The notes under the pieces were generated by a model. That model did not search any database. It was given only the letters and a program-made list of their open reading frames with translations, and was not told where the DNA came from. Position numbers and translations under genes: made by a program. Below, piece after piece: positions 1 to 64,000 of a stretch of 64,000 nucleotides of DNA. Source of the stretch: Halobacteroides halobius DSM 5150 (GTDB lineage: Bacteria; Bacillota; Halanaerobiia; Halobacteroidales; Halobacteroidaceae). How positions within the stretch are numbered: the stretch's first letter is position 1; every line of letters starts with the position of its first letter. The stretch covers positions 1,302,001 through 1,366,000 of the forward strand of contig NC_019978.1 in the NCBI RefSeq assembly GCF_000328625.1, in the 5' to 3' direction.

Positions 1-49
1 TTAAAGCCTCTGGGTTTAATAATCTGTTACTATTATTTCTAATACTCAT
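1..49 (-). CDS. N-terminus of an alpha/beta-type small acid-soluble spore protein (partial)
   Basis: Only the first 16 codons lie in the window. The minus strand has a strong SD (AAGGAGGTG) seven bases before an ATG at 49. The peptide starts MSIRNNSNRLLNPEAL, which resembles the opening of alpha/beta-type small acid-soluble spore proteins (an Asn-rich start followed by LxxPEA). These proteins coat spore DNA and are made in the forespore. The call rests on this short stretch; the rest of the gene lies left of the window. If correct, the organism sporulates. Confidence 0.5.
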   Translation of the reverse strand, partial: MSIRNNSNRLLNPEAL

Positions 50-420
50 CTCTTTCACCTCCTTAATTCTTTTGTATTACTATTATTTGTGCTACATCAA
101 AATTAATACGAGTTAGTTTTTTTATAAATTAAGTAAAAAATCTAAAATTGTCTATAAAATATAATGATGGTGAGGAGTAATAAGATTAACACCAATAGGT
201 ACTATATCTAACTTATATGTACCTATGACATTAAATTCAATTAGTTCTATAATAATATAGTTCTATAATAATAAAAGAGACTTTACTTTTTTTATTGCAT
301 AATATATACTTTGTTTAGATAAAATAGACATAAATAAATGCATCTATAATGGATAATGATTATTATTTTTAAAATAATATAACTTATGTTTTTAATTAAT
401 ATAACATTGGGAGGGGAAAA
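50..420. other. AT-rich divergent intergenic region
   Basis: This 371-base spacer separates the leftward spore-protein-like gene from the rightward antiporter gene. I see no ORF with an SD. A tandem 16-base duplication lies at 243-274. A poor promoter candidate (TTGCAT at 295, TAAAAT at 320, 19-base spacing) could serve the antiporter. No riboswitch or tRNA is recognisable. Confidence 0.5.
243..274. repeat. Tandem 16-bp duplication
   Basis: The unit AGTTCTATAATAATA plus one base occurs twice in direct succession (243-258 and 259-274), differing only in the last base. It lies in the spacer upstream of the antiporter. It may be simple slippage; no function is evident. Confidence 0.7.
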
Positions 421-1734
421 ATGAGTTTAAATACAGGAAAGATGAGTTTAGATACTGTTAATACCTTAACTGATTTACAATATTGGTCTTTAACAAATGA
501 GTTAAGTCATAAAGTAATCTATATCATAGGGGCTTTAGTAGTAGTTTCTTTTTTGGTACTATCTATTACTAAAAAGCTAAAAATCCCGGGGGTAGTAGGA
601 TATATTTTTATAGGTATTTTATTTAGTCCAGGTGTCATTAATAATTTACCAGTTTTTTCAGTAATGCAAAAAGAATGGTATGGCTATTTAATAGATTCTT
701 TTAATTATATAACAGTTTTAGCGGTATCATTTATTTCTTTTACTATTGGTAGTGAACTATCAATTAGAATTCTAAAAAAATTAGAATTAGAATTTGCTTT
801 AATTGTATTATTTGAGTCTTTAGGTGCTTTCTCATTAGTTACTATTAGTTTACTAGCATTAGGAAAGCCAACATCTTTAGCTCTTATTTTAGGAGCGATT
901 GCCTCTGCTACTGCTCCAGCTGCTACTGTTCTAGTAATTAAAGAATATAGAGCCAAAGGGGAGTTAGCAGCTACATTATTAGTTGTATTGGCTATTGATG
1001 AAGCATTGGCCCTTATAATTTTTAGTTTTGCAGAACCAATTGCTTTAATTAATATTGCTCCAAAACTTGAATTAACAATCTTTAATGCCTTTTTTATTCC
1101 TTTAGCAAAAATAATAGGGGCAGTGATTTTGGGGTTAAATATAGGGTACTTTTCACAAAAGCTTATGAGCTATTATCATAATAAATCTAAAAAAATACTA
1201 TTATTATTATCTAGTGTACTAGGGGTTTCAGCTCTTGCACTTGCTTTACATATATCACCTTTAATTGCTAATTTATCAGTAGGTTTTGCTTATCGTAATT
1301 TTTCTAAAAAACATCTAGGTATTGCTGAATATATGGATACTTTAACTACTCCTTTATATGCTATTTTCTTTATTTTAGCAGGAACTCACATACGTTTTAA
1401 TAGTGTAACATCAGAGTCTTTTTTAATCCTAGTTGCAATTTATGCTACAGCTAGAATTATTGGTAAAGTTGGAGGTGCTTCTTTAGGAGCTTGGCTATCG
1501 GATGCTCCTGATAAAGTGATAAAGTATATAGGAGTAGGTTTATTGCCACAAGTAGGACTGGCGATTGATTTAGCGTATACTGTACAACGAGAATTTGTTC
1601 ATTTTTCAGTGGGTGGTTATAAATTTGGGGTGTTAGTCTTTAATGTTTTATTATTTACTACTGCTATTACAGAAATTATTGGCCCTTTATTAACTGAATA
1701 TGCACTTAGTAAAACTGGAGAAATGCATAGCTAA
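421..1734 (+). CDS. Cation:proton antiporter, CPA2 family
   Basis: A 437-residue polytopic membrane protein with about 12 hydrophobic segments. The block around residues 163-180 (SATAPAATVLVIKEYRAKG region) and the acidic pair D193-E194 in a membrane segment match CPA2 Na+/H+ or K+/H+ exchangers, where acidic residues bind the cation. It probably exchanges Na+ or K+ for protons across the cytoplasmic membrane, useful for pH and salt balance. The start is set by GGGAGGGG just upstream. There is no TrkA-N or other C-terminal regulatory domain. It stands alone and converges with the next gene. The exact cation cannot be read from the sequence. Confidence 0.85.
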   Translation: MSLNTGKMSLDTVNTLTDLQYWSLTNELSHKVIYIIGALVVVSFLVLSITKKLKIPGVVGYIFIGILFSPGVINNLPVFSVMQKEWYGYLIDSFNYITVLAVSFISFTIGSELSIRILKKLELEFALIVLFESLGAFSLVTISLLALGKPTSLALILGAIASATAPAATVLVIKEYRAKGELAATLLVVLAIDEALALIIFSFAEPIALINIAPKLELTIFNAFFIPLAKIIGAVILGLNIGYFSQKLMSYYHNKSKKILLLLSSVLGVSALALALHISPLIANLSVGFAYRNFSKKHLGIAEYMDTLTTPLYAIFFILAGTHIRFNSVTSESFLILVAIYATARIIGKVGGASLGAWLSDAPDKVIKYIGVGLLPQVGLAIDLAYTVQREFVHFSVGGYKFGVLVFNVLLFTTAITEIIGPLLTEYALSKTGEMHS

Positions 1735-1757
1735 TGATTGCTCTAGAGCAATCATTA
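1732..1757. terminator. Perfect 26-bp palindrome shared by two convergent genes
   Basis: The arms TAATGATTGCTCT and AGAGCAATCATTA abut at 1744/1745. The left end contains the stop codon of the antiporter and the right end that of the cis-prenyltransferase-like gene. It can form a hairpin on either strand. No T-run follows, so termination may be inefficient or factor-assisted; it could instead stabilise the 3' ends. Confidence 0.6.
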
Positions 1758-2402
1758 GCCTCCTAAAGTAACATCTTGTTTAGCATACCATCTTAGAGCA
1801 TCATAAAAATCTTCTTTTTTAAAGTCTGGCCAATAACTATCTACAACGTAAAAATCTGAATAGACTGATTGAGCGGGCAAAAAACCACTTAATCTTCTTC
1901 TTTCTCCCCAACGAATTATCAAATTAATTCTAGATACATTTTGTGATTTTAAAGAAGATATAATACCTTTTTTTGATCTGCTCTCATTTTGATTTAAATT
2001 ACTTAAATCCCAATGCCAGCCATAATTAATTAAGAAATTAACTTTAAGTCCTCCTGTACCACATTTTTTTCTTTCTTTAGTATAAGGGATTAGTTCTTTA
2101 GGAAACATAGGAGTTTCTGTATTACCAACTACTAAAATTGAAGCATCTTCTCTAGAAATCATTTTAACTGCTTCTACACATGTTTTTGAAAAAGCTTTTG
2201 TTTGTACAGCAGGACGCTTAGTATTATCCATAGTAAAGCCATAAAAGGTTAATTCTTCAACCCCTTCTTTTTGACATAACTTAAATAGTTCTAACCCTGG
2301 GCCAAGGCCATAAGTATATCCTTCTTCTTTATTTAAATTATGTTTTTGGGCCCATCTTCTGTTACCATCAGGTATAACTCCAATATGTCGTGGAATTCTC
2401 AT
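1755..2402 (-). CDS. Undecaprenyl diphosphate synthase-like cis-prenyltransferase (divergent)
   Basis: A 215-residue protein of the UppS family, which builds cis-polyprenyl diphosphates by condensing isopentenyl diphosphate. The catalytic region PDGNRRWA is present (D12), as are a NYG-WD motif and a C-terminal block with RRRLSGFLPAQ and WPDF. Several normally conserved positions differ: the GH after motif I is GY, the SENWNRP-type motif reads MDNTKRP, and RTGGE is RWGER. This looks like a paralogue rather than the housekeeping enzyme, with perhaps a different chain length or acceptor. The start follows a GAGGAGGAG SD. It stands alone, so context does not reveal its role. Confidence 0.75.
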   Translation of the reverse strand: MRIPRHIGVIPDGNRRWAQKHNLNKEEGYTYGLGPGLELFKLCQKEGVEELTFYGFTMDNTKRPAVQTKAFSKTCVEAVKMISREDASILVVGNTETPMFPKELIPYTKERKKCGTGGLKVNFLINYGWHWDLSNLNQNESRSKKGIISSLKSQNVSRINLIIRWGERRRLSGFLPAQSVYSDFYVVDSYWPDFKKEDFYDALRWYAKQDVTLGG

Positions 2403-2481
2403 TTTATACTCCTCCTCACTAATGGTATTATTCTCAGCGATTTCCTTAATTATTCTAATTTTTAAAAATCTCGCTAAAAGA

Positions 2482-2510
2482 TTGCAATAACTAAAAGAAT
2501 ACTATATAAT
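2482..2510 (+). promoter_or_regulatory. Sigma-A-type promoter of the thiazole operon
   Basis: TTGCAA (2482-2487) and TATAAT (2505-2510) are separated by exactly 17 bases. Transcription would start near 2517, just before the TPP riboswitch. Confidence 0.75.
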
Positions 2511-2529
2511 ATAAACAAAATAGAATATA

Positions 2530-2614
2530 AAGCTAGGGGTGCCTTAATTAGGCTGAGAGAAGCTAAACTTCAACCCTATAACCTGACCTAGGTAATACTA
2601 GCGTAGGGAAGCGA
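2530..2614 (+). promoter_or_regulatory. TPP riboswitch (THI element)
   Basis: The conserved THI-box blocks appear in order: AGGGGTGCC, GGCTGAGAG, ACCCTATAACCTGA, TAATACTAGCGTAGGGAAGC. This is the thiamine diphosphate sensor. An 8-bp hairpin (about 2615-2631) and an intrinsic terminator (2638-2674) follow before thiS, so ligand binding probably attenuates transcription of the thiazole operon. Confidence 0.95.
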
Positions 2615-2637
2615 ACTGATAATTTATCAGTACATAT

Positions 2638-2674
2638 AAAAAGACTTCCTTGCGTTTGCAGGGAAGTCTTTTTA
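2638..2674 (+). terminator. Attenuator terminator of the TPP riboswitch
   Basis: Arms AAAAAGACTTCC and GGAAGTCTTTTT form a hairpin ending in a T-run, 40 bases upstream of thiS. It is the expression platform of the preceding riboswitch. Confidence 0.85.
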
Positions 2675-2713
2675 ATTTTGTGACTTATTAAAATCGGAAG
2701 AAAGGAGGAAAAA

Positions 2714-2914
2714 ATGAAAGTAATCTTAAATGGAGCAGAAGAAAAGTTAGAAGAAGAAATTGCTTTGCTTGATTTTTTAACTACTAAAGAATTAGAGTTA
2801 GAAAGACTAGTAATAGAGTATAACCAAGAGGTTATACAACAAGAGGAATGGGCCAATGTCACTTTAAAAAATGGCGACCAATTAGAAATACTAAGATTTG
2901 TAGGAGGCGGATGA
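2714..2914 (+). CDS. thiS: Sulfur carrier protein ThiS
   Basis: A 66-residue ubiquitin-fold protein ending in Gly-Gly (FVGGG), the C-terminus that ThiF adenylates and that then carries the thiocarboxylate sulfur to the thiazole. The length is typical for ThiS. It starts after AAAGGAGGAAAAA and is the first gene after the TPP riboswitch. thiG follows three bases after its stop codon, so the two are translationally close. Confidence 0.93.
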   Translation: MKVILNGAEEKLEEEIALLDFLTTKELELERLVIEYNQEVIQQEEWANVTLKNGDQLEILRFVGGG

Positions 2915-2917
2915 TAT

Positions 2918-3688
2918 ATGACCAATAAATTGATTATAGGTGATAAAAGTTTAGATAATAGGTTGTTTACTGGCACAGGCAAGTTTTCTAACCAAGAAGT
3001 AATTCCTAAAACGATCAAAGCAACAGATTCTCAAGTAGTGACTATGGCTTTAAGAAGAGTCAATTTTGATACACCACAGAAAAATGTAATTAATTATATT
3101 CCTGATGAGTGTACTTTATTACCTAACACTTCTGGAGCTAGAAATGCTGAGGAAGCAGTTAGAATAGCGAAAATTGCTCAAGCAGCTGGATGTGGAAACT
3201 GGATTAAAATAGAAGTAATATCTGACAATAAGTATCTATTGCCAGATAATCAAGAAACAATAAAAGCTACAAAAATGCTTGCTAAAGAAGGTTTTGTGGT
3301 GCTACCTTATGTAAGTCCTGACCTTATGGTAGCTAAGAAGTTAGAAGAAGCTGGTGCAGCAGCAGTAATGCCTCTGGGAGCACCGATTGGTTCTAATAGA
3401 GGCCTTAAAACTAAAGAGTTAATTAGAATTTTAATTGATGAAATCAATTTACCAATTATTGTTGATGCAGGAATTGGTAAACCATCACAAGCAGCTGAAG
3501 CTATGGAAATGGGAGCTGATGCTGTACTTGTAAATACTGCTATTGCTACTGCAGATGATCCTGTTGCTATGGGCCAAGCTTTTAATCAAGCTGTAAAAGC
3601 AGGTAGACAAGCATATCTAGCAGGAACAGGAAGAACAAATGATAAAGCCCAAGCTTCATCACCACTAACAGGCTTTTTGGGGGACTAG
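2918..3688 (+). CDS. thiG: Thiazole synthase ThiG
   Basis: A 256-residue TIM-barrel enzyme that joins deoxyxylulose 5-phosphate, ThiS-thiocarboxylate and dehydroglycine into the thiazole phosphate of thiamine. The Schiff-base lysine is K97 in NWIKIEVI, and the phosphate-binding segment [18 protein letters not shown] is present. Length and motifs are normal. It follows thiS directly, and its stop overlaps the start region of thiH. Confidence 0.95.
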
Positions 3689-3690
3689 TG

Positions 3691-4791
3691 ATGAGTTATT
3701 ATAATAAATATACTAAATTTAAAGATATTGATTTTAACAATTTCTTCAAGCAAGTAACAGCTAAAGATGTAAAAAAAGTTTTAACTAAAGAAAAATTAGC
3801 TAAAGAAGATTTTTTAACCTTATTAGCACCAGTAGCTAGTAATTATTTAGAGGAGTTGGCCCAGCGGGCTCATAAATTAACTATTCAACATTTTGGTAAA
3901 ATAGTCTCTTTATACACTCCCATTTACATAACAGATCATTGTGTTAACCAGTGTAGTTATTGTGGTTTTAATGTAACGAATAACTTTAAAAGAAGTAAAC
4001 TTAGTTTAAAAGAAGTAGAAAAAGAAGCTCAAGTAATTGCTAAGAAGGGGTTTAAAAATTTATTAATTCTAACTGGAGAATCTAGAAAACACGCATCAAT
4101 TTCCTATTTAAAAAAAGTTATTAAAGTGCTAAAGAACTATTTTCCTTCCTTAGCTATTGAAATCTATCCTCTAACAACTGAAGGATATAAAGAGTTAATT
4201 GCTACTGGGATAGATGGGCTTACAATCTACCAAGAGGTTTATGACCAACAGATCTATGATAAAGTACATCTTAAGGGGCCTAAGAAAAATTATCATTTTA
4301 GATTAGATGCTCCAGAAAGAGGTTGTCAAGCAGGGATGAGAAAAGTTAATATAGGAGCTTTATTAGGACTTAATAATTGGAGAGAAGAAGCCTTTTTTAC
4401 TGGATTACATGCTTATTATTTACAGAATAAATATTTAGAAACCCAAATCGGTCTATCTCTGCCTCGATTAAGGCCTCACTTAGGTTCTTTTCAACCTAAC
4501 TCTATTGTAAATGATAGGAACTTAGTTCAAATTATGCTTGCTTTTAGGCTGTTTTTACCTAGGGTTGGGATTAATTTATCAACTAGAGAAAGTGCTCAAT
4601 TAAGAGATAATCTACTACCTTTAGGAGTTACTAAATTATCTGCTGAGTCATCTACAGCAGTTGGAGGTTATACTAGTAGCAATAATGAAAAACAATTTGA
4701 TATTTCAGATAAGCGAAAAATTAATACAGTAAAGCAAGTACTTTTAAATAAGGGATATCAACCAGTATTTAAAAGTTGGCAACGAATCTAA
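3691..4791 (+). CDS. thiH: 2-iminoacetate synthase ThiH (radical SAM)
   Basis: A 366-residue radical SAM enzyme that cleaves tyrosine to dehydroglycine (2-iminoacetate) for thiazole formation, the anaerobic alternative to the glycine oxidase ThiO. The cluster ligands are C84, C88 and C91 (CVNQCSYC). I prefer the ATG at 3691 because the GGGGG at 3679-3683 is better spaced for it than for the GTG at 3688, which overlaps the thiG stop. Using ThiH fits a strict anaerobe. Confidence 0.95.
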   Translation: MSYYNKYTKFKDIDFNNFFKQVTAKDVKKVLTKEKLAKEDFLTLLAPVASNYLEELAQRAHKLTIQHFGKIVSLYTPIYITDHCVNQCSYCGFNVTNNFKRSKLSLKEVEKEAQVIAKKGFKNLLILTGESRKHASISYLKKVIKVLKNYFPSLAIEIYPLTTEGYKELIATGIDGLTIYQEVYDQQIYDKVHLKGPKKNYHFRLDAPERGCQAGMRKVNIGALLGLNNWREEAFFTGLHAYYLQNKYLETQIGLSLPRLRPHLGSFQPNSIVNDRNLVQIMLAFRLFLPRVGINLSTRESAQLRDNLLPLGVTKLSAESSTAVGGYTSSNNEKQFDISDKRKINTVKQVLLNKGYQPVFKSWQRI

Positions 4792-4804
4792 TGGAGGAAA
4801 TATA

Positions 4805-5419
4805 ATGAACCAGTTTGAAGAAGAATTAATTCAATCTTTAGGAAGAAAAAAATTGGCTAAAATTCAATCTTTAACTATAGGAATAGGTGGGGTAGGTGGC
4901 TTAGGTTCAAACTGTGCTGTTAATTTAGTTAGGTCTGGTTTTAAATCATTTGTAATTATTGATTTTGATAAAATTGAGTTTTCTAATCTAAACCGACAGT
5001 TTTATTTTAAGGATCAAATAGGAGTTAAAAAGACCAAAGCACTTAAAGAAAACTTGCTTAAAATCAATCCTGACTTAGAGATTGAAATAAAAGATACAAA
5101 AGTTACAACAGATAATATTAAAGAGTTATTTAAAGAGTGTGATATTATCATCGAGGCTTTTGATCAAGTTGCTAGCAAGAAATTAATTGTAGAGGAGTTT
5201 ATAAATTCTAATAAGTTATTAGTTTCAGCAACAGGCCTAGCTGGTTGGGGTAACTCTGATCAAATAAGGATTAAAAAAATCAAGAATAAATTCTATTTAG
5301 TAGGAGATTTTAAGACTGAAGTAAGTGCTAAGTTGCCCCCTATATCCCCTAAAGTTAATATTGTTGCTGCTAAACAAGCAGATATTGTATTAAATCATGT
5401 GTTGGAGGGACAAGAATGA
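4805..5419 (+). CDS. thiF: ThiS adenylyltransferase ThiF
   Basis: A 204-residue E1-like enzyme that adenylates the C-terminus of ThiS. The nucleotide-binding loop GIGGVGGLGSN lies near residues 27-37, followed by the DFDKIEFSNLNRQ segment typical of MoeB/ThiF proteins. It is the short ThiF form and lacks the CxxC zinc pairs of longer members. The start follows ATGGAGGAAAT. Its end overlaps thiE by four bases (ATGA), indicating translational coupling. Confidence 0.93.
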   Translation: MNQFEEELIQSLGRKKLAKIQSLTIGIGGVGGLGSNCAVNLVRSGFKSFVIIDFDKIEFSNLNRQFYFKDQIGVKKTKALKENLLKINPDLEIEIKDTKVTTDNIKELFKECDIIIEAFDQVASKKLIVEEFINSNKLLVSATGLAGWGNSDQIRIKKIKNKFYLVGDFKTEVSAKLPPISPKVNIVAAKQADIVLNHVLEGQE

Positions 5420-6045
5420 AAGAAAGAGATCTTTTAAACGGTGATCTATATTGTATTACTGGCGAGAAGTATTCTTTAGGACGTGACAATATAAGAGTTG
5501 TTAAAGAAATGATTGCAGGGGGCATAAAAGTAATTCAATACCGAGAAAAGAATAAAAAGATGCTTTATAAGTATCAAGAGTGTAAAAAAATAAAAGAGTT
5601 AACTGATCAAGCGGGGATAACTTTTATAATTAATGATGATATAGCACTAGCTTTAGCTTTAGATGCAGATGGAGTTCATATAGGCCAAGAAGACCTACCT
5701 ATTAAAGAGGTAAGAAAGATAGTAGGGGAGGATAAAATTATTGGGTTATCTACTCATTCACCAGCTCAAGCTAATAATGCTGTAAAAAAAGGAGCAGATT
5801 ATATTGGAGTTGGCCCTATATTTAAAACAAATACTAAAGAAGATGTTTGTCAACCAGTAGGACTGGGTTATTTAGAGTATGTAGCAGAAAATATTGATCT
5901 TCCTTTTGTAGCAATTGGAGGTATTAAAGAGGATAATATAACCTTAGTTAAAGAAAAAGGGGCTAACTGTATTGCAATGATAACAGAAATCGTTGGTGCT
6001 AAAGATATAACAAATAAAATTAAAAGGATTAGAGAAAAGATATAA
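5416..6045 (+). CDS. thiE: Thiamine-phosphate synthase ThiE
   Basis: A 209-residue TIM-barrel enzyme coupling the thiazole phosphate and HMP diphosphate to thiamine phosphate. Motifs include IQYREK near residues 40-45, INDDIALAL near 72-80, and GVGPIFKTNTKED near 133-145. It is the last gene of the thi operon and overlaps thiF by four bases. No thiC, thiD or thiM is in this window, so the pyrimidine branch must be encoded elsewhere. Confidence 0.94.
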   Translation: MKERDLLNGDLYCITGEKYSLGRDNIRVVKEMIAGGIKVIQYREKNKKMLYKYQECKKIKELTDQAGITFIINDDIALALALDADGVHIGQEDLPIKEVRKIVGEDKIIGLSTHSPAQANNAVKKGADYIGVGPIFKTNTKEDVCQPVGLGYLEYVAENIDLPFVAIGGIKEDNITLVKEKGANCIAMITEIVGAKDITNKIKRIREKI

Positions 6046-6050
6046 TAAAA

Positions 6051-6094
6051 AGGCTCATTCATCCCCTAAACAAACATAAAGGGGTTTCTGAGCC
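6051..6094 (-). terminator. Terminator for the metF operon (convergent with thi)
   Basis: Read on the minus strand, the arms GGCTCA/TGAGCC enclose an inner CCCCTTT/AGGGG stem, followed by TTTTTATTAT. It lies just downstream of metF. On the plus strand it could also end the thi operon, but without a good T-run. Confidence 0.7.
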
Positions 6095-6115
6095 CTACCT
6101 GTATTAATAACTTAT

Positions 6116-6976
6116 TTAAGTAACTTCATTTAAAACATCTAATAAAATATCAGACCTATTAGCCGACATAATATGAATTCCATTAATTAAATCGCTAACC
6201 TGCTTTAGAAATTGACTAGAAATTTTGACTCCTTCAGCTGCTTTTTTACCTTTCATTCTAGCTAGAATAGAAGTAGGAATTTCTACTCCTGGTACATTCT
6301 GATCTAGGTATTGAGCCATTTTATAACTAGTTAAAGGTAATACTCCAATTAAGATTGGTACATCTAAATGATTGGTCTTATCTAAAAATTTCTTTAATAA
6401 GTCTAAGTCATAAGCTGGTTGGGTTTGAATAAAATCTGCTCCAGCTGTTACTTTGGTTTCTAATCTAGCAATTTCTTCATCTAAATCATCAGCTCCTAGA
6501 TTACCAGCTGTAGCTACTGTTAAGTCTGTAGTACCAGTTAGTTGGTTATCATTAGTATCAAAGCCTTGATTTAGCTTCTGAACTGTTTTGATCACTCCTA
6601 TAGAATTAGTATCAAAGACAGGGCTAGCTTGGGGATGGTCTCCTCTTGTTGGATCATCTCCTGTAATAGCTAGTATATTATTGATCCCTAATTTTGAGGC
6701 GCCTAATAATTCACCTTGTAAAGCTATGATATTTTTATCTCGGCAGGTAACATGAGGTATAACTTCTAAGCCAGTCTCTTCTTGAATAAAGTGTCCGGCC
6801 ATAATTGAACTCATCTTCATCTTAGCCATTGGTGAATCAGTAACATTAACTGCATCAACTTTTTCTTTTAAATCTTGGGCTACTTGAAACATTGTTTGAC
6901 AGTCAGTTCCTTTTGGTGGGGTAAGTTCTGCGGTAATTATAAAATCTTTAGTTTTTAATTTATCTTGTAGTAACAT
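6116..6976 (-). CDS. metF: Methylenetetrahydrofolate reductase
   Basis: A 286-residue TIM-barrel flavoenzyme family member reducing 5,10-methylene-THF to 5-methyl-THF, the methyl donor for MetH. Recognisable segments are ITAELTPPKGTD near the N-terminus, NVTDSP, and NNILAITGDDPTRGDHP. It is the last gene of the SAM-riboswitch operon, 26-32 bases after metH. An ATG at 6976 is better spaced from the AAGGGAG SD than the TTG at 6982. The reduced partner (NAD(P)H, or ferredoxin through an accessory subunit) cannot be read here; no MetV-like gene adjoins. Confidence 0.9.
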   Translation of the reverse strand: MLLQDKLKTKDFIITAELTPPKGTDCQTMFQVAQDLKEKVDAVNVTDSPMAKMKMSSIMAGHFIQEETGLEVIPHVTCRDKNIIALQGELLGASKLGINNILAITGDDPTRGDHPQASPVFDTNSIGVIKTVQKLNQGFDTNDNQLTGTTDLTVATAGNLGADDLDEEIARLETKVTAGADFIQTQPAYDLDLLKKFLDKTNHLDVPILIGVLPLTSYKMAQYLDQNVPGVEIPTSILARMKGKKAAEGVKISSQFLKQVSDLINGIHIMSANRSDILLDVLNEVT

Positions 6977-7008
6977 TCTCAATTCTCCCTTCGCAAATGT
7001 AGTAATTT

Positions 7009-9423
7009 TTAGTTTTTGCTATTATTAATTAACTCGGTTGCTTTTTTTACTGCTTCTACAGCATTTTGAGCGTAACCATCCGCACCAATATTGTTAGCAT
7101 AATCTCTTGTGACTACAGCTCCACCTAATAAAATTTTAATTTCAGGAGCTTTTTCTTTTAATATCATTGTTATCTTCTCCATATTAGGCATTGTAGTAGT
7201 CATTAAAGCACTTAAACCTACTAAATCTACTTCTTGCTCAATAGCTTTAGTAATTATTTTATCGTTAGCTACATCTTTGCCTAAGTCAATTATTTCAAAT
7301 CCGTTATTTTCTAGCATTACCTTAACAATATTTTTACCAATATCATGGATATCTCCCTTAACAGTAGCTAATAAAACCCGACCTATAGTTTGCTGATTAT
7401 CTTCTTCTTGTAAAATAGGGCGTAATTTAGTAAATGCTTCTTGCATAGTTTCTGCCGACATCATCAATTGGGGTAAAAAATAAGTTCCTTCATCATATTT
7501 AGCTCCTACTTCTTTAATCCCTGGGATTAAAGCTTGGTTGATAATTTCTAAAGCTTGGTGATCTGTTAAAGCTTGTTCAATCTCTGAAATTATATTATCT
7601 TTATCTCCTTCTAAAACTAAATGATAAAGTTTAGTTAATGAGTCTGTAGTTTCCAATTTTTCTTCTTTTTCTTCTTTTTTTCGTTCTTCTTGATTACTAT
7701 AATGGTTTAAGTAATTTTGGCCCTGGAGATCACGATTAACTAACAAATCACTTGCTTTTAAAGTAGCTTGCATAGCCTTGTTAGTAGGATCTAAAATTGG
7801 AGCATTAAGTCCTGCTTGGATAGCCATAGCTAAAAAGGCTGTATTGACTTCTTCTCTGGCCGGTAGACCATAAGAAATATTACTAACCCCTAATACTGTA
7901 GCTAATCCTAATTCTTCTTTGATTAGTTCAATTGCCTTAATAGTTTCTAATACTTTATCTTGTTCTGCACTAGCTGCTAGAGTAAGGGTATCTATTAATA
8001 CATTTTCCCTTTTAATTCCTAATTGCTGAGCTCGATTAAGAATTTTTTTAGCTACTTTTAATCGACCTTGGGCAGTAGCAGGGATACCATCTTCATCTAA
8101 TGTTAATCCTAAAACTGCTGCTCCATATTTTTTAGCTAAAGGTAATACAGTATTTAAACTTTCTTCTTCACCGGTTACAGAATTAATCAAAGGTTTACCT
8201 ACTATAGTTTGTAAGCCTGCCTCTAAAACTTCCTGATTAGTTGTATCAATTGAAACAGGAATATCTACAACATTATGAACTGTATTAAGGGCCAACTTCA
8301 TTGCCTGAGCTTGATCAATCTGTGGAACTCCTACATTAACATCTAAAATATCTGCACCAGCTTGAACTTGGTTGCTTGCTTCTTTAGCTACTAACTCCAT
8401 TTTTTCATCAGCTAATTGATGGGATAACTCTTCTCGACCAGTAGGATTAATCCGCTCTCCAATAATTCGTGTTGGCAAGTTATCAGAAATAACTACTCTC
8501 TTAGTTCGACTAGCTAGGGTAGTCTCTTTCTTCTTAATTCTAGATGCAGGTGTTATATCTACTACTTTTTTCTTTGCTAAATTTATATACTCTGGAGTAG
8601 AGCCACAACAGCCTCCAATAATATTAACTCCTGCTTCTATAAATTGAGGTATATAATTTGCCATTTCCAAAGCTTCCATAGGAAAGATAGTTTCATTATT
8701 CTCATTTAAAACTGGTAAGCCTGCATTAGGTTGTACACAGAGGGGAGTAGCAGTATATTGGCCCATTAACTTTATTATCTCTACTAATTTCTTAGGGCCT
8801 AAACTACAATTAGCTCCAATAACATCAGCCCCTAAAGCTTCAAAAACAGTAATTGCTGTTTGAGGATCTGTACCAGTCATCGTCTTTAAGTTTTCTTCAT
8901 AAGTTAAATTAATAATTACGGGCAGGGAAGTCTTTTCTTTAACTGCAATTAAAGCAGCTCTAGCTTCCTGTAAATCTGTCATAGTTTCAATATTAATTAA
9001 ATCCGCTCCAGCAGCTTCTAAAATCTGAGCTTGCTCACCAAAAACATGATAAGCTTGTTGAAAAGATAAGTCACCTAACGGTTCTAATAACTTACCAGTT
9101 GGCCCTATAGAAGCAGAAATAAAGACATCATCACCTGCTACTTCTGTAGCTAACTTTACTGCTTGTTGATTTATCTTTTCTATCTTATGGGCCAAATTAT
9201 ATTCAGCTAGTTTAAGGCGATTGGCCCCAAAAGTATTAGTTTGGATTATATCACTACCTGCTTTAACATAACTACTATGAATTTCTTTTAATATCTTAGG
9301 ATGGGTTAAGTTAAGTTCTTCAGGACAGTCTCCTACCTCTAATCCTCTCTTTTGTAACTCTGTACCCATAGCACCATCTAGTACTAAAATTTCTTCTTCT
9401 AATCTGTCTACTATACTACTCAT
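7009..9423 (-). CDS. metH: Cobalamin-dependent methionine synthase lacking the reactivation domain
   Basis: An 804-residue protein with three modules. Residues 1-290 are the homocysteine S-methyltransferase, with zinc cysteines in GANCSLGP and GGCCGSTPEY. About 315-575 is the pterin-binding (methyl-THF) barrel. About 590-804 is the cobalamin module, with the B12 motif GDIHDIGKN (D691, H693). The C-terminal SAM-binding reactivation domain of the E. coli type (about 330 residues) is absent; a separate homologue is encoded immediately upstream in the same operon. An acidic/lysine-rich linker (about 580-595) joins the barrel and cap. It transfers methyl from methyl-THF through cobalamin to homocysteine. 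Confidence 0.94.
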   Translation of the reverse strand: MSSIVDRLEEEILVLDGAMGTELQKRGLEVGDCPEELNLTHPKILKEIHSSYVKAGSDIIQTNTFGANRLKLAEYNLAHKIEKINQQAVKLATEVAGDDVFISASIGPTGKLLEPLGDLSFQQAYHVFGEQAQILEAAGADLINIETMTDLQEARAALIAVKEKTSLPVIINLTYEENLKTMTGTDPQTAITVFEALGADVIGANCSLGPKKLVEIIKLMGQYTATPLCVQPNAGLPVLNENNETIFPMEALEMANYIPQFIEAGVNIIGGCCGSTPEYINLAKKKVVDITPASRIKKKETTLASRTKRVVISDNLPTRIIGERINPTGREELSHQLADEKMELVAKEASNQVQAGADILDVNVGVPQIDQAQAMKLALNTVHNVVDIPVSIDTTNQEVLEAGLQTIVGKPLINSVTGEEESLNTVLPLAKKYGAAVLGLTLDEDGIPATAQGRLKVAKKILNRAQQLGIKRENVLIDTLTLAASAEQDKVLETIKAIELIKEELGLATVLGVSNISYGLPAREEVNTAFLAMAIQAGLNAPILDPTNKAMQATLKASDLLVNRDLQGQNYLNHYSNQEERKKEEKEEKLETTDSLTKLYHLVLEGDKDNIISEIEQALTDHQALEIINQALIPGIKEVGAKYDEGTYFLPQLMMSAETMQEAFTKLRPILQEEDNQQTIGRVLLATVKGDIHDIGKNIVKVMLENNGFEIIDLGKDVANDKIITKAIEQEVDLVGLSALMTTTMPNMEKITMILKEKAPEIKILLGGAVVTRDYANNIGADGYAQNAVEAVKKATELINNSKN

Positions 9424-9470
9424 CTACTACCTACTCCTTTCTTTTTAATCTTTAAACTATAAATTAAAAA

Positions 9471-10154
9471 CTATTTATCATATACACAAATTTCAAATTC
9501 GCAGTTTTGACAGTTAAAGTCACAACTTGGTCTATCTGATTCAACATTACCTAATCCTATCAAAGCAGTAATTGATTTTTGAGGGTCTAATATATAACCA
9601 GAACTAAGAGTAATACCTAACTCTTCTCCACCCAAAAGAATCAACAATTGAGGTTGTATATCTAATGTAGTATCACCATAGCCAGGGCTAAATCTCATTG
9701 TTAGATGAGATAAACCTTTGGCTAAAGCTTCTTCACTAATTAATTTAGTTATCCTATTAGCAACTTCTTCTACTGCTGCTGAACCTACTGCATCTAAAGT
9801 AGTTGCTTTAGTTAATTCACCTTCAGTAAAAAGTTGATTGACCTTCTTTTCTAATTTACCTCCAATAGTTACTGCTAAAAGAGCTACTTCTTCCTGGTCA
9901 GCTAGTAAATCAGCTATATCTTGACTTTGAAAAGTAAGTTTCTCTGCTCCTAAACTAATCCTATCTTGGTCAATATCTATCTTTTCTAAGATAACATACT
10001 TTCCCTTAGGTTCTAATAGGGAAGTGGCTAAATTTATTGTATCAGAGATCATCTTTTCTATTTTAGAATTAGATTCGGTTTGTTTTTGATAACCTAATTC
10101 TTTTTTTACTTCATATTTAGGAATCTCAATTGAAATATCTTTTATTATGATAAT
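9471..10154 (-). CDS. Stand-alone methionine synthase reactivation-domain protein
   Basis: About 227 residues, similar to the SAM-binding activation domain of MetH: RFSPGYGDTTLDIQ matches the conserved R-x-SPGY SAM-site motif. It ends in a small Cys cluster (CDFNCQNCEFEIC), seen in stand-alone versions. It probably reductively methylates oxidised cob(II)alamin on the MetH encoded next. The obvious ATG at 10166 has no SD and lies right after the riboswitch T-run, while a strong GGAGGTGAGG lies inside the first codons. Translation therefore probably starts at the in-frame ATT at 10154, or the following ATC. It is the first gene of the operon under the SAM riboswitch. Confidence 0.8.
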   Translation of the reverse strand: MIIIKDISIEIPKYEVKKELGYQKQTESNSKIEKMISDTINLATSLLEPKGKYVILEKIDIDQDRISLGAEKLTFQSQDIADLLADQEEVALLAVTIGGKLEKKVNQLFTEGELTKATTLDAVGSAAVEEVANRITKLISEEALAKGLSHLTMRFSPGYGDTTLDIQPQLLILLGGEELGITLSSGYILDPQKSITALIGLGNVESDRPSCDFNCQNCEFEICVYDK

Positions 10155-10166
10155 CCTCACCTCCAT

Positions 10167-10194
10167 TAAAAAAACCTCTTCTTAAGAGAAGAGG
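10167..10194 (-). terminator. Attenuator terminator of the SAM riboswitch
   Basis: On the minus strand an 8-bp stem (CCTCTTCT/AGAAGAGG) with a 4-base loop is followed by seven T residues. It ends one base before the ATG at 10166 and is the expression platform of the S-box. Confidence 0.9.
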
Positions 10195-10204
10195 GGAAAT
10201 CACC

Positions 10205-10326
10205 TTCCCTCATTTCTCAGAAGTTAAAACTTCTGCAGGAGTTGGCACCACTGTAACATCTAAACTCAAACTTGTTACTGGTTGCCGGGCTTCATCGGGC
10301 CAGTCCCTCCACCACTCTCAATAAGG
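10205..10326 (-). promoter_or_regulatory. SAM-I riboswitch (S-box)
   Basis: The minus strand shows the S-box blocks in order: CTTATTGAGAGTGG, GGAGGGACTGGCCCGATGAA, GCCCGGCAACC, GGTGCCAACTCCTGCAG and a closing TGAGAAATGAGG. It senses S-adenosylmethionine. With the following terminator it should switch off the reactivation protein-metH-metF operon when SAM is plentiful. Confidence 0.96.
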
Positions 10327-10349
10327 ATGATATTTAATTATTGTGCATA

Positions 10350-10378
10350 AGTATAACACCAATTATACTTTTTGTCAA
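10350..10378 (-). promoter_or_regulatory. Promoter of the SAM-riboswitch operon
   Basis: On the minus strand, TTGACA (10378-10373) and TATACT (10355-10350) have 17-base spacing. Transcription would start about 15-20 bases before the S-box. Confidence 0.85.
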
Positions 10379-10486
10379 AGTTAAAGGAATATTAAAAAAT
10401 AGTTTTAAATTGTATGAATTAATAAAAGGAATTTTAAAATAAAGGCAGAAACATATAATTAGTATTAAAACAAAAGAGGTGTTTTT

Positions 10487-11419
10487 ATGAAAGGTAAAGT
10501 TTTAAAGATTAAAAACAATAAAAGCATTATTAAAGTTATGAAAGCATTAGCTTCAGAATCCCGCATGAAAATTTTAGAGACCTTAAATAATAAAGAAATG
10601 AATTTAAATAAGATTTCAGAACAATTAGACATGCCTGCTTCTTCAGTAACAGTGAATGTAAAAAAATTGGAGGAAGCAGGATTGATTGAAACTAATTATC
10701 AACCTGGAGATAGAGGATCACAAAAATTATGTCGTCGTACTTATGATAGTTTATTGTTAGAATTTCCAGGAGCAAATATGAACTTTGATATGAACTTAGT
10801 TGAAATGTCAATGCCAATTGGAAACTATAAAGATTTTGCTGTTCAGCCAACTTGTGGATTAGCTAGTGAAGAAGGATATATAGGTATTCTTGATGATGAA
10901 CAATCTTTTCTTGAGCCTGAGCATATATATGCTCAATTACTTTGGTTTAAACAAGGTCATATTAAATATAGATTCCCTAACAATCTCCCTGCTAATACTT
11001 ATGTTAATGAGTTAGAGTTGAGTATGGAGATATGCTCAGAAGCTCCTCATTACAACGAAGATTGGCCCTCAGATGTTACGGTCTGGATTAATGATGTAGA
11101 AATAGGAACATGGACTTCTCCGGGTGACTTTGGTGAACAACGAGGGAAACTAAATCCAGAATGGTGGAATAATGATCAAACTCAGCATGGTTTGTTGAAA
11201 ATGTGGACAGTAAATGATGACGGAGCATATATTGACGGGAAGCAGATATCTAAAAAAACATTATCTGACTTAAATATTTCTGACAGCAATTTTATTGATG
11301 TGAAAATAGGAATTAAAGAAGAAGCAAGAAATATAGGAGGAATAAATCTCTTTGGCCATAAGTTTGGCAATTATGAACAAGATATAATATTAAGATTTAA
11401 ATATAACCATAGGGAATAA
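10487..11419 (+). CDS. ArsR-type winged-helix regulator with a large C-terminal domain
   Basis: 310 residues. Residues 15-80 form an ArsR-like winged helix (ALASESRMKILETL, then SSVTVNVKKLEEAGLI as the recognition region). The remaining ~220 residues form a domain I cannot name, rich in Trp, Asp and Glu (VWINDVEIGTWTSPGDFGEQ), possibly a sugar-sensing beta-sandwich. Similar long ArsR-like proteins occur next to glycoside-utilisation genes in other Firmicutes. The classic metal-binding ELCVCDL motif is absent, so a metal sensor is unlikely. It lies directly upstream of a sugar ABC/GH2/GH43 operon whose promoter carries twin palindromes, and probably controls it. Confidence 0.75.
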   Translation: MKGKVLKIKNNKSIIKVMKALASESRMKILETLNNKEMNLNKISEQLDMPASSVTVNVKKLEEAGLIETNYQPGDRGSQKLCRRTYDSLLLEFPGANMNFDMNLVEMSMPIGNYKDFAVQPTCGLASEEGYIGILDDEQSFLEPEHIYAQLLWFKQGHIKYRFPNNLPANTYVNELELSMEICSEAPHYNEDWPSDVTVWINDVEIGTWTSPGDFGEQRGKLNPEWWNNDQTQHGLLKMWTVNDDGAYIDGKQISKKTLSDLNISDSNFIDVKIGIKEEARNIGGINLFGHKFGNYEQDIILRFKYNHRE

Positions 11420-11547
11420 GACTATAAAGTTTAAAATATTTATAATCAAAAGAAGGAATACTAAATCTATCCAAGAAAATAATAATTAGATAATAAGATT
11501 CTAATTATTATAGTAACAATTCCAATTTTATATAATATTTAAAAAAC

Positions 11548-11576
11548 TTGACTATTTATAGTCTTTGTTTTATACT
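11548..11576 (+). promoter_or_regulatory. Sigma-A promoter of the GH2/GH43 sugar operon
   Basis: TTGACT (11548-11553) and TATACT (11571-11576) are separated by 17 bases. Transcription would start near 11583, giving a leader of about 325 bases. Confidence 0.85.
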
Positions 11577-11585
11577 ATAAATAGA
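11552..11585. promoter_or_regulatory. Twin palindromic operator overlapping the promoter
   Basis: CTATTTATAGT (11552-11562) and ACTATAAATAG (11574-11584) are exact reverse complements. With flanking bases each half is itself nearly palindromic (ACTATTTATAGT, ACTATAAATAGA). The centres are 22 bp apart, about two helical turns, covering the spacer and the -10 box. This is repressor-operator geometry; the winged-helix protein encoded just upstream is the obvious candidate ligand (inference). Confidence 0.6.
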
Positions 11586-11602
11586 GTGTTAAGAAAATAA
11601 TA

Positions 11603-11692
11603 AGTGATTATAAGTTGCTAATATATAATTTTTAATAAGATTTCACTGTTCTAGGGATGTTTATTCCTACAAAGTTGGTGAAATCTGTTTTT
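11603..11692 (+). promoter_or_regulatory. Structured leader A with attenuator-like hairpin
   Basis: About 20 bases into the transcript comes AAGTGATTATAA. It is followed by an 8-bp stem GATTTCAC (11639-11646)/GTGAAATC (11678-11685) that runs into TGTTTTTTT. Inside the loop TAGGGA/TTCCTA can pair, followed by CAAAGT. The early AGTGA (11603-11607) can alternatively pair with TCACT (11643-11647), which would open the terminator stem. The same architecture and several sequence blocks recur in leader B at 24932-25018. It matches no riboswitch family I recognise. Confidence 0.5.
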
Positions 11693-11908
11693 TTGAAACA
11701 AAAGATTTAAGATTTATATTAAATTAACAAATTATATTAAATCAAAGCGAAGAAATTGATTAGAAGATAAGTTAATAAGTTAATAAACCTGTCTAATTAA
11801 TTTATCTACCCCTCTGTTTTATTTTTTAAACATTATTTTAGTAATTAATAATTGATTACAATAATTATTAAAATAAAGAGGGGATAAATTTTAAGGAGGA
11901 GGATTAAT

Positions 11909-13231
11909 ATGAAAAAGAAATTTTTCCAAGTAGTAATGTTAATGTTGGTAGTCACTTTATTAGTTCCTAGTACAGCAGAGGCAGGTTTCTTTGATTTATT
12001 CTTTGGTGGTGAAAATAAAAAAGCAACAGGTACAATAGAGTTAAAATTCTGGAATGGATTCACAGCAGCTGATGGTGATGGTATGCAGAAGATGGTGAAT
12101 AATTTTAATAAGCTTCACAAGGGCGAAATTAAAGTAACAATGCAAACAATGAATTGGGGAACATATTACCAAAAAGTTGTGACTGCATTAAGTAGTGGTA
12201 ATGCACCTGATATTGGAGTAATGCATATAGATCGATTACCTGAATTCTCTTCTAAAGGTGTCTTGACGCCTTTAGATAGTATAGTTCAAGACTTAGGCTG
12301 GGATTCAGATGAGTTTGCTAAACGAGTCTGGCAAGCAGGAAAATATAAAGGAACCAGATATGGTATTCCTTTAGATATGCATCCTTTAACAATGTACATT
12401 AACGTAGATATGTTCAAGAAAGCAGGTTTAAATCCAAATAAGCCCCCTCAAACTAGAGAAGAGTTTATGAAAGTGGTTAAAAAACTAACTAAAGATACTA
12501 ATGGAGACGGAAAAATAGATCAATATGGAACTGCAATTCCTCCGTTATGGCCAGGGCAACAATTTATTGTTCCTACTTTAATTCATCAATTTGGTGGTTC
12601 TATCACTAATGAAGAAGTTACAAAAGTAACTTTCGATAGTCCAGAAGCAATTAAAGCTGTAAAATTTGCTAAAAGTTTGATTTATAAACACAAGGTATCT
12701 CCAGCAAACATTCAGCAAGATGGCGAAGTGACCTTATTTAAACAAGGCAGATTAGGTATTCACTTTAACGGAATTTGGATGATAAGAGCTTTCCAAAAAC
12801 AAAAAGGATTAAACTTTATGTCTTATCCAGTACCTAACTTAGGAGGAAAAATGGCAGTAATGAGTAACTCTCATAACTTTGTTATCTTTAATAAAGATGA
12901 AATGACTAAAAAAAGAAAAGAAGCTGCAGCTGAATTTATCAAGTATATCTCTAAAAGAAGTGCTAAATGGGCCAAATTTGGGCAAATACCAGCACGCAAC
13001 TCTGTAAGAAAAAGTGATAAGTTCCAACAACTTAAGCACCAGTCTTCAATTGCTAAAGAAGTTCCATATGTTGTTTTCCCACCTGCACATCCAGTAACTA
13101 GTAAGATTATGGGACCCCTTTATGATGCAATCAATTTAGCGTTATTGGATAAAGAACCTGTTAAAGAAGTATTGAATAAAGCGGCTAAAAGAGCTCAAAA
13201 AGCTTTAGATCAATACTATAAGAGACATTAA
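11909..13231 (+). CDS. Sugar ABC transporter substrate-binding protein (family 1)
   Basis: 440 residues. An N-terminal signal peptide (KKK, then a hydrophobic core to about residue 25, with AEA as a type I cleavage site) is followed by an aromatic stretch GFFDLFFGGENKK. The rest is a family 1 extracellular solute-binding fold (IELKFWNGF, later YGIPLDMHPLTMYIN). There is no lipobox cysteine. It captures a sugar, probably an oligosaccharide given the neighbouring GH2 and GH43 genes, and delivers it to the two permeases downstream. It follows AAGGAGGAGG and is separated from the permeases by a hairpin. Confidence 0.9.
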   Translation: MKKKFFQVVMLMLVVTLLVPSTAEAGFFDLFFGGENKKATGTIELKFWNGFTAADGDGMQKMVNNFNKLHKGEIKVTMQTMNWGTYYQKVVTALSSGNAPDIGVMHIDRLPEFSSKGVLTPLDSIVQDLGWDSDEFAKRVWQAGKYKGTRYGIPLDMHPLTMYINVDMFKKAGLNPNKPPQTREEFMKVVKKLTKDTNGDGKIDQYGTAIPPLWPGQQFIVPTLIHQFGGSITNEEVTKVTFDSPEAIKAVKFAKSLIYKHKVSPANIQQDGEVTLFKQGRLGIHFNGIWMIRAFQKQKGLNFMSYPVPNLGGKMAVMSNSHNFVIFNKDEMTKKRKEAAAEFIKYISKRSAKWAKFGQIPARNSVRKSDKFQQLKHQSSIAKEVPYVVFPPAHPVTSKIMGPLYDAINLALLDKEPVKEVLNKAAKRAQKALDQYYKRH

Positions 13232-13238
13232 ATTTAAA

Positions 13239-13266
13239 CAAAACGGGAGAAAATCCTCCCGTTTTG
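13239..13266 (+). terminator. Hairpin between binding-protein and permease genes
   Basis: AAAACGGGAG/CTCCCGTTTT forms a 10-bp stem 8 bases after the stop codon. There is no long T-run. Such hairpins usually protect the upstream mRNA or partly terminate, giving more binding protein than permease. The two other sugar operons in the window have one at the same place. Confidence 0.7.
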
Positions 13267-13296
13267 CTTAATTTCATTTAAAAGGAGTGTTATATT

Positions 13297-14187
13297 ATGT
13301 TTAAAAATAAATTTCAAAAAATAATCCCATATTTATTTATTACTCCTCATTTATTTATATTTTCAATATTTTTAGCTTTTCCTGCTCTTTTTGGTCTATA
13401 TATTAGTTTGCATCGTTGGAATCTTTTGAGTGCTCAACACCCCTTTGTTGGATTTAAAAACTATACAAGGTTGTTTAATCCTGAATCCTTTCAGTATCAG
13501 TATTTTTGGAATGCTTTAGGTAATACATTTCAATTTGTAATCTTTAGTGTACCTATACTAGTTATAATCGGATTAATCTTAGCAATATTAGTAAATAGAA
13601 ATATTCGGGGAACAGGGATCTTGCGTAGTATTTTTTATACTCCTGTTATTTTATCTGTAACAAGTGTTACTTTAATTTGGATGTGGATGTTAGATACTCA
13701 AAGTGGATTGATTAATTATATTTTAAATTTATTTGGTGTTGAACCTATAGCTTGGTTATCTACAACAGAGTGGGCTTGGGTTTCATTAGTTGTAACTACA
13801 GTTTGGTGGACGGCTGGACATAATATGTTACTCTTATTAGCTGGACTACAAGATATTCCTCAGCATTATTACGAAGCAGCAGAAATTGATGGAGCTAATA
13901 TTTGGGATAAGTTTTGGCATATAACTTTACCTTGTCTAAAGCCAACCATTCTTTTTGTTACTGTGACATCAACTATTGCTTCATTTAAGGTTTTTGGGCA
14001 ACCTCATATGATGACTCAAGGAGGGCCAGGACGAGAAACTGAAGTTGCAATTATGTATATAAAACGAGTAGCATTTGCTAATTATAGGATTGGTAGTGCA
14101 GCTGCTATGGCTTTAATTGTATCTTTATTTGTTATTGTAATTGGTGTTATTCAATTTAAATTACTGTCTAAAGATGTAGAGTACTAA
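13297..14187 (+). CDS. Sugar ABC transporter permease (MalF-type)
   Basis: A 296-residue inner-membrane protein with six hydrophobic segments. The EAA loop is EAAEIDGANIWDKFWHITLP, the contact site for the ATPase subunit. It forms the translocation pore with the next gene product. It begins at an ATG after AAAGGAGTG. The cognate ATPase is not encoded in the operon and is probably a shared MsmX-type protein. Confidence 0.93.
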   Translation: MFKNKFQKIIPYLFITPHLFIFSIFLAFPALFGLYISLHRWNLLSAQHPFVGFKNYTRLFNPESFQYQYFWNALGNTFQFVIFSVPILVIIGLILAILVNRNIRGTGILRSIFYTPVILSVTSVTLIWMWMLDTQSGLINYILNLFGVEPIAWLSTTEWAWVSLVVTTVWWTAGHNMLLLLAGLQDIPQHYYEAAEIDGANIWDKFWHITLPCLKPTILFVTVTSTIASFKVFGQPHMMTQGGPGRETEVAIMYIKRVAFANYRIGSAAAMALIVSLFVIVIGVIQFKLLSKDVEY

Positions 14188-14200
14188 AGGGGGAATCACA

Positions 14201-15031
14201 GTGAAGAATATAAATTGGAGAAAATTTTTAGTATCATCAATCACAATCTTATTTGCTGTTATATGGTTAGTTCCATTAGTTTGGATGCTTTCTACTTCTC
14301 TTAAACCAGAATCACAAGTTGTTAGTTGGCCTATTAATCTTATTCCTGAGAACTTTTCACTAAAAAATTACTCACAACTGTTATTAGGAAAAGATGTTCC
14401 AGTGTTTCGTTGGTTCTTTAATAGTACAGTTGTTGCTACTATGACCACAATAATAGTATTATTTATTGATGCTTTAGCAGCGTATGCTTATGCTCGTATG
14501 AAATTTAAGGGGCGCGATACGATCTTTTGGATACTAATGGCTACAATGATGATTCCACCTACAACTAATTTAATCCCAAATTATATTATGATGGATAAGT
14601 TTGGATGGATAAATACTTATAATGCTATGATATTTCCTAGAACTGCTTCAGTATTTGGAGTATTTTTATTAAGGCAATTTTTTATTGGCTTACCTAAAGA
14701 TCTAGAAGATGCCGCTCGAATAGATGGTTGTAATCAATTCCAAACTTTTTATAAAATCATTTTACCATTAACTAAACCGGCCTTAATAGTCTTAGGGATT
14801 TTTACATTTAGAGGCTCCTGGAATTCATTTCTATGGCCCTTAATAGTTACTAATTCAGAAAAAATTAGACCTTTAACTCCTGCTTTATCATTATTACAAG
14901 ATAATTATGCTACACAATATGGTAAATTAATGGCTGGTGCCTTTATTTCTGCTATTCCTGTAATAATTATTTTCTTCTTTGTTCAGCGATATTTTGTACA
15001 GGGAATTTCTTTAACAGGAATGAAAGGGTAA
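14201..15031 (+). CDS. Sugar ABC transporter permease (MalG-type)
   Basis: A 276-residue inner-membrane protein with six predicted membrane segments and the EAA loop DAARIDGCNQFQTFYKIILP. It pairs with the preceding MalF-type permease. It starts at GTG, 13 bases after the previous stop, with AGGGGGAAT as SD. The C-terminus FVQGISLTGMKG is typical of carbohydrate uptake transporter-1 permeases. Confidence 0.93.
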   Translation: MKNINWRKFLVSSITILFAVIWLVPLVWMLSTSLKPESQVVSWPINLIPENFSLKNYSQLLLGKDVPVFRWFFNSTVVATMTTIIVLFIDALAAYAYARMKFKGRDTIFWILMATMMIPPTTNLIPNYIMMDKFGWINTYNAMIFPRTASVFGVFLLRQFFIGLPKDLEDAARIDGCNQFQTFYKIILPLTKPALIVLGIFTFRGSWNSFLWPLIVTNSEKIRPLTPALSLLQDNYATQYGKLMAGAFISAIPVIIIFFFVQRYFVQGISLTGMKG

Positions 15032-15059
15032 ATTATTTTTTAATTTTGGAGGGATATAA

Positions 15060-17717
15060 ATGGGCAACATAATTAAAAATTTAAATGGAATTTGGAAATT
15101 CAAGATAGATCCAATAGAAAAAGGGGAAAAAGAAGAGTGGTATTTAAATAATTTAGAAGGAAGAGAAGTTAAAGTGCCTGCAGTATGGCAAAGTTACAAT
15201 CAAAAATTAACATCGTACACTGGATCAGCTTGGTATAGTAAAAAAATAAAAATTAATTCTAATAAGCAAGATAAGCGATTTTTTATTGAGTTTAATGCAG
15301 TAGATTATATTACTGATGTTTGGTTTAATGGTCAATATTTAGGTAAACATGAAGGGGGATATACTCCTTTTAAATTTGAGATAACTGATTATATCAATTA
15401 TGAAGAAGATAATTTATTAGTAGTTAAAGTCTTTGATCCTCAAGATAATGGTGAAATCCCACGGGGAAAACAAGGGAGTTGGTACACTAGGGTTAGTGGT
15501 ATCTGGCAAGATGTAAGGCTTATAGGGTATGAAGAAAGTTTTATAGAACAAGTTTTAATAACTCCTAATATTGATCAAAGTGAAGCTTCTTTAATAGTAG
15601 ATCTTGTAGATATAGAAAATCTAACACAACCTAAACTAGAAATAACTGTTTTTTCTCCTAAAGGTAATGAAAAGAAAACACAAATAAAAGAATTTAATTA
15701 TCAAACTAATCAAGAATATAAAATAAAAATAGATAACCCATTATTATGGAGTCCTAAAAACCCATGGATTTATGATGTGAAAGTTACCTTAAAAGATGGA
15801 GATAAAGTAGTAGATAATTACAAAAGTTATTTTGGAATGAGAAAAGTTGAACAAAAGAATGGTAAAATTTATTTAAATGATGAACCATTATACATTAGAG
15901 GTGCTTTAGATCAAGCCTTTTGGCCTAAAACAATCTATAGAGCAGAAACTGAAGATATGATTAAAGATGAAATTATGAAGGCAAAAAATATGGGCTTTAA
16001 CTTATTAAGAAAGCACATTAAGACTGAAGACCCTAGGTATTTATATTGGGCTGATCATTTAGGAATATTAATTTGGGGTGAAGCTCCTAATTATGCTAGA
16101 TGGACACCACAAGCAAAAAAGAGATTCAAAGATGAATATACAAAGATGGTAACAAGAGATTATAATCATCCATCTATTATTATTTGGAGTATCTATAATG
16201 AAGAATGGGGCTTAGAATGGAATTTAAATGATGATCCTAAAAAACAAGAGTGGGTTATAGAATTTTATAATTATGCTAAAAAGTTAGATAATACCCGATT
16301 GATTTGTGATAATTCAGGATGGGCTCATGTTAAGACTGATATTAGTGATTTACATCGTTATTTTGCTGCACCAGATAATTATCAGGAGTGGCAAGATGAT
16401 TTAGATGATTATGTAATTGGTGATCCAGATGATAACTTTGTTGATGGCTATAAATATAACAATGAACCCTTGGTTATTTCTGAGTTTGGTATGTGGGGTC
16501 TACCAGAGATTGACCAAATTAAAGATTATTATAATGGTTTGCCTACTTGGTATGATGGTAGTGCTAAACTCTTCTCCGAAGATTTTAAAGTACCGGCAAC
16601 TGCTAAAAAGAATTTCAATAAATATGGATTAGATAAAATATTTACTGATATTAATGAATTAGCGAGATTAACCCAAAAAAGAGAATTTAGAGGCATTAAG
16701 TATATTATTGAAGAAATAAGAAAAAGAGCGGAAATTGCAGGGTATGTTGTAACAGAATTAACTGATATAGAATGGGAAACAAATGGTTTTTTAGATTACT
16801 TTAGAAATCCAAAACAAGAATATAAGAATATAGTTGATTATAATGGGAAAATTAGTGCTATGTTAGATATCAAAAAAAGAAATTTGTGGACTGCTGAAAA
16901 GTTTGTTGCAGAAGTAAAATTAGTTAATAACACTTGTAATCCTATAGAAGGAACTTTAGTTTGGAAAGTGGAGGAGACTGATATAAGTGGCGAATTAAAA
17001 GTTAACTTAAATAAATATTCAGTTACAGAATTAAATAATCAGATATCATTTGTGGTTCCAGAAATAGAAGGATCTCAAGCCTTAAGATTAAAATACAGTT
17101 TGCAGGTAGGCGAAAAAATAATTGCTAAAAACCAAGAGGAATTAACATTTACTAACAAAGATGCTACTCAGGTAAATGATAAAGTAATTAGTACGGTAAA
17201 TTTAAACCAGGATTTAACACAAAATTTAAGAGATAATGGTTATCAAATCAAAGAAAACTTTACTTCTTTATGTATTACCTCTAAATTAACTCCTGCAGTT
17301 ATTAATTACTTGCGCCAAGGAGGGAAAGTAATATTTTTAGCTGAAGAAGGGGCCAAGATCAAAGAAAAAGGAATGATTAACTTTAAAAGGCTTGAAGATG
17401 GTGAAAGTTGGGATAAAGCAGCATCATTTAATTATATAAATCCAGATTATTTTAACGAATTACCACTAAATAAAATTTCAGGTTGGGAATTAGCAAATTT
17501 GTTTCCTAGCTATACAATCAATAACTTAACTGATATTAAATATGATGTTGTTTTAGCTGGATCATTTAAAGGATGGATTGGGCAATTTGGTGCTTCTTTA
17601 TTAAAAAGATCTGTAGGTAAAGGAAATTTAATCGTTACTACTTTAAAATTGGCTAAAGAATATAACAACCAACCTATTGGTACCTTATTATTTAATGAGT
17701 TAACAGAAATTATATAA
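15060..17717 (+). CDS. Glycoside hydrolase family 2 enzyme (beta-galactosidase/glucuronidase type)
   Basis: 885 residues with a GH2 layout: a sugar-binding jelly roll (about 1-180), an immunoglobulin-like domain (about 185-285), a TIM barrel (about 290-600), then C-terminal beta-rich and possibly gatase-like regions. The proton donor is E381 in IIIWSIYNEEWG and the nucleophile E475 in PLVISEFG. There is no signal peptide, so it acts in the cytosol on imported oligosaccharides. Family 2 covers beta-galactosidase, mannosidase, glucuronidase and arabinopyranosidase; the neighbours (GH43, galM) favour a galactoside or arabinoside, but specificity is open. Confidence 0.85.
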   Translation: MGNIIKNLNGIWKFKIDPIEKGEKEEWYLNNLEGREVKVPAVWQSYNQKLTSYTGSAWYSKKIKINSNKQDKRFFIEFNAVDYITDVWFNGQYLGKHEGGYTPFKFEITDYINYEEDNLLVVKVFDPQDNGEIPRGKQGSWYTRVSGIWQDVRLIGYEESFIEQVLITPNIDQSEASLIVDLVDIENLTQPKLEITVFSPKGNEKKTQIKEFNYQTNQEYKIKIDNPLLWSPKNPWIYDVKVTLKDGDKVVDNYKSYFGMRKVEQKNGKIYLNDEPLYIRGALDQAFWPKTIYRAETEDMIKDEIMKAKNMGFNLLRKHIKTEDPRYLYWADHLGILIWGEAPNYARWTPQAKKRFKDEYTKMVTRDYNHPSIIIWSIYNEEWGLEWNLNDDPKKQEWVIEFYNYAKKLDNTRLICDNSGWAHVKTDISDLHRYFAAPDNYQEWQDDLDDYVIGDPDDNFVDGYKYNNEPLVISEFGMWGLPEIDQIKDYYNGLPTWYDGSAKLFSEDFKVPATAKKNFNKYGLDKIFTDINELARLTQKREFRGIKYIIEEIRKRAEIAGYVVTELTDIEWETNGFLDYFRNPKQEYKNIVDYNGKISAMLDIKKRNLWTAEKFVAEVKLVNNTCNPIEGTLVWKVEETDISGELKVNLNKYSVTELNNQISFVVPEIEGSQALRLKYSLQVGEKIIAKNQEELTFTNKDATQVNDKVISTVNLNQDLTQNLRDNGYQIKENFTSLCITSKLTPAVINYLRQGGKVIFLAEEGAKIKEKGMINFKRLEDGESWDKAASFNYINPDYFNELPLNKISGWELANLFPSYTINNLTDIKYDVVLAGSFKGWIGQFGASLLKRSVGKGNLIVTTLKLAKEYNNQPIGTLLFNELTEII

Positions 17718-17743
17718 TTAGATTGATTTAAAAGGGGGACAGT

Positions 17744-18805
17744 ATGAGTAAAAAGTTTACTATTAAATTAAGTATGGTAATTTGTACTTTATTAGTATTT
17801 AGTTTTTCTAATACAATACATGGTTTTTGGTTATTTGATATATTTACCGGAGGGGATAAAATGGAGAAAACTTATACTAATCCTGTAGGAGGGATTACAA
17901 ATATTGGGGATCCTTATGTTTTAAAGTATAATGGGAGATATTACTTATACGCTACTTCTGCTCCTAGTATTGGATTTAAAGTTTGGACTTCAAAGAATCT
18001 AGTGGATTGGAAAGAAAAAGGGTTGGCCCTTGATTCTTCTTTGAAGGGTAATAAGTGGGGTAGAGGTGATTTTTGGGCTCCAGAAGTAGAATACTATCAA
18101 GGTAAATTTTATATGACTTATAGTGCCAGAGATAAGAAGGGGCATTTGCAAATAGCATTGGCTGCTAGTGATAATCCACTAGGACCATTTAAAAATGTTA
18201 AAGCCCCTTTGTTTAATAGAGGGAAGTCTTATATTGATGGTCATATTTTTGTAGATGATGATGGAACTCCTTACTTATACTATGTAAAAGATTGTTCAGA
18301 AAATATTATTAATGGCAAGCATATTAGCCAGATTTATGTTCAAGAAATGAGCAAAGATTTAACAACTTTAAAAGGAGAACCAACTTTAGCTATTGAGCCT
18401 AGTCAAAGTTGGGAAGGTATAAAAAAGGATTGGCAATGGAATGAAGGTCCCTATGTCTTAAAACATAATGAGATTTATTATTTAATGTATTCAGCTAATG
18501 TTTATAGTTCTTCTGATTATGCAATTGGTTATGCAACTGCTCCTTCTCCATTAGGTCCTTGGAAAAAGTATAATAAAAATCCAATTTTATCTAAAAATAT
18601 GGAAAAAGGTATATCAGGCCCCGGTCATAATAGTGTCACTACTTCTTTAGATGGAAGTAAAATGTATATTGTCTATCATACTCATACTTACCCTAAGTTT
18701 CCTAGTGGTAATAGGACCGTTAATATAGATTTAATGTATTTTGAGGATGGTATATTGAAGGTTGATGGGCCAACTCGCTCTCCTCAACCTATGCCTAACA
18801 ATTAG
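17744..18805 (+). CDS. Exported glycoside hydrolase family 43 enzyme (arabinanase/arabinofuranosidase-like)
   Basis: 353 residues with the five-bladed propeller pattern of GH43. The general base is the Asp in NIGDPYV, the pKa-tuning Asp is in YIDGHIF, and the general acid Glu is in WNEGPYV. A late GPGHNSV with YHTH resembles the metal or His site of arabinan-acting members. A signal peptide (about residues 1-28) precedes an aromatic motif (FWLFDIFTGGDK) like those of the binding proteins. An internal SD (CCGGAGGGG) and ATG at 17861 could also yield a form without the signal peptide. It probably releases arabinose or arabino-oligosaccharides outside the cytoplasm. Confidence 0.82.
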   Translation: MSKKFTIKLSMVICTLLVFSFSNTIHGFWLFDIFTGGDKMEKTYTNPVGGITNIGDPYVLKYNGRYYLYATSAPSIGFKVWTSKNLVDWKEKGLALDSSLKGNKWGRGDFWAPEVEYYQGKFYMTYSARDKKGHLQIALAASDNPLGPFKNVKAPLFNRGKSYIDGHIFVDDDGTPYLYYVKDCSENIINGKHISQIYVQEMSKDLTTLKGEPTLAIEPSQSWEGIKKDWQWNEGPYVLKHNEIYYLMYSANVYSSSDYAIGYATAPSPLGPWKKYNKNPILSKNMEKGISGPGHNSVTTSLDGSKMYIVYHTHTYPKFPSGNRTVNIDLMYFEDGILKVDGPTRSPQPMPNN

Positions 18806-18812
18806 AAACTTT

Positions 18813-18834
18813 CCCCTGTAATATATTGCAGGGG
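18813..18834 (+). terminator. Hairpin after the GH43 gene
   Basis: CCCCTGTAAT/ATTGCAGGGG can pair over 10 bp with one G-T wobble. No T-run follows. It lies between the GH43 and galM genes and may be a weak terminator or processing site. Confidence 0.55.
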
Positions 18835-18876
18835 TAGTTCTATATAATATCCAACTTTAAAACGAGGAGGAATAAA

Positions 18877-19902
18877 ATGAAAATTAAAGAACAAAATTTT
18901 GGCAGGCTAAAAGATGGCCAAGAAGTAATTAAGTATCTATTAATTAATGATCAGCTACAGGTCAATGTGCTTAATTATGGAGGGATTATTACAGAAATTT
19001 ATGCTCCAGACCAAAAAGGAAGAATGGAGAATATAGTTTTAGGATATGACAACCTAGAAGACTATGTGGAAAAGTCTCCTTATTTTGGGGCTATTATAGG
19101 TCGACATGCTGGTAGAATTGGCAACGCAGAGTTTACTCTCAAAGGAAAAACTTATGAGTTGGCCCACAATGATGGTCAAAATAATTTGCATGGAGGAAAA
19201 ATTGGACTTGATAAAAAAATCTGGAATGTCAAAGAAATAAAAAATGGGATTGAATTAACCTACTTTAGTCCTCATTTAGAAGAAGGTTTCCCAGCTAATG
19301 TAGAGTTTGTAGTTAAATATTTACTTAAAGATAATGAATTAATCATAGAATATCAGGCTAAACCAGATAGAGAAACTATTATTAATTTAACCAATCACAC
19401 CTATTTTAATTTATCAGGGAATACTAAAAAAGATATTTTAAGTCACCAATTAATGATAGAAGCTGAAGAATTTTTAGCTCTTAATCAAGAATCAATTCCT
19501 ACAGGGGAAGTAAAAAAAGTAAAAGAAACGCCCTTTGATTTTAGGGACTTTAAAAAAGTTGGCCAAGAAATAAAAGCAGATTATAAACAGCTTACATTTA
19601 CAGATGGTTATGATCATCCCTTTATTTTAAAAGATACAAAAGAAAGTATAATCCTTAAAGAAGAAGAATCTAAAAGAGCTTTAAGTATCACAACTGATCA
19701 GCCAATTGCAGTATTTTACGCTGGAAATCAACTTGCTAATGAAGGATTATTAAATAGTGGAGTACAGGCAAGAAAAAGATTGGGCCTTTGTTTGGAAACT
19801 CAGGACTATCCTAATGCAATAAATGTGGATAATTTTCCTACTAAAACTTATACACCAAATCAAATTTATACTGCTAGAACAAAGTATAAATTTGATTTGT
19901 AA
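18877..19902 (+). CDS. galM: Aldose 1-epimerase (galactose mutarotase)
   Basis: A 341-residue mutarotase interconverting alpha and beta anomers of galactose or glucose before phosphorylation. The GRHAGRIGNAEF segment and the catalytic His in NLTNHTYFNL are present, as are DGYDHPF and the C-terminal LCLETQDYPNA with the catalytic Glu. It has no signal peptide and follows a CGAGGAGG SD. It probably belongs to the GH2/GH43 operon. Confidence 0.93.
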   Translation: MKIKEQNFGRLKDGQEVIKYLLINDQLQVNVLNYGGIITEIYAPDQKGRMENIVLGYDNLEDYVEKSPYFGAIIGRHAGRIGNAEFTLKGKTYELAHNDGQNNLHGGKIGLDKKIWNVKEIKNGIELTYFSPHLEEGFPANVEFVVKYLLKDNELIIEYQAKPDRETIINLTNHTYFNLSGNTKKDILSHQLMIEAEEFLALNQESIPTGEVKKVKETPFDFRDFKKVGQEIKADYKQLTFTDGYDHPFILKDTKESIILKEEESKRALSITTDQPIAVFYAGNQLANEGLLNSGVQARKRLGLCLETQDYPNAINVDNFPTKTYTPNQIYTARTKYKFDL

Positions 19903-19915
19903 TAAAAAACATAAC

Positions 19916-19944
19916 TTGAAATTTAATGCATCTAATGGTATAAT
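19916..19944 (+). promoter_or_regulatory. Sigma-A promoter of the RAT-controlled ABC operon
   Basis: TTGAAA (19916-19921) and TATAAT (19939-19944) have 17-base spacing. The transcript would start near 19951, about 30 bases before the RAT hairpin. Confidence 0.8.
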
Positions 19945-19979
19945 TTATATATAAGTTAATTAAAATCATAATATCTAAA

Positions 19980-20014
19980 CTGGTGTGTTACTAATTCGAT
20001 TAGGCATTAGCCAG
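19980..20014 (+). promoter_or_regulatory. GlcT-type ribonucleic antiterminator (RAT)
   Basis: The outer CTGG/CCAG stem encloses GTGTTACT-AATTCGATT-AGGCATTAG. This fits the BglG/LicT RAT consensus (GTTACTG...CAGGCA). From memory it closely matches the B. subtilis ptsG RAT bound by GlcT, with the apical G-C pair replaced by A-T. The last six bases are shared with the 5' arm of the terminator, so a bound PRD-type antiterminator would prevent terminator formation. No antiterminator gene is in this window. Confidence 0.8.
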
Positions 20015-20104
20015 GGGAAGATATAGAAACACATTAAAAGAGTAAATTCTGTTTATCAAACTCCTTTAGTGTATAACTATGTCTTTCTCTGGCTATTTTT
20101 ATTT
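20009..20104 (+). terminator. Long terminator overlapping the RAT
   Basis: AGCCAGGGGAAGATATAG (20009-20026) pairs with CTATGTCTTTCTCTGGCT (20077-20094) over 18 positions, three or four of them G-T, followed by ATTTTTATTTT. Inside the loop ACAC..TAAAAGAGT can pair with ACTCCTTTAGTGT. The 5' end overlaps the RAT, as in PTS-regulated antitermination systems. Confidence 0.8.
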
Positions 20105-20143
20105 TAAAACTAAAAATAGAGCATAAGTCTATAAATCTACAAG

Positions 20144-20193
20144 CCTGCTAACTGCTTATCTTTAAAAGATAGGTATAGCAGGTTCTACTTTTT
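20144..20193 (+). terminator. Second terminator-like hairpin in the same leader
   Basis: CCTGCTA/TAGCAGG, with an inner TATCTT/AAGATA stem, is followed by TTCTACTTTTT. It lies about 75 bases before the binding-protein start. It could be a second attenuation step or an mRNA-stabilising structure. Confidence 0.5.
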
Positions 20194-20269
20194 AAGGGGG
20201 TGATAAAAAACAGAGCAGTCTTTGTTAAACTGTTTTAATCAAATTTCCATTATAAAAGGGGGTAAATTA

Positions 20270-21568
20270 ATGATTAACAAAAAAATTACTGCAATTACAT
20301 TGACATTAGTTTTATTGGTAAGTTGTTTGGTATTTACTAATAGTAAGGCAAATGCTTGGTGGATTTTTGGTGATGATGAAAAAGAAACAGCAAAAAAAGT
20401 AGAGATTTTCAGTTGGTGGACTGGAGGAGGAGAAGAAGAAGGACTACAAGCTTTGTATGATGTTTTTAAGAAAAAGAATCCTAATATCAAGATCATTAAT
20501 GCAGTAGTAGCTGGTGGAGCTGGTTCTAATGCAAAAGCTGTACTTAAAACCAGAATGGTTGGTGGCAACCCTCCTGATTCTTTCCAAGTTCATGGTGGAG
20601 CAGAATTGATTGAAAACTATGTTAAAACAGGATTGATGCAGCCACTTACTGGTTTGCTAGAAAAATGGGGGGTCAAAAATAAATTTAATCAACAAATTCT
20701 TGAAATGTGTAGTTATAAAGGAAAAATTTATTCTATTCCATTAGATGTACACCGTGGGAATGTGTTATGGTATAACAAGGATTTACTACAAAAGTATAAT
20801 ATCCAACCCCCTACAACTCTTTCTTCTTTCATAGCTGCTCTTGAGAAAATAGATAAACAAGGTAATCATACTCCTTTAGCTTTAGGAGATAAGAATAAAT
20901 GGACAGCAACTCATCTTTTTGAGGATGTATTACTTGCTACATTAGGAGCTAAAAAATATAATGGTTTATGGGAAGGAACAACAAGTTTTGATCATCCTAA
21001 AGTTAGAGAGGCTCTTATAAAGTTTGGTAAAATAATGGATTATGTTAATGATGATCATGCTGCTTTGACCTGGCAAGATGCTACTAAACGTGTTTATGAT
21101 GGAGAAGCCGTCTTTAATGTGATGGGAGATTGGGCAGAAGGCTACTTTAAAACACTGGGTTGGAAACCAAATGAAGATTTTGGTTGGCTAACTACTCCTG
21201 GTAGTAAAGGTAATTTCATGGTAGTTACAGATACCTTTGGGCTTCCTAAAAAAGCTCCTCATCCTAAAGGAGCTAAAGCATGGTTAAAAACAGTTGCTTC
21301 ACTTAAGGGCCAAGTTACCTTCAATAAAATCAAAGGAGCTATCCCAGCTAGAATTGATGCTGACCGAAGTAATTTTGATCCGTATTTAACTGATTCAATG
21401 AAAGATTTTGCTTCTACTACTCTAGCACCTTCTATAGTACATGGTTCAGCAGCAGCTCCTGGATTTGTTACTGCTTTAAATGATGCTATTAATGCCTTTG
21501 TAACTGTCCAAGATGTAGATGCCACACTAAAAGCAATTCAAGATGCTGCTAATAAATATCTAAAATAA
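20270..21568 (+). CDS. Sugar ABC transporter substrate-binding protein (glucose/mannose-type)
   Basis: 432 residues from the ATG at 20270, chosen because AAAAGGGGG lies just upstream. A signal peptide (about 1-29, ending ANA) is followed by WWIFGDDEK. The mature part resembles GtsA-type glucose/mannose-binding proteins: FSWWTGGGEEEGL, SFQVHGGAEL, VHRGNVLWYN and FNVMGDWAEGY. The h-region contains LVSC, lipobox-like, but the downstream ANA site looks better, so it is probably a free periplasmic protein. The GlcT-type RAT upstream supports glucose as ligand (inference). Confidence 0.87.
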   Translation: MINKKITAITLTLVLLVSCLVFTNSKANAWWIFGDDEKETAKKVEIFSWWTGGGEEEGLQALYDVFKKKNPNIKIINAVVAGGAGSNAKAVLKTRMVGGNPPDSFQVHGGAELIENYVKTGLMQPLTGLLEKWGVKNKFNQQILEMCSYKGKIYSIPLDVHRGNVLWYNKDLLQKYNIQPPTTLSSFIAALEKIDKQGNHTPLALGDKNKWTATHLFEDVLLATLGAKKYNGLWEGTTSFDHPKVREALIKFGKIMDYVNDDHAALTWQDATKRVYDGEAVFNVMGDWAEGYFKTLGWKPNEDFGWLTTPGSKGNFMVVTDTFGLPKKAPHPKGAKAWLKTVASLKGQVTFNKIKGAIPARIDADRSNFDPYLTDSMKDFASTTLAPSIVHGSAAAPGFVTALNDAINAFVTVQDVDATLKAIQDAANKYLK

Positions 21569-21572
21569 TTCA

Positions 21573-21602
21573 CTAGCCCCTCATGATATAGTGAGGGGCT
21601 AG
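21573..21602 (+). terminator. Hairpin between binding-protein and permease genes
   Basis: CTAGCCCCTCA/TGAGGGGCTAG forms an 11-bp stem five bases after the stop, without a strong T-run. Position and form match the hairpins at 13239 and 26405, suggesting differential expression within the operon. Confidence 0.7.
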
Positions 21603-21628
21603 ATTTAAACCCCGGAGGTGAAGTAAAA

Positions 21629-22609
21629 GTGAAAAGAAAAATCAAAGAATCTCTTGCTTTCTTGCCTACACTTTCATCATTATCTAACAGAAAAACCAAA
21701 CAAACGCTTATTTCTTTAGGCTTTTTAGCCCCATCAATAATTGCAGTTTTTATATTTGTTTATGGCTTTATTGCTCGTACAATTCAAGTTTCTTTTTTAA
21801 ATTGGAATACTTTTGCAAAGCTATTACAAGGAAAGAAAAATTATATAGGTTTGAAAAATTACATAAATTTATTTCAGGATCCTAGATTTCAGACTGATTT
21901 ATGGAATACATTATATTTTACCTTATTTTTTATATTAGGTTGTTTATTCGTTGGAATACTTTTATCAGTCTTAGTGGATAATATTCCTAAGGGGGCATAT
22001 TTTTTTCAAAATCTTTATTTATACCCTTTTGCCTTATCTTTTGTGGTCACAGGTACTGTCTGGAGATGGATTACTGCTCCTGGTAATTTACCTGATAATC
22101 CTTATGGCTTAAATCTATTATTAGAAAATCTAGGTCTAAGCAATTTACAGTGGGGGTGGTTTACTAGCACTACTAATCTATTTGGTTTTAATATAGCTTT
22201 AATTCCTGTTTTAATTGCTGCTATCTGGCAATTTTCTGGTTATACAATGGCTATGTGGCTAGCAGGATTAAAAGGAGTTCCCCAGCAGTTAATAGAAGCT
22301 GCTAGAATTGATGGTGCTTCTAAATGGCAGATCTTCACCAAAATATTATTTCCTATGTTACGTCCAGTTACTTTATCGGCTATTATTGTCTTGGCCCATA
22401 TTTCTCTAAAAGCATTTGCGCTGATTTACTCTATGACAGGAAGCGGACCCAGTAATGTAACAGATATTCCTGCAGTCTACATGTTTGAAGCTACCTTTCA
22501 AGCTAATCGATACTCTGCAGGAGCTAGTATAGCTATTATTTTACTAGCTTTAGTTGGTGTCCTAATCATTCCGTATCTAATTTATAATTACAATAGGGGG
22601 GAGAATTAA
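21629..22609 (+). CDS. Sugar ABC transporter permease (MalF/GtsB-type)
   Basis: A 326-residue membrane protein with an extended basic N-terminus (about 1-25), six membrane segments and the EAA loop EAARIDGASKWQIFTKILFP. It starts at GTG after CGGAGGTGA. Its stop immediately abuts the start of the next permease. It forms the importer with the preceding binding protein. Confidence 0.92.
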   Translation: MKRKIKESLAFLPTLSSLSNRKTKQTLISLGFLAPSIIAVFIFVYGFIARTIQVSFLNWNTFAKLLQGKKNYIGLKNYINLFQDPRFQTDLWNTLYFTLFFILGCLFVGILLSVLVDNIPKGAYFFQNLYLYPFALSFVVTGTVWRWITAPGNLPDNPYGLNLLLENLGLSNLQWGWFTSTTNLFGFNIALIPVLIAAIWQFSGYTMAMWLAGLKGVPQQLIEAARIDGASKWQIFTKILFPMLRPVTLSAIIVLAHISLKAFALIYSMTGSGPSNVTDIPAVYMFEATFQANRYSAGASIAIILLALVGVLIIPYLIYNYNRGEN

Positions 22610-23440
22610 ATGACCCTAATTCAATCTAAACAAAATAAATTTATAGCTTATACAACCTTAGTTTTATTTGCTTGTTTTTTTCTACTTCCTGGTTATATAC
22701 TATTAACAACTAGTTTAAAATCTTTTAGTCAAGCCTCTATTAGCAATATGTGGGATTTACCAACCCAATTTTCTTGGCAAGGATTTATGACAGCATTAAA
22801 AAAGCTAGGTCCTCACTTATTAAATAGTTTTTATTTGGTTATTCCGGCTACTTTTTTTTCAGCTATACTAGGTTCATTTAATGGTTACATTCTATCCCAA
22901 TGGAAGTTTAAAGGATCAGATACTTTATTTGCTTTATTGTTATTTGGAATGTTTATTCCCTACCAAAGTATTTTAATACCTTTAGTGAAGTTTTTGCAGG
23001 AAATCAATCTTTATGGGTCCATGCCAGGACTTATTTTTGTGCATGTTATTTATGGAATTCCAATAACTACTTTAATGTTTAGAAATTATTATGCCGAAGT
23101 TCCTTCAAGTTTAACTGATGCTGCTCAAGTAGATGGGGCAGGAATTGTAGGTATCTATAGACATATCTTTTTTCCAATCTCTCTACCTGGTTTTGTAGTA
23201 GTTGTTATTTGGCAATTCACAAATATTTGGAATGAGTTTTTATTTGCAGTAACTATAACCAATAGTCCTGCTAACCAACCAATTACTGTAGCTTTAGTTA
23301 ATCTAGCCGGAAGTCAAGTCGTAGAATGGAATGTTCAAATGAGTGGAGCATTAGTAGCAGCTCTTCCTACATTAATTATCTATATATTATTTGGCAGATA
23401 CTTTATTGAAGGACTTTTAGCTGGTTCTGTTAAAGGTTAA
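22610..23440 (+). CDS. Sugar ABC transporter permease (MalG/GtsC-type)
   Basis: A 276-residue membrane protein with six segments and the EAA loop DAAQVDGAGIVGIYRHIFFP. It starts directly after the stop of the upstream permease, with GGGGGGAG as SD. It ends in FIEGLLAGSVKG, typical of this family. A strong terminator follows, so the operon is binding protein plus two permeases, without an ATPase. Confidence 0.92.
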   Translation: MTLIQSKQNKFIAYTTLVLFACFFLLPGYILLTTSLKSFSQASISNMWDLPTQFSWQGFMTALKKLGPHLLNSFYLVIPATFFSAILGSFNGYILSQWKFKGSDTLFALLLFGMFIPYQSILIPLVKFLQEINLYGSMPGLIFVHVIYGIPITTLMFRNYYAEVPSSLTDAAQVDGAGIVGIYRHIFFPISLPGFVVVVIWQFTNIWNEFLFAVTITNSPANQPITVALVNLAGSQVVEWNVQMSGALVAALPTLIIYILFGRYFIEGLLAGSVKG

Positions 23441-23446
23441 ATCTTC

Positions 23447-23478
23447 AAACCACTCCTTTTAAAAGGGGGTGGTTTTTT
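23447..23478 (+). terminator. Intrinsic terminator
   Basis: AAACCACTCCTTTT/AAAAGGGGGTGGTTT forms a strong stem ending in a T-run, seven bases after the permease stop. It ends the RAT-controlled operon. Confidence 0.85.
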
Positions 23479-23557
23479 ATTTGAAATCATTGCATAAGTA
23501 GTGGTAAAAACTATAAAGATAACTAATGGCAAATCATATTATAGAAGGAGCATAGAA

Positions 23558-24847
23558 ATGACTGACACTAACCGCAAAGAAATAAAAGAAAAAATAGAAA
23601 AGAACTATAAATTTAATTCTAGAATGAGCATTTTAGACGGTGCTTTTTATACTCTAGGGATGGGATTTATTTCAACTGGTACTATACTACCTTTATTTGT
23701 TCGGCAACTGACAAAATCAAATTTTTTAATTAGTATGGTAACTGCTATCTTAATGTTCAGTACGACTGTCCCCCAACTTTTATCAGCTAAATGGACAGCT
23801 GATTTAGATAAAAAGAAAAAGAAAGTATTGTCTTTTGGGCTTTTTCAAAGACTACCATGGTTAGGGTTAGCTATTTTGACTTTTATATTAGGAGCCAAAT
23901 ATAAAAGCTGGTTATTAATAGGTTTTTTCTTACTGTGGACTATTCACAATTTATTTGGTGGATTAGTTGGCCCAGTTTGGTTTGATTTAGTTGCTAAAGT
24001 TATACCACAAGATAGAAGAGGTAAGTTTTTTGGCTATCGTACTTTTATAAGCAGTGTTTTAGAAGTTTTAGGAGCTTTAGGAGCAGGTTATATAATTAAT
24101 CAGTTTGATTTTAGAGTTAGTTTCACAATATTATTTTTCTTAACTTTTCTAGCTATGATGGGATCATATATATTTTTAGCTTTGACTAAAGAGCCTGCTT
24201 ATCCAGTAGATAGTAAAACAGATAACTTTAAAGATTATTTTACGCAACTTTTTTTGATATTAAAAGAAAAGATTAATTATAGAAACTTTTTAATTGGTGG
24301 CATTTTGATTCAATTTATTGGTATGGCTAACGGTCTATTTACAGTAGCTGGTATCGAAAGATTAGGATTAGAAATAGATAAAGCAGATAATATTGTCGGA
24401 GCATTTACAGTAATATTAATTGTAAGTAAAAGTTTAACCAATATCTTTTGGGGCTACTTTGGGGATAAATATGGACATAAATTAGTAATCTTAATTGCTA
24501 GTATTTTTAATGCAGTTGGTGTTTTAGTAGCTTTTTTCGCTCAAAAGTTAATCTTCTTTTATTTAGTATTTGTATTAACTGGAATAGCTTTAGGAGGTAC
24601 TAGTGTTTCTTTTATGACTATTATCGCAGATTTTGCTTCATCTCCCGAAGAAAGGACTATTTATGTTGGACTTACTAATGCAGTTGTTGGTATAGTGGTA
24701 ACTATTATCTCGCTTTTAGGAGGTTTTTTAGCTGATATACTAAATTATAAAGTAGTCTTTGGTATTTCATTTTTGATGATTAGTTTAGGAGTCATCTTTT
24801 TGTTTTTAAAGGTAAGTGACCCAAGAATTAGTAATGAAGGTAACTAA
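23558..24847 (+). CDS. Major facilitator superfamily transporter
   Basis: 429 residues with about 12 membrane segments. The start is the ATG at 23558, after AGAAGGAG; an in-frame GTG at 23501 has no SD. The loop motif WFDLVAKVIPQDRRGKFFGYR is typical of MFS proteins. I see no signature that gives the substrate. It lies between two sugar ABC operons, which suggests sugar or sugar-derivative transport, perhaps efflux, but this is only context. Confidence 0.8.
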   Translation: MTDTNRKEIKEKIEKNYKFNSRMSILDGAFYTLGMGFISTGTILPLFVRQLTKSNFLISMVTAILMFSTTVPQLLSAKWTADLDKKKKKVLSFGLFQRLPWLGLAILTFILGAKYKSWLLIGFFLLWTIHNLFGGLVGPVWFDLVAKVIPQDRRGKFFGYRTFISSVLEVLGALGAGYIINQFDFRVSFTILFFLTFLAMMGSYIFLALTKEPAYPVDSKTDNFKDYFTQLFLILKEKINYRNFLIGGILIQFIGMANGLFTVAGIERLGLEIDKADNIVGAFTVILIVSKSLTNIFWGYFGDKYGHKLVILIASIFNAVGVLVAFFAQKLIFFYLVFVLTGIALGGTSVSFMTIIADFASSPEERTIYVGLTNAVVGIVVTIISLLGGFLADILNYKVVFGISFLMISLGVIFLFLKVSDPRISNEGN

Positions 24848-24851
24848 TTTT

Positions 24852-24871
24852 AGATAGCGTAAGATAGCGTA
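24852..24871 (+). repeat. Tandem 10-bp direct repeat upstream of a promoter
   Basis: AGATAGCGTA occurs twice in direct succession, ending eight bases before the -35 box at 24880. A one-helical-turn repeat in this position could be an activator site. The GCG core is unusual in this AT-rich spacer. Confidence 0.55.
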
Positions 24872-24879
24872 AAAAAAGG

Positions 24880-24908
24880 TTGACAAATTCAATATCTCAG
24901 TTTATAAT
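24880..24908 (+). promoter_or_regulatory. Consensus sigma-A promoter of the GH42/galactose operon
   Basis: TTGACA (24880-24885) and TATAAT (24903-24908) match the consensus exactly, with 17-base spacing. Such a strong promoter probably needs control downstream; the attenuator-like leader follows. Confidence 0.9.
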
Positions 24909-24931
24909 ATAAATGTATTCAATTAAATATA

Positions 24932-25018
24932 AGTGGTTATAATCAATATAATCTTACAAGAATCCACTGTGCTAAGGGAGAATAACTGCACCCAAAGTAC
25001 GAGTGGAGTTTATTTTTT
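24932..25018 (+). promoter_or_regulatory. Structured leader B with attenuator-like hairpin
   Basis: AAGTGGTTATAA is followed by TCCACT (24963-24968) pairing with AGTGGA (25002-25007). The stem can extend through GTGC/GTAC with one bulged base and runs into GTTTATTTTTT. The loop holds CTAAGGGAG and CCCAAAGT. The early AGTGG (24932-24936) could instead pair with CCACT (24964-24968). Leader A shares AAGTGRTTATAA, CACTGTKCTA, GGGA and CAAAGT, and where A has AGTGA/TCACT/GTGA, B has AGTGG/CCACT/GTGG, so pairing is kept in both alternative helices. Confidence 0.5.
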
Positions 25019-25081
25019 GACACTTTATTTTTTAAATTAATTAAGTTCAGATGCTAACACACTATCAAAGGGGGAGATTAA

Positions 25082-26401
25082 ATGTCTAAAAAACTTATGT
25101 CTGTATCATTAGTATTGATTTTATTAGTTGGGACTTTATTTTTGGCTACCAATACAAGTAATGCATGGTGGATTTTTGGGGATAACGAAAAAAAACCAGA
25201 ACAACAAGAAGTTACAATTTGGGCCTGGAATGTAGCAGCTAAAGGTTTAGAAGCAACTATAGATGATTTCCATAAAGATTATCCAAATGTCAAAGTCAAT
25301 GTTGTTAATGTAGGTCGCAAAGATGCTTACGATAAATTAACAGTTGGCTTAGCATCTGGTGCAGGATTACCTGATATTGTTCAAATTGAAAGTCAACGAT
25401 TACCTACTTATACTTATAAGTTCCCTAATGGTTTTGTAGATTTAACAAAGTTTGGTGCGGATAAATACATTGATAAGTTTGATTCAAGTAAATGGGCACA
25501 ATGTAAAACAAATGGTAAAATAATGGCTTTACCTTGGGATTCCGCTCCGGCTGGTGTTTTTTATCGAACTGATTTATTTAAAAAAGCTGATGTAAATCCC
25601 AAAAAAATTGATACTTGGAATGAATTCATTGCAGCAGGTGTTAAAATCAAACAATCTACTGGAGTGAAAATGGCTCCCTATGATTTTTATGATGATGGAT
25701 TTTTCCGAATGTTAATGAATCAACTTGGAACTTTTTATTTTAATCAAGCAGGTAAAATAACTATTAATTCTGATAAAGCTGTTAAAGCAATGAAAGTATT
25801 AGAAAAAATGGTTGATAAAAATATAGCACTTAAAGTTAACGGTTGGAATGGTTATATAACTGCAACTAAGAATAAACGGGTAGCTACAATTCCATTTGGA
25901 GTTTGGTATGCTGGAACAATTAAAGACCAAGTGCCAAAATCAAAAGGAAAATGGGGAGTAATGAAGCTTCCAGCTTTTGAAAAAGGAGGTAATAGAGCAG
26001 CTCAACTTGGTGGTTCTAATTTAGCTATTACATCTCAAAGTGAGAATAAAAAAATGGCCTGGGCCTTTATCAAAAATGCTTTAGCAGAAACTAAAAATCA
26101 AATTACTATGTATAAAAAATATGGTTTATTCCCATCTTATCTTCCAGCATATAATCATCCATACTTTGATCAAAAGAGTGAATTCTTCAATAACCAAAAT
26201 ATTTCTAAGTTGTTTGCTTCAACAGTTCCAAATATTAAAAAAGCCTACTTTACAAGTGGTTTCTCTGAGGCATTACAATTTGTAGTTAATGCTCAAGCTG
26301 CAGTTGTAACTGGAGAGAAAACATCTAGAGAAGCTTTAAATGATGCAGCTAAGAGAATATCTAATGCTTTAGGAAGAGAAATAAAAGAAATAAAAGAATA
26401 A
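25082..26401 (+). CDS. Sugar ABC transporter substrate-binding protein (galactoside operon)
   Basis: A 439-residue family 1 binding protein. A signal peptide (about 1-28, ending SNA) is followed by WWIFGDNEKK, nearly the same as in the protein at 20270. The mature domain shows VTIWAWNVAAKGLEATIDDF and LPWDSAPAGVFYRTDLF. There is no lipobox. It follows GGGGGAG and leads an operon with two permeases, a GH42 beta-galactosidase, a ROK regulator and galE, so its ligand is probably a galactoside. Confidence 0.9.
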   Translation: MSKKLMSVSLVLILLVGTLFLATNTSNAWWIFGDNEKKPEQQEVTIWAWNVAAKGLEATIDDFHKDYPNVKVNVVNVGRKDAYDKLTVGLASGAGLPDIVQIESQRLPTYTYKFPNGFVDLTKFGADKYIDKFDSSKWAQCKTNGKIMALPWDSAPAGVFYRTDLFKKADVNPKKIDTWNEFIAAGVKIKQSTGVKMAPYDFYDDGFFRMLMNQLGTFYFNQAGKITINSDKAVKAMKVLEKMVDKNIALKVNGWNGYITATKNKRVATIPFGVWYAGTIKDQVPKSKGKWGVMKLPAFEKGGNRAAQLGGSNLAITSQSENKKMAWAFIKNALAETKNQITMYKKYGLFPSYLPAYNHPYFDQKSEFFNNQNISKLFASTVPNIKKAYFTSGFSEALQFVVNAQAAVVTGEKTSREALNDAAKRISNALGREIKEIKE

Positions 26402-26404
26402 TAA

Positions 26405-26438
26405 TTATAAAGGGGTCAGGTACCTGACCCCTTTATAA
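26405..26438 (+). terminator. Perfect 34-bp palindrome between binding-protein and permease genes
   Basis: TTATAAAGGGGTCAGGT is followed by its exact reverse complement. A strong hairpin without a T-run, four bases after the stop codon. Like the hairpins at 13239 and 21573 it probably limits or shields, rather than fully ends, transcription into the permease genes. Confidence 0.75.
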
Positions 26439-26491
26439 GAAAATATTTTTTATTCACTAAATTAATTAAGTATAAAAAGGGGTGAGTAAGA

Positions 26492-27388
26492 ATGACTATA
26501 CAGAAATTAAAAGATCGATTTAAAATAAATAAAAACACAGTACCATATTATTTTTTGGCTCCAGCGATAATATTATTTACTATTTTTACTATCTATCCAT
26601 TTATCAAAACTCTATTACTAAGCTTTCAAATTAGAGAAGGGGGACATTACGTCTGGGCTGGTTTAGCTAATTATAAGCATTTGTTCTCTGATCAAATATT
26701 CTTAAAAGCATTAAAAAACACACTAATTATTTTAATTTGTCAAGTTCCAATTATGACTGCTCTAGCTTTATTAATTGCCATTGGATTAAATTCTACTTTA
26801 ATCAAATTAAAATCAATTTTTAGAATTTCTTATTTTACACCTTCAGTTACTGGTTTGGTTGCTTATTCAATTGTATTTTCCATTTTACTTAATGATGACT
26901 TTGGATTTATAAATTATGTTTTATCCAATTTAGGTTTTAGTAAAATACCTTGGTTAAGTAGTCCTCTATGGGCCAAAATAGCAATGATGGTTGCAATAAC
27001 TTGGCGTTGGACTGGATACAATATGGTAATTATGTTATCTGGATTACAAAGTATTCCCGAAACTTTATATGAAGCTGCTGAAATAGATGGAGCAGGTAAA
27101 ATCCAAAAATTATTTTATATAACACTACCACAAATGAGACCAATTATTTTATTTAGTTTTGTACTATCAACTATTGGAACTTTAAAGTTATTTAGCGAAC
27201 CTTATATCTTAACTCATGGAGGGCCTAATAATGCTACTTTAACTATTGCCTTATATTTATATAGAACTGGATTTAGATACTTTGAATTTGGTTATGCATC
27301 AGCAATCAGCTATGTATTAATTATTTTAACAGCAATCTTTTCTTATTTTCAATTAAAAATCGGAGGTGAAGAAGGTGGAGGAATCTAA
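26492..27388 (+). CDS. Sugar ABC transporter permease (MalF-type)
   Basis: A 298-residue membrane protein with six segments and the EAA loop EAAEIDGAGKIQKLFYITLP. It follows AAAAGGGGTGAG. Its 3' end overlaps the start of the next permease by 14 bases and contains that gene's SD (GGAGGTGA), so the two are translationally coupled. Confidence 0.93.
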   Translation: MTIQKLKDRFKINKNTVPYYFLAPAIILFTIFTIYPFIKTLLLSFQIREGGHYVWAGLANYKHLFSDQIFLKALKNTLIILICQVPIMTALALLIAIGLNSTLIKLKSIFRISYFTPSVTGLVAYSIVFSILLNDDFGFINYVLSNLGFSKIPWLSSPLWAKIAMMVAITWRWTGYNMVIMLSGLQSIPETLYEAAEIDGAGKIQKLFYITLPQMRPIILFSFVLSTIGTLKLFSEPYILTHGGPNNATLTIALYLYRTGFRYFEFGYASAISYVLIILTAIFSYFQLKIGGEEGGGI

Positions 27389-28250
27389 ATTTGAAGTAAA
27401 TCAAACTCAAATTAGCAAAAAGACTACTAATACAGTACAATTAGAAAAAATAATTCTTTATGTAGCATTAGGAATTGGAGCAATAGCTTCACTATTTCCA
27501 TTTTATTGGATGTTTATTTCAGCAACTCATTCTTCTGGAGAAATTTTTAGCTTTCCACCTAAGTTATTACCAGGAGATAATTTAATTACAAATATAGTTA
27601 ACCTGAATCAACAAATTGGTTTAGGGAGGGTGATTTTTAATTCATTATTTGTAACAATTACTTTTACAATTGGTAATATTATTATTAGTTCAATGGCTGG
27701 ATATGCATTTGCAAAATTTAAATTTAAAGGACGAGATATTTTGTTTTTTATAGTATTAATTACTTTAATGTTACCTCCTCAAGCAAAATTAATTCCTTTA
27801 TTTGATATGATGGCCAAGTTAGATTGGGTCAATAGCTACAAAGCTGTTATTCTACCTAATTTAGCTTATGCTTTTGGTATATTTTTAATGAGACAAAATA
27901 TGTTAAAAGTACCAACAGATTTGATTGATGCGGCTAGAATAGATGGTTGTGGGGAGTTTAAAATCTTTTGGAAAGTAGTGCTACCTACAATGAGACCTGC
28001 TCTAGCAGCTTTAGGGATTTATATGTTTATGTTTCAGTGGTCTAGATTCATGTGGCCATTAGTTGTTTTAAGTTCTGCAAAAATGAAAACAATACCTGTT
28101 GCTTTATCAGGTTTAATGGGGCTTTCTAGAATTGATTATGGACAAATATTAGTAGGTGCTTCAATCTCTACTTTACCTATTTTGATTACATTTTTGCTAT
28201 TACAAAAACAGTTCATTTCCGGTATTCTAAGTGGCTCAGTTAAAGGATAA
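27375..28250 (+). CDS. Sugar ABC transporter permease (MalG-type)
   Basis: About 291 residues with six membrane segments and the EAA loop DAARIDGCGEFKIFWKVVLP. GTG at 27375 is chosen because GGAGGTGA at 27362-27369 is well spaced; the GTG at 27366 lies within that SD. It ends in FISGILSGSVKG. It completes the galactoside importer; the ATPase is not encoded nearby. Confidence 0.92.
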   Translation: MEESKFEVNQTQISKKTTNTVQLEKIILYVALGIGAIASLFPFYWMFISATHSSGEIFSFPPKLLPGDNLITNIVNLNQQIGLGRVIFNSLFVTITFTIGNIIISSMAGYAFAKFKFKGRDILFFIVLITLMLPPQAKLIPLFDMMAKLDWVNSYKAVILPNLAYAFGIFLMRQNMLKVPTDLIDAARIDGCGEFKIFWKVVLPTMRPALAALGIYMFMFQWSRFMWPLVVLSSAKMKTIPVALSGLMGLSRIDYGQILVGASISTLPILITFLLLQKQFISGILSGSVKG

Positions 28251-28263
28251 GGAGGAATTTAAT

Positions 28264-30243
28264 ATGTATTTTGGAGTAGATTATTACCCAGAACATTGGC
28301 CTGAAGAAAGATGGGAAACGGATATAAAAATGATGAAAGAATTAGGAATTAATGTAGTAAGAATAGCTGAATTTGGTTGGAGTGTAATTGAACCAAAAGA
28401 AGGACAATATAACTTCTCTTTATATGATAAAGTAATAGATTTATTGCATCAATATGATATTGATGTAATACTAGGTACTCCAACAGCTACACCGCCAGCT
28501 TGGTTAATTGAAAAACACCCTAACATTTTACAGATCAATAAACAGGGCCAACGTAATAACTTCGGAGGTCGGCGCCATTACTGTTTTAATAATTTAAATT
28601 ATCAAAGATATACACATAAAATTGTTACCCAAATGGTAGAACATTATAATGACAATGAAGCTGTGATTGGTTGGCAAATAGATAATGAATTTGGCCATGA
28701 AGCTTCAGATAAATGTTATTGTGATGACTGTCAAAAGGAATTTCAGAATTGGCTTAAGGAAAAATATAGTACTTTAGAGAATCTAAATCAAACTTGGGGT
28801 ACAGTCTTTTGGAGCCAAAGCTATAATAGTTGGGATCAAATTCCAACCCCTAAAGAAACTTGGACAGCTCATAATCCTAGTCTATTATTGGATTTTTATC
28901 GGTTTAGTTCAGATTCTATAGTAGATTATCAGAAAATGCAAGTAGATATTATTAGAGAAAAAGTTGCAGAACAATGGATAACTCATAATTTAATCTTTAC
29001 TGGACATACCCTTAATTTAGATAATTTAGCTAGAGATTTAGATTTTGTTTCCTTTGATAATTATCCAGTTTGGGGAGGGTTAGCTAAACCTGTTAATCCT
29101 GAGACTACAGCATTTAATCATGATTTAATGTATGGCTTAAAAAATCAGCCGTTTTGGATAATGGAAGAGTTAATTGGTGCACAAGGTTGGGATCAAATTG
29201 GTTACTTACCACGTCCTAATCAGGCTAAAATGTGGACTTATCAAGCTCTAGGTCATGGAGCAGAAGCTATTATTTTCTTTAGATGGCGTGCTTGTCGCTT
29301 TGGAACAGAGCAATTTTGCCATGGTATTTTAGATCATGATGGTAAACCTAAACGGAAATACAAAGAAATCAAAGAAATCAAAGAAGAATTAGACTTAGCT
29401 GGAGATGATTTTACTAATAGTACAAGGAAAGCTAAAGTAGCCTTGTATCATTCCTATGATAATATGTGGGCTTGGCAGATTCAACCTCAAAGTTCAGCTT
29501 TTGATTATAGAGAAGAAGTAGAAAAAATTTATCGACCTTTCTTTAATAAAAATATTAATGTTAATGTGATTAGTCAACTCAGTAATTTAGAGCAATATGA
29601 AATCTTAGTGTTACCAATTTTATTTTTAGTTAATAGCGACTGGATTAAAGAAATTGAATCTTTTGTTACTAATGGTGGTAAATTAGTTCTCACTTATCGT
29701 AACGGAGTTAAAGATGAAAATAATATAGTCACCGATAAAACTTTACCAGGATTCTTTTCTGAATTAGCTGGAATAGAAATAAATGAATATGAATCTTTGC
29801 AAGTGAATCAGCAAAACTCAGTCGTTTTTGAGAACAAAGAATATGATACAAGAGTCTGGTCAGATTTAATTACTCTTACTGGAGCTAAAAGTTTAGCAGA
29901 ATATAATCAGAACTTTTATGCCGGAACACCTGCTATTACGGAAAATAAATATGGTCAAGGAGAAGTTTATTATATTGGGTGTTCACCAGATGATAAGTTA
30001 TTAAGTTACTTATATGAACGAATTCTAATAAAAACAAGTCTTAATGCAATTGAAACTGAAAAAGGAGTAGAAATAATTAAAAAAACAGGAGAGAAAAACA
30101 ATTATTTAATTGCTTTAAATCATAACTCGCAATCATATAAAATTAACTTATCTAAAACGTATAAAACAATTGATGGTAAACAAGCAAAAACAGAATTGCA
30201 GTTACAACCATTTGATGGAATAATTTTAAAGCAGGATATTTGA
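28264..30243 (+). CDS. Beta-galactosidase, glycoside hydrolase family 42
   Basis: 659 residues from the ATG after AAGGAGGA. The GH42 layout is clear: a TIM barrel (about 1-390), a trimerisation domain (about 395-600) and a small C-terminal beta domain. The proton donor is E142 in GWQIDNEFGH and the nucleophile E301 in FWIMEEL. Four cysteines (C107, C151, C153, C156) form the zinc cluster seen in many GH42 enzymes. There is no signal peptide, so it is cytosolic and cleaves imported beta-galactosides to galactose, which feeds the Leloir genes downstream. Confidence 0.94.
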   Translation: MYFGVDYYPEHWPEERWETDIKMMKELGINVVRIAEFGWSVIEPKEGQYNFSLYDKVIDLLHQYDIDVILGTPTATPPAWLIEKHPNILQINKQGQRNNFGGRRHYCFNNLNYQRYTHKIVTQMVEHYNDNEAVIGWQIDNEFGHEASDKCYCDDCQKEFQNWLKEKYSTLENLNQTWGTVFWSQSYNSWDQIPTPKETWTAHNPSLLLDFYRFSSDSIVDYQKMQVDIIREKVAEQWITHNLIFTGHTLNLDNLARDLDFVSFDNYPVWGGLAKPVNPETTAFNHDLMYGLKNQPFWIMEELIGAQGWDQIGYLPRPNQAKMWTYQALGHGAEAIIFFRWRACRFGTEQFCHGILDHDGKPKRKYKEIKEIKEELDLAGDDFTNSTRKAKVALYHSYDNMWAWQIQPQSSAFDYREEVEKIYRPFFNKNINVNVISQLSNLEQYEILVLPILFLVNSDWIKEIESFVTNGGKLVLTYRNGVKDENNIVTDKTLPGFFSELAGIEINEYESLQVNQQNSVVFENKEYDTRVWSDLITLTGAKSLAEYNQNFYAGTPAITENKYGQGEVYYIGCSPDDKLLSYLYERILIKTSLNAIETEKGVEIIKKTGEKNNYLIALNHNSQSYKINLSKTYKTIDGKQAKTELQLQPFDGIILKQDI

Positions 30244-30273
30244 TCAATGGAGCACATTAGGAGGATTTAAAAT

Positions 30274-31488
30274 ATGAATCAAAAGATTAACTTTGATGTA
30301 ATGAAGCAACTAAATGTTTCTTTAATTATGGAATGTATTAGAGAAAAAGGGCCAATCTCTAGAGCAGATATAGCAGAATTAACTGGTCTAACGCCTGCTA
30401 GCATTTCTAAAATTACTAGAGAATTAATAAAAAAGAACTTTATTAGAGAGAATGGATTAGGAAAATCTAGTGGAGGTCGCCCCCCTGTGTTATTAGAATT
30501 AAATCCTAAAGCAGGCTATATTATTGGGGTTAACCTTGGCCCTGAAATTCTTGAAGTAATAATTACTAATTTAGAAGCAGATATTTTAGTTAATAATAGC
30601 AAAACATTAGAAAATTTAGAACAAAATTATGTACTAGATGAATTATTTAATTTGATTTATCAAACAATCGCAGAAAGTAAAGTTGATAAAGAAGAAATTA
30701 TAGGAATTGGAATGGCAGTTCACGGTTTAATTAATAGTGAAACAGGAATTTCAATATTTGCTCCACATTATAATTGGAAAAATGTAGCTATTAAAAAACT
30801 AATTGAAGAAGAATTTCAGATTCCTACTTTTATTGATAATGATGCTCGAGCTATGGCTCTAGGGGAACAATGGTTTGGGATTGCTCGTAATTCAGATGAT
30901 TTTATTACTATTAATATTGGGAATGGGATTGGTTCTGGAATTGTGATTAATGGAGAATTGTATCAAGGGGTTAATTATAGTGCAGGAGAGATAGGTCATA
31001 TAGTAGTTGATAATGATGGTCCTAAGTGTAGTTGTGGTAATTATGGTTGCCTAGAAAGTTTAGCTTCTAATCCTAGAATCACAGAACGAGCTAGAAAGTT
31101 AATTAAACAAGGGGCCAAAAGTAAAATTACTAATTTGGTTAATGACAACTTAGATGCTATTAATATCCAACATGTTTGTTTAGCAGCAAAGCAGAGAGAT
31201 GAAGTAGCTCAACAAGTACTAAAAGAAGTTGGTCGCTATTTAGGGATAGGAATTGCTTATCTACTAAATATATTAAATCCTGAACTGATAGTTATTGTAG
31301 GAGATATAAATGAAGCTAAAGGATATATATTTAAATATATTAAAGAGGTTATTGAAGTTAAGGCTTTAGAAGTTCCAGCTGAAAATATTAAAATTTTAGC
31401 AACTAAGTTAAAAGGGCAAGCAGCTACTATAGGAGGAGTAACATTAGTATTAAAAGAGTTATTTGCTGGGCCTGAGTTATTAGAATAA
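30274..31488 (+). CDS. ROK-family transcriptional regulator (NagC/XylR type)
   Basis: 404 residues. An N-terminal helix-turn-helix (about 27-60, ISRADIAELTGLTPASISKI) is joined to a ROK sugar-kinase-like domain. The ROK zinc motif CSCGNYGCLES and the DNDARAMALGE segment are present. Such proteins are sugar-responsive repressors; here it sits inside the galactoside operon between the GH42 gene and galE, and may autoregulate it. It could retain kinase activity, but the HTH makes a regulator far more likely. Confidence 0.9.
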   Translation: MNQKINFDVMKQLNVSLIMECIREKGPISRADIAELTGLTPASISKITRELIKKNFIRENGLGKSSGGRPPVLLELNPKAGYIIGVNLGPEILEVIITNLEADILVNNSKTLENLEQNYVLDELFNLIYQTIAESKVDKEEIIGIGMAVHGLINSETGISIFAPHYNWKNVAIKKLIEEEFQIPTFIDNDARAMALGEQWFGIARNSDDFITINIGNGIGSGIVINGELYQGVNYSAGEIGHIVVDNDGPKCSCGNYGCLESLASNPRITERARKLIKQGAKSKITNLVNDNLDAINIQHVCLAAKQRDEVAQQVLKEVGRYLGIGIAYLLNILNPELIVIVGDINEAKGYIFKYIKEVIEVKALEVPAENIKILATKLKGQAATIGGVTLVLKELFAGPELLE

Positions 31489-31508
31489 TTATAATAAGGA
31501 GGGGTTAG

Positions 31509-32489
31509 ATGAATATTTTAGTCACAGGTGGCGCTGGATATATTGGCAGTCATGTAGTTAAAGAATTACTAGACACTAAACATCAAGTTATTACTTATGA
31601 TAATTTACAGAAGGGACATAAAGAAGCAGTTTTGGGTGGAAAATTTGTAGAAGGTGATTTAGCTGATAAGGAATTATTAACTACAACTTTTAAAGATTAT
31701 AATATTGATGCTGTAATTCACTTAGCAGCAGATAGTTTAGTAGGAGAATCAATGGAAGAACCGGCTAAATATTATCAAAATAATATGGTAAATGGATTAA
31801 ATTTATTGGATGTAATGGTTGAAAATAATGTAAAAAATATCGTCTTTTCTTCTACTGCAGCCACTTATGGAGATGTAGATCATATACCAATTACAGAAGA
31901 TTTGCCTAAAGAGCCAACTAGTGTTTATGGTAGGTCAAAGTTATTTTTTGAACAGATAATGCAAGATTATGATCAAGCTTATAATTTAAAATATATCTCT
32001 CTAAGATACTTTAATGCTAGTGGCGCAGATGAATCAGGTCAGATTGGAGAAGACCATAATCCAGAAACTCATTTGATTCCAATTGTTTTACAAAAAGCTT
32101 TAGGTCAACGGGATAAGCTAGCTATCTTTGGCACAGATTATCCAACTCGTGATGGAACTTGTGTTAGAGATTATATTCATGTCACAGACTTGGCCCAAGC
32201 TCATATTTTAGGTATTGAGGCTTTAGCAGATGGTAAAGAAAGTTCAATCTATAATTTAGGTAATGGAGATGGTTATTCAGTTAAAGAAGTGATTGAGACT
32301 GCTAGTGAAGTAGTTGGCAAAGAAATAGAAGCAATTGCAGGAGAGAGGAGAGCTGGAGATCCTGCTACTTTAATTGCTAGTTCAGAAAAAATCAAAAAAG
32401 AACTTGGCTGGAAACCACAGTATGGAGATTTAAAAACAATTATTGCAACTGCTTGGCAGTGGCATAAAAATCATCCACAAGGCTTTTAA
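31509..32489 (+). CDS. galE: UDP-glucose 4-epimerase
   Basis: A 326-residue short-chain dehydrogenase-fold enzyme interconverting UDP-galactose and UDP-glucose in the Leloir pathway. The NAD-binding GGAGYIGSH is at residues 7-15, the catalytic Y-x3-K is in SVYGRSK, and RYFNASGAD is present. The start follows AAGGAGGGG. It lies in order after the ROK regulator; galK follows after a repeat-bearing spacer. Confidence 0.95.
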   Translation: MNILVTGGAGYIGSHVVKELLDTKHQVITYDNLQKGHKEAVLGGKFVEGDLADKELLTTTFKDYNIDAVIHLAADSLVGESMEEPAKYYQNNMVNGLNLLDVMVENNVKNIVFSSTAATYGDVDHIPITEDLPKEPTSVYGRSKLFFEQIMQDYDQAYNLKYISLRYFNASGADESGQIGEDHNPETHLIPIVLQKALGQRDKLAIFGTDYPTRDGTCVRDYIHVTDLAQAHILGIEALADGKESSIYNLGNGDGYSVKEVIETASEVVGKEIEAIAGERRAGDPATLIASSEKIKKELGWKPQYGDLKTIIATAWQWHKNHPQGF

Positions 32490-32492
32490 ATC

Positions 32493-32645
32493 AATTTACA
32501 ATTAACAATTGACAGTGAACAATTAAGTTCAAAATCGAAAAGCAGTTCTTCTAAAAGAGTATGATTTTTCCTAAAAGAAATTATAACAGAATTATTATTT
32601 GATTTTAACTGTAAATTGGACATTGTCCATTGTCAATTAAATAAA
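32493..32645. repeat. Dispersed AATTGACAATG-type repeat block
   Basis: The galE-galK spacer starts with AATTTACAATTAACAATTG and ends with AATTGGACATTGTCCATTG, an imperfect inverted pair built from words like AATTGACAATGTACAATT. The same words recur at 37119-37150 and 57045-57295. It looks like a degenerate dispersed intergenic repeat, not a coding element. Confidence 0.55.
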
Positions 32646-32659
32646 GGGGAGGGAAATCA

Positions 32660-33862
32660 ATGAATGATCAAGCTAGAAAAACAAAACAAAAGCTGATTAA
32701 AGAATTTGGAGATAATGGAAATCCAATTAAAGTTGCTCAAGCACCAGGTAGAGTTAATTTAATTGGTGGTCATACAGATTATAATGATGGTTTTGTTTTA
32801 CCAGTTGCTATTGATAGAGAAGTTACAATAGCAGTTCAACCTCGAGATGATCAACAAGTTAAAGCTTATTCTTTAGATTTTGCTACTGAAGTTTCATTTT
32901 CTTTAGCTAATATTAAATATAATGAAAAAACACAATGGATTAATTATTTACAAGGGGTAGCTAAGTTTTTACTAGAAGAAGACTATCAATTGCAAGGAAT
33001 GAATCTAGTCTTAACTGGAAATGTTCCTCAAGGGGCAGGTTTAAGCTCTTCTGCTGCTTTAGAAGTAGCTACTGCTCTTGCGTTTGAATTAACAAATGAT
33101 TTTAAACTAGATAGAGTACAAATGGCTAAAATATGTCGGAAGGCTGAAAATGAATTTGTTGGTGTTAGTTGTGGGATTATGGACCAATTTATTTCTGCTT
33201 TAGGAAAGAAAGATAATGCCTTATTTATTGATTGTCGGAGTCATCAGTATCAGTTAGCTTCTTTTGGAACTAGCGAGATTAAGATAGTAGTAGCAAATAC
33301 TAATGTAGAGCATAGCTTAGTAGACTCAGCTTATAATCAAAGGTTAAAAGAATGTCAAAAAGGAGTTAAATTGTTTAATCAATTACTAGATCAAGATGTA
33401 GCTGCCTTAAGAGATGTATCTATAGACCAATTTAAAAAATATGAAGATCAACTACCGCTAGTTGTAAGAAAAAGATGTGAACATGTTATCTGTGAAAACA
33501 ATAGAGTCACTAAAGCAATTAAAGCTTTAAAAAATAATAAATTGGAAAAAGTAGGAGCTTTAATTACTCAGTCGCACCAAAGTTTACAAGAGTTATATGA
33601 AGTAAGTTGTGATGAATTAGATTTAATGGTTGCTTTAGCTTTAGAAATCGATGGAGTATTAGGCTCTAGAATGACTGGAGCAGGCTTTGGTGGTTCTACA
33701 GTTAATTTAGTTAAGGAAGGAGCTGTTGATGAGTTTAAAAGTAAAGTAGCTAAGGAATATCAAACCCAAACAGGAATAGAACCAGATATTTATATTTGTA
33801 GTATTGAAGATGGAGCTCATGAAGTTAAATTAGAGCAAGAAGTTTGCAAGTCTACTAACTAA
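32660..33862 (+). CDS. galK: Galactokinase
   Basis: A 400-residue GHMP kinase phosphorylating galactose at C1. The signature region reads GRVNLIGGHTDYNDGFVLP (from G30), the phosphate-binding loop is PQGAGLSSSAALE, and the catalytic Asp is in GIMDQFIS. One oddity: the normally Asp/Glu residue before HTDY is Gly37 here (codons GGT GGT), a position that contacts galactose in known structures. The start follows GGGGAGGG. Position between galE and galT supports the assignment. Confidence 0.93.
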   Translation: MNDQARKTKQKLIKEFGDNGNPIKVAQAPGRVNLIGGHTDYNDGFVLPVAIDREVTIAVQPRDDQQVKAYSLDFATEVSFSLANIKYNEKTQWINYLQGVAKFLLEEDYQLQGMNLVLTGNVPQGAGLSSSAALEVATALAFELTNDFKLDRVQMAKICRKAENEFVGVSCGIMDQFISALGKKDNALFIDCRSHQYQLASFGTSEIKIVVANTNVEHSLVDSAYNQRLKECQKGVKLFNQLLDQDVAALRDVSIDQFKKYEDQLPLVVRKRCEHVICENNRVTKAIKALKNNKLEKVGALITQSHQSLQELYEVSCDELDLMVALALEIDGVLGSRMTGAGFGGSTVNLVKEGAVDEFKSKVAKEYQTQTGIEPDIYICSIEDGAHEVKLEQEVCKSTN

Positions 33863-33920
33863 ATCAACAAAAACTTTATTAATTTAATTAATTTATTATT
33901 TTGGTTAAGGAGGGATTATT

Positions 33921-34865
33921 ATTATCAACCAGGGAACTTATAAAGGATTAAAAAGTATTGTGTTAGAAAATGATTTATTAAGGATAGAATTCCTTCCTCA
34001 GTATGGAGGAAAAATGGCTTCTCTAAGTCATAAAGAAACAGATAGAGAATTTTTATTTCAAAGTGAGCAAGAAAAACTGGAAATTCCAGAATATGCTGCT
34101 GACTTTTTAGCCTATGATTCCAGTGGTTTTGATGAAATATTTCCCAGTGTAGATGCTAGTTTTTATCCAGATGGGGATTGGAAAGCAACACCAATTCCCG
34201 ACCATGGTGAAGTATGGACTTTACCATGGGATTTAAAGGTTAAAGATGAAGTTATTAAATTATCAGTTGTTAGTCCTAGATTTCCTTATAAATTGAAAAA
34301 AGAAATTAATTTAGAAAACAAAAAAATAAGGATTGATTATACAGTAACTAATTTTTCACGCCAGGAATTTAAATTTATTTGGTGTGCTCATGCTTTATTA
34401 AATTGTAATCCTAAACATACTAAGATTATTTTTCCTCCAGGCGAAGATAAAATAATTAATCTCGAAACTTCAAGTGAACACCTAGGAGATTGGGGAAAAA
34501 TATATGATTATCCCATTGTTACAACAGAAAATAATACAGAAATTGATATGAGCAGAGTAGAATCTAAAAGTGCTAATAACTGTGAGAAATTTTATATTCC
34601 ACATAAGTTAGAAGAAGGTAAATGCGGAGTAGAATATGAAGATACCCAGGAACGGTTAATGTATAAGTTTCCCGTTGATAAAGTACCTTATTTAGGAGTT
34701 TGGAAGACTCAAGGAGGATATAGAGGAGATTATAATATTGCTTTAGAACCTTGCACAGGAATTTATGATGATTTATATGTAGCAGATAAAATTAATAAAG
34801 TAGCAACAATTCCAGCGCAAGATACTTATAAATGGTATTTAGAAATGAAAGTAGAAAATTATTAG
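33921..34865 (+). CDS. Aldose 1-epimerase-like (mutarotase superfamily) protein
   Basis: About 314 residues of the galactose-mutarotase-like fold (LLRIEFLPQYGGKMASL, later WCAHALLNCNP, where the His is the likely catalytic residue). The first ATG/GTG-type start (GTG 33960) has no SD. A strong AAGGAGGG at 33907-33914 precedes an in-frame run of ATT codons and the sequence INQGTYKGLKSIVLEND, which looks like the conserved N-terminus of this family. I therefore place the start at the ATT at about 33921. The substrate is probably a hexose handled by the flanking galK and alpha-galactosidase genes. Confidence 0.75.
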   Translation: MINQGTYKGLKSIVLENDLLRIEFLPQYGGKMASLSHKETDREFLFQSEQEKLEIPEYAADFLAYDSSGFDEIFPSVDASFYPDGDWKATPIPDHGEVWTLPWDLKVKDEVIKLSVVSPRFPYKLKKEINLENKKIRIDYTVTNFSRQEFKFIWCAHALLNCNPKHTKIIFPPGEDKIINLETSSEHLGDWGKIYDYPIVTTENNTEIDMSRVESKSANNCEKFYIPHKLEEGKCGVEYEDTQERLMYKFPVDKVPYLGVWKTQGGYRGDYNIALEPCTGIYDDLYVADKINKVATIPAQDTYKWYLEMKVENY

Positions 34866-34875
34866 GAGGTAAATT

Positions 34876-37119
34876 ATGGGGGTCTTTTATAATAAAGCTA
34901 AACAAACTTTTCATTTACAAACTAAAGGGACTAGTTATGTGATTAAAGTATTAAAAAGTGGTCACTTAGGTCATGTATATTGGGGCAAAAAAATTAAAAA
35001 GAATAGAGATTTATCCCATTTGATTAGACATGAAGAAAGAGCATTAGAACCATATTTGTCTCCCAAAAATGAAGATTTTCATGATGAAAGTTATTCTTTA
35101 GATATAATTCCACAAGAATATCCAGCTTATGGTCAGACTGATTATCGGCAACCAGCTTATCATGTTGAATTAGAAAATGGTTCAAGAATTAGTGATTTAA
35201 GATATCAATCACATGAAATTATTAAAGGAAAAGAAAAGTTAACAGGTTTACCAGCTACTTATGTAGAGGATAAAGAAGAAGCAAAAACTTTAAAAATAAC
35301 TTTGCAAGATAAAATAGCTAATTTAAAAGTCTCTCTTAGTTATACAGTTTATGAAAAATTTAATGCAATTACTAGATCTGTTAAATTTGTTAACAAAGGT
35401 AAACAAAATTTAAATTTAAATCGAGCTTTAAGTGCTAGTGTAGATTTTAATAATGCTAATTTTGAGTTGCTTCAATTATCAGGCTCTTGGTCTAGAGAAA
35501 GACACTTAAAAAGGAGATCTTTAGAACATGGAATTCAAGCTATTGAAAGCACAAGAGGGGCTAGTAGTCCTTATCAAAATCCTTTTTTAGCATTAGTAAG
35601 TGAAGGAGCTAATGAAGATCAAGGAGAAGCATATGGCTTTAGCTTAGTCTATAGTGGTAATTTCTTAGGACAAGTACAAGTTAATCACTTTGATCAAACT
35701 AGAGTAAATTTAGGAATTAATCCTTTTGATTTCAACTGGTTATTAGAACCAAAAGAGAGTTTCCAAGCTCCAGAGGTAGTAATGGTTTACTCTGATCAAG
35801 GAATTAATCAAATGTCACAAACTTATCATAAATTGTATCGAACAAGGTTGGCTAGAGGTGAATATAGAGATAAAGTTAGACCAATTTTAGTTAATAACTG
35901 GGAAGCAACTTACTTTGATTTTGATGAAGATAAACTATTAGACTTAGCAGAAACTGCTAGTGATTTAGGAATTGAATTATTTGTTTTAGATGATGGTTGG
36001 TTTGGTAAACGAGATGATGATAGGTCATCGTTAGGAGATTGGTTTGTAGATGAAAGAAAGCTTCCTAATGGATTAGATAGTTTAGGAGAAAAAATTGAAA
36101 ATTTAGATATGGACTTTGGTTTATGGTTTGAGCCAGAAATGATTTCACCAGATAGTGATTTATATCGAGCTCATCCCGACTGGTGTATTCATGTGCCAGA
36201 GAGAGGACGATCTAAAGGAAGACATCAGTTGATATTAGATTTATCTAGAAAAGAAGTACAAGATAAACTGATTAAGATGTTATCTGATATTTTAGAAAAT
36301 GCTCCAATTAGTTATGTTAAGTGGGATATGAATCGTCATATGACAGAGATTGGTTCAGCCGACCTTCCTCCAGAGAGACAAAAAGAACTTCCACATCGCT
36401 ATATGTTAGGATTGTATAGAATTTTAGAAAAATTAACCACAGAATTCTCTGATATTTTATTTGAAAGTTGTGCTAGTGGAGGGGGTAGATTTGATCCAGG
36501 AATGTTATATTATATGCCACAAACCTGGACTAGTGATGATACTGATGCAGTAGAAAGATTAAAAATTCAATATGGAACAAGTATAGTCTATCCATTAAGC
36601 TCAATGGGAGCTCATGTATCCGCAGTACCAAATCACCAAACAGGGAGAATCACTTCTTTAGATATGAGAGGCGATGTAGCTAAATTTGGGATGTTTGGCT
36701 ATGAATTAGATTTAACTGAAATGACAAATGAAGAAAAGAAAATTATCAAGGAACAAATAGCAGAGTATAAGGAAATTAGAGAGTTAATTCAAAAAGGAGA
36801 ATTTTATAGATTAATTAGTCCTTTTGAAGGAGATGGCAACCTAACAGCGTGGATGGTAGTAGCAGAGGATAAAAGTGAAGCTTATGTAGGTTGTTATAGA
36901 GTCTTAACTAAACCAAACCCTAAGTTTTATAGTTTAAAACTTAAGGGGTTGAATCCAGAGCAAAATTATAAAGTAGTAGGCACAGATAAAGTATATGGTG
37001 GAGATGAATTAATGTATGCTGGATTGAATTTACCAGAGATGTTTAATGGAATAGATCTTTCTAAGATGAAAGGTGATTTCCAAAGTTATGTTTGGAGATT
37101 AAGAGTAATTGAGAATTGA
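34876..37119 (+). CDS. Alpha-galactosidase, glycoside hydrolase family 36
   Basis: 747 residues with the GH36 layout: an N-terminal beta-sandwich (about 1-320), a TIM barrel (about 330-660) and a C-terminal beta domain. The nucleophile is D484 in VKWDMNRH and the acid/base D554 in TWTSDDTDA; LFVLDDGWFGKRDDD and SCASGGGRFDPG also match. There is no signal peptide, so it hydrolyses imported raffinose-type or other alpha-galactosides. It follows AGGAGG, 10 bases after the mutarotase-like gene. Confidence 0.95.
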   Translation: MGVFYNKAKQTFHLQTKGTSYVIKVLKSGHLGHVYWGKKIKKNRDLSHLIRHEERALEPYLSPKNEDFHDESYSLDIIPQEYPAYGQTDYRQPAYHVELENGSRISDLRYQSHEIIKGKEKLTGLPATYVEDKEEAKTLKITLQDKIANLKVSLSYTVYEKFNAITRSVKFVNKGKQNLNLNRALSASVDFNNANFELLQLSGSWSRERHLKRRSLEHGIQAIESTRGASSPYQNPFLALVSEGANEDQGEAYGFSLVYSGNFLGQVQVNHFDQTRVNLGINPFDFNWLLEPKESFQAPEVVMVYSDQGINQMSQTYHKLYRTRLARGEYRDKVRPILVNNWEATYFDFDEDKLLDLAETASDLGIELFVLDDGWFGKRDDDRSSLGDWFVDERKLPNGLDSLGEKIENLDMDFGLWFEPEMISPDSDLYRAHPDWCIHVPERGRSKGRHQLILDLSRKEVQDKLIKMLSDILENAPISYVKWDMNRHMTEIGSADLPPERQKELPHRYMLGLYRILEKLTTEFSDILFESCASGGGRFDPGMLYYMPQTWTSDDTDAVERLKIQYGTSIVYPLSSMGAHVSAVPNHQTGRITSLDMRGDVAKFGMFGYELDLTEMTNEEKKIIKEQIAEYKEIRELIQKGEFYRLISPFEGDGNLTAWMVVAEDKSEAYVGCYRVLTKPNPKFYSLKLKGLNPEQNYKVVGTDKVYGGDELMYAGLNLPEMFNGIDLSKMKGDFQSYVWRLRVIEN

Positions 37120-37150
37120 TAATTGACAATGTACAATTAAAATTGTTCAG
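37119..37150. repeat. Short copy of the AATTGACAATG repeat
   Basis: ATAATTGACAATGTACAATT lies right after the alpha-galactosidase stop codon, continuing to AAATTGTTC. It shares its core with the repeats at 32493-32645 and 57045-57295. The remaining spacer up to galT shows no feature I can support. Confidence 0.5.
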
Positions 37151-37262
37151 TCAAGGTAACATAATGATATAAAGTGTAACTTCAGGAGATTTATCACCAA
37201 GTGATCGTCAGACTTGAATACAAGGTTAAGGCTAAATCAATTAAACAAAAGGAGGGCCAACT

Positions 37263-38804
37263 ATGAGTCAGATTGATAGCACCTTAGAAATAGAGAAGTT
37301 ACTTAAGTATGGTCGAGCAAAAGGTTTATTGGGTAAATGGGATGTAGTGCCCGCTCGTAATGGCATTATGGACTTACTTAATATTAAAGAACCTGCTACA
37401 ATAACTTATCGAGAACTTGATTGTCAAGTGCCTGATTCCCCACAACAGATTTTAGATAATCTACTTGATTATGCAGCCCAAGAAGAAATACTAGAAAAAA
37501 ACACAATAACTTATAGGGATTTATTCGATACAAAAATAATGGGCCAACTAATGCCTAGACAATCAGAAGTAGCTAAAAATTTCTGGCAAATAGCTAAGCA
37601 AGACTCAATGAAAGAAGCAACAGATAATTACTACTCCTTGTCTAAAAATTCTAATTATATTAGACAAGATAGAATAGCTAAAAATATGTCTTGGACTACT
37701 GCAACTGAATATGGAGATTTAGAGATAACAATTAACTTATCCAAACCAGAAAAGGACCCAGAAGCCATTGCTGATGCTAAAGAACAAGAAGAAATTGATT
37801 ATCCTAGTTGTTATTTATGTTTAGATAATGTAGGTTATCCCGGGCGTTTAGATCATCCAGCTCGACAAACACATCGTGTAATACCACTTACTTTAGAAAA
37901 TGAAGAGTGGTTTTTACAATATTCTCCTTATGTTTATTATGATGAACATTGTATTGTGTTTTATAAAGAGCATAGTCCAATGAGTATTAATCAAAAAACT
38001 TTTGCAACTTTATTTGATTTTGTAGATCAAATTCCCCATTATTTCTTAGGGTCAAATGCAGACTTACCACTAGTCGGAGGGTCTATCTTAAACCATGATC
38101 ACTTCCAAGGTGGTAATCATACTTTCCCTATGGAAAAAGCAAAAACAGAAGAAGAATTTTCTCATCCAGATTTCCCAGAAGTAAAGGTTGGTATAGTTAA
38201 TTGGCCCATGTCAGTAGTTAGACTTAAAGCTAAAGATACTAACCAATTAGTAGAATTAGGTGGTCTAATCCATCGTACTTGGAAAGAATATAGCGACTTA
38301 GAAAGAGATATTAAAGCATATAGTAATGGAGAGCGACATAATACAGTAACTCCTATTGCTAGAAAAAAGGAAGATTATTTTGAATTGGATTTAGTTTTAA
38401 GAAATAATAGAAAATCTGAACAATACCCTTTTGGTATCTTTCATCCTCATAAAGGATTACATCATATTAAAAAGGAGAATATAGGCTTAATAGAAGTAAT
38501 GGGGCGAGCTATCTTACCAGGTAGGTTAAAGAAAGAATTAAAAGAAATTAAAAAGTTTTTGACTGGAGAACGAAAGTATAACAAAAATATAGTTAATGAC
38601 AAGTTAGCTACACATAATAACTGGATAGAAGAAATGCTAGAGGTTTATGGTAGTAATCTTACAGAAAATAAAGCTCAAGAAATCTTAGAAACAGAAGTGG
38701 GAAAGAAATTCAAGCAAGTTTTAGAGGATGCTGGAGTTTATAAAAGAAATAAAAATGGAGAGCAAGGTTTCAAAACTTTTTTTAAAGAAGTTGGAATTAA
38801 ATAA
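37263..38804 (+). CDS. galT: UDP-glucose--hexose-1-phosphate uridylyltransferase (GalT type 2)
   Basis: 513 residues of the long Firmicute-type GalT family, transferring UMP from UDP-glucose to galactose 1-phosphate. Characteristic segments are YPSCYLCLDNVGYPGR, HPARQTHRVIPL, YYDEHCIVF and GGSILNHDHFQGG, where the histidines form the active site. The start follows AGGAGGG. It completes the Leloir set with galK and galE and is followed by a terminator. Confidence 0.95.
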   Translation: MSQIDSTLEIEKLLKYGRAKGLLGKWDVVPARNGIMDLLNIKEPATITYRELDCQVPDSPQQILDNLLDYAAQEEILEKNTITYRDLFDTKIMGQLMPRQSEVAKNFWQIAKQDSMKEATDNYYSLSKNSNYIRQDRIAKNMSWTTATEYGDLEITINLSKPEKDPEAIADAKEQEEIDYPSCYLCLDNVGYPGRLDHPARQTHRVIPLTLENEEWFLQYSPYVYYDEHCIVFYKEHSPMSINQKTFATLFDFVDQIPHYFLGSNADLPLVGGSILNHDHFQGGNHTFPMEKAKTEEEFSHPDFPEVKVGIVNWPMSVVRLKAKDTNQLVELGGLIHRTWKEYSDLERDIKAYSNGERHNTVTPIARKKEDYFELDLVLRNNRKSEQYPFGIFHPHKGLHHIKKENIGLIEVMGRAILPGRLKKELKEIKKFLTGERKYNKNIVNDKLATHNNWIEEMLEVYGSNLTENKAQEILETEVGKKFKQVLEDAGVYKRNKNGEQGFKTFFKEVGIK

Positions 38805-38814
38805 TCATACTTTT

Positions 38815-38840
38815 AAGCCCCTAATGGGGCTTATTTTTTT
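38815..38840 (+). terminator. Intrinsic terminator after galT
   Basis: AAGCCCCTAATGGGGCTT followed by ATTTTTTT. It closes the galactose region. Confidence 0.88.
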
Positions 38841-38868
38841 AATAATCAGGTTCATTCTCTTTTATTCC

Positions 38869-38898
38869 TTGAAAAAAGAAAGAAAAAACAGATATAAT
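38869..38898 (+). promoter_or_regulatory. Promoter of a 23-codon ORF
   Basis: TTGAAA (38869-38874) and TATAAT (38893-38898) have 18-base spacing, about 40 bases before the SD and ATG of the small ORF at 38936. Confidence 0.65.
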
Positions 38899-38935
38899 AT
38901 AAATGTAAAGTATAATTTAATAAAGGAGTGATATT

Positions 38936-39007
38936 ATGTCAGATGATGAAGTGTTATCCCAAGATGAGATAGATGATCTAGTAAATGATCTTGTAGATGA
39001 TGATTAA
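38936..39007 (+). CDS. 23-residue acidic microprotein resembling the FliM/FliY N-terminus
   Basis: This ORF is too short for usual gene calling but has its own promoter and a good SD (AAAGGAGTG, seven bases before the ATG). The peptide begins MSDDEVLSQDEIDDLV and ends NDLVDDD, with nine Asp among 23 residues. The block LSQDEIDxLV is the N-terminal segment of flagellar switch proteins FliM and FliY, which binds phosphorylated CheY. Here it stands alone with no switch-protein domain following. It could be a microprotein that titrates CheY-type regulators, or a relic of a lost fliM/fliY. The only long ORF beyond it is fxsA, on the opposite strand. Confidence 0.5.
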   Translation: MSDDEVLSQDEIDDLVNDLVDDD

Positions 39008-39147
39008 TAGTCATCGTATAAAACTATTTATCCCTCCTGACAATATATAGCAATCGTGATATTTAAATGATATATTACATTAAAAGTTAAGTTAAATAAC
39101 AGGAATTAATAATAGTTTGTAAGGGGGGATAATAAATTATTGGTCTA

Positions 39148-39588
39148 TTAATCTTCATCATTGTCCTCAACTATATCAATAGTTTGACTTTCGTCACTAT
39201 CTTTAGAGAAAAATTGAATTCTACCAGTAGCAATCAACTTTTTTAATCGTCCCTTAGTTATTTTTTTGATATAAGGTCTAGTAAAAGGTAAAATACAAGC
39301 AAAACCACTTATATCAGTTAATAAACCTGGTGTGATTAATAAAACGCCACCGATTAATATCAATAAACCATCTACTACACTATCTGCTGGCATTCTACCT
39401 TGAGATAAAGAATAATTTATCTTTTTAATAACAGCAGTACCCTGCTTTTTAGCTAGACCAGCTCCTAACATCCCCGTAATACCTACTAAACCTATAGCTA
39501 ACCAACTACTTAAATGAATACTTATTTGAATTAACAAAAATAACTCTACCAATGGAATAATGGTAAATAAGATAACAAGTTTAAGCAC
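39148..39588 (-). CDS. fxsA: FxsA family membrane protein
   Basis: A 146-residue protein with hydrophobic segments near 5-22, 26-45 and 74-100 and a charged cytoplasmic tail (SDESQTIDIVEDNDED). IPLVELFLLIQ and the DGLLILIGGVLLITPGLLTD segment mark the FxsA family, known for relieving exclusion of phage T7 by the F factor in E. coli; the general role is unclear. It starts at GTG after AGGAGGGG. Confidence 0.88.
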   Translation of the reverse strand: MLKLVILFTIIPLVELFLLIQISIHLSSWLAIGLVGITGMLGAGLAKKQGTAVIKKINYSLSQGRMPADSVVDGLLILIGGVLLITPGLLTDISGFACILPFTRPYIKKITKGRLKKLIATGRIQFFSKDSDESQTIDIVEDNDED

Positions 39589-39734
39589 TATACCCCTCCT
39601 AGATCCAGATTTTAATACTTAGTTATATGTATATTCAGCATCTTAAAAAAAGTTCATGGCAATAAAAACCAAAAAGATATAAAGCAGGTGAAATTTATTT
39701 TTTAAAGAATAAATTATATAGGTAAGGAGGAGTT

Positions 39735-41465
39735 ATGTTAAAACAGAAGTCATGGTTAATATTAGGACTTATAATAGGTATAGTAATAACTGTTATATTT
39801 GCCAGTGGACTGTTAAAAGACTTAGAGTTGGTCACCTATGATTATAGATTATTGTTTAAAAGTTTATTTACTGTAAATAGACAAGATAAAATAGTCATTG
39901 TAAAAATAGATCAATTTTCTCTTGATAAATTAGGGGGGTGGCCTTGGCCTAGAAGATATCATGCCCAATTAATTAAAATATTAAATCAAGCAGGGGCCAA
40001 GTTAATCGGCTTTGATATCTTATTTGATCTTCCTTCAACAGCAAAGGAAGATCAACAATTAAAAAAAGCAGTTAGTAAAGCCCAGAATGTTTTTTTACCG
40101 TCTACTTTAGATTTACAAGTAGTTAAGACTTTAACAGATGAAGAGATTAATATCCAACAAATAAATACTCCACTGACTAAATTTAAAAGAGTTGCTGCCG
40201 GAGGAGGTTATCTTAATTTATTACCTGATAGAGATGGTAAGATCAGACGCCTTACTATAATTAATACTAAAAAGATTTCTCCTTTTAGTATTAATTTGGC
40301 CCGTAGTTATAATAATGTTAGTATAGATTTAAAGAAGCAAGATTTATTGATTAATTTTCATTACCAGACAGACTACTTCAAACAAATTTCATATAGTAAA
40401 GTATTAAATGGTAATTTTACTACAGGAACCTTTAAAGATAAAATCGTACTTATAGGGGCTACAGATGATGCTTTACAAGATTACTTAATGACTCCTTTAG
40501 CTTTAATTAAAGGTTTTATTCCTGGGATTATAGTACAAGCAGAAATTATAGATAATTATTTGCAAGATTCTTTTATCCACAAGTTAAGTTTAGTTAATAC
40601 TAGTATTTTGGTTTTATTATCTAGTTTAATATTGGCTTATCTTTATAAAATGCTGTCACCTTTTACTGGAATAATATTAACTATAGTAGCTTTAATTTTA
40701 ATAGTTATTATTAGTTGTTGGGGATTGATTAACTTTAATTTATTTATTCCCCTTATACCTTTTATATTAGTTACTATCCTAAATTTAATTTTTAATAATT
40801 TGGTTGCTTACTTGCAGATAGAAAAGCGAAAAGATAGATTGCAGACTGTTTTTGCTCGTTATTTAGCTCCTGAAGTTATAGAAAGAATGGTTAACTTATC
40901 TGATAAAGATTATCTAAAAGGGGAAAGAAGAGAGATTTCAGTTTTATTTGTTGATTTAGTAGGGTTTACTAATTTTGCAGAAAATAAAACCTCAGATCAA
41001 GTTGTTAATGTGCTGAATCGTTATTTTGCAGTAATAACAGAGGAGTGTTTTAAACTAGATGGAACTTTAGATAAATTCTTAGGGGATGGAGCAATGATTT
41101 TCTTTGGGGCTCCTACTCAACAAAACGATCATGCTAATAAAGCTGTACAGTTGGCCCTAAATATCCAAGAGAAGATTGAAAACAACCCTGAATTTCCCTT
41201 ACGAGTTACTATAGGGATTAATACAGGCTTGGCTTTAGTAGGTAATATTGGTTCTAAAAAAAGAAGTGATTATACGGCTATTGGGGATGTAGTAAATACT
41301 GCTGCTAGAATAGAAACAGAAGCTAAGACTAATCAAATTTTAATTGGGGAAGAAACTTATCATACTATAAAGAATAAATTTTTAGTTCAAAAAAAAGCAA
41401 AGGTTAAAGTAAAAGGTAAAGAAAAAGAGGTTAAAATATATCAAGTAATCAAGGAGGAAAGTTAA
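39735..41465 (+). CDS. CHASE2-domain adenylate cyclase (class III)
   Basis: 576 residues. One N-terminal membrane segment (about 7-24) is followed by an extracytoplasmic CHASE2 sensor (about 30-285), three closely spaced membrane segments (about 288-355) and a class III cyclase domain (about 395-560). Metal ligands are D407 (LFVDLVGF) and D451 (FLGDGAM). The purine-selecting pair is K447 and T514, as in cyanobacterial-type adenylate rather than guanylate cyclases. It probably makes cAMP in response to an external or envelope signal. The next gene overlaps its stop codon by one base, and a CRP-type regulator follows, forming a probable signalling operon. Confidence 0.9.
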   Translation: MLKQKSWLILGLIIGIVITVIFASGLLKDLELVTYDYRLLFKSLFTVNRQDKIVIVKIDQFSLDKLGGWPWPRRYHAQLIKILNQAGAKLIGFDILFDLPSTAKEDQQLKKAVSKAQNVFLPSTLDLQVVKTLTDEEINIQQINTPLTKFKRVAAGGGYLNLLPDRDGKIRRLTIINTKKISPFSINLARSYNNVSIDLKKQDLLINFHYQTDYFKQISYSKVLNGNFTTGTFKDKIVLIGATDDALQDYLMTPLALIKGFIPGIIVQAEIIDNYLQDSFIHKLSLVNTSILVLLSSLILAYLYKMLSPFTGIILTIVALILIVIISCWGLINFNLFIPLIPFILVTILNLIFNNLVAYLQIEKRKDRLQTVFARYLAPEVIERMVNLSDKDYLKGERREISVLFVDLVGFTNFAENKTSDQVVNVLNRYFAVITEECFKLDGTLDKFLGDGAMIFFGAPTQQNDHANKAVQLALNIQEKIENNPEFPLRVTIGINTGLALVGNIGSKKRSDYTAIGDVVNTAARIETEAKTNQILIGEETYHTIKNKFLVQKKAKVKVKGKEKEVKIYQVIKEES

Positions 41466-42331
41466 TGAGAAATTATAAAAAGATTATATTAATTGCAATT
41501 TTAACAGTTTTGATTTTGAATCTTTTTCCTAGACAGACATTAGCTAATACAACAATAAAATTAAAACATCTAGAAGGGAAGGTGCTTTATAAAGAAGATG
41601 GTTGGTGGTTCTTTACTAATAAGTGGAAGCAAGTTAAGAGCCAAGTTGAACTAGAAGTAGGAGATAAAATAAGAACGAAAACAGATAGTAAAGCAGTACT
41701 AATCTTTACTAATCAAGCCCAGGTATTAATTGAGGACCAATCAAAGCTAGAAGTTACTAAAAATCAGGCTGGAAAATTAGATTTAAAGAAGCTAAAACTT
41801 ACTATTGGAGAAGTAATAGTTAAATTTATTGATCAGTTTGGGGGGCGCTTTAAAATCGAGACTCCATCAGCTGTAGCAGGAGTTAGAGGGACTACTTTTA
41901 GTGTAGAGGTTACTAACAGTCAGGTTACCAAAGTAGCAGTTACAGAGGGTAAAGTAGCAGTTAGCTCTGCTGTAGGAGAAGTAAAAATTACTGCAGGACA
42001 GATGGCTAAGGTTAAAAATAAACAGACAAAACCTCAAGTTAGTGCTATCTCAGCTAAAGGTAAAATAAAGTGGCATAAGAAAAAGAAATGGCTAAAGAAG
42101 ACTAAACAATGGGCCCAGGAAGTTAAGAAGAAGGTTAAACAGATGATAAAAGAACAGAAGCAAAAAGCTAAAGAAAAGAAAAAAGCAGGAAAAGATAATA
42201 AACCAAATAATATACCTGCAGATAATTCTCAAAACCCCACGGTTAATAAAAACAAGGGCCAAAGTAACCAATCAACAAACAATTCTGCATCAACTAAAGC
42301 AAAGAAAAGCCAGGGCAAGGGCAAAAGGTAA
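41465..42331 (+). CDS. Exported FecR-domain protein with Lys-rich tail
   Basis: 288 residues. A signal peptide (about 1-28, ending TLA) precedes a FecR domain (about 50-185) with the typical RFKIETPSAVAGVRGTTFSV and VTEGKVAV segments. Residues 200-288 are rich in Lys, Gln and Asn and look disordered, perhaps binding envelope polymers. FecR domains often accompany CHASE2 proteins; here the start overlaps the cyclase stop, so the two are translationally coupled. It may be a periplasmic partner of the CHASE2 sensor (inference). Confidence 0.85.
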   Translation: MRNYKKIILIAILTVLILNLFPRQTLANTTIKLKHLEGKVLYKEDGWWFFTNKWKQVKSQVELEVGDKIRTKTDSKAVLIFTNQAQVLIEDQSKLEVTKNQAGKLDLKKLKLTIGEVIVKFIDQFGGRFKIETPSAVAGVRGTTFSVEVTNSQVTKVAVTEGKVAVSSAVGEVKITAGQMAKVKNKQTKPQVSAISAKGKIKWHKKKKWLKKTKQWAQEVKKKVKQMIKEQKQKAKEKKKAGKDNKPNNIPADNSQNPTVNKNKGQSNQSTNNSASTKAKKSQGKGKR

Positions 42332-42348
42332 TTTAGGAGGTAGATGTT

Positions 42349-42999
42349 ATGGTCAATCGATTTTTAAAAAACTTTATTCTCTTTCAGGATCTAACTACAG
42401 ATGAATTAGAAAGGGTAGCAGATATAATATATAATGAAAGTTATGATAAAAATGAAATAATCTTTTGGGAAGAGGATAGAGGAGATGCAATTTATATTAT
42501 CTTAGATGGCTTAGTTAAGGTCTTTAAAACAAATGATCAAGGACGAGAGAAGACTTTAACCTTATTAAGCAGAGGAGAATTCTTTGGGGAGATGGCTCTG
42601 TTAGATAATAGCTTACGTTCTGCTTCTGTAAAAGCTATTAAGCCTTGTCAATTACTTATAATAGAAAGAAGCAAATTTAAGAGTTTAGTGGCTCAATACC
42701 CTGCTATTTCTTTAAAAATTATTGCTATTTTATCACAAAGGTTAAGAAAAGCTAATCAACAGATTCAAAATCTAACCTTTAAGAGTGTCAGAGAGCGTTT
42801 AGAAGACGAATTAAAGGAGCTAGCATACAAGTATGGTTCTGAACATAAACGAGGAACTTTGATTACTAAAAAGATTACTCACCAAGAACTAGCTAATTTA
42901 GTCGGTACCACTAGAGCTACTGTAACTAAGATATTAAATCAAATGATGGAGAATAATGAATTGCTGATTAAAGATAGGTATTTAATTTTATTAGATTAG
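42349..42999 (+). CDS. CRP/FNR-family transcriptional regulator, likely cAMP-binding
   Basis: 216 residues: a cyclic-nucleotide-binding beta roll (about 10-115), a dimer helix, and a winged helix (about 155-213, with HQELANLVGTTRATVTKIL as HTH). The phosphate-binding cassette FGEMALLDNSLRSASV keeps G80-E81 and R90-S91, the residues that contact cAMP in E. coli CRP. There are no FNR-type cysteines. It follows the cyclase and FecR genes in the same operon (AGGAGG SD), so it is the plausible effector of the locally made cAMP. Confidence 0.88.
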   Translation: MVNRFLKNFILFQDLTTDELERVADIIYNESYDKNEIIFWEEDRGDAIYIILDGLVKVFKTNDQGREKTLTLLSRGEFFGEMALLDNSLRSASVKAIKPCQLLIIERSKFKSLVAQYPAISLKIIAILSQRLRKANQQIQNLTFKSVRERLEDELKELAYKYGSEHKRGTLITKKITHQELANLVGTTRATVTKILNQMMENNELLIKDRYLILLD

Positions 43000-43032
43000 A
43001 AATAAAAAATATGAGAAAATATTATAAAGTAG

Positions 43033-43064
43033 AAAAAGATCAATCCTTAAGGATTGGTCTTTTT
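43033..43064. terminator. Bidirectional terminator
   Basis: AAAAAGATCAATCC/GGATTGGTCTTTTT forms a near-perfect stem between the convergent CRP-type regulator and DUF4382 genes; both strands end in T-runs. Confidence 0.88.
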
Positions 43065-43080
43065 CTTAAATAGTGGTTTA

Positions 43081-43890
43081 TTAAAATTTTAAATTAATAG
43101 TTTTTAATTCGTTGATTTTTTCAGCAGTTATAGAAACTTCTTTTGTATATGGTTCTGTAGTAGTTGTATTAGGATTAGAAATTACCATTGTATAATCTTC
43201 AGCTTGTAATCCTAAGATCTTAAAGCTTCCATCTTTTTTAATAATTGTAGAAGTAATAACTTTTTCATCTGCTGTTTCGTAATTTTTATATATTTTTACT
43301 ACATATCCTGTGGCAACATTACCATCTTGATTTAAAACTTCAGTTCCTTTTAAATCTCCAGTTTTGATTCTTTCTACAAGTCTGATTGTAGGTGTTAATT
43401 TATATCCTTGCTTTGCATCTTTTAATGATTTACGAGCATCAAAATCAAGTAATAAAGCTTTAGGAACACCTTTCTCGATAGTAAATGAATTAGTTAATTT
43501 TAATCCTGTTTGATCGGCCGAAGGAATAGTTACAGATTTAGTATTGCCATCTATTACTACTTCTGCATCGGTTACATATAATCTTATTTGATTATATGTA
43601 CCTGGTTCTAAATGTTTGTTTAACAGTTTAGCAGTAACTCCTTGTAACTTAAGTAAATCAAACGTCTGTTTTTCTGTAGAAAGAGTTTCCCATCCTCTTG
43701 CATCACTATTAATATCAATTCCATCAATCGTTACATTTAACTCATCAACACCGTCTACTGGAGCATCTGTAAGCAACATTTGTAATTCTGCACTATCACT
43801 ATCTAGACTACTATCACCAGTAATACTACTACAACCAACAACTAACAAACCTAATGATAAAACTAATAATAAAGATATAATTTTTTTCAT
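43081..43890 (-). CDS. DUF4382 lipoprotein with C-terminal carboxypeptidase-regulatory-like domain
   Basis: 269 residues from the ATG after AAGGGAGGAATT. A lipoprotein signal peptide ends in LVVGCSS (Cys20 lipobox). Residues about 35-175 match DUF4382 (LLTDAPVDGVDELNVTIDGI, GTYNQIRLYV), and about 185-265 resemble a regulatory-like beta sandwich (DGSFKILGLQAEDYTMVI). It is predicted to be anchored to a membrane outside the cytoplasm; its function is unknown. It stands alone, divergent from nothing obvious. Confidence 0.82.
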   Translation of the reverse strand: MKKIISLLLVLSLGLLVVGCSSITGDSSLDSDSAELQMLLTDAPVDGVDELNVTIDGIDINSDARGWETLSTEKQTFDLLKLQGVTAKLLNKHLEPGTYNQIRLYVTDAEVVIDGNTKSVTIPSADQTGLKLTNSFTIEKGVPKALLLDFDARKSLKDAKQGYKLTPTIRLVERIKTGDLKGTEVLNQDGNVATGYVVKIYKNYETADEKVITSTIIKKDGSFKILGLQAEDYTMVISNPNTTTTEPYTKEVSITAEKINELKTINLKF

Positions 43891-43986
43891 TTTAATTCCT
43901 CCCTTTATTTCTTTCAATACTATTATACTTGTCAGGAGGAAAAATAGATGTTGGCTAGCACACACTATTTAAATTAAATATGTTAG

Positions 43987-44214
43987 TTATCTGCGGTTAA
44001 AACGTCCTTCTCTAATAAACCTACGGATGATTTTTTCTTTTACTCCAGTTTCTTGAGCAATCTCTTCTACTGTAGCTCCTGTATGATCCCATAAATAATC
44101 TCTTACCTTTCTAAAGTTATCTCTCTCTTTTGTAAAACAATCAGAACATAATTCTCTATCTGTATGTTGATTAATAAATACTGTTCCGCATTTTGAACAC
44201 TTTTGCAAAGACAT
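43987..44214 (-). CDS. YvyF-like zinc-ribbon/HTH small protein
   Basis: 75 residues from the ATG after AGGAGGTAGG. An N-terminal zinc ribbon (CSKCGTVF ... CSDC) is followed by a helix-turn-helix-like segment (ATVEEIAQETGVKEKIIRRFI). The pattern matches the YvyF/TIGR03826 flagellar-operon family in Firmicutes, but here no flagellar genes adjoin, apart from the FliM-like microprotein 5 kb away. It is probably regulatory; the partner is unknown. Confidence 0.7.
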   Translation of the reverse strand: MSLQKCSKCGTVFINQHTDRELCSDCFTKERDNFRKVRDYLWDHTGATVEEIAQETGVKEKIIRRFIREGRFNRR

Positions 44215-44329
44215 CTTCCTACCTCCTAAAATCATTTAGTATATAATTATAGCATATGTCTAATTAAATTACTGTGTTATGGGATACTAAATTAATAGTT
44301 TCGCATCTACTATCTTAAGTCCTTCAAAA

Positions 44330-44358
44330 TTGCAATAATATTTAAGATAAGATACAAT
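44330..44358 (+). promoter_or_regulatory. Promoter of the U32 peptidase gene
   Basis: TTGCAA (44330-44335) and TACAAT (44353-44358) with 17-base spacing, about 35 bases upstream of the GTG start. Confidence 0.6.
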
Positions 44359-44394
44359 TAAGCTTAGTGATTATTTTAGAAAGGGGTAGTTAGT

Positions 44395-46851
44395 GTGACT
44401 AATAAACCAGAATTACTTTCACCAGTAGGTGATCAAAATAGTTTATATGCAGCAGTACAAAATGGTTGTGATGCTATTTATTTAGGGGGCCAAGCTTTTA
44501 ATGCGCGTAATAGGGCCCAAAATTTTGATTTAGTAGAACTTAAGTCTGCTTTTGATTATGCTCATATTAGAGGGGTAAAGGTCTATGTTACTGTCAATAC
44601 TCTTCATAAAAATAAAGAGATAAAAGATGTATTACAGTTTGTTGGGGAAATATATCAGGCTGGGGCAGATGGAGTTATTGTTCAAGATCTAGGAACAGCT
44701 AGATTAATCAGAGCATATTTTCCTGATCTTGAGTTGCATGCTAGTACTCAACTAACAATACATAATCTAGCAGGAGCTAAATATTTAGAAGAATTAGGTT
44801 TTTCTCGTGTGGTATTAGCTAGAGAACTTTCTTTATCTGAAATAAAAGAAATTATAAATAATACTAATTTAAAGGTAGAAACCTTTATTCACGGAGCGTT
44901 ATGTATTTGTTATTCAGGACAATGTCTAATGAGTAGCTTAATTGGAGGGCGTAGTGGAAACAGAGGGCGCTGTGCTCAGCCGTGTCGCTTACCTTATAGT
45001 TTAGTAGACTTAAAAACAGAAGAAGTTATTAATGAAGAATTGGCCCAACAACATCTGTTAAGTCCTAAGGATATTAATACTTTAGAGATCTTACCAGAGT
45101 TAATCACAGCCGGGATTGCTTCGTTTAAAATTGAAGGGCGAATGAAACGTCCTGAGTATGCAGCTTTAACTACTAGAGTTTATCGTAAGTATATTGATAA
45201 GTATTTTCAAGAAGATAGCTATCAAGTTAAGGCAGAAGACCAAGAGAGCTTGGCCCAGATCTTTAATCGAGGAGAATTCATTCCAGGATATTATAAGGGA
45301 CAGGAAGATCTAGCACTAATTAGTCATCAGCGACCTAATAACTGGGGAGTAAAGGTGGGAAAAGTTATAAGTTATAATTCTGCAACTAATCATTGTCAGA
45401 TTAAATTAGATAAAACTGTAAAGCCAGGTGATGGGATTGAGATTTGGACTGACAAGGGCCAAAATTATAGTAAGGTAGTTTCTAAGAATTCAGCTGGTGA
45501 TTTATTAGAAGTTGAAGTACGAGGAACTGTTAGATCTGGTAATCCTGTCTATAGAACAGCTCAAGAGAGTTTATTAGATGAGTTAGCAAAAAGTTTTGTT
45601 CAACCTGATACTATTAAAAAAATAGAAACCTATGGTCATTTAACTGCTAAGATAGGAGAGAAGATGAACTTTATACTCTGGGATAAAGACGGCTTCCAAG
45701 TATCATCTACAGTAGACTTTATCCCTGAGGAGGCTAAAAACCAACCACTAACTACAGCTGATTTTAGAGAACAGTTAACCAAATTAGGGAATACGTCATA
45801 TCAATTAACTAATCTAGAGTTAGATATTGCAGACAATCTATTCATTCCTATTTCTAAATTAAATGAAGTGCGCCGTAAAGCAGTCAATAAATTAAATGAT
45901 AAAAGGGCTCAGCAATTTATAACTAGCCCTAGAACTAATAAATTACAAAATAAAATATTCAACTTAGAATCTAATCACCAAAAATCTGAAAAACAAGTAA
46001 CAGTTTATCTCCAACAAGAAGACTACATTGAAGATCTACTTAAGCTAGAAGTGGATAGAATTTATTGTGATAGTCAAATAAAGATTACTCGATTAAAGAA
46101 TGTAACTAAACAGGCCCAAGAAACTGAAATCTTTATTCGATTACCTAGGATAGCCAAAGAGCAAGAGTTAGAGAAAATCAAACAGAAGATAACTAGATTA
46201 GAGAAAACAGAGATTGATGGTTTCTTAGTACCACAGTTAGGGGTAGCTAAGCTAGTTAAAGATAGTACTAAAAAGTTAGTAGCTGATTTTCCACTAAACA
46301 TCTTTAATAGCTATAGTACTAAACTTTGGGCCAAAGAAGATTACCAAGGTGTCGTACTATCACCAGAATTAACCCGTAAAGAAATTAGTGAATTGACTAA
46401 GTATAACCAAATAGAGAAAGAAATTATTGTTTATGGTCATTTACCAATGATGATTAGTGAGTATTGTCCAGTTGGTTTTGTTACTGGTGATCTTGGCCCG
46501 AAAGAGTCTAAAAAATGTAATGTAGACTGTTTAGCAAAAGGATACGGTTTGTTAGACCGTAAGAATATGATTGCTCCAATTAAAACTGAGCCTCAAAGTT
46601 GTCGCAGTATCATCTATAATAGTCAACCATTGTATTTGATGAAGTATCTAGAAGAGATTAAAGAAACTAACTGTCATAGTTATCGATTAGATTTTACAGT
46701 TGAGAGTAGAGAAGAAGTGCTAGAAATTACTAAAGCATACCAAAGTAGAATCCAAGGCAGAAAGCTTGGCCCGGATAAAATAAAAAAATTAAATCAAAAG
46801 ATGCAGCAAAAAGGTTATACAACAGGCCATTTTTATCGAGGAGTAAAATAA
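44395..46851 (+). CDS. Peptidase U32 family protein (RlhA/TrhP type)
   Basis: 818 residues. The N-terminal half (about 1-400) is the U32 domain with ELLSPVGDQNSLYAAVQNGCDAIYLGG and the Cys-rich signature HGALCICYSGQCLMSSL ... GRCAQPCRLPY; two further cysteines (CNVDC region) come later. The second half carries a DUF3656-like collagenase-associated region. Characterised relatives (RlhA, TrhP) hydroxylate 23S rRNA or tRNA bases using prephenate-derived chemistry and an Fe-S cluster rather than acting as proteases. It starts at GTG after AAAGGGG. An RNA-modifying role is likely but the target is uncertain. Confidence 0.9.
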   Translation: MTNKPELLSPVGDQNSLYAAVQNGCDAIYLGGQAFNARNRAQNFDLVELKSAFDYAHIRGVKVYVTVNTLHKNKEIKDVLQFVGEIYQAGADGVIVQDLGTARLIRAYFPDLELHASTQLTIHNLAGAKYLEELGFSRVVLARELSLSEIKEIINNTNLKVETFIHGALCICYSGQCLMSSLIGGRSGNRGRCAQPCRLPYSLVDLKTEEVINEELAQQHLLSPKDINTLEILPELITAGIASFKIEGRMKRPEYAALTTRVYRKYIDKYFQEDSYQVKAEDQESLAQIFNRGEFIPGYYKGQEDLALISHQRPNNWGVKVGKVISYNSATNHCQIKLDKTVKPGDGIEIWTDKGQNYSKVVSKNSAGDLLEVEVRGTVRSGNPVYRTAQESLLDELAKSFVQPDTIKKIETYGHLTAKIGEKMNFILWDKDGFQVSSTVDFIPEEAKNQPLTTADFREQLTKLGNTSYQLTNLELDIADNLFIPISKLNEVRRKAVNKLNDKRAQQFITSPRTNKLQNKIFNLESNHQKSEKQVTVYLQQEDYIEDLLKLEVDRIYCDSQIKITRLKNVTKQAQETEIFIRLPRIAKEQELEKIKQKITRLEKTEIDGFLVPQLGVAKLVKDSTKKLVADFPLNIFNSYSTKLWAKEDYQGVVLSPELTRKEISELTKYNQIEKEIIVYGHLPMMISEYCPVGFVTGDLGPKESKKCNVDCLAKGYGLLDRKNMIAPIKTEPQSCRSIIYNSQPLYLMKYLEEIKETNCHSYRLDFTVESREEVLEITKAYQSRIQGRKLGPDKIKKLNQKMQQKGYTTGHFYRGVK

Positions 46852-46856
46852 AACAG

Positions 46857-46886
46857 AAATAAGGCACTTTATAAAGTGCCTTATTT
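46857..46886. terminator. Bidirectional terminator
   Basis: AAATAAGGCACTTTA and its exact reverse complement form a 30-bp palindrome between the convergent U32 and recombinase genes. Confidence 0.88.
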
Positions 46887-46895
46887 CAAAAAATA

Positions 46896-47843
46896 TTATT
46901 CTATTACTTCACCAAATTTATTAATAGCTTTTTTCATTTCTTCTTGGTCAACATGAGTATAAATTTGCGTAGTTGATATATCAGAGTGACCTAAAAGTTG
47001 TTGAACAATTCTTATATCTTTAGTCTTCTTATATACCAGTGAAGCAAAGGTGTGTCGTAATTTATGAGGACTAATCTTATCTGCATTGCTAATTGCAGAC
47101 TTTTTAGCATACTTTTTAACTAACCTCCAGATACTAGCTGGATTAAATCTAGTTCTTTTTTGGGATAAAAAGATAATATTTTCATCTTCACTTCGCTTAG
47201 AATCTATTTTTTCTCTTACGGGAATATAATTTCTAATTGCTGTAATTGCTTGATCTAACAAAGGAACAATTCTTTCTTTGTTACCTTTACCGGTTATGGT
47301 AATATTTTTTTCTTCAAAATCAATATCCTGCCAAGTTAAACTTACCAGTTCAGATACACGGAGTCCAGCAAAAGTAAGCAATTTAAGTATTGTTTCATCT
47401 CGTAGAGCATATCTCGAATCACTTTGTTCAATAGTATCTAAAAAGGAATTGAATTCTTTTTCTTTGATATAAACTGGTTTAACTCGCGTTTTAGTTTTAG
47501 TAGTATCGATTTTTTTGGTCGGATCTTCTCCAATTAAGTTTCTTGTGACTAAAAATTTAAAAAAGCTTTTTAAAGCAAATAACAAGCGATTTCTTCTTTG
47601 GGCAGAATTATCTTTAATCAAAATGTTATCGGATAAAAATTCTGTAATATAAAAATGAATTGTATCGGTATCATCTAAAATATTTAAATCATTTAATTTC
47701 AAATCCCAATTATCTGCTAGATATCTTTTGAATATATCTAGATCATTTTTGTAATTTTCAACAGTAGCTTTAGAGTATCCTTTAGCTGCTATTAAGTCTT
47801 TTTCAAAAGAGTTAATAGCTTGTTTAAAACTTATGTTCTTCAT
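46896..47843 (-). CDS. Tyrosine recombinase, XerC/XerD type
   Basis: 315 residues from the ATG after AGAGGGG. An N-terminal SAM-like core-binding domain (about 5-105) precedes the catalytic domain. The catalytic set is complete: R162 (GLRVSEL), K186, H260 and R263 (HKLRHTF), H286 (LGHS) and Y295. It could be the chromosomal dimer resolution enzyme or a mobile-element integrase. No att duplication, tRNA target or phage genes adjoin, so a Xer-like role is somewhat favoured. The N-terminus is longer than in XerC/D of E. coli (298 residues). Confidence 0.88.
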   Translation of the reverse strand: MKNISFKQAINSFEKDLIAAKGYSKATVENYKNDLDIFKRYLADNWDLKLNDLNILDDTDTIHFYITEFLSDNILIKDNSAQRRNRLLFALKSFFKFLVTRNLIGEDPTKKIDTTKTKTRVKPVYIKEKEFNSFLDTIEQSDSRYALRDETILKLLTFAGLRVSELVSLTWQDIDFEEKNITITGKGNKERIVPLLDQAITAIRNYIPVREKIDSKRSEDENIIFLSQKRTRFNPASIWRLVKKYAKKSAISNADKISPHKLRHTFASLVYKKTKDIRIVQQLLGHSDISTTQIYTHVDQEEMKKAINKFGEVIE

Positions 47844-48036
47844 TTTTACCCCTCTTTTCATTATTTTTACTCTAAATGCAATCAAATATTCATTTTATTG
47901 TATTTCTATTTAAATAATACCATGCTCCTAACTTAATGTAAACACTTAAGCCCAAATGTTTATAATAAAATGTATAATTAAAAAAGAAAAGATAAAAAAT
48001 AAATATAGTTAATTTTCATCTTCAGGAGGTGAAAAA

Positions 48037-48225
48037 ATGAGCCAGATAGGCTGTAACGTAAAAAACTGTCACTATTGGGGCCAAGGCAACGTCTGCAATG
48101 CTAATAAAATACAAGTCAGTAACATGGATCATAGTTCAGATATGGAAGCAGGAACATTTAGTAAACCTGCTCCTTCTTCTAATTCTTATGGTACGCAGTG
48201 TGTAACATTTAAACCTAAGCAATAA
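48037..48225 (+). CDS. DUF1540 domain protein
   Basis: 62 residues with the DUF1540 cysteine pattern (GCNVKNCHYWGQGNVCNANKIQV, and a late QCVTF), a small metal-binding domain common in Clostridia. The function is unknown; some members are induced in sporulation. It starts after CAGGAGGTG and ends just before a shared terminator. Confidence 0.85.
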   Translation: MSQIGCNVKNCHYWGQGNVCNANKIQVSNMDHSSDMEAGTFSKPAPSSNSYGTQCVTFKPKQ

Positions 48226-48238
48226 TCAGCAAATAAAG

Positions 48239-48268
48239 CTAAGACGAAGCTTTAAAGCTTCGTCTTAG
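48239..48268. terminator. Bidirectional terminator
   Basis: CTAAGACGAAGCTTT and its exact reverse complement form a 30-bp palindrome between convergent genes. It includes the last codons of the small gene on the minus strand (stop at 48252). Confidence 0.8.
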
Positions 48269-48425
48269 TATCTTTATTATTAACTACCGGTTCATTATCA
48301 ACCACTAACAAATGATAAATTTGTTTAAGTTCTTCTTCTTCAAAAGCAGTTATTTGTCTTTTATCCTTTTTATTCTTTAAGTTTTTAGCTATTTTAATCA
48401 AATCTCTTACCTCATCTTCAGTCAT
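48252..48425 (-). CDS. Small hypothetical protein, 57 residues
   Basis: Starts MTEDEVRDLIKIAKNLK after a strong AAGGAGGAGGG, so the ATG at 48425 is preferred over the longer upstream frame. It is highly charged and helical, with no cysteine, signal peptide or membrane segment. No family recognised. The C-terminus runs into the terminator palindrome. Confidence 0.55.
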   Translation of the reverse strand: MTEDEVRDLIKIAKNLKNKKDKRQITAFEEEELKQIYHLLVVDNEPVVNNKDTKTKL

Positions 48426-48490
48426 CCATCCCTCCTCCTTATAACTCTTTACCATAATATATTTACCATTATTTCTTTTTGTGATTTAAA

Positions 48491-48922
48491 TTAAAGATTT
48501 AATCCGTCAAATAATTTATTTTTCAATAAATCTTTCTTCAACCTTCCAATAGCCTTTATTACTTTCTTCTTAGTCTCCTCAAATTCTTTATCATCAACAG
48601 CACTATTAGCAGCTATCTTTACAGCAGAAGAAAAATCATTAACAGCTTCCTTAAATAATTCCCCTGCCCTATCCATATCATCTTTTTCTAACATCTGAGC
48701 AGCTTCTAATAATCTCTCATAAGCATGCATAAGTTTTAATTCAGCTTTATCCATTCCACTTACAAAAAACAAATGGATTTTCTCTCCAAAGCGATCTAAA
48801 AAATAAAAGTTAGAATCAGCATTAATTTTATTGTCTATTGCTACTTTATCAGTGGCTAATACAACTGAATAATTGAAAAGGATAATTAATACTATTAATA
48901 AAAAACTAATCTTTCTTTTCAT
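48491..48922 (-). CDS. Exported DUF5667-like protein
   Basis: 143 residues with a signal peptide (about 1-24, ending VLA). The mature part begins with SNFYFLDRFGEKIHLFF and continues with helical AELKLMHAYERLLEAAQML repeats, the DUF5667 pattern of surface or periplasmic helical proteins. The function is unknown. It starts after AAAGGAG. Confidence 0.72.
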   Translation of the reverse strand: MKRKISFLLIVLIILFNYSVVLATDKVAIDNKINADSNFYFLDRFGEKIHLFFVSGMDKAELKLMHAYERLLEAAQMLEKDDMDRAGELFKEAVNDFSSAVKIAANSAVDDKEFEETKKKVIKAIGRLKKDLLKNKLFDGLNL

Positions 48923-49036
48923 TTTTAAATTTCTCCTTTATAATTTTATAATTATATTACTTCCTGCTATTTTTATTAATTTAAATAGAGTCTAAACTAT
49001 ATATATATATTAAACCCCTTTAAGGAGTGAGAAAAA

Positions 49037-50581
49037 ATTAAACGCCAATCATTAATCAAAGGTGCTTTTGTTTTAATGTTAGCAGGACTTTTTAATAGAG
49101 TTTTAGGATTCGGGCTAAGAATTATCTTAGTTCGTACTATCGGTGATGAAGGATTAGGCTTATTTCAAAGAGTATTCCCTATTTTTATAACTATCTCAAT
49201 TTTTACTACTATGGGACTTCCAGTAGCCATCTCTAAATTCGTCTCTCGAGAAGCTAGTAAAGATAACTATTATACTATATTACAAATTTTGAAGATAACA
49301 TTTTTAATTGTGTTTACTATAAGCCTATTTACTACATTAGGTTTTGCTAAATATGCTAAATTGATAGCAACCAAAGTTTTAGATGACCCTAGAACCTATT
49401 ATATTTTATTAGCAATTACTCCTGCTTTATTTTTTACTAGTTTAGCATCTATCTTACGTGGTTTCTTTCAAGGTTTAAGATTAATGACCCCTACAGCTAT
49501 TTCTCAGATAATCGAACAAATCACTCGTTTGTTAATAACTTTATTCTTAGTATTAAAGTTATTAACTCATTCTTTAAAGCTTCAAACAATGGGCGCAGCT
49601 ATAGGAGTTAGTTTTGGGGAAGGAATTGGTCTTTTAACATTAATCGTTATATTTCTTTACTATCTACCACAATTAAGAAGTTACTCTAACCCTAAGAAAA
49701 GTAAATCCAATCTTAAGTTAGCAAAAGAACTCATAAAATTTGGGATACCGATTACCTTAGGTAAACTCATTACTTCATTAATGTATAGTGTTGAATCAAT
49801 TAACATCCCTGGGAATTTAGAAAAACTAGGCTATAGCCTATCTGCTGCAACTTCATTTTATGGGCAATTATCAGGTATGGTTCAACAATTAATCTATTTA
49901 CCAACTGTTATGACAATAGCTCTTAACTCTAATTTAGTTCCTGCAATTTCAGAATCTATAGCACAAAATAATTATTCTGCAATTAAGCAACGGGCCAATG
50001 AAGCAATCCGCTTAACATTTTATTTTGGTTTATTAGCCGTGATTATCCTTTTTTTAGTACCACATAAAATTTGTGATTTAATCTTCTCTTATCCTCAAGC
50101 TGGAGACCCACTAAAAACTCTAGCTACGTTGGCTATATTTTTATATCTTTCACACATATTTGGTAGTATTTTACAGGGGTTAGGGCAACCAAATATAGTT
50201 GTTAGAAATTCAATTATAGGCTTAGCAATTGAATTAACACTAATTCACAGTATCATCTATTTACCTAAACAATGGGGCTTCTTTATCATTAGCTTATCAA
50301 TAGGGATTAGATATTTAATTACTGCTACTTTAAACTGGTTTTCAATTAATCATCAAGTAAGATTAAACACTTCTATTAATAATGTTTTCTTTAAACCGCT
50401 ATTAGCTGGTAGTTTAGTTTATTTAATCTTACCGCAAAGTTATAAATTAATCTATCATATTTCACAAAATAACTTAATTAGTTTGACTAGTTCTATCTTT
50501 TTAAGCACTTGTGTTTACTTTACACTTTTAATTATGACTAATGGGATTACTAAAGAAGATTGGAACCGTATTAAACCTTAA
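49037..50581 (+). CDS. SpoVB/MurJ-like polysaccharide flippase
   Basis: About 514 residues with 12-14 membrane segments of the MOP superfamily (lipid-linked saccharide flippases; SpoVB acts in spore cortex synthesis). The first ATG (49076) has no SD. Upstream TAAGGAGTGAG (49021-49031) precedes an in-frame ATT at 49037 and codons reading KRQSLIKGAFVL, the usual N-terminus of this family (KKQSxIKGA). I therefore place the start at ATT. Motifs include GEGLGLFQ-like GDEGLGLFQRVFP and LRGFFQGLRLMTPTAISQIIEQ. Confidence 0.82.
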   Translation: MKRQSLIKGAFVLMLAGLFNRVLGFGLRIILVRTIGDEGLGLFQRVFPIFITISIFTTMGLPVAISKFVSREASKDNYYTILQILKITFLIVFTISLFTTLGFAKYAKLIATKVLDDPRTYYILLAITPALFFTSLASILRGFFQGLRLMTPTAISQIIEQITRLLITLFLVLKLLTHSLKLQTMGAAIGVSFGEGIGLLTLIVIFLYYLPQLRSYSNPKKSKSNLKLAKELIKFGIPITLGKLITSLMYSVESINIPGNLEKLGYSLSAATSFYGQLSGMVQQLIYLPTVMTIALNSNLVPAISESIAQNNYSAIKQRANEAIRLTFYFGLLAVIILFLVPHKICDLIFSYPQAGDPLKTLATLAIFLYLSHIFGSILQGLGQPNIVVRNSIIGLAIELTLIHSIIYLPKQWGFFIISLSIGIRYLITATLNWFSINHQVRLNTSINNVFFKPLLAGSLVYLILPQSYKLIYHISQNNLISLTSSIFLSTCVYFTLLIMTNGITKEDWNRIKP

Positions 50582-50615
50582 AAACTCCTCCTTAAATGAG
50601 GAGGAGTAGTTTTTT
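50581..50615. terminator. Bidirectional terminator
   Basis: AAAACTCCTCCT ... AGGAGGAGTAGTTTTTT forms a strong hairpin between the convergent flippase and manA genes, with a T-run on the plus strand. Confidence 0.85.
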
Positions 50616-51662
50616 CTATAAACCAGCAATCTGTTTGATTTCTTCATCAGAATAACCTTGAGCCTTCAACTCTGTTTTAAACTCAGTCAGATCTTGAATA
50701 TAAGATCTAATCAATTTACAATCTCCTTCTATTTGATACTTGCCTAAACTAGCAGGAATTAAAACTGTTTCTCCAGCTGTTAAGCATATTTTTTGATCTT
50801 GATATAAAAGATTAGCTTCTCCTTCTAAGCCCATTAAAACATAAAATCTATCACCTTTAGCTTCCAGCTGATATCTATCAGTAATATCTAAAGTTTCTGT
50901 AATAAAATATGGAGAAGCCACTAATATCTCTCTAGTTGTATTAGCTTCTTTAATTTCTAACCCTGTTACTTTGGATGGTGGTTTACTACCAAAATCAATT
51001 ACATCTAAAGCAGACTCTATATGTAGCTCTCTAGGTGTGCCATCCTTCCCCATTCTATTCCAATCGTAAACCCTATAAGTAGTATCAGAATTCTGTTGAA
51101 TTTCAGCTAATAAAATTCCTTCTTCTATAGCATGAACAGTTCCTGAAGGAATATATAAGACATCACCTGGTTTAACATTGACTTCAATTAAATTTTCTTG
51201 CAATCTGCCTTCTTTAATTGAAGATGCAAACTCTTCTTTAGTTACTTCTGGTTTAACTCCATAGACTAACTTAGCATCTTGCTGAGCATCAATAACATAC
51301 CACATCTCTGTTTTGCCTAACTCTCCATTTTCATATTCATTTGCATATTTATCATTAGGATGGACTTGAACAGATAGTTTATCATTGGCATCTAATAATT
51401 TAATTAATAAGGGAAACTTCTTATAATCTTTTGCTCTAGCTTTACTTCCTAAAACCTTCTCTCCATGAGATTTGATTACTTCCATTAATTCTTGTCCTTT
51501 AAATTTACCATTAGCTACTGTACTACTTCCATTCCCATGGGCAGCAATCTCCCAACTTTCTCCGATAGAATCATTAGGTAAATCTCTGTTAAATTCTGAA
51601 ATTAAAGCAGTACCACCCCAAATTTTTTCTTTATAAACTGGTTTGAATTTTAATGGATACAT
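50616..51662 (-). CDS. manA: Mannose-6-phosphate isomerase, class I
   Basis: A 348-residue zinc-dependent cupin enzyme interconverting mannose 6-phosphate and fructose 6-phosphate. The start KIWGG, GESWEIAAHGNGSS, metal ligands in QVHPND, GKTEMWYV and IPSGTVHAI are as in Firmicute ManA. It links mannose or nucleotide-sugar synthesis to glycolysis. It stands alone after GAAGGGATG. Confidence 0.93.
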   Translation of the reverse strand: MYPLKFKPVYKEKIWGGTALISEFNRDLPNDSIGESWEIAAHGNGSSTVANGKFKGQELMEVIKSHGEKVLGSKARAKDYKKFPLLIKLLDANDKLSVQVHPNDKYANEYENGELGKTEMWYVIDAQQDAKLVYGVKPEVTKEEFASSIKEGRLQENLIEVNVKPGDVLYIPSGTVHAIEEGILLAEIQQNSDTTYRVYDWNRMGKDGTPRELHIESALDVIDFGSKPPSKVTGLEIKEANTTREILVASPYFITETLDITDRYQLEAKGDRFYVLMGLEGEANLLYQDQKICLTAGETVLIPASLGKYQIEGDCKLIRSYIQDLTEFKTELKAQGYSDEEIKQIAGL

Positions 51663-51740
51663 TATATCATCCCTTCTATCTAATAGTATACCTCTATTAT
51701 TTATTTTAGATATAATCTATTACTTATCCTTTAAGCAGTA

Positions 51741-52031
51741 TTAAATTAAAGTGATTAAAATACTAAATAGAACTATAGGTAAACTAATAACTACTAATTC
51801 CCAACCTTGATTATCATTAGTCTCATCCTTTTTAGTGAATAATACTTTATCTTTAAAATAAAGAAAGTTACCTAGAGTAAATAATACTAAAAACTCTATA
51901 AATAAAGCATCACTAATCTTAATGGGGGTTATGACCTCTTTTTGCAAAAATGAACTTATACTTACTATAACTCCTGTTAGTAAAGCAAGAATAAATCCTG
52001 CCCATAATAATTTGTAGATTTTTTCCTTCAT
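51741..52031 (-). CDS. Small membrane protein of unknown function
   Basis: 96 residues with three predicted membrane segments (about 7-27, 38-58, 74-95) separated by a short Lys/Asp-rich loop. No family is recognised. The start follows GGGAAGGG. It lies between manA and a sulfur-amino-acid gene with no evident link. Confidence 0.6.
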   Translation of the reverse strand: MKEKIYKLLWAGFILALLTGVIVSISSFLQKEVITPIKISDALFIEFLVLFTLGNFLYFKDKVLFTKKDETNDNQGWELVVISLPIVLFSILITLI

Positions 52032-52056
52032 TTAAATCCCTTCCCATCTTAACTGA

Positions 52057-52085
52057 TAAAGCCCCCAATTCAATTGGAGGCTTTA
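52057..52085 (-). terminator. Hairpin downstream of the PLP-enzyme gene
   Basis: AAAGCC-CCAATT/AATTGG-GGCTTT forms a stem with one mismatch seven bases beyond the stop of the PLP-dependent enzyme gene; only a short T-run follows. Confidence 0.6.
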
Positions 52086-52091
52086 TGTTAA

Positions 52092-53279
52092 TTATTTAAA
52101 TGCTTGTTCTAAATCAGCAATGATATCTTCTACATTCTCAATGCCGATTGATAATCTAATTAAATTATCAGTGATTCCTGCCGCTTCTTGTTCTTCTTTA
52201 GATAACTGTTCATGAGTAGTTGAAGCAGGATGAATAATCAAAGTCCTTGTATCTCCTACATTAGCTAGCAATGAACATAATTTAACATTATTAATTAATT
52301 GCTTCCCTGCTTTAAATCCTCCTTTAATTCCAAAGCAAAGCATTCCTCCAAAATATCGTTGCTGTTTTTTAGCTAATTGATGTTGAGGATGACTTTTCAA
52401 TCCAGGATATCTAACCCAATCAACTTGTGGATGATCTTCTAACCACTTAGCAACTTTAAGTGCATTTTTAGAGTGTTTTTCCATTCTTAAAGCTAATGTC
52501 TCTAATCCTTGGATAAATAACCACGCATTAAACGGACTCATAGCAGGACCAGTGTCACGATACCCTTCCGTTCTAGCTTTTAATAAAAAGTCTGTTGGGC
52601 CAACTATAACCCCACCAATAGAACTACCATGTCCTCCTATGTACTTAGTGGTAGAATGAACTACTATATCTGCTCCAAATTCAAGTGGCTTGCTCAGGTA
52701 TGGAGTATTAAATGTATTATCCATAACTAACTTTAGATCATATTTATGGGCCAAATTTGCTACTGCTTCAATATCAACTACATCTAACGTTGGGTTACCT
52801 GGCGACTCTAAGTATAAAAACTTTGTCTCCTCATCAATAGCTTCTTCCCAGTTATCCAAATCATGTGGGTCTACAAAAGTAGTTTCAATCCCATATTTAG
52901 GTAATGTCTCAGAGAACAGATGATATGTTCCTCCATATACATACTTAGAGGAAACAATCTTGCCCCCACCTTCTGCTAGTGTAAGCGCGGTTAAGTTAAT
53001 AGCGGCCATTCCTGAAGAAGTTACTAACCCTGCTTCGGCTCCTTCTAACTGGGCTATTCTTTTCTCTAAAGCTTCATTAGTAGGATTCCCTATTCGAGTA
53101 TAAATATCCCCTTCTTCTTCTAATGCAAACAAACTAGCTGCATGGTCTGCATCATCGAACACATATGAAGTTGTCTGATAAATAGGTACTGCTCTAGAAC
53201 CTCTATTATCTTCTTTGGGATTATAACCTCCATGTAAAGCTTGAGTCTCAAAACCATACTCTTTTTCTCTACTACTCAT
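52092..53279 (-). CDS. O-acetylhomoserine sulfhydrylase / Cys-Met metabolism PLP enzyme
   Basis: 395 residues of the cystathionine gamma-synthase fold. Segments include YQTTSYVFDDADHAASLFAL, YTRIGNPTNEALEKR, the PLP Asp in VMDNTFNTPYL and the PLP lysine in HSTTKYIGGHG. The FALEEEGDIYTRI stretch resembles O-acetylhomoserine (thiol)-lyases, but the length is nearer to methionine gamma-lyase or cystathionine gamma-synthase. It probably makes homocysteine from sulfide, which would feed MetH. Its own promoter and attenuator-like hairpin lie upstream; no S-box is visible. Confidence 0.8.
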   Translation of the reverse strand: MSSREKEYGFETQALHGGYNPKEDNRGSRAVPIYQTTSYVFDDADHAASLFALEEEGDIYTRIGNPTNEALEKRIAQLEGAEAGLVTSSGMAAINLTALTLAEGGGKIVSSKYVYGGTYHLFSETLPKYGIETTFVDPHDLDNWEEAIDEETKFLYLESPGNPTLDVVDIEAVANLAHKYDLKLVMDNTFNTPYLSKPLEFGADIVVHSTTKYIGGHGSSIGGVIVGPTDFLLKARTEGYRDTGPAMSPFNAWLFIQGLETLALRMEKHSKNALKVAKWLEDHPQVDWVRYPGLKSHPQHQLAKKQQRYFGGMLCFGIKGGFKAGKQLINNVKLCSLLANVGDTRTLIIHPASTTHEQLSKEEQEAAGITDNLIRLSIGIENVEDIIADLEQAFK

Positions 53280-53323
53280 TTTAACTCCTCCTTAGATAGT
53301 AAATACAGTCCTTTATTATAAAC

Positions 53324-53347
53324 AAAAAATCTTCTTTAGCAAGAAGA
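53324..53347 (-). terminator. Attenuator-like hairpin upstream of the PLP-enzyme gene
   Basis: On the minus strand TCTTCTT-GCTA-AAGAAGA is followed by TTTTTTG. It lies between the promoter (53397-53425) and the gene, about 45 bases before the ATG. The leader before it is only about 40 bases, too short for an S-box or T-box, so the control signal, if any, is unknown. Confidence 0.55.
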
Positions 53348-53396
53348 GGGAATTTTAATCAATCCAGATAAGAAATCAAATATTAAATTTAGAATA

Positions 53397-53425
53397 ATGA
53401 TAACATATCTTAATAATAGTGTCAA
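53397..53425 (-). promoter_or_regulatory. Promoter of the PLP-enzyme gene
   Basis: On the minus strand TTGACA (53425-53420) and TATCAT (53402-53397) have 17-base spacing. Confidence 0.75.
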
Positions 53426-53573
53426 CTTAATAAATTTTTAAAACAGCTATTTTATTTTCACAATTATGCATCATTTCCATAATATGTATTAATCTTATTT
53501 TCAGTTATCCCAAATTAATTTACTAGTGAATAGCATATACTAAATTCTTCATTTAATAAGGAGGTGACAAAAA

Positions 53574-54275
53574 ATGATGGAAATAATATATTACTTTAAA
53601 GATGCAGCAGAAAATAACTCTACCTCCGCTGAAAATAGGTTAAAAAAAACTAATAGCACAGGAGGTGATAAGATGGATAAACAATGTGTTGATTGTCCTA
53701 AAGGCTGCCCTGATGGTTGCCCTGATACAAGTTTGGGTCCAATAGGAATTTGTGTTCCGCCAGAAGATATTGAATTTTGTTTCACTTTAGTTATTCCAGC
53801 TGGTTTTTCTATTCCAGGTGATACTTTAGAAGAACGAGAAAATTATATTGAAGAGAATTTTGATCTTGCTGCTTACTTTTTAGAAGAAGAAGGATGCTTT
53901 GAATGTGCTGCAGAAGAATGTGCTGTTCAAGTTGAATTTGATGGTGTAGCTACTTTAGCTATCACTGAAATATTTATTGAAGGCAATATCAAGTTATTAG
54001 GTGGTATATGTGTAGTTAGTGATTCTGCACCTGAAACAGGATCTCAAGCTCCAGTATGTGATTCAACTATAATATGTGTTGATGAACCTACAGCAGTTTG
54101 TGTAGCAAGTGATGCTAATTGTGATGATCTTCGTGTGATTGGAGCTAAAAATATAGTAGCTGATTTAGTTAATGTAACCTGTGGCGAATTTGGAGCAGAT
54201 GGAGAGGAAACTTGGGAAATAAGAGGAGAACTCGAGTTTGCATGTGGAGAATGTGATATTGTTGATGATTGTTAA
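53574..54275 (+). CDS. Cysteine-rich acidic protein of unknown function
   Basis: 233 residues from the ATG after AAGGAGGTGAC. A second in-frame ATG at 53673 has an equally strong SD (AGGAGGTGATAAG) and gives a 200-residue form with all 18 cysteines. Cysteines cluster at both ends (CVDCPKGCPDGC ... CGECDIVDDC) and recur between beta-strand-like segments. It is strongly acidic, with no signal peptide or membrane segment. It may be a spore-coat-type or disulfide-linked surface protein; a CATATACTA at 53534 resembles a sporulation sigma -10 element, but no matching -35 is clear. I do not recognise a family. Confidence 0.7.
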   Translation: MMEIIYYFKDAAENNSTSAENRLKKTNSTGGDKMDKQCVDCPKGCPDGCPDTSLGPIGICVPPEDIEFCFTLVIPAGFSIPGDTLEERENYIEENFDLAAYFLEEEGCFECAAEECAVQVEFDGVATLAITEIFIEGNIKLLGGICVVSDSAPETGSQAPVCDSTIICVDEPTAVCVASDANCDDLRVIGAKNIVADLVNVTCGEFGADGEETWEIRGELEFACGECDIVDDC

Positions 54276-54284
54276 TAACTAACA

Positions 54285-54306
54285 GTGGGGGGCTTTGGCC
54301 CCTCAC
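54285..54306 (+). terminator. Terminator between convergent genes
   Basis: GTGGGGGGCTTTGGCCCCTCAC forms a GC-rich stem (one mismatch), followed after seven bases by a T-rich tract. It ends the Cys-rich gene and may also serve thiI on the other strand. Confidence 0.75.
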
Positions 54307-54310
54307 CAAT

Positions 54311-55498
54311 TTATTTTTTTATCTTTATAACCTCTACATCTTTAATTGCTTCTTTAATTAAATCATCTATCTTTAAATCTACTTCTCCAGCTTCAACCTG
54401 TTTTAAAGTAGGTCTAGTTTCTGGTGTTTTAGGAACAAATACAGTACAACAATCTTCATATGGTTGGATAGAAGTTTCATAGGTGCCTATTTCTTTAGCT
54501 CTAGCTTCAATTCCTATTTTATCTATTCCAATTAAAGGTCTAAAAATAGGCATAGTAGAAACTATATTAGTTACATGCATAGATTCTAAGGTTTGACTTG
54601 CTACTTGGCCCATGCTTTCACCAGTCACTAAACCTTTACCACCTCGTTCTTTTGTAATTTGTTCAGCAATCTCTATCATCTTCCGGCGCATAATAATTGT
54701 AGTTAAGTCAGCAGGACAATGTTCATTAATTTCCTTTTGAATTTCAGTAAAATGTACAACATGTAAATCTATTTCACCTTGATAGTGGGCCAATACTTTA
54801 GTTAAATCAACCACCTTCTCTTTAGCTCGATCGCTAGTAAATGGAAAACTATGAAAATAAATTGGCATAATTTCTACCCCGCGTTTCATAGCCATCCAAC
54901 TAGCTACTGGACTATCTATCCCACCTGATAATAAGACTCCTAACTTACCTGTAGTTCCCACAGGCAGACCACCAACTCCAGGTATATCCTGAGTATAAAT
55001 ATAAACATGTTTATAACGAACTTCAATATTTAACTCAATCTCAGGATTATATAGATCAACATTTAATCTTCCATCAGGAGTATTCTCTAATACATAAGCA
55101 CCTAGTTCTCTATTTAACTCCATACTATCTAAGGCAAAGTTTTTATTAGCTCGACTAGCACTTACTTTAAAGTTAACAGTTTTATCATCAGTTGGTAAAG
55201 CTTCTTTGACAGCTGCTAAACTAGCTTTTTTCACCTGCTTTATATCAAGAGCAACCCTTCTCGTTGGAGAAATACCTACTATACCACAAACCTTTTGTAA
55301 TTTATTAAGCACTTTATCTTCTGCTAAATTGGTCTCTGCAAAAATACGTCCTGAAGTTTTATAAACATTAATTTTAGCCTCTTTATCAATAGCTTCTAAA
55401 GCTTGTCTAACATTACTAACTAATTTATCTTCAAAAACATGACGATTCTTTCCTTTAGTTCCTATTTCTCCATATCTGATTAAATATAATTTCTTCAT
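54311..55498 (-). CDS. thiI: tRNA 4-thiouridine synthase ThiI
   Basis: 395 residues: an N-terminal ferredoxin-like domain, a THUMP domain (about 60-165) and an ATP pyrophosphatase with the PP-loop LSGGIDSPVAS (about 190-200). It sulfurates U8 of tRNA. The C-terminal rhodanese domain of E. coli ThiI is absent, as is usual in Firmicutes, where a dedicated cysteine desulfurase supplies sulfur; that gene lies directly upstream. The ATG at 55498 follows GAGGTGAT. Confidence 0.94.
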   Translation of the reverse strand: MKKLYLIRYGEIGTKGKNRHVFEDKLVSNVRQALEAIDKEAKINVYKTSGRIFAETNLAEDKVLNKLQKVCGIVGISPTRRVALDIKQVKKASLAAVKEALPTDDKTVNFKVSASRANKNFALDSMELNRELGAYVLENTPDGRLNVDLYNPEIELNIEVRYKHVYIYTQDIPGVGGLPVGTTGKLGVLLSGGIDSPVASWMAMKRGVEIMPIYFHSFPFTSDRAKEKVVDLTKVLAHYQGEIDLHVVHFTEIQKEINEHCPADLTTIIMRRKMIEIAEQITKERGGKGLVTGESMGQVASQTLESMHVTNIVSTMPIFRPLIGIDKIGIEARAKEIGTYETSIQPYEDCCTVFVPKTPETRPTLKQVEAGEVDLKIDDLIKEAIKDVEVIKIKK

Positions 55499-55553
55499 TG
55501 TTATCACCTCTATTTTTATTAAATTTAAGTCTGAGTTAATCTTCAGCAGATTG

Positions 55554-56693
55554 CTACATATATTTTCTTAACATAGTTACTTTATTCTTTAGTATATCTA
55601 CAGTATAATCTATTTCTTCTTTAGTATTATTTAAACTAAAACTAAATCTTAAAGCACCAGTTATTAAATCAGGGCCAACCTCTAAAGCCTCTAAAACATG
55701 GGAATTAGCCTGACGAGAAGAACAAGCAGCACCTGTAGAGATATAAATCCCTTCTTCTTCTAAACTATGTACTACTACCTCCCCTCTTAACCCAGCAACA
55801 GACATATTAACTATATGAGCAGCTCCTTGCTCTATTTGTGGGCCATTTAAAAAAACATCATCTATTTCAGTTAAAATCCTAGTAGTTAAATCTTTCTTAA
55901 GCTGATACATATCTTTAATTTCTTCTTTAGAAGGCAGCAGTTTTATCGCTTTACCAAAACCAGCAATTCCAGGTACATTTTCAGTTCCTGGTCGCAATCC
56001 TTCTTCTTGAGAGCTCCCCTGCACTAAAGACTTTAACCTGGTATCAGAACTAACATATAAAGCTCCTACTCCCATTGGCCCGTGAATTTTATGAGCACTC
56101 ATAGAATAAAGATTAATTCCTAACTTATCAGGAAGAATGTTAACTTTACCCAAAGCTTGAATTCCATCAACATGCCAATATAGATTCTTATGGGATTTTA
56201 GTATATTACTTATCTTTTTTAAAGGTTGAATAGTACCTGTCTCGTTATTAACAGCCATAATACTGACTAAAACTGTATCTGCAGTAAGTAATTTTTCTAA
56301 TTGATCTAAATTAATACTCCCTTTGTGGTCTACCTCTAGGTATTTTACATCCCATTCTTCTTCTAACTCTTTAAAGACATTAAGAACTGACGGATGTTCT
56401 ATAGACGAAGTAATTATCCTATTCCCTTTATTTCTTAGAGTTTTAAGAGCACCTTTAATAGCTAAATTATTAGCCTCAGTTCCTCCAGAAGTAAAAAAAA
56501 TTTCTTTAGCTTCTACTTGTAACTTATGGGCCAAATTTTCTCTAGCTTCTTTAATTACTTTCTCTGCTGCTAGTCCTTTATTATGTAAGGAAGAAGGATT
56601 ACCATACTCTTTTGTCATAACTTGCTTTACTTTATCAGCTACTTTAGGAGTTACTTTAGTAGTTGCTGCATTATCTAGATAAACTTCTTTCAT
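55554..56693 (-). CDS. Cysteine desulfurase (NifS/IscS family)
   Basis: A 379-residue PLP enzyme moving sulfur from cysteine to an acceptor. The PLP lysine is K202 in SMSAHKIHG, the cofactor-stacking His is H100, and the persulfide cysteine is C324 in STGAACSS. The LDNAATTKV start is canonical. Its place just before thiI suggests a NifZ-type enzyme serving tRNA thiolation, possibly also thiamine thiazole sulfur. The start follows GTGGAGG. Confidence 0.93.
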   Translation of the reverse strand: MKEVYLDNAATTKVTPKVADKVKQVMTKEYGNPSSLHNKGLAAEKVIKEARENLAHKLQVEAKEIFFTSGGTEANNLAIKGALKTLRNKGNRIITSSIEHPSVLNVFKELEEEWDVKYLEVDHKGSINLDQLEKLLTADTVLVSIMAVNNETGTIQPLKKISNILKSHKNLYWHVDGIQALGKVNILPDKLGINLYSMSAHKIHGPMGVGALYVSSDTRLKSLVQGSSQEEGLRPGTENVPGIAGFGKAIKLLPSKEEIKDMYQLKKDLTTRILTEIDDVFLNGPQIEQGAAHIVNMSVAGLRGEVVVHSLEEEGIYISTGAACSSRQANSHVLEALEVGPDLITGALRFSFSLNNTKEEIDYTVDILKNKVTMLRKYM

Positions 56694-56727
56694 AATGAAA
56701 CCTCCACTTCTTTAGGTTTGAGTAACC

Positions 56728-57033
56728 TTAGTCTTGAACTTTATCTTTTACTGACTTAATCTTCTGCTCTGTACTAGCTTTTTTATCTCTACGATCATCA
56801 ATCTTAATATTAGTTGTTACTCTATTAGCTCCATTAACAAAAGGAACCTCTTGTATTTTTCTAATTGCTACTAGAATATCATCTAATTCCCCTTCAATAA
56901 TTGTCCCCATAGGTGTTAGTTGATATTCAACTCTTTCCTCCTGAGCTAATACATCTTGACAGTCAGCAACATAATTACTTAGACTTGTATCTGCTGTTCC
57001 AATAGGAACTACTGTTACCTCAGCAATAGCCAT
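56728..57033 (-). CDS. MTH1187-family thiamine-binding-like protein
   Basis: About 101 residues with a ferredoxin-like fold (AIAEVTVVPIGTADTSLSNYV, LTPMGTIIEG, VNGANRVTTNIKIDDRRDK), the MTH1187/YkoF-type family; some members bind thiamine or its precursors. It precedes the cysteine desulfurase and thiI, so a link to sulfur or thiamine metabolism is plausible. The ATG at 57033 has the best-spaced SD (GGGGTG). The Lys-rich tail is extra. Confidence 0.82.
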   Translation of the reverse strand: MAIAEVTVVPIGTADTSLSNYVADCQDVLAQEERVEYQLTPMGTIIEGELDDILVAIRKIQEVPFVNGANRVTTNIKIDDRRDKKASTEQKIKSVKDKVQD

Positions 57034-57044
57034 CTTCATCACCC

Positions 57045-57295
57045 CAATTAATAATTAATAATTTACAGTTTACAATTGACAATGTATAATTTGAAATAAT
57101 TAACTTTTTAAAGTGAATCAATATTTATATTGTGGTTTACTTAAACTTAGAATCACTAGTTAAACTTTATATCAATAAGCTATACTTTTATAATTATAAA
57201 AGTATTTTTTTAACAACTTAAGTACTATATATCAGACATTCTTTATTAACTATTATTTATTATTTAATTTTAACTATCAATTATCAATTAACTAA
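57045..57295. repeat. Repeat-bearing spacer (AATTGACAATG family)
   Basis: The spacer opens with TTTACAATTGACAATGTA and closes with ACTATCAATTATCAATTA, inverted relatives of the words seen at 32493-32645 and 37119-37150. The right arm overlaps the last few codons of the radical SAM gene. The AT-rich middle shows no gene or RNA that I can support. Confidence 0.45.
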
Positions 57296-58910
57296 AAGTA
57301 ACGATCTCCTCTAACTGAGAAACATCATAGCCATCCAAAATTTGACCAAGATGATCTAAACTTTTAATCTCCCCCGCCATAAAAAGTTTAGTAGATCGGT
57401 TCTTCCCAATGCCTGGTAGGGCCTCTAACTGGTCAATACTTGCTTGATTGATATTAAAAGGATAAGGAATTCCAGTTATTGATCTAAACCCATGGTCTAT
57501 TACTTTTATATCTAATTTCTCACCTAATTGATATTGGCCCGGGATACCAACTAAAATAGGATAAGTACCCAATTGTCTACCAAATGATATTTTACCTCTT
57601 ATCTCTTCAATAATTACTTCTTCTAATAAAGTACCACTTGGAAATACCTTCTTTAGCATAGGTTGATTAATCTTATGGTTGACTTGTTTTTTATATTCTT
57701 TAAATTGATATTTATTATAATGAGCCGTTTGATACTTACCTATAGGATTGACTTGGCGAATATTAATCCTTCTTAATAATAGTCCAGCATCTAATACTCT
57801 CTTTAAAAATTTGAAGTTTAGCTCCATTGTCTCGGCTCGTTCACCTTTTAAACCATGGAGTAGATTAATTCCTGGTAATAATTTAGGAACTCCCCTTTCT
57901 CTAAATCCAGTTATTTGATTAACCATTTTAATCGCCTTGAAAGTCTTATCAGCAGTTGTCCCAATCTTATTCGCTTTTAAAACTTTAGGATCAGCTGACT
58001 CTAAACCAAAGGCTGCTATATCTCCAGCTGTATTATAATTAGCAATAGTCTTTAGTATCTTTTCAGCTTGCTTAGGATAATCAACAATAGTAGCTGGATT
58101 AATATTATCCATATGTAAAACCTTCAAATCTGGAGCTACTTTTCTAATACCACTATAAAGTTTTTTAATAGCTTCAGGATTAGGAAGCAACCTATTATCT
58201 TTCTTCTTAGCCTGGAAGAGCAATAAATCCGTCTGTGCTCCTAATCTAAAGTATCTATTTCCTTGCTTATATAAAGCCTCTATTTCTTTAATAACCCCGT
58301 CTACACTACGATGATAAGTTAATTCTTTAAACCCTTCACTACAAAAAGAACAATTATTGCTTCTAGGACAGCCACGAAATGTCTCTATTTCACAAACCAA
58401 CTCAGGATAGTTAGGATGTAATGTAGTTACTTCTGCTCCTAGCTTGGCCCAGTTATCTATTATCTGAGCAGGTTTATATTTGTCTAGTGGCTTAGAATTT
58501 GTTAACTTTTCATAAGCTAACAAACCTGGAATCTCATAAGCTAGATGATCAATATAATCAAGCTCTAAATCACAGTTAATTATTGGCCCGCTAACTATTA
58601 CTTCTGGAGTAGATAACTGCTGGGCCAAATCTTCAATTTCAGCTATTGAAATTGGTTTACCACCTAAATACTTTCCTGGCACAGTTGTACCAGCAATAAC
58701 AATTACTAATTTACTATCTTTTAATTGCAGAGTCTTATCTTTTTTATCTCGAAATTGGTCTACTGTTAAATAATTAATCTCTTCTTGCTTCAACCCTGCT
58801 TCTTTAAGAGCTCCATAAGTATACCTAACATGTGGTGCAATATATGGTGGTACTCCTAAACAAGAAGGTTCATCTAAATAACCATCTAGAATAGTAACTT
58901 TTGCAACCAT
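57288..58910 (-). CDS. Radical SAM protein with C-terminal helix-hairpin-helix (COG1031-like)
   Basis: 540 residues. An N-terminal cobalamin-type Rossmann-like region (about 1-165) leads to a radical SAM core with an unusual ligand spacing, C181-x5-C187-x2-C190 (GCPRSNNCSFC). The C-terminus (about 490-540) is a helix-hairpin-helix (FNINQASIDQLEALPGIGKNRS), a nucleic-acid-binding fold. This layout matches a family known mainly from archaea and some anaerobes. The reaction is unknown; an RNA or DNA substrate is suggested by the HhH only. Confidence 0.75.
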   Translation of the reverse strand: MVAKVTILDGYLDEPSCLGVPPYIAPHVRYTYGALKEAGLKQEEINYLTVDQFRDKKDKTLQLKDSKLVIVIAGTTVPGKYLGGKPISIAEIEDLAQQLSTPEVIVSGPIINCDLELDYIDHLAYEIPGLLAYEKLTNSKPLDKYKPAQIIDNWAKLGAEVTTLHPNYPELVCEIETFRGCPRSNNCSFCSEGFKELTYHRSVDGVIKEIEALYKQGNRYFRLGAQTDLLLFQAKKKDNRLLPNPEAIKKLYSGIRKVAPDLKVLHMDNINPATIVDYPKQAEKILKTIANYNTAGDIAAFGLESADPKVLKANKIGTTADKTFKAIKMVNQITGFRERGVPKLLPGINLLHGLKGERAETMELNFKFLKRVLDAGLLLRRINIRQVNPIGKYQTAHYNKYQFKEYKKQVNHKINQPMLKKVFPSGTLLEEVIIEEIRGKISFGRQLGTYPILVGIPGQYQLGEKLDIKVIDHGFRSITGIPYPFNINQASIDQLEALPGIGKNRSTKLFMAGEIKSLDHLGQILDGYDVSQLEEIVTFS

Positions 58911-58997
58911 TTTATTACCTCACTTACTATAGTCTTATTACAATATTTTATTATACCAATTTAAGCTATAAAATAAAAGTACTACCTCATACTGGAT

Positions 58998-59426
58998 TTA
59001 ATCTTGCTTATCTTCTTTGCCTAAAGTTTTACTTCTTATATCTTCATTTAATTGAATATTTAAAGCGTTAACCGAAATATTTATTTCAATGGCTGATAAA
59101 ATTAAAGATAGCATTAATGAACCAAGGCCAATTGCAAAGAACACCTCTCCTATATTTTTTTCATTAAAAAATAAGAAAAACATAGAAAGAACACAAAAAA
59201 ATAAAGCTAGAATAGCTAAAAACTGCATATTTCTAATAATTTTAACTCTCCTTTTTAAATTGATCAACTGAGAAGCTATAATCTCATCTTTTTCACCTTT
59301 TTGTTTAGCTCTATCATGTAAATTACGGATTAAACTTGCTAAAGCTGAAAATCGATTTGTATAAGCTAATAGTAATAAAGAAATAGTAGAGAAAATAAGA
59401 GCTGGAGTTGTTAGTGTAAACTTCAT
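58998..59426 (-). CDS. DUF2721 membrane protein
   Basis: 142 residues with the DUF2721 opening (TPALIFSTISLLLLAYTNRFSALASLIRNLH), two further membrane segments near 70-90 and 95-120, and a basic region between. The function is unknown. It is the second of two tandem paralogues, ten bases after the first, and follows GAGGTGATAT. Confidence 0.82.
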   Translation of the reverse strand: MKFTLTTPALIFSTISLLLLAYTNRFSALASLIRNLHDRAKQKGEKDEIIASQLINLKRRVKIIRNMQFLAILALFFCVLSMFFLFFNEKNIGEVFFAIGLGSLMLSLILSAIEINISVNALNIQLNEDIRSKTLGKEDKQD

Positions 59427-59435
59427 TATATCACC

Positions 59436-59819
59436 TCATATCTTTGATTTTATATCTAAAGCAGTTGTAGAATGATAAACTTCAATAATTGCTATTGCAA
59501 GAGCAATTAAAAAGAATACAATAGCAACTATAAAGATTATATTTGCTAACCAAAACTCCTTAAATAATAACAAAAGCATAGCTAATGTTGAACAAAATAA
59601 AGATAGAACCCCAAAAAAGTGCAAATGTTTAATATAATAAATTCGCTTAGATAAAATAGATATCTGTTTTTTATAATAATCTTTTTGACTTAGATTATCA
59701 CTCTTAATTTGTAAAGATAAGCCTCTCATTAATTTAGCGATAGCTGAAAACCTAGCTGCATACGCAGACATTAATAATGAAACAGTAGAAAATAAAACTG
59801 CTGGAGTTGTTATCTGCAA
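59436..59819 (-). CDS. DUF2721 membrane protein (tandem paralogue)
   Basis: 127 residues, similar in layout to its downstream neighbour (TPAVLFSTVSLLMSAYAARFSAIAKLMRGL). It has three membrane segments. It starts at TTG, spaced eight bases from AAAGGAG. The two proteins may form a heteromer, as tandem membrane paralogues often do (inference). Confidence 0.8.
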   Translation of the reverse strand: MQITTPAVLFSTVSLLMSAYAARFSAIAKLMRGLSLQIKSDNLSQKDYYKKQISILSKRIYYIKHLHFFGVLSLFCSTLAMLLLLFKEFWLANIIFIVAIVFFLIALAIAIIEVYHSTTALDIKSKI

Positions 59820-59839
59820 TACTCTTTCTCCTTTCTAGA

Positions 59840-60901
59840 CTATTCAATTTGAAGATTAACCGCATGTCTAATAATTACTCGCATAACTGCATAAGCTGGG
59901 ACTGCAAATAAAGCTCCTAATATACCAAATAATAACACAGAAATCAAAACTAAAAATAAAACAATTAAAGGATGAATATTAAGCCGATCTCCTTGGACAA
60001 GAGGACGAATCAAGTTTCCTTCTAACTGCTGAGTTATAATTAATACAATAATTAATTTTATTACCATTAACCAACTATTAGTAATAGCTATCAGTACTGT
60101 AGGAATAAAAGCAATCATAAGTCCTAAAACAGGAATTAAAGAACCTATCATTGCTATAAGAGAAAGGGCCAAAGCATTTGGCAGACCAATAATTAGATAA
60201 CCAATAAACATTAATAGGCCTAAAATAAAAGCTACAATCAATTGACTACTAATATACACAGCTAAGACTTGGTCAATCTCTTCTAAAATTTGTTTTGCTT
60301 GCGCTTTCTTTTCTCCCTTAAAAAATGATAAAATAAACCTGCTAATTCTTTCATCATCTTTAAGAAGATAAAATACAACAAAAGGAATTAAAATTGTAAT
60401 TGTTCCAATATTCGTTAAAGAGGAAAAGACCCCCATAAAATTATAATTACTAACTTCTCCTAGTAATTTTTGCATAAATGAGATAGCTCGATCTTGAATT
60501 TTAAATTGATTTAAAAAATTCAAGTGTCCTCCACCTAATTTAATTAGCTTCTGTATATTCTCCCTAGCATCATCATAATTAAGAGAAATATAATTGATTA
60601 ACTTTTGAATTTCATCACTAATTATACTGCCTCCAAAATAGATAACTATAGTAAAAAATAACATCACTATTAAAATAGTAATTATAATAGCAAGACTTTT
60701 AGATTTTATATTAGTAGCTAAAAATCGCACTAGAGGTCTTAATAAATAATATAAGAAACCTCCTAATAATAAGGGCAATATCACAATAGATAACCCTTTA
60801 GATAAGGGCTTCATCAGATAAGGAATTTGACCTCCTAAAAAGAAAATTAATAATACTAAAATAGTTCCATGCGCTATTTTAAAAAATCTTCCCCTAAACA
60901 T
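59840..60901 (-). CDS. AI-2E family (PerM-type) transporter
   Basis: 353 residues with about eight membrane segments arranged as in YdiK/PerM/TqsA proteins, including LIPFVVFYLLKDDERI, GLPNALALSLIAMIGSLIPVLG and the QGDRLNIHPLIVLF segment. Members export small molecules or act as Na+/H+ antiporters; which applies here is unknown. It precedes the DUF2721 pair on the same strand. Confidence 0.88.
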   Translation of the reverse strand: MFRGRFFKIAHGTILVLLIFFLGGQIPYLMKPLSKGLSIVILPLLLGGFLYYLLRPLVRFLATNIKSKSLAIIITILIVMLFFTIVIYFGGSIISDEIQKLINYISLNYDDARENIQKLIKLGGGHLNFLNQFKIQDRAISFMQKLLGEVSNYNFMGVFSSLTNIGTITILIPFVVFYLLKDDERISRFILSFFKGEKKAQAKQILEEIDQVLAVYISSQLIVAFILGLLMFIGYLIIGLPNALALSLIAMIGSLIPVLGLMIAFIPTVLIAITNSWLMVIKLIIVLIITQQLEGNLIRPLVQGDRLNIHPLIVLFLVLISVLLFGILGALFAVPAYAVMRVIIRHAVNLQIE

Positions 60902-60915
60902 ATTTAATCTCTCCC

Positions 60916-61977
60916 TTAAATATCTAGTTTATTAAATAACTTTAGTTGTTTAAAATCTTCAGTTACCAAATTAGATAATGTTACTCCAATTAATCGTACT
61001 TGATCTTTTAGTTTGATTTCTGCTAATAAATCAGTAGCTAACTTAAAAAGAGTTTCTTCATCTTTAATAAAGAATTCTTCAACTGTTTTACTACGAGATA
61101 TTTCATTAAAATCAGCATATTTTAACTTAAGAGTAACTGTTTTGCCTTTTACTTCTTTATCCTTTGCTCTCATAATTACTTGGTTGCATAGTTTAGTTAA
61201 ATATTGACTTAATTTCGATTTATCTTTGATATCTACCTTAAAGGTAGTTTCCTTTCCAATAGATTTAGGAGTTTGAGGTGGAGTTACTTTTCTATTATCT
61301 TCTCCTTGGGCCAACTTATAGATTTGATATCCTTTCTTGCCTAACTTACTTACTAAAAACTGAAGATTGGTTGTAGCTATATCTCTTATTTTATAAAAAC
61401 CTAACTCTTGTAGCTTAGTCTCAGTCTTGGGTCCTACTCCCCATAACTGACTAACATCTAAAGAATATAAAATCTCTTCTACTTGAGTAGGAGATATGAT
61501 TTTAAAACCATCTGGTTTATTTAAATCAGAAGCTAGTTTAGCTAAGTACTTATTGTAACTAACTCCTACTGAAGCAATCAAATCTAATTTGTTTTTAACA
61601 GACCGTTTAATCCTTCTGGCAATTTTAATACTATTTTCTTTATTTTCTCCTACATCTAAATAAGCTTCATCTAAAGATAAGGGTTCTACTAAATCAGTAT
61701 GCTTTTTAAAAATATTTTTAATTTTAGCAGATACCCTCTTATACTTCTGGTGGTCTGGAGCTAAATAAACCCCATGAGGACATAACTGACGTGCCTTATA
61801 AATTGGCATAGCCGAATGAATCCCATACTCTCGTGCTTCATAAGAGGCTGTGCTAACAACTCCTCGTTTGCTTTTTCCTCCAATGATGACTGGTTTGTTT
61901 TTCAAATTAGCATTATCACGCTGTTCAATAGCAGCATAGAAAGCATCCATATCAATATGTATAATATCTAATTCCAT
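60916..61977 (-). CDS. dinB: DNA polymerase IV (Y family)
   Basis: A 353-residue translesion polymerase. Catalytic acidic residues are D9 (HIDMDAFY) and D103-E104 (SLDEAYLDV), with YEAREYGIHSAM and the little-finger domain at about 230-345. A beta-clamp-binding-like end (KQLKLFNKL) is present. The start follows AAGAGGG. No LexA site was recognised upstream. Confidence 0.95.
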   Translation of the reverse strand: MELDIIHIDMDAFYAAIEQRDNANLKNKPVIIGGKSKRGVVSTASYEAREYGIHSAMPIYKARQLCPHGVYLAPDHQKYKRVSAKIKNIFKKHTDLVEPLSLDEAYLDVGENKENSIKIARRIKRSVKNKLDLIASVGVSYNKYLAKLASDLNKPDGFKIISPTQVEEILYSLDVSQLWGVGPKTETKLQELGFYKIRDIATTNLQFLVSKLGKKGYQIYKLAQGEDNRKVTPPQTPKSIGKETTFKVDIKDKSKLSQYLTKLCNQVIMRAKDKEVKGKTVTLKLKYADFNEISRSKTVEEFFIKDEETLFKLATDLLAEIKLKDQVRLIGVTLSNLVTEDFKQLKLFNKLDI

Positions 61978-62058
61978 AATATCCCTCTTAAATTATTATA
62001 ATAAACACCTCTTAAAGATAATATTCTTAATCAAAACAAATATTCCTACAAAAAAATA

Positions 62059-62092
62059 AGAACCTGCTTATTATACTTAGTAAGCAGGTTCT
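62059..62092 (-). terminator. Terminator of the MacB-type operon
   Basis: AGAACCTGCTTA/TAAGCAGGTTCT forms a 12-bp stem with a 10-base loop; on the minus strand TTATTTTTTT follows. Confidence 0.88.
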
Positions 62093-62098
62093 GTTAAT

Positions 62099-63307
62099 CT
62101 ATTCATAACTTAACGCATCGACTGGGTCTAAGTCTGCTGCTTTCATAGCTGGATAGATCCCAAAAAATAATCCAACTAATAATGAAAAACCAACAGCTAT
62201 TATTACTGACAGCGGAGAGACTATAAAGGACCAACCTGCAACTTGTGCTACCAAATAAGCACCTAAATACCCAAATCCTATCCCTAATAATCCCCCAACA
62301 CTACTTAAGGTTAATGATTCAATTATAAATTGAGTTAATATATTTCTTTTTTTAGCTCCTAATGCTTTACGAATCCCTATTTCTCTAGTTCTTTCTGTTA
62401 CAGAAACTAACATAATATTCATAATCCCAATACCACCAACTAATAATGAAATAGCAGCTACTCCTCCTAGCATCATAGTCATAGAATTAGTAACATTTTT
62501 AATGGTCTTTAAAATTTGATCTTGACTCATAATATTAAAAGCATCATTATTATTTATACTCTGGGTTAAAAAATATCTAATCTGTTCTACCGCATTAGAG
62601 GCCACTTTAGATGATTTAGCTTGAGCAGTAAAACCACTAACATATTCAGTAGTGGATAATTTATTCATATAAGTAGTAGTTGGAATGTATGCTTGTTCAT
62701 TAAGATTTCCCATTGGCCCTGTACTCTTATTTTCCATTACTCCTATCACTGTAAAGAGAAAGGTCTTGTTTTGATAATTAAACTTAACTTTTTTGCCTAA
62801 CGGATTAGTTTTAGGAAATAGCTCATCAACTAATTTAGCTCCTAAAACCATAACATTATTCGCCTCTTTTAAATTTGCTTGACTGATAAATTTCCCTTGG
62901 ACAGGATAATAATCATAAATTCGCTGATAAGCTCCTTGAGTGCCAACTACCGTAGTTTGAAGATTATTATCTCCATTAATTAAAAGACCCCTCCCTTGAT
63001 TTTTAGGGATTATTTCTTTAACATCAGGGGCAACTTCTTTAATAGCATCAGCCATTTTAACAGTAAATACATTAGTTGCCCTAGAACTAACTCCACCTCT
63101 ACTCCACCTACGTCCTAAACTAATGTTAATCAAATTAGAACCTAAATTAGAGATATTAGCTGTTATTTGTTGTTGAGCTCCTGTCCCTACAGAAACAATA
63201 GCTATTACTGCTCCAACACCAATAATAATTCCTAACATAGAAAGAAAAGTTCTCATTTTATTAGCTTTTAAACTATTAAAAGCAATACCTATTATTTCAA
63301 AAATCAC
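62099..63307 (-). CDS. ABC transporter permease, MacB/FtsX type
   Basis: 402 residues: a cytoplasmic N-terminal stretch with one membrane segment (about 20-42), a large periplasmic MacB-type core (about 45-270) and three C-terminal membrane segments (about 275-395). MRTFLSMLGIIIGVGAVIAIVSVG and ERTREIGIRKALGAKK are family hallmarks. With the ATPase encoded upstream it forms a mechanotransmission-type exporter of peptides, lipoproteins or drugs. The start overlaps the ATPase gene by four bases. Confidence 0.93.
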   Translation of the reverse strand: MIFEIIGIAFNSLKANKMRTFLSMLGIIIGVGAVIAIVSVGTGAQQQITANISNLGSNLINISLGRRWSRGGVSSRATNVFTVKMADAIKEVAPDVKEIIPKNQGRGLLINGDNNLQTTVVGTQGAYQRIYDYYPVQGKFISQANLKEANNVMVLGAKLVDELFPKTNPLGKKVKFNYQNKTFLFTVIGVMENKSTGPMGNLNEQAYIPTTTYMNKLSTTEYVSGFTAQAKSSKVASNAVEQIRYFLTQSINNNDAFNIMSQDQILKTIKNVTNSMTMMLGGVAAISLLVGGIGIMNIMLVSVTERTREIGIRKALGAKKRNILTQFIIESLTLSSVGGLLGIGFGYLGAYLVAQVAGWSFIVSPLSVIIAVGFSLLVGLFFGIYPAMKAADLDPVDALSYE

Positions 63308-63984
63308 ACTACCACCTCATCTTCAATTAATTCTCCATCAAGTAAATGTAAGATTCTTTCTGCATTATGTCCTACTTTTTTTGAGTGAGTAACTAATACA
63401 ATAGTATGGCCTTGGTCATGTAACTGATGAAGAATATCTATAATTTGATCTTCTGTTTTTGAATCAAGATTTCCTGTTGGTTCATCTGCTAAAATTAAAG
63501 AAGGATTATTAGCTAATGCTCTAGCAATGGCTACACGTTGTTTTTGACCACCAGATATTTCATTAGGTTGATGATCTAATCTGTGCCCTAGCCCAACCTT
63601 TTGTAATAATTTTCTAGCCCTATCCCGTCTTTTTTTTCGACTTACTCCTGCATAAATTAATGGTACTTCTACATTATGCAAAACAGAAGTTTTAGAAAGT
63701 AAATTAAACTGTTGAAAAACAAAACCAATTCTTTTATTTCTAATTACAGCTAATTCTTTATCATTAGCTGTAGTAACTTCTTTACCATCTAATATATATT
63801 TACCTGAAGTTGGGTGGTCTAAACAACCAATTAAGTGCATTAAAGTTGATTTACCAGAACCAGAGGGCCCCATAATTGCTACCATTTCCCCTTCTTGGAC
63901 ATTAAATGAAATATCCTTTAATGCTTCTACTGCTATTTCTTCTCCATCATGGTATTTTTTACTTAAATTTTTCACCTGTAGCAT
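63304..63984 (-). CDS. ABC transporter ATP-binding protein, MacB/LolD type
   Basis: 226 residues with Walker A GPSGSGKST (about 39-47), the signature SGGQKQRVAIARAL, Walker B LILADEPTGNLD and the switch His in VTHS. It powers the MacB-type permease encoded downstream. GAGGAGGAGGGC precedes the ATG. The operon probably begins further right, where an HlyD-type periplasmic adaptor would be expected but is not visible. Confidence 0.94.
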   Translation of the reverse strand: MLQVKNLSKKYHDGEEIAVEALKDISFNVQEGEMVAIMGPSGSGKSTLMHLIGCLDHPTSGKYILDGKEVTTANDKELAVIRNKRIGFVFQQFNLLSKTSVLHNVEVPLIYAGVSRKKRRDRARKLLQKVGLGHRLDHQPNEISGGQKQRVAIARALANNPSLILADEPTGNLDSKTEDQIIDILHQLHDQGHTIVLVTHSKKVGHNAERILHLLDGELIEDEVVV

Positions 63985-64000
63985 TAACGCCCTCCTCCTC

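Follow-up and report, generated by a model that had tools for sequence, protein, structure and literature searches.

The leader in front of a three-gene ABC sugar importer in the halophilic anaerobe Halobacteroides halobius DSM 5150 is very probably a GlcT-responsive transcription attenuator, with EIICB-Glc as its sensor. Based on the 64,000-nucleotide stretch of DNA that we analysed (the window) and on the rest of the genome, a GlcT-type RAT attenuator at this place is well supported by the sequence, and an ABC importer behind such a RAT is a variant of PRD/RAT antitermination not known before. The RAT, the terminator, their overlap, a single GlcT, two sister sites, the genes for EI, HPr and EII, and conservation in a second genus were all observed directly. 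The leader has the RAT class, terminator overlap, compensatory change and cognate CAT-RBD/PRD protein by which attenuators of this kind are recognized. The classic example of a PTS permease that governs its own synthesis is control by a PRD antiterminator; with the same switch in front of ABC importers, that permease would come to act as sensor for another route of uptake, one driven by ATP. PTS glucose sensing appears in this way to be extended to ATP-driven sugar uptake.

The RAT, an antiterminator hairpin, occupies positions 19980-20014 of the forward strand and reads CTGGTGTGTTACTAATTCGATTAGGCATTAGCCAG. Its core, TGTTACTNNTTCGNNNAGGCA, occurs a single time in the 2.65 Mb genome when up to two mismatches are allowed. 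A covariance model (R3), trained only on 13 RATs of glcT and ptsG from this and related genomes with the ABC leaders left out, scored the hairpin at 42.1 bits (E 8e-10), with the next-best match in the window at 13.9 bits. The preliminary description of this DNA had noted a resemblance to the GlcT RAT of ptsG, which is upheld by this model that is blind to ABC leaders, and the hairpin shows the GTGTTACT...AGGCAT pattern that is conserved in the GlcT class. The apical pair that had been called compensated is indeed so, being CTAATTCGATTAG in the window versus CTGATTCGATCAG in Bacillus-type ptsG RATs. A RAT of the SacY/LicT class was rejected because the AGGCAT-NAG side belongs to the GlcT class. 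In an alignment of 17 RATs, which we collected across the order (13 genomes), no sequence breaks any of the five outer-stem pairs, and both sides have changed in four of the ten pairs, so that covariation supports two helices, the outer and the apical stems; the score was exceeded by 3 of 500 shuffles, for a set of 17 sequences that are related to one another. No Rfam entry reached the gathering threshold on the leader, and matches below it were at chance level. Elsewhere in the window, TPP and SAM riboswitches were found at gathering threshold at 2525-2626 (+) and 10207-10327 (-).

It is hardly conceivable that a terminator leader resembles a RAT here by chance. A loose RAT pattern with three mismatches does match the window in about one third of the shuffles, and because this is near chance, covariance models were used in its place; the hairpin, however, shows zero mismatches, and chance resemblance is refuted by its score with the blind model, by an overlap with the terminator that is as it should be for a RAT, and by a counterpart that is conserved in another genus of the family (genome G010).

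The intrinsic terminator has a 19-bp stem, formed by a 5' arm at 20008-20026 and a 3' arm at 20077-20095 on the forward strand, and is followed by TTTTTATTTT, with the T-rich tail ending at 20104. The 3' arm of the RAT supplies the first 7 nt of the terminator (20008-20014), and the two hairpins are therefore mutually exclusive. Both the overlap and the terminator had been recognized before and stand, while their sizes are corrected from six bases to 7 nt and from 18 to 19 bp. The leader folds at -40.9 kcal/mol versus -22.1 for dinucleotide shuffles (z -5.7). Taken singly, the terminator reaches -38.5 kcal/mol and the RAT -8.8, so the terminator is expected to win when no protein is bound. A candidate sigma-A-type promoter, TTGAAA-17-TATAAT at 19916-19944 (+), lies after the stop codon of galM and ahead of the RAT and would give the operon its own start. 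It agrees with 11 of 12 consensus positions and has a TG ahead of the second hexamer, a consensus match of a kind expected several times in shuffled sequence. A further strong hairpin (CCTGCTA...TAGCAGG, 20143-20183), the only one of its kind in the window, is located between the terminator and the start of the binding-protein gene and perhaps plays a role in mRNA stability; the corresponding leader of G010 has no room for it.

The genome searches proposed in the preliminary description, for an antiterminator of the BglG family and for PTS components, both returned what was sought. Exactly one CAT_RBD protein was found in the whole genome, which is GlcT by NCBIfam (344 bits, equivalog cut-off 320) and whose nearest solved structure is 3rio, the PtsGHI operon antiterminator. 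This protein contains the Pfam CAT_RBD domain and two PRDs, as befits an antiterminator, and its PRD1 motifs HIHIALADH and LHIH align with 3rio, with the conserved histidines kept. The glcT gene is located about 92 kb from the window together with crr, followed by ptsG-crr-ptsH and a second EIICB-Glc gene; the gene for EI lies outside this PTS region, near C1:2557000. With EI, HPr, two EIIA-Glc and two EIICB-Glc encoded, the phosphate chain to GlcT is complete in outline. That the hairpin is bound by a different PRD protein, or by an RNA-binding protein of another family, is very improbable: the genome does encode several more PRD proteins, but these are without a CAT RNA-binding domain, a second CAT-RBD protein as binder was rejected on the single CAT_RBD match, and the RAT of the ABC leader is of the same class as those of glcT and ptsG.

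Two further RATs of the genome, with the other loops GTGTTACTGAATTATCAGGCAT and GTGTTACTGGTTAAGCAGGCAT, are situated directly 5' of glcT-crr and ptsG, where they overlap a terminator in the same manner as in the ABC leader. The exact loop pattern used earlier (TTCG) misses both because their loops differ. Since a RAT with a terminator also precedes glcT and ptsG, the ABC leader makes up, with these two, a small regulon of three sites. A RAT in front of an ABC importer is accordingly found as first described, although not "instead of" a PTS permease but rather in addition to one, as ptsG keeps its own RAT. In most of the Halanaerobiia read, glcT itself stands behind a RAT (e.g., L003:12845, minus strand), unlike the constitutive glcT of B. 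subtilis, which implies positive autoregulation.

In B. subtilis, GlcT acts by antitermination at the RAT of ptsG (gswA) through a RAT-terminator mechanism (PMC12445079), and in the absence of glucose its PRD1 receives phosphate from the glucose EII (PMC12445079; PMC7430163). The system described here is similar in RAT class, in the overlap of RAT and terminator, in having a single GlcT and in the glucose EII as presumed phosphate donor. It differs in that the described target of B. subtilis is ptsG, with glcT under a constitutive promoter, whereas here RATs precede glcT, ptsG and the operon of an ABC importer. By analogy with B. subtilis, GlcT binding, its control by phosphorylation and read-through would operate as follows. 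RNA polymerase would initiate from the promoter near 19916-19944 and, unless prevented, stop at the terminator (20095-20104). When a glucose PTS substrate is taken up, EIICB-Glc would pass its phosphate to the sugar, leaving GlcT unphosphorylated on PRD1; GlcT in this state would bind the RAT at 19980-20014 and block the terminator. Transcription would then enter the glucose-type ABC importer, glcT-crr and ptsG together, and the PTS permease would be the sensor of an importer that is driven by ATP and carries this sugar or a related one.

The importer operon consists of three forward-strand genes: a glucose-type (CUT1) solute-binding protein (20270-21568), ABC permease 1 (21629-22609) and ABC permease 2 (22610-23440). 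The binding protein, previously described as of the glucose/mannose type and followed by two ABC permeases, has as its nearest solved relative the glucose-binding protein of Thermus thermophilus (2b3b; phmmer E 1e-105, nearly full length), in agreement with that description. Its NCBIfam match is to GlcS, and the best NCBIfam matches of the permeases are the archaeal glucose ABC permeases GlcT and GlcU, all three under their equivalog cut-offs; the archaeal permease GlcT and the antiterminator GlcT are unrelated and have only the name in common. A Thermus-type binding protein with two permeases is the composition of a CUT1 glucose importer, and as the target genes include no PTS protein the operon falls outside a classical GlcT regulon. 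Glucose ABC importers of the Thermus thermophilus type (2b3b; GlcS family) likewise combine a binding protein with two CUT1 permeases and have no ATPase of their own; the relatives read differ in lacking a RAT, and several have a two-component system upstream. A UgpC/MsmX-type ATPase, above its family cut-off, is encoded elsewhere in the genome and, judged by its family, could serve the operon, which is without an ATPase. The genome also contains a ROK glucokinase-like gene that scores slightly under its family cut-off.

Judged by these similarities, the imported sugar would be glucose, with galactose possible. The operon sits in a galactoside-degradation island with genes for GH2, GH42, GH36, GalK, GalT and GalE, a location that keeps galactose among the possible substrates. 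The leader might then be under GlcT control while the importer takes up galactose, or some other hexose set free by the nearby glycosidases, so that PTS glucose flux would open the uptake of a companion sugar. We consider this doubtful. In its favor, the operon lies between GH2, GH43 and galM genes on one side and a GH42-GalE-GalK-GH36-GalT cluster on the other, and glucose-binding proteins of this family, such as the Thermus protein, can also bind galactose. The best solved relative nevertheless bears the name of a glucose-binding protein, and the RAT-bearing ortholog in G010 is outside any galactoside cluster. The island as a whole is large (window positions 11909-38804), surrounds the RAT operon and contains two further CUT1 importers beside genes for GH2, GH43, GalM, GH42, ROK, GalE, GalK, GH36 and GalT.

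To follow the RAT in front of glucose-type importers, we compared the binding protein among 13 genomes of the order. The sole close ortholog, with 59% identity and 592 bits, belongs to G010, which represents a different genus of this family; every other match in the order stays below 81 bits. This ortholog has a RAT and a terminator upstream and two permeases downstream, and its RAT reaches 44.2 bits with R3, a model that contains no ABC leader. G010 encodes a single GlcT. A glycogen-synthase-like gene pair precedes the operon there and a GGDEF/HD protein follows it, with no galactoside cluster around them. No RAT was detected in stretches of up to 6 kb on each side of the 80 closest relatives of the binding protein elsewhere in GTDB, where the best match was partial (14.8 bits). 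Four of these RAT-less relatives, at 60-68% identity, are from named species or isolates of Halanaerobium, and such close relatives without a RAT indicate that the wiring is not general. GlcT RATs do occur upstream of glcT and ptsG in G212, which we take to be Halanaerobium, and in further members of its genus. It therefore seems that RAT control of the importer was acquired within the family of the present genome. The same importer has a RAT in two genera but lacks it in Halanaerobium, where GlcT and RATs persist elsewhere in the genome; this clean natural comparison makes the movement of an RNA switch onto a new operon directly testable.

Several non-halophilic relatives have two-component regulator genes upstream of the same ABC operon, so that control by other means is normal for it. 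The RAT could accordingly be a relic, or be bound with weak effect, with the operon expressed mainly through CcpA, a two-component system or constitutive read-through. This is unlikely, since RAT, terminator and overlap are intact in two genera and carry compensatory changes, as a relic would not.

A scan for RATs in 59 genomes of the taxonomic class yielded two further sites in the family. In G006 (L282, C5:209500-214500), a RAT scoring 45.1 bits and its terminator are followed by genes for a XylF/ChvE-like binding protein, a double-domain CUT2 ATPase and a CUT2 permease. In G010 (L283, C6:45500-50700), a weaker RAT (29.2 bits), also with a terminator, precedes a gene for a XylF-type binding protein orthologous to that of G006 (62% identity), and then a gene for a methyl-accepting chemotaxis protein; the arrangement suggests that expression of this pair is gated by the PTS. 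Each of the two genomes encodes one CAT_RBD protein. The stretches of the H. halobius genome that were read showed no XylF-type importer lacking a RAT. As the binding proteins and permeases of CUT1 and CUT2 are unrelated, ABC genes have acquired an upstream RAT on at least two occasions, or on four if every site is counted singly. It is likely that GlcT, at first a switch for ptsG, became a regulator with a broader role in glucose sensing in this Halobacteroidaceae-like family. Two classes of ABC importer that are unrelated to each other (CUT1 glucose and CUT2 XylF) would have been captured separately, as would, in one genome, a binding protein beside a chemoreceptor gene, with PTS flux gating ATP-driven uptake.

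Targets other than PTS permeases are known for related antiterminators. SacY and LicT act on sacB and bglS. As here, RAT antitermination then serves a gene for something other than a PTS permease, although those targets are secreted enzymes and not importers. The closest, partial precedent for ABC targets is NagY of Enterococcus faecalis, for which RIP-seq identified four ABC sugar-transporter genes, ef1232 and ef2223-2221, with putative RAT motifs (PMC12502629). NagY is likewise a BglG-family antiterminator with its own RAT and direct non-PTS targets that include ABC sugar-transporter genes; it differs in responding to N-acetylglucosamine, being neither GlcT nor linked to a glucose ABC importer (PMC12502629). 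The RATs of its targets are motif matches (P<0.01 within 200 bp), evidence of which terminator overlap is not a part (PMC12502629). No ABC importer controlled by GlcT was found in the openly accessible literature searched, a scope that makes this weak evidence of absence.

The same covariance-model approach applied to the phylum recovered a RAT in 50 of 398 genomes, a figure in which remote RATs are under-sampled because the model was trained on this order. Outside the order, 56 of the 59 sites examined precede PTS or glcT genes, and none of the 59 precedes an ABC importer. One of the remaining three is located at a contig end, and the other two, in other Bacillota (L216:1151-1197 and L229:3836-3858), are GlcT-like RATs upstream of genes for secreted N-acetylhexosaminidases of families GH84 and GH20, resembling the control of hyaluronidase-type enzymes by NagY. 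In L217, L227 and L228, a RAT is situated directly before ptsI-ptsH, the genes for EI and HPr, so that from its placement the general PTS proteins themselves appear to be RAT-controlled in some genomes.
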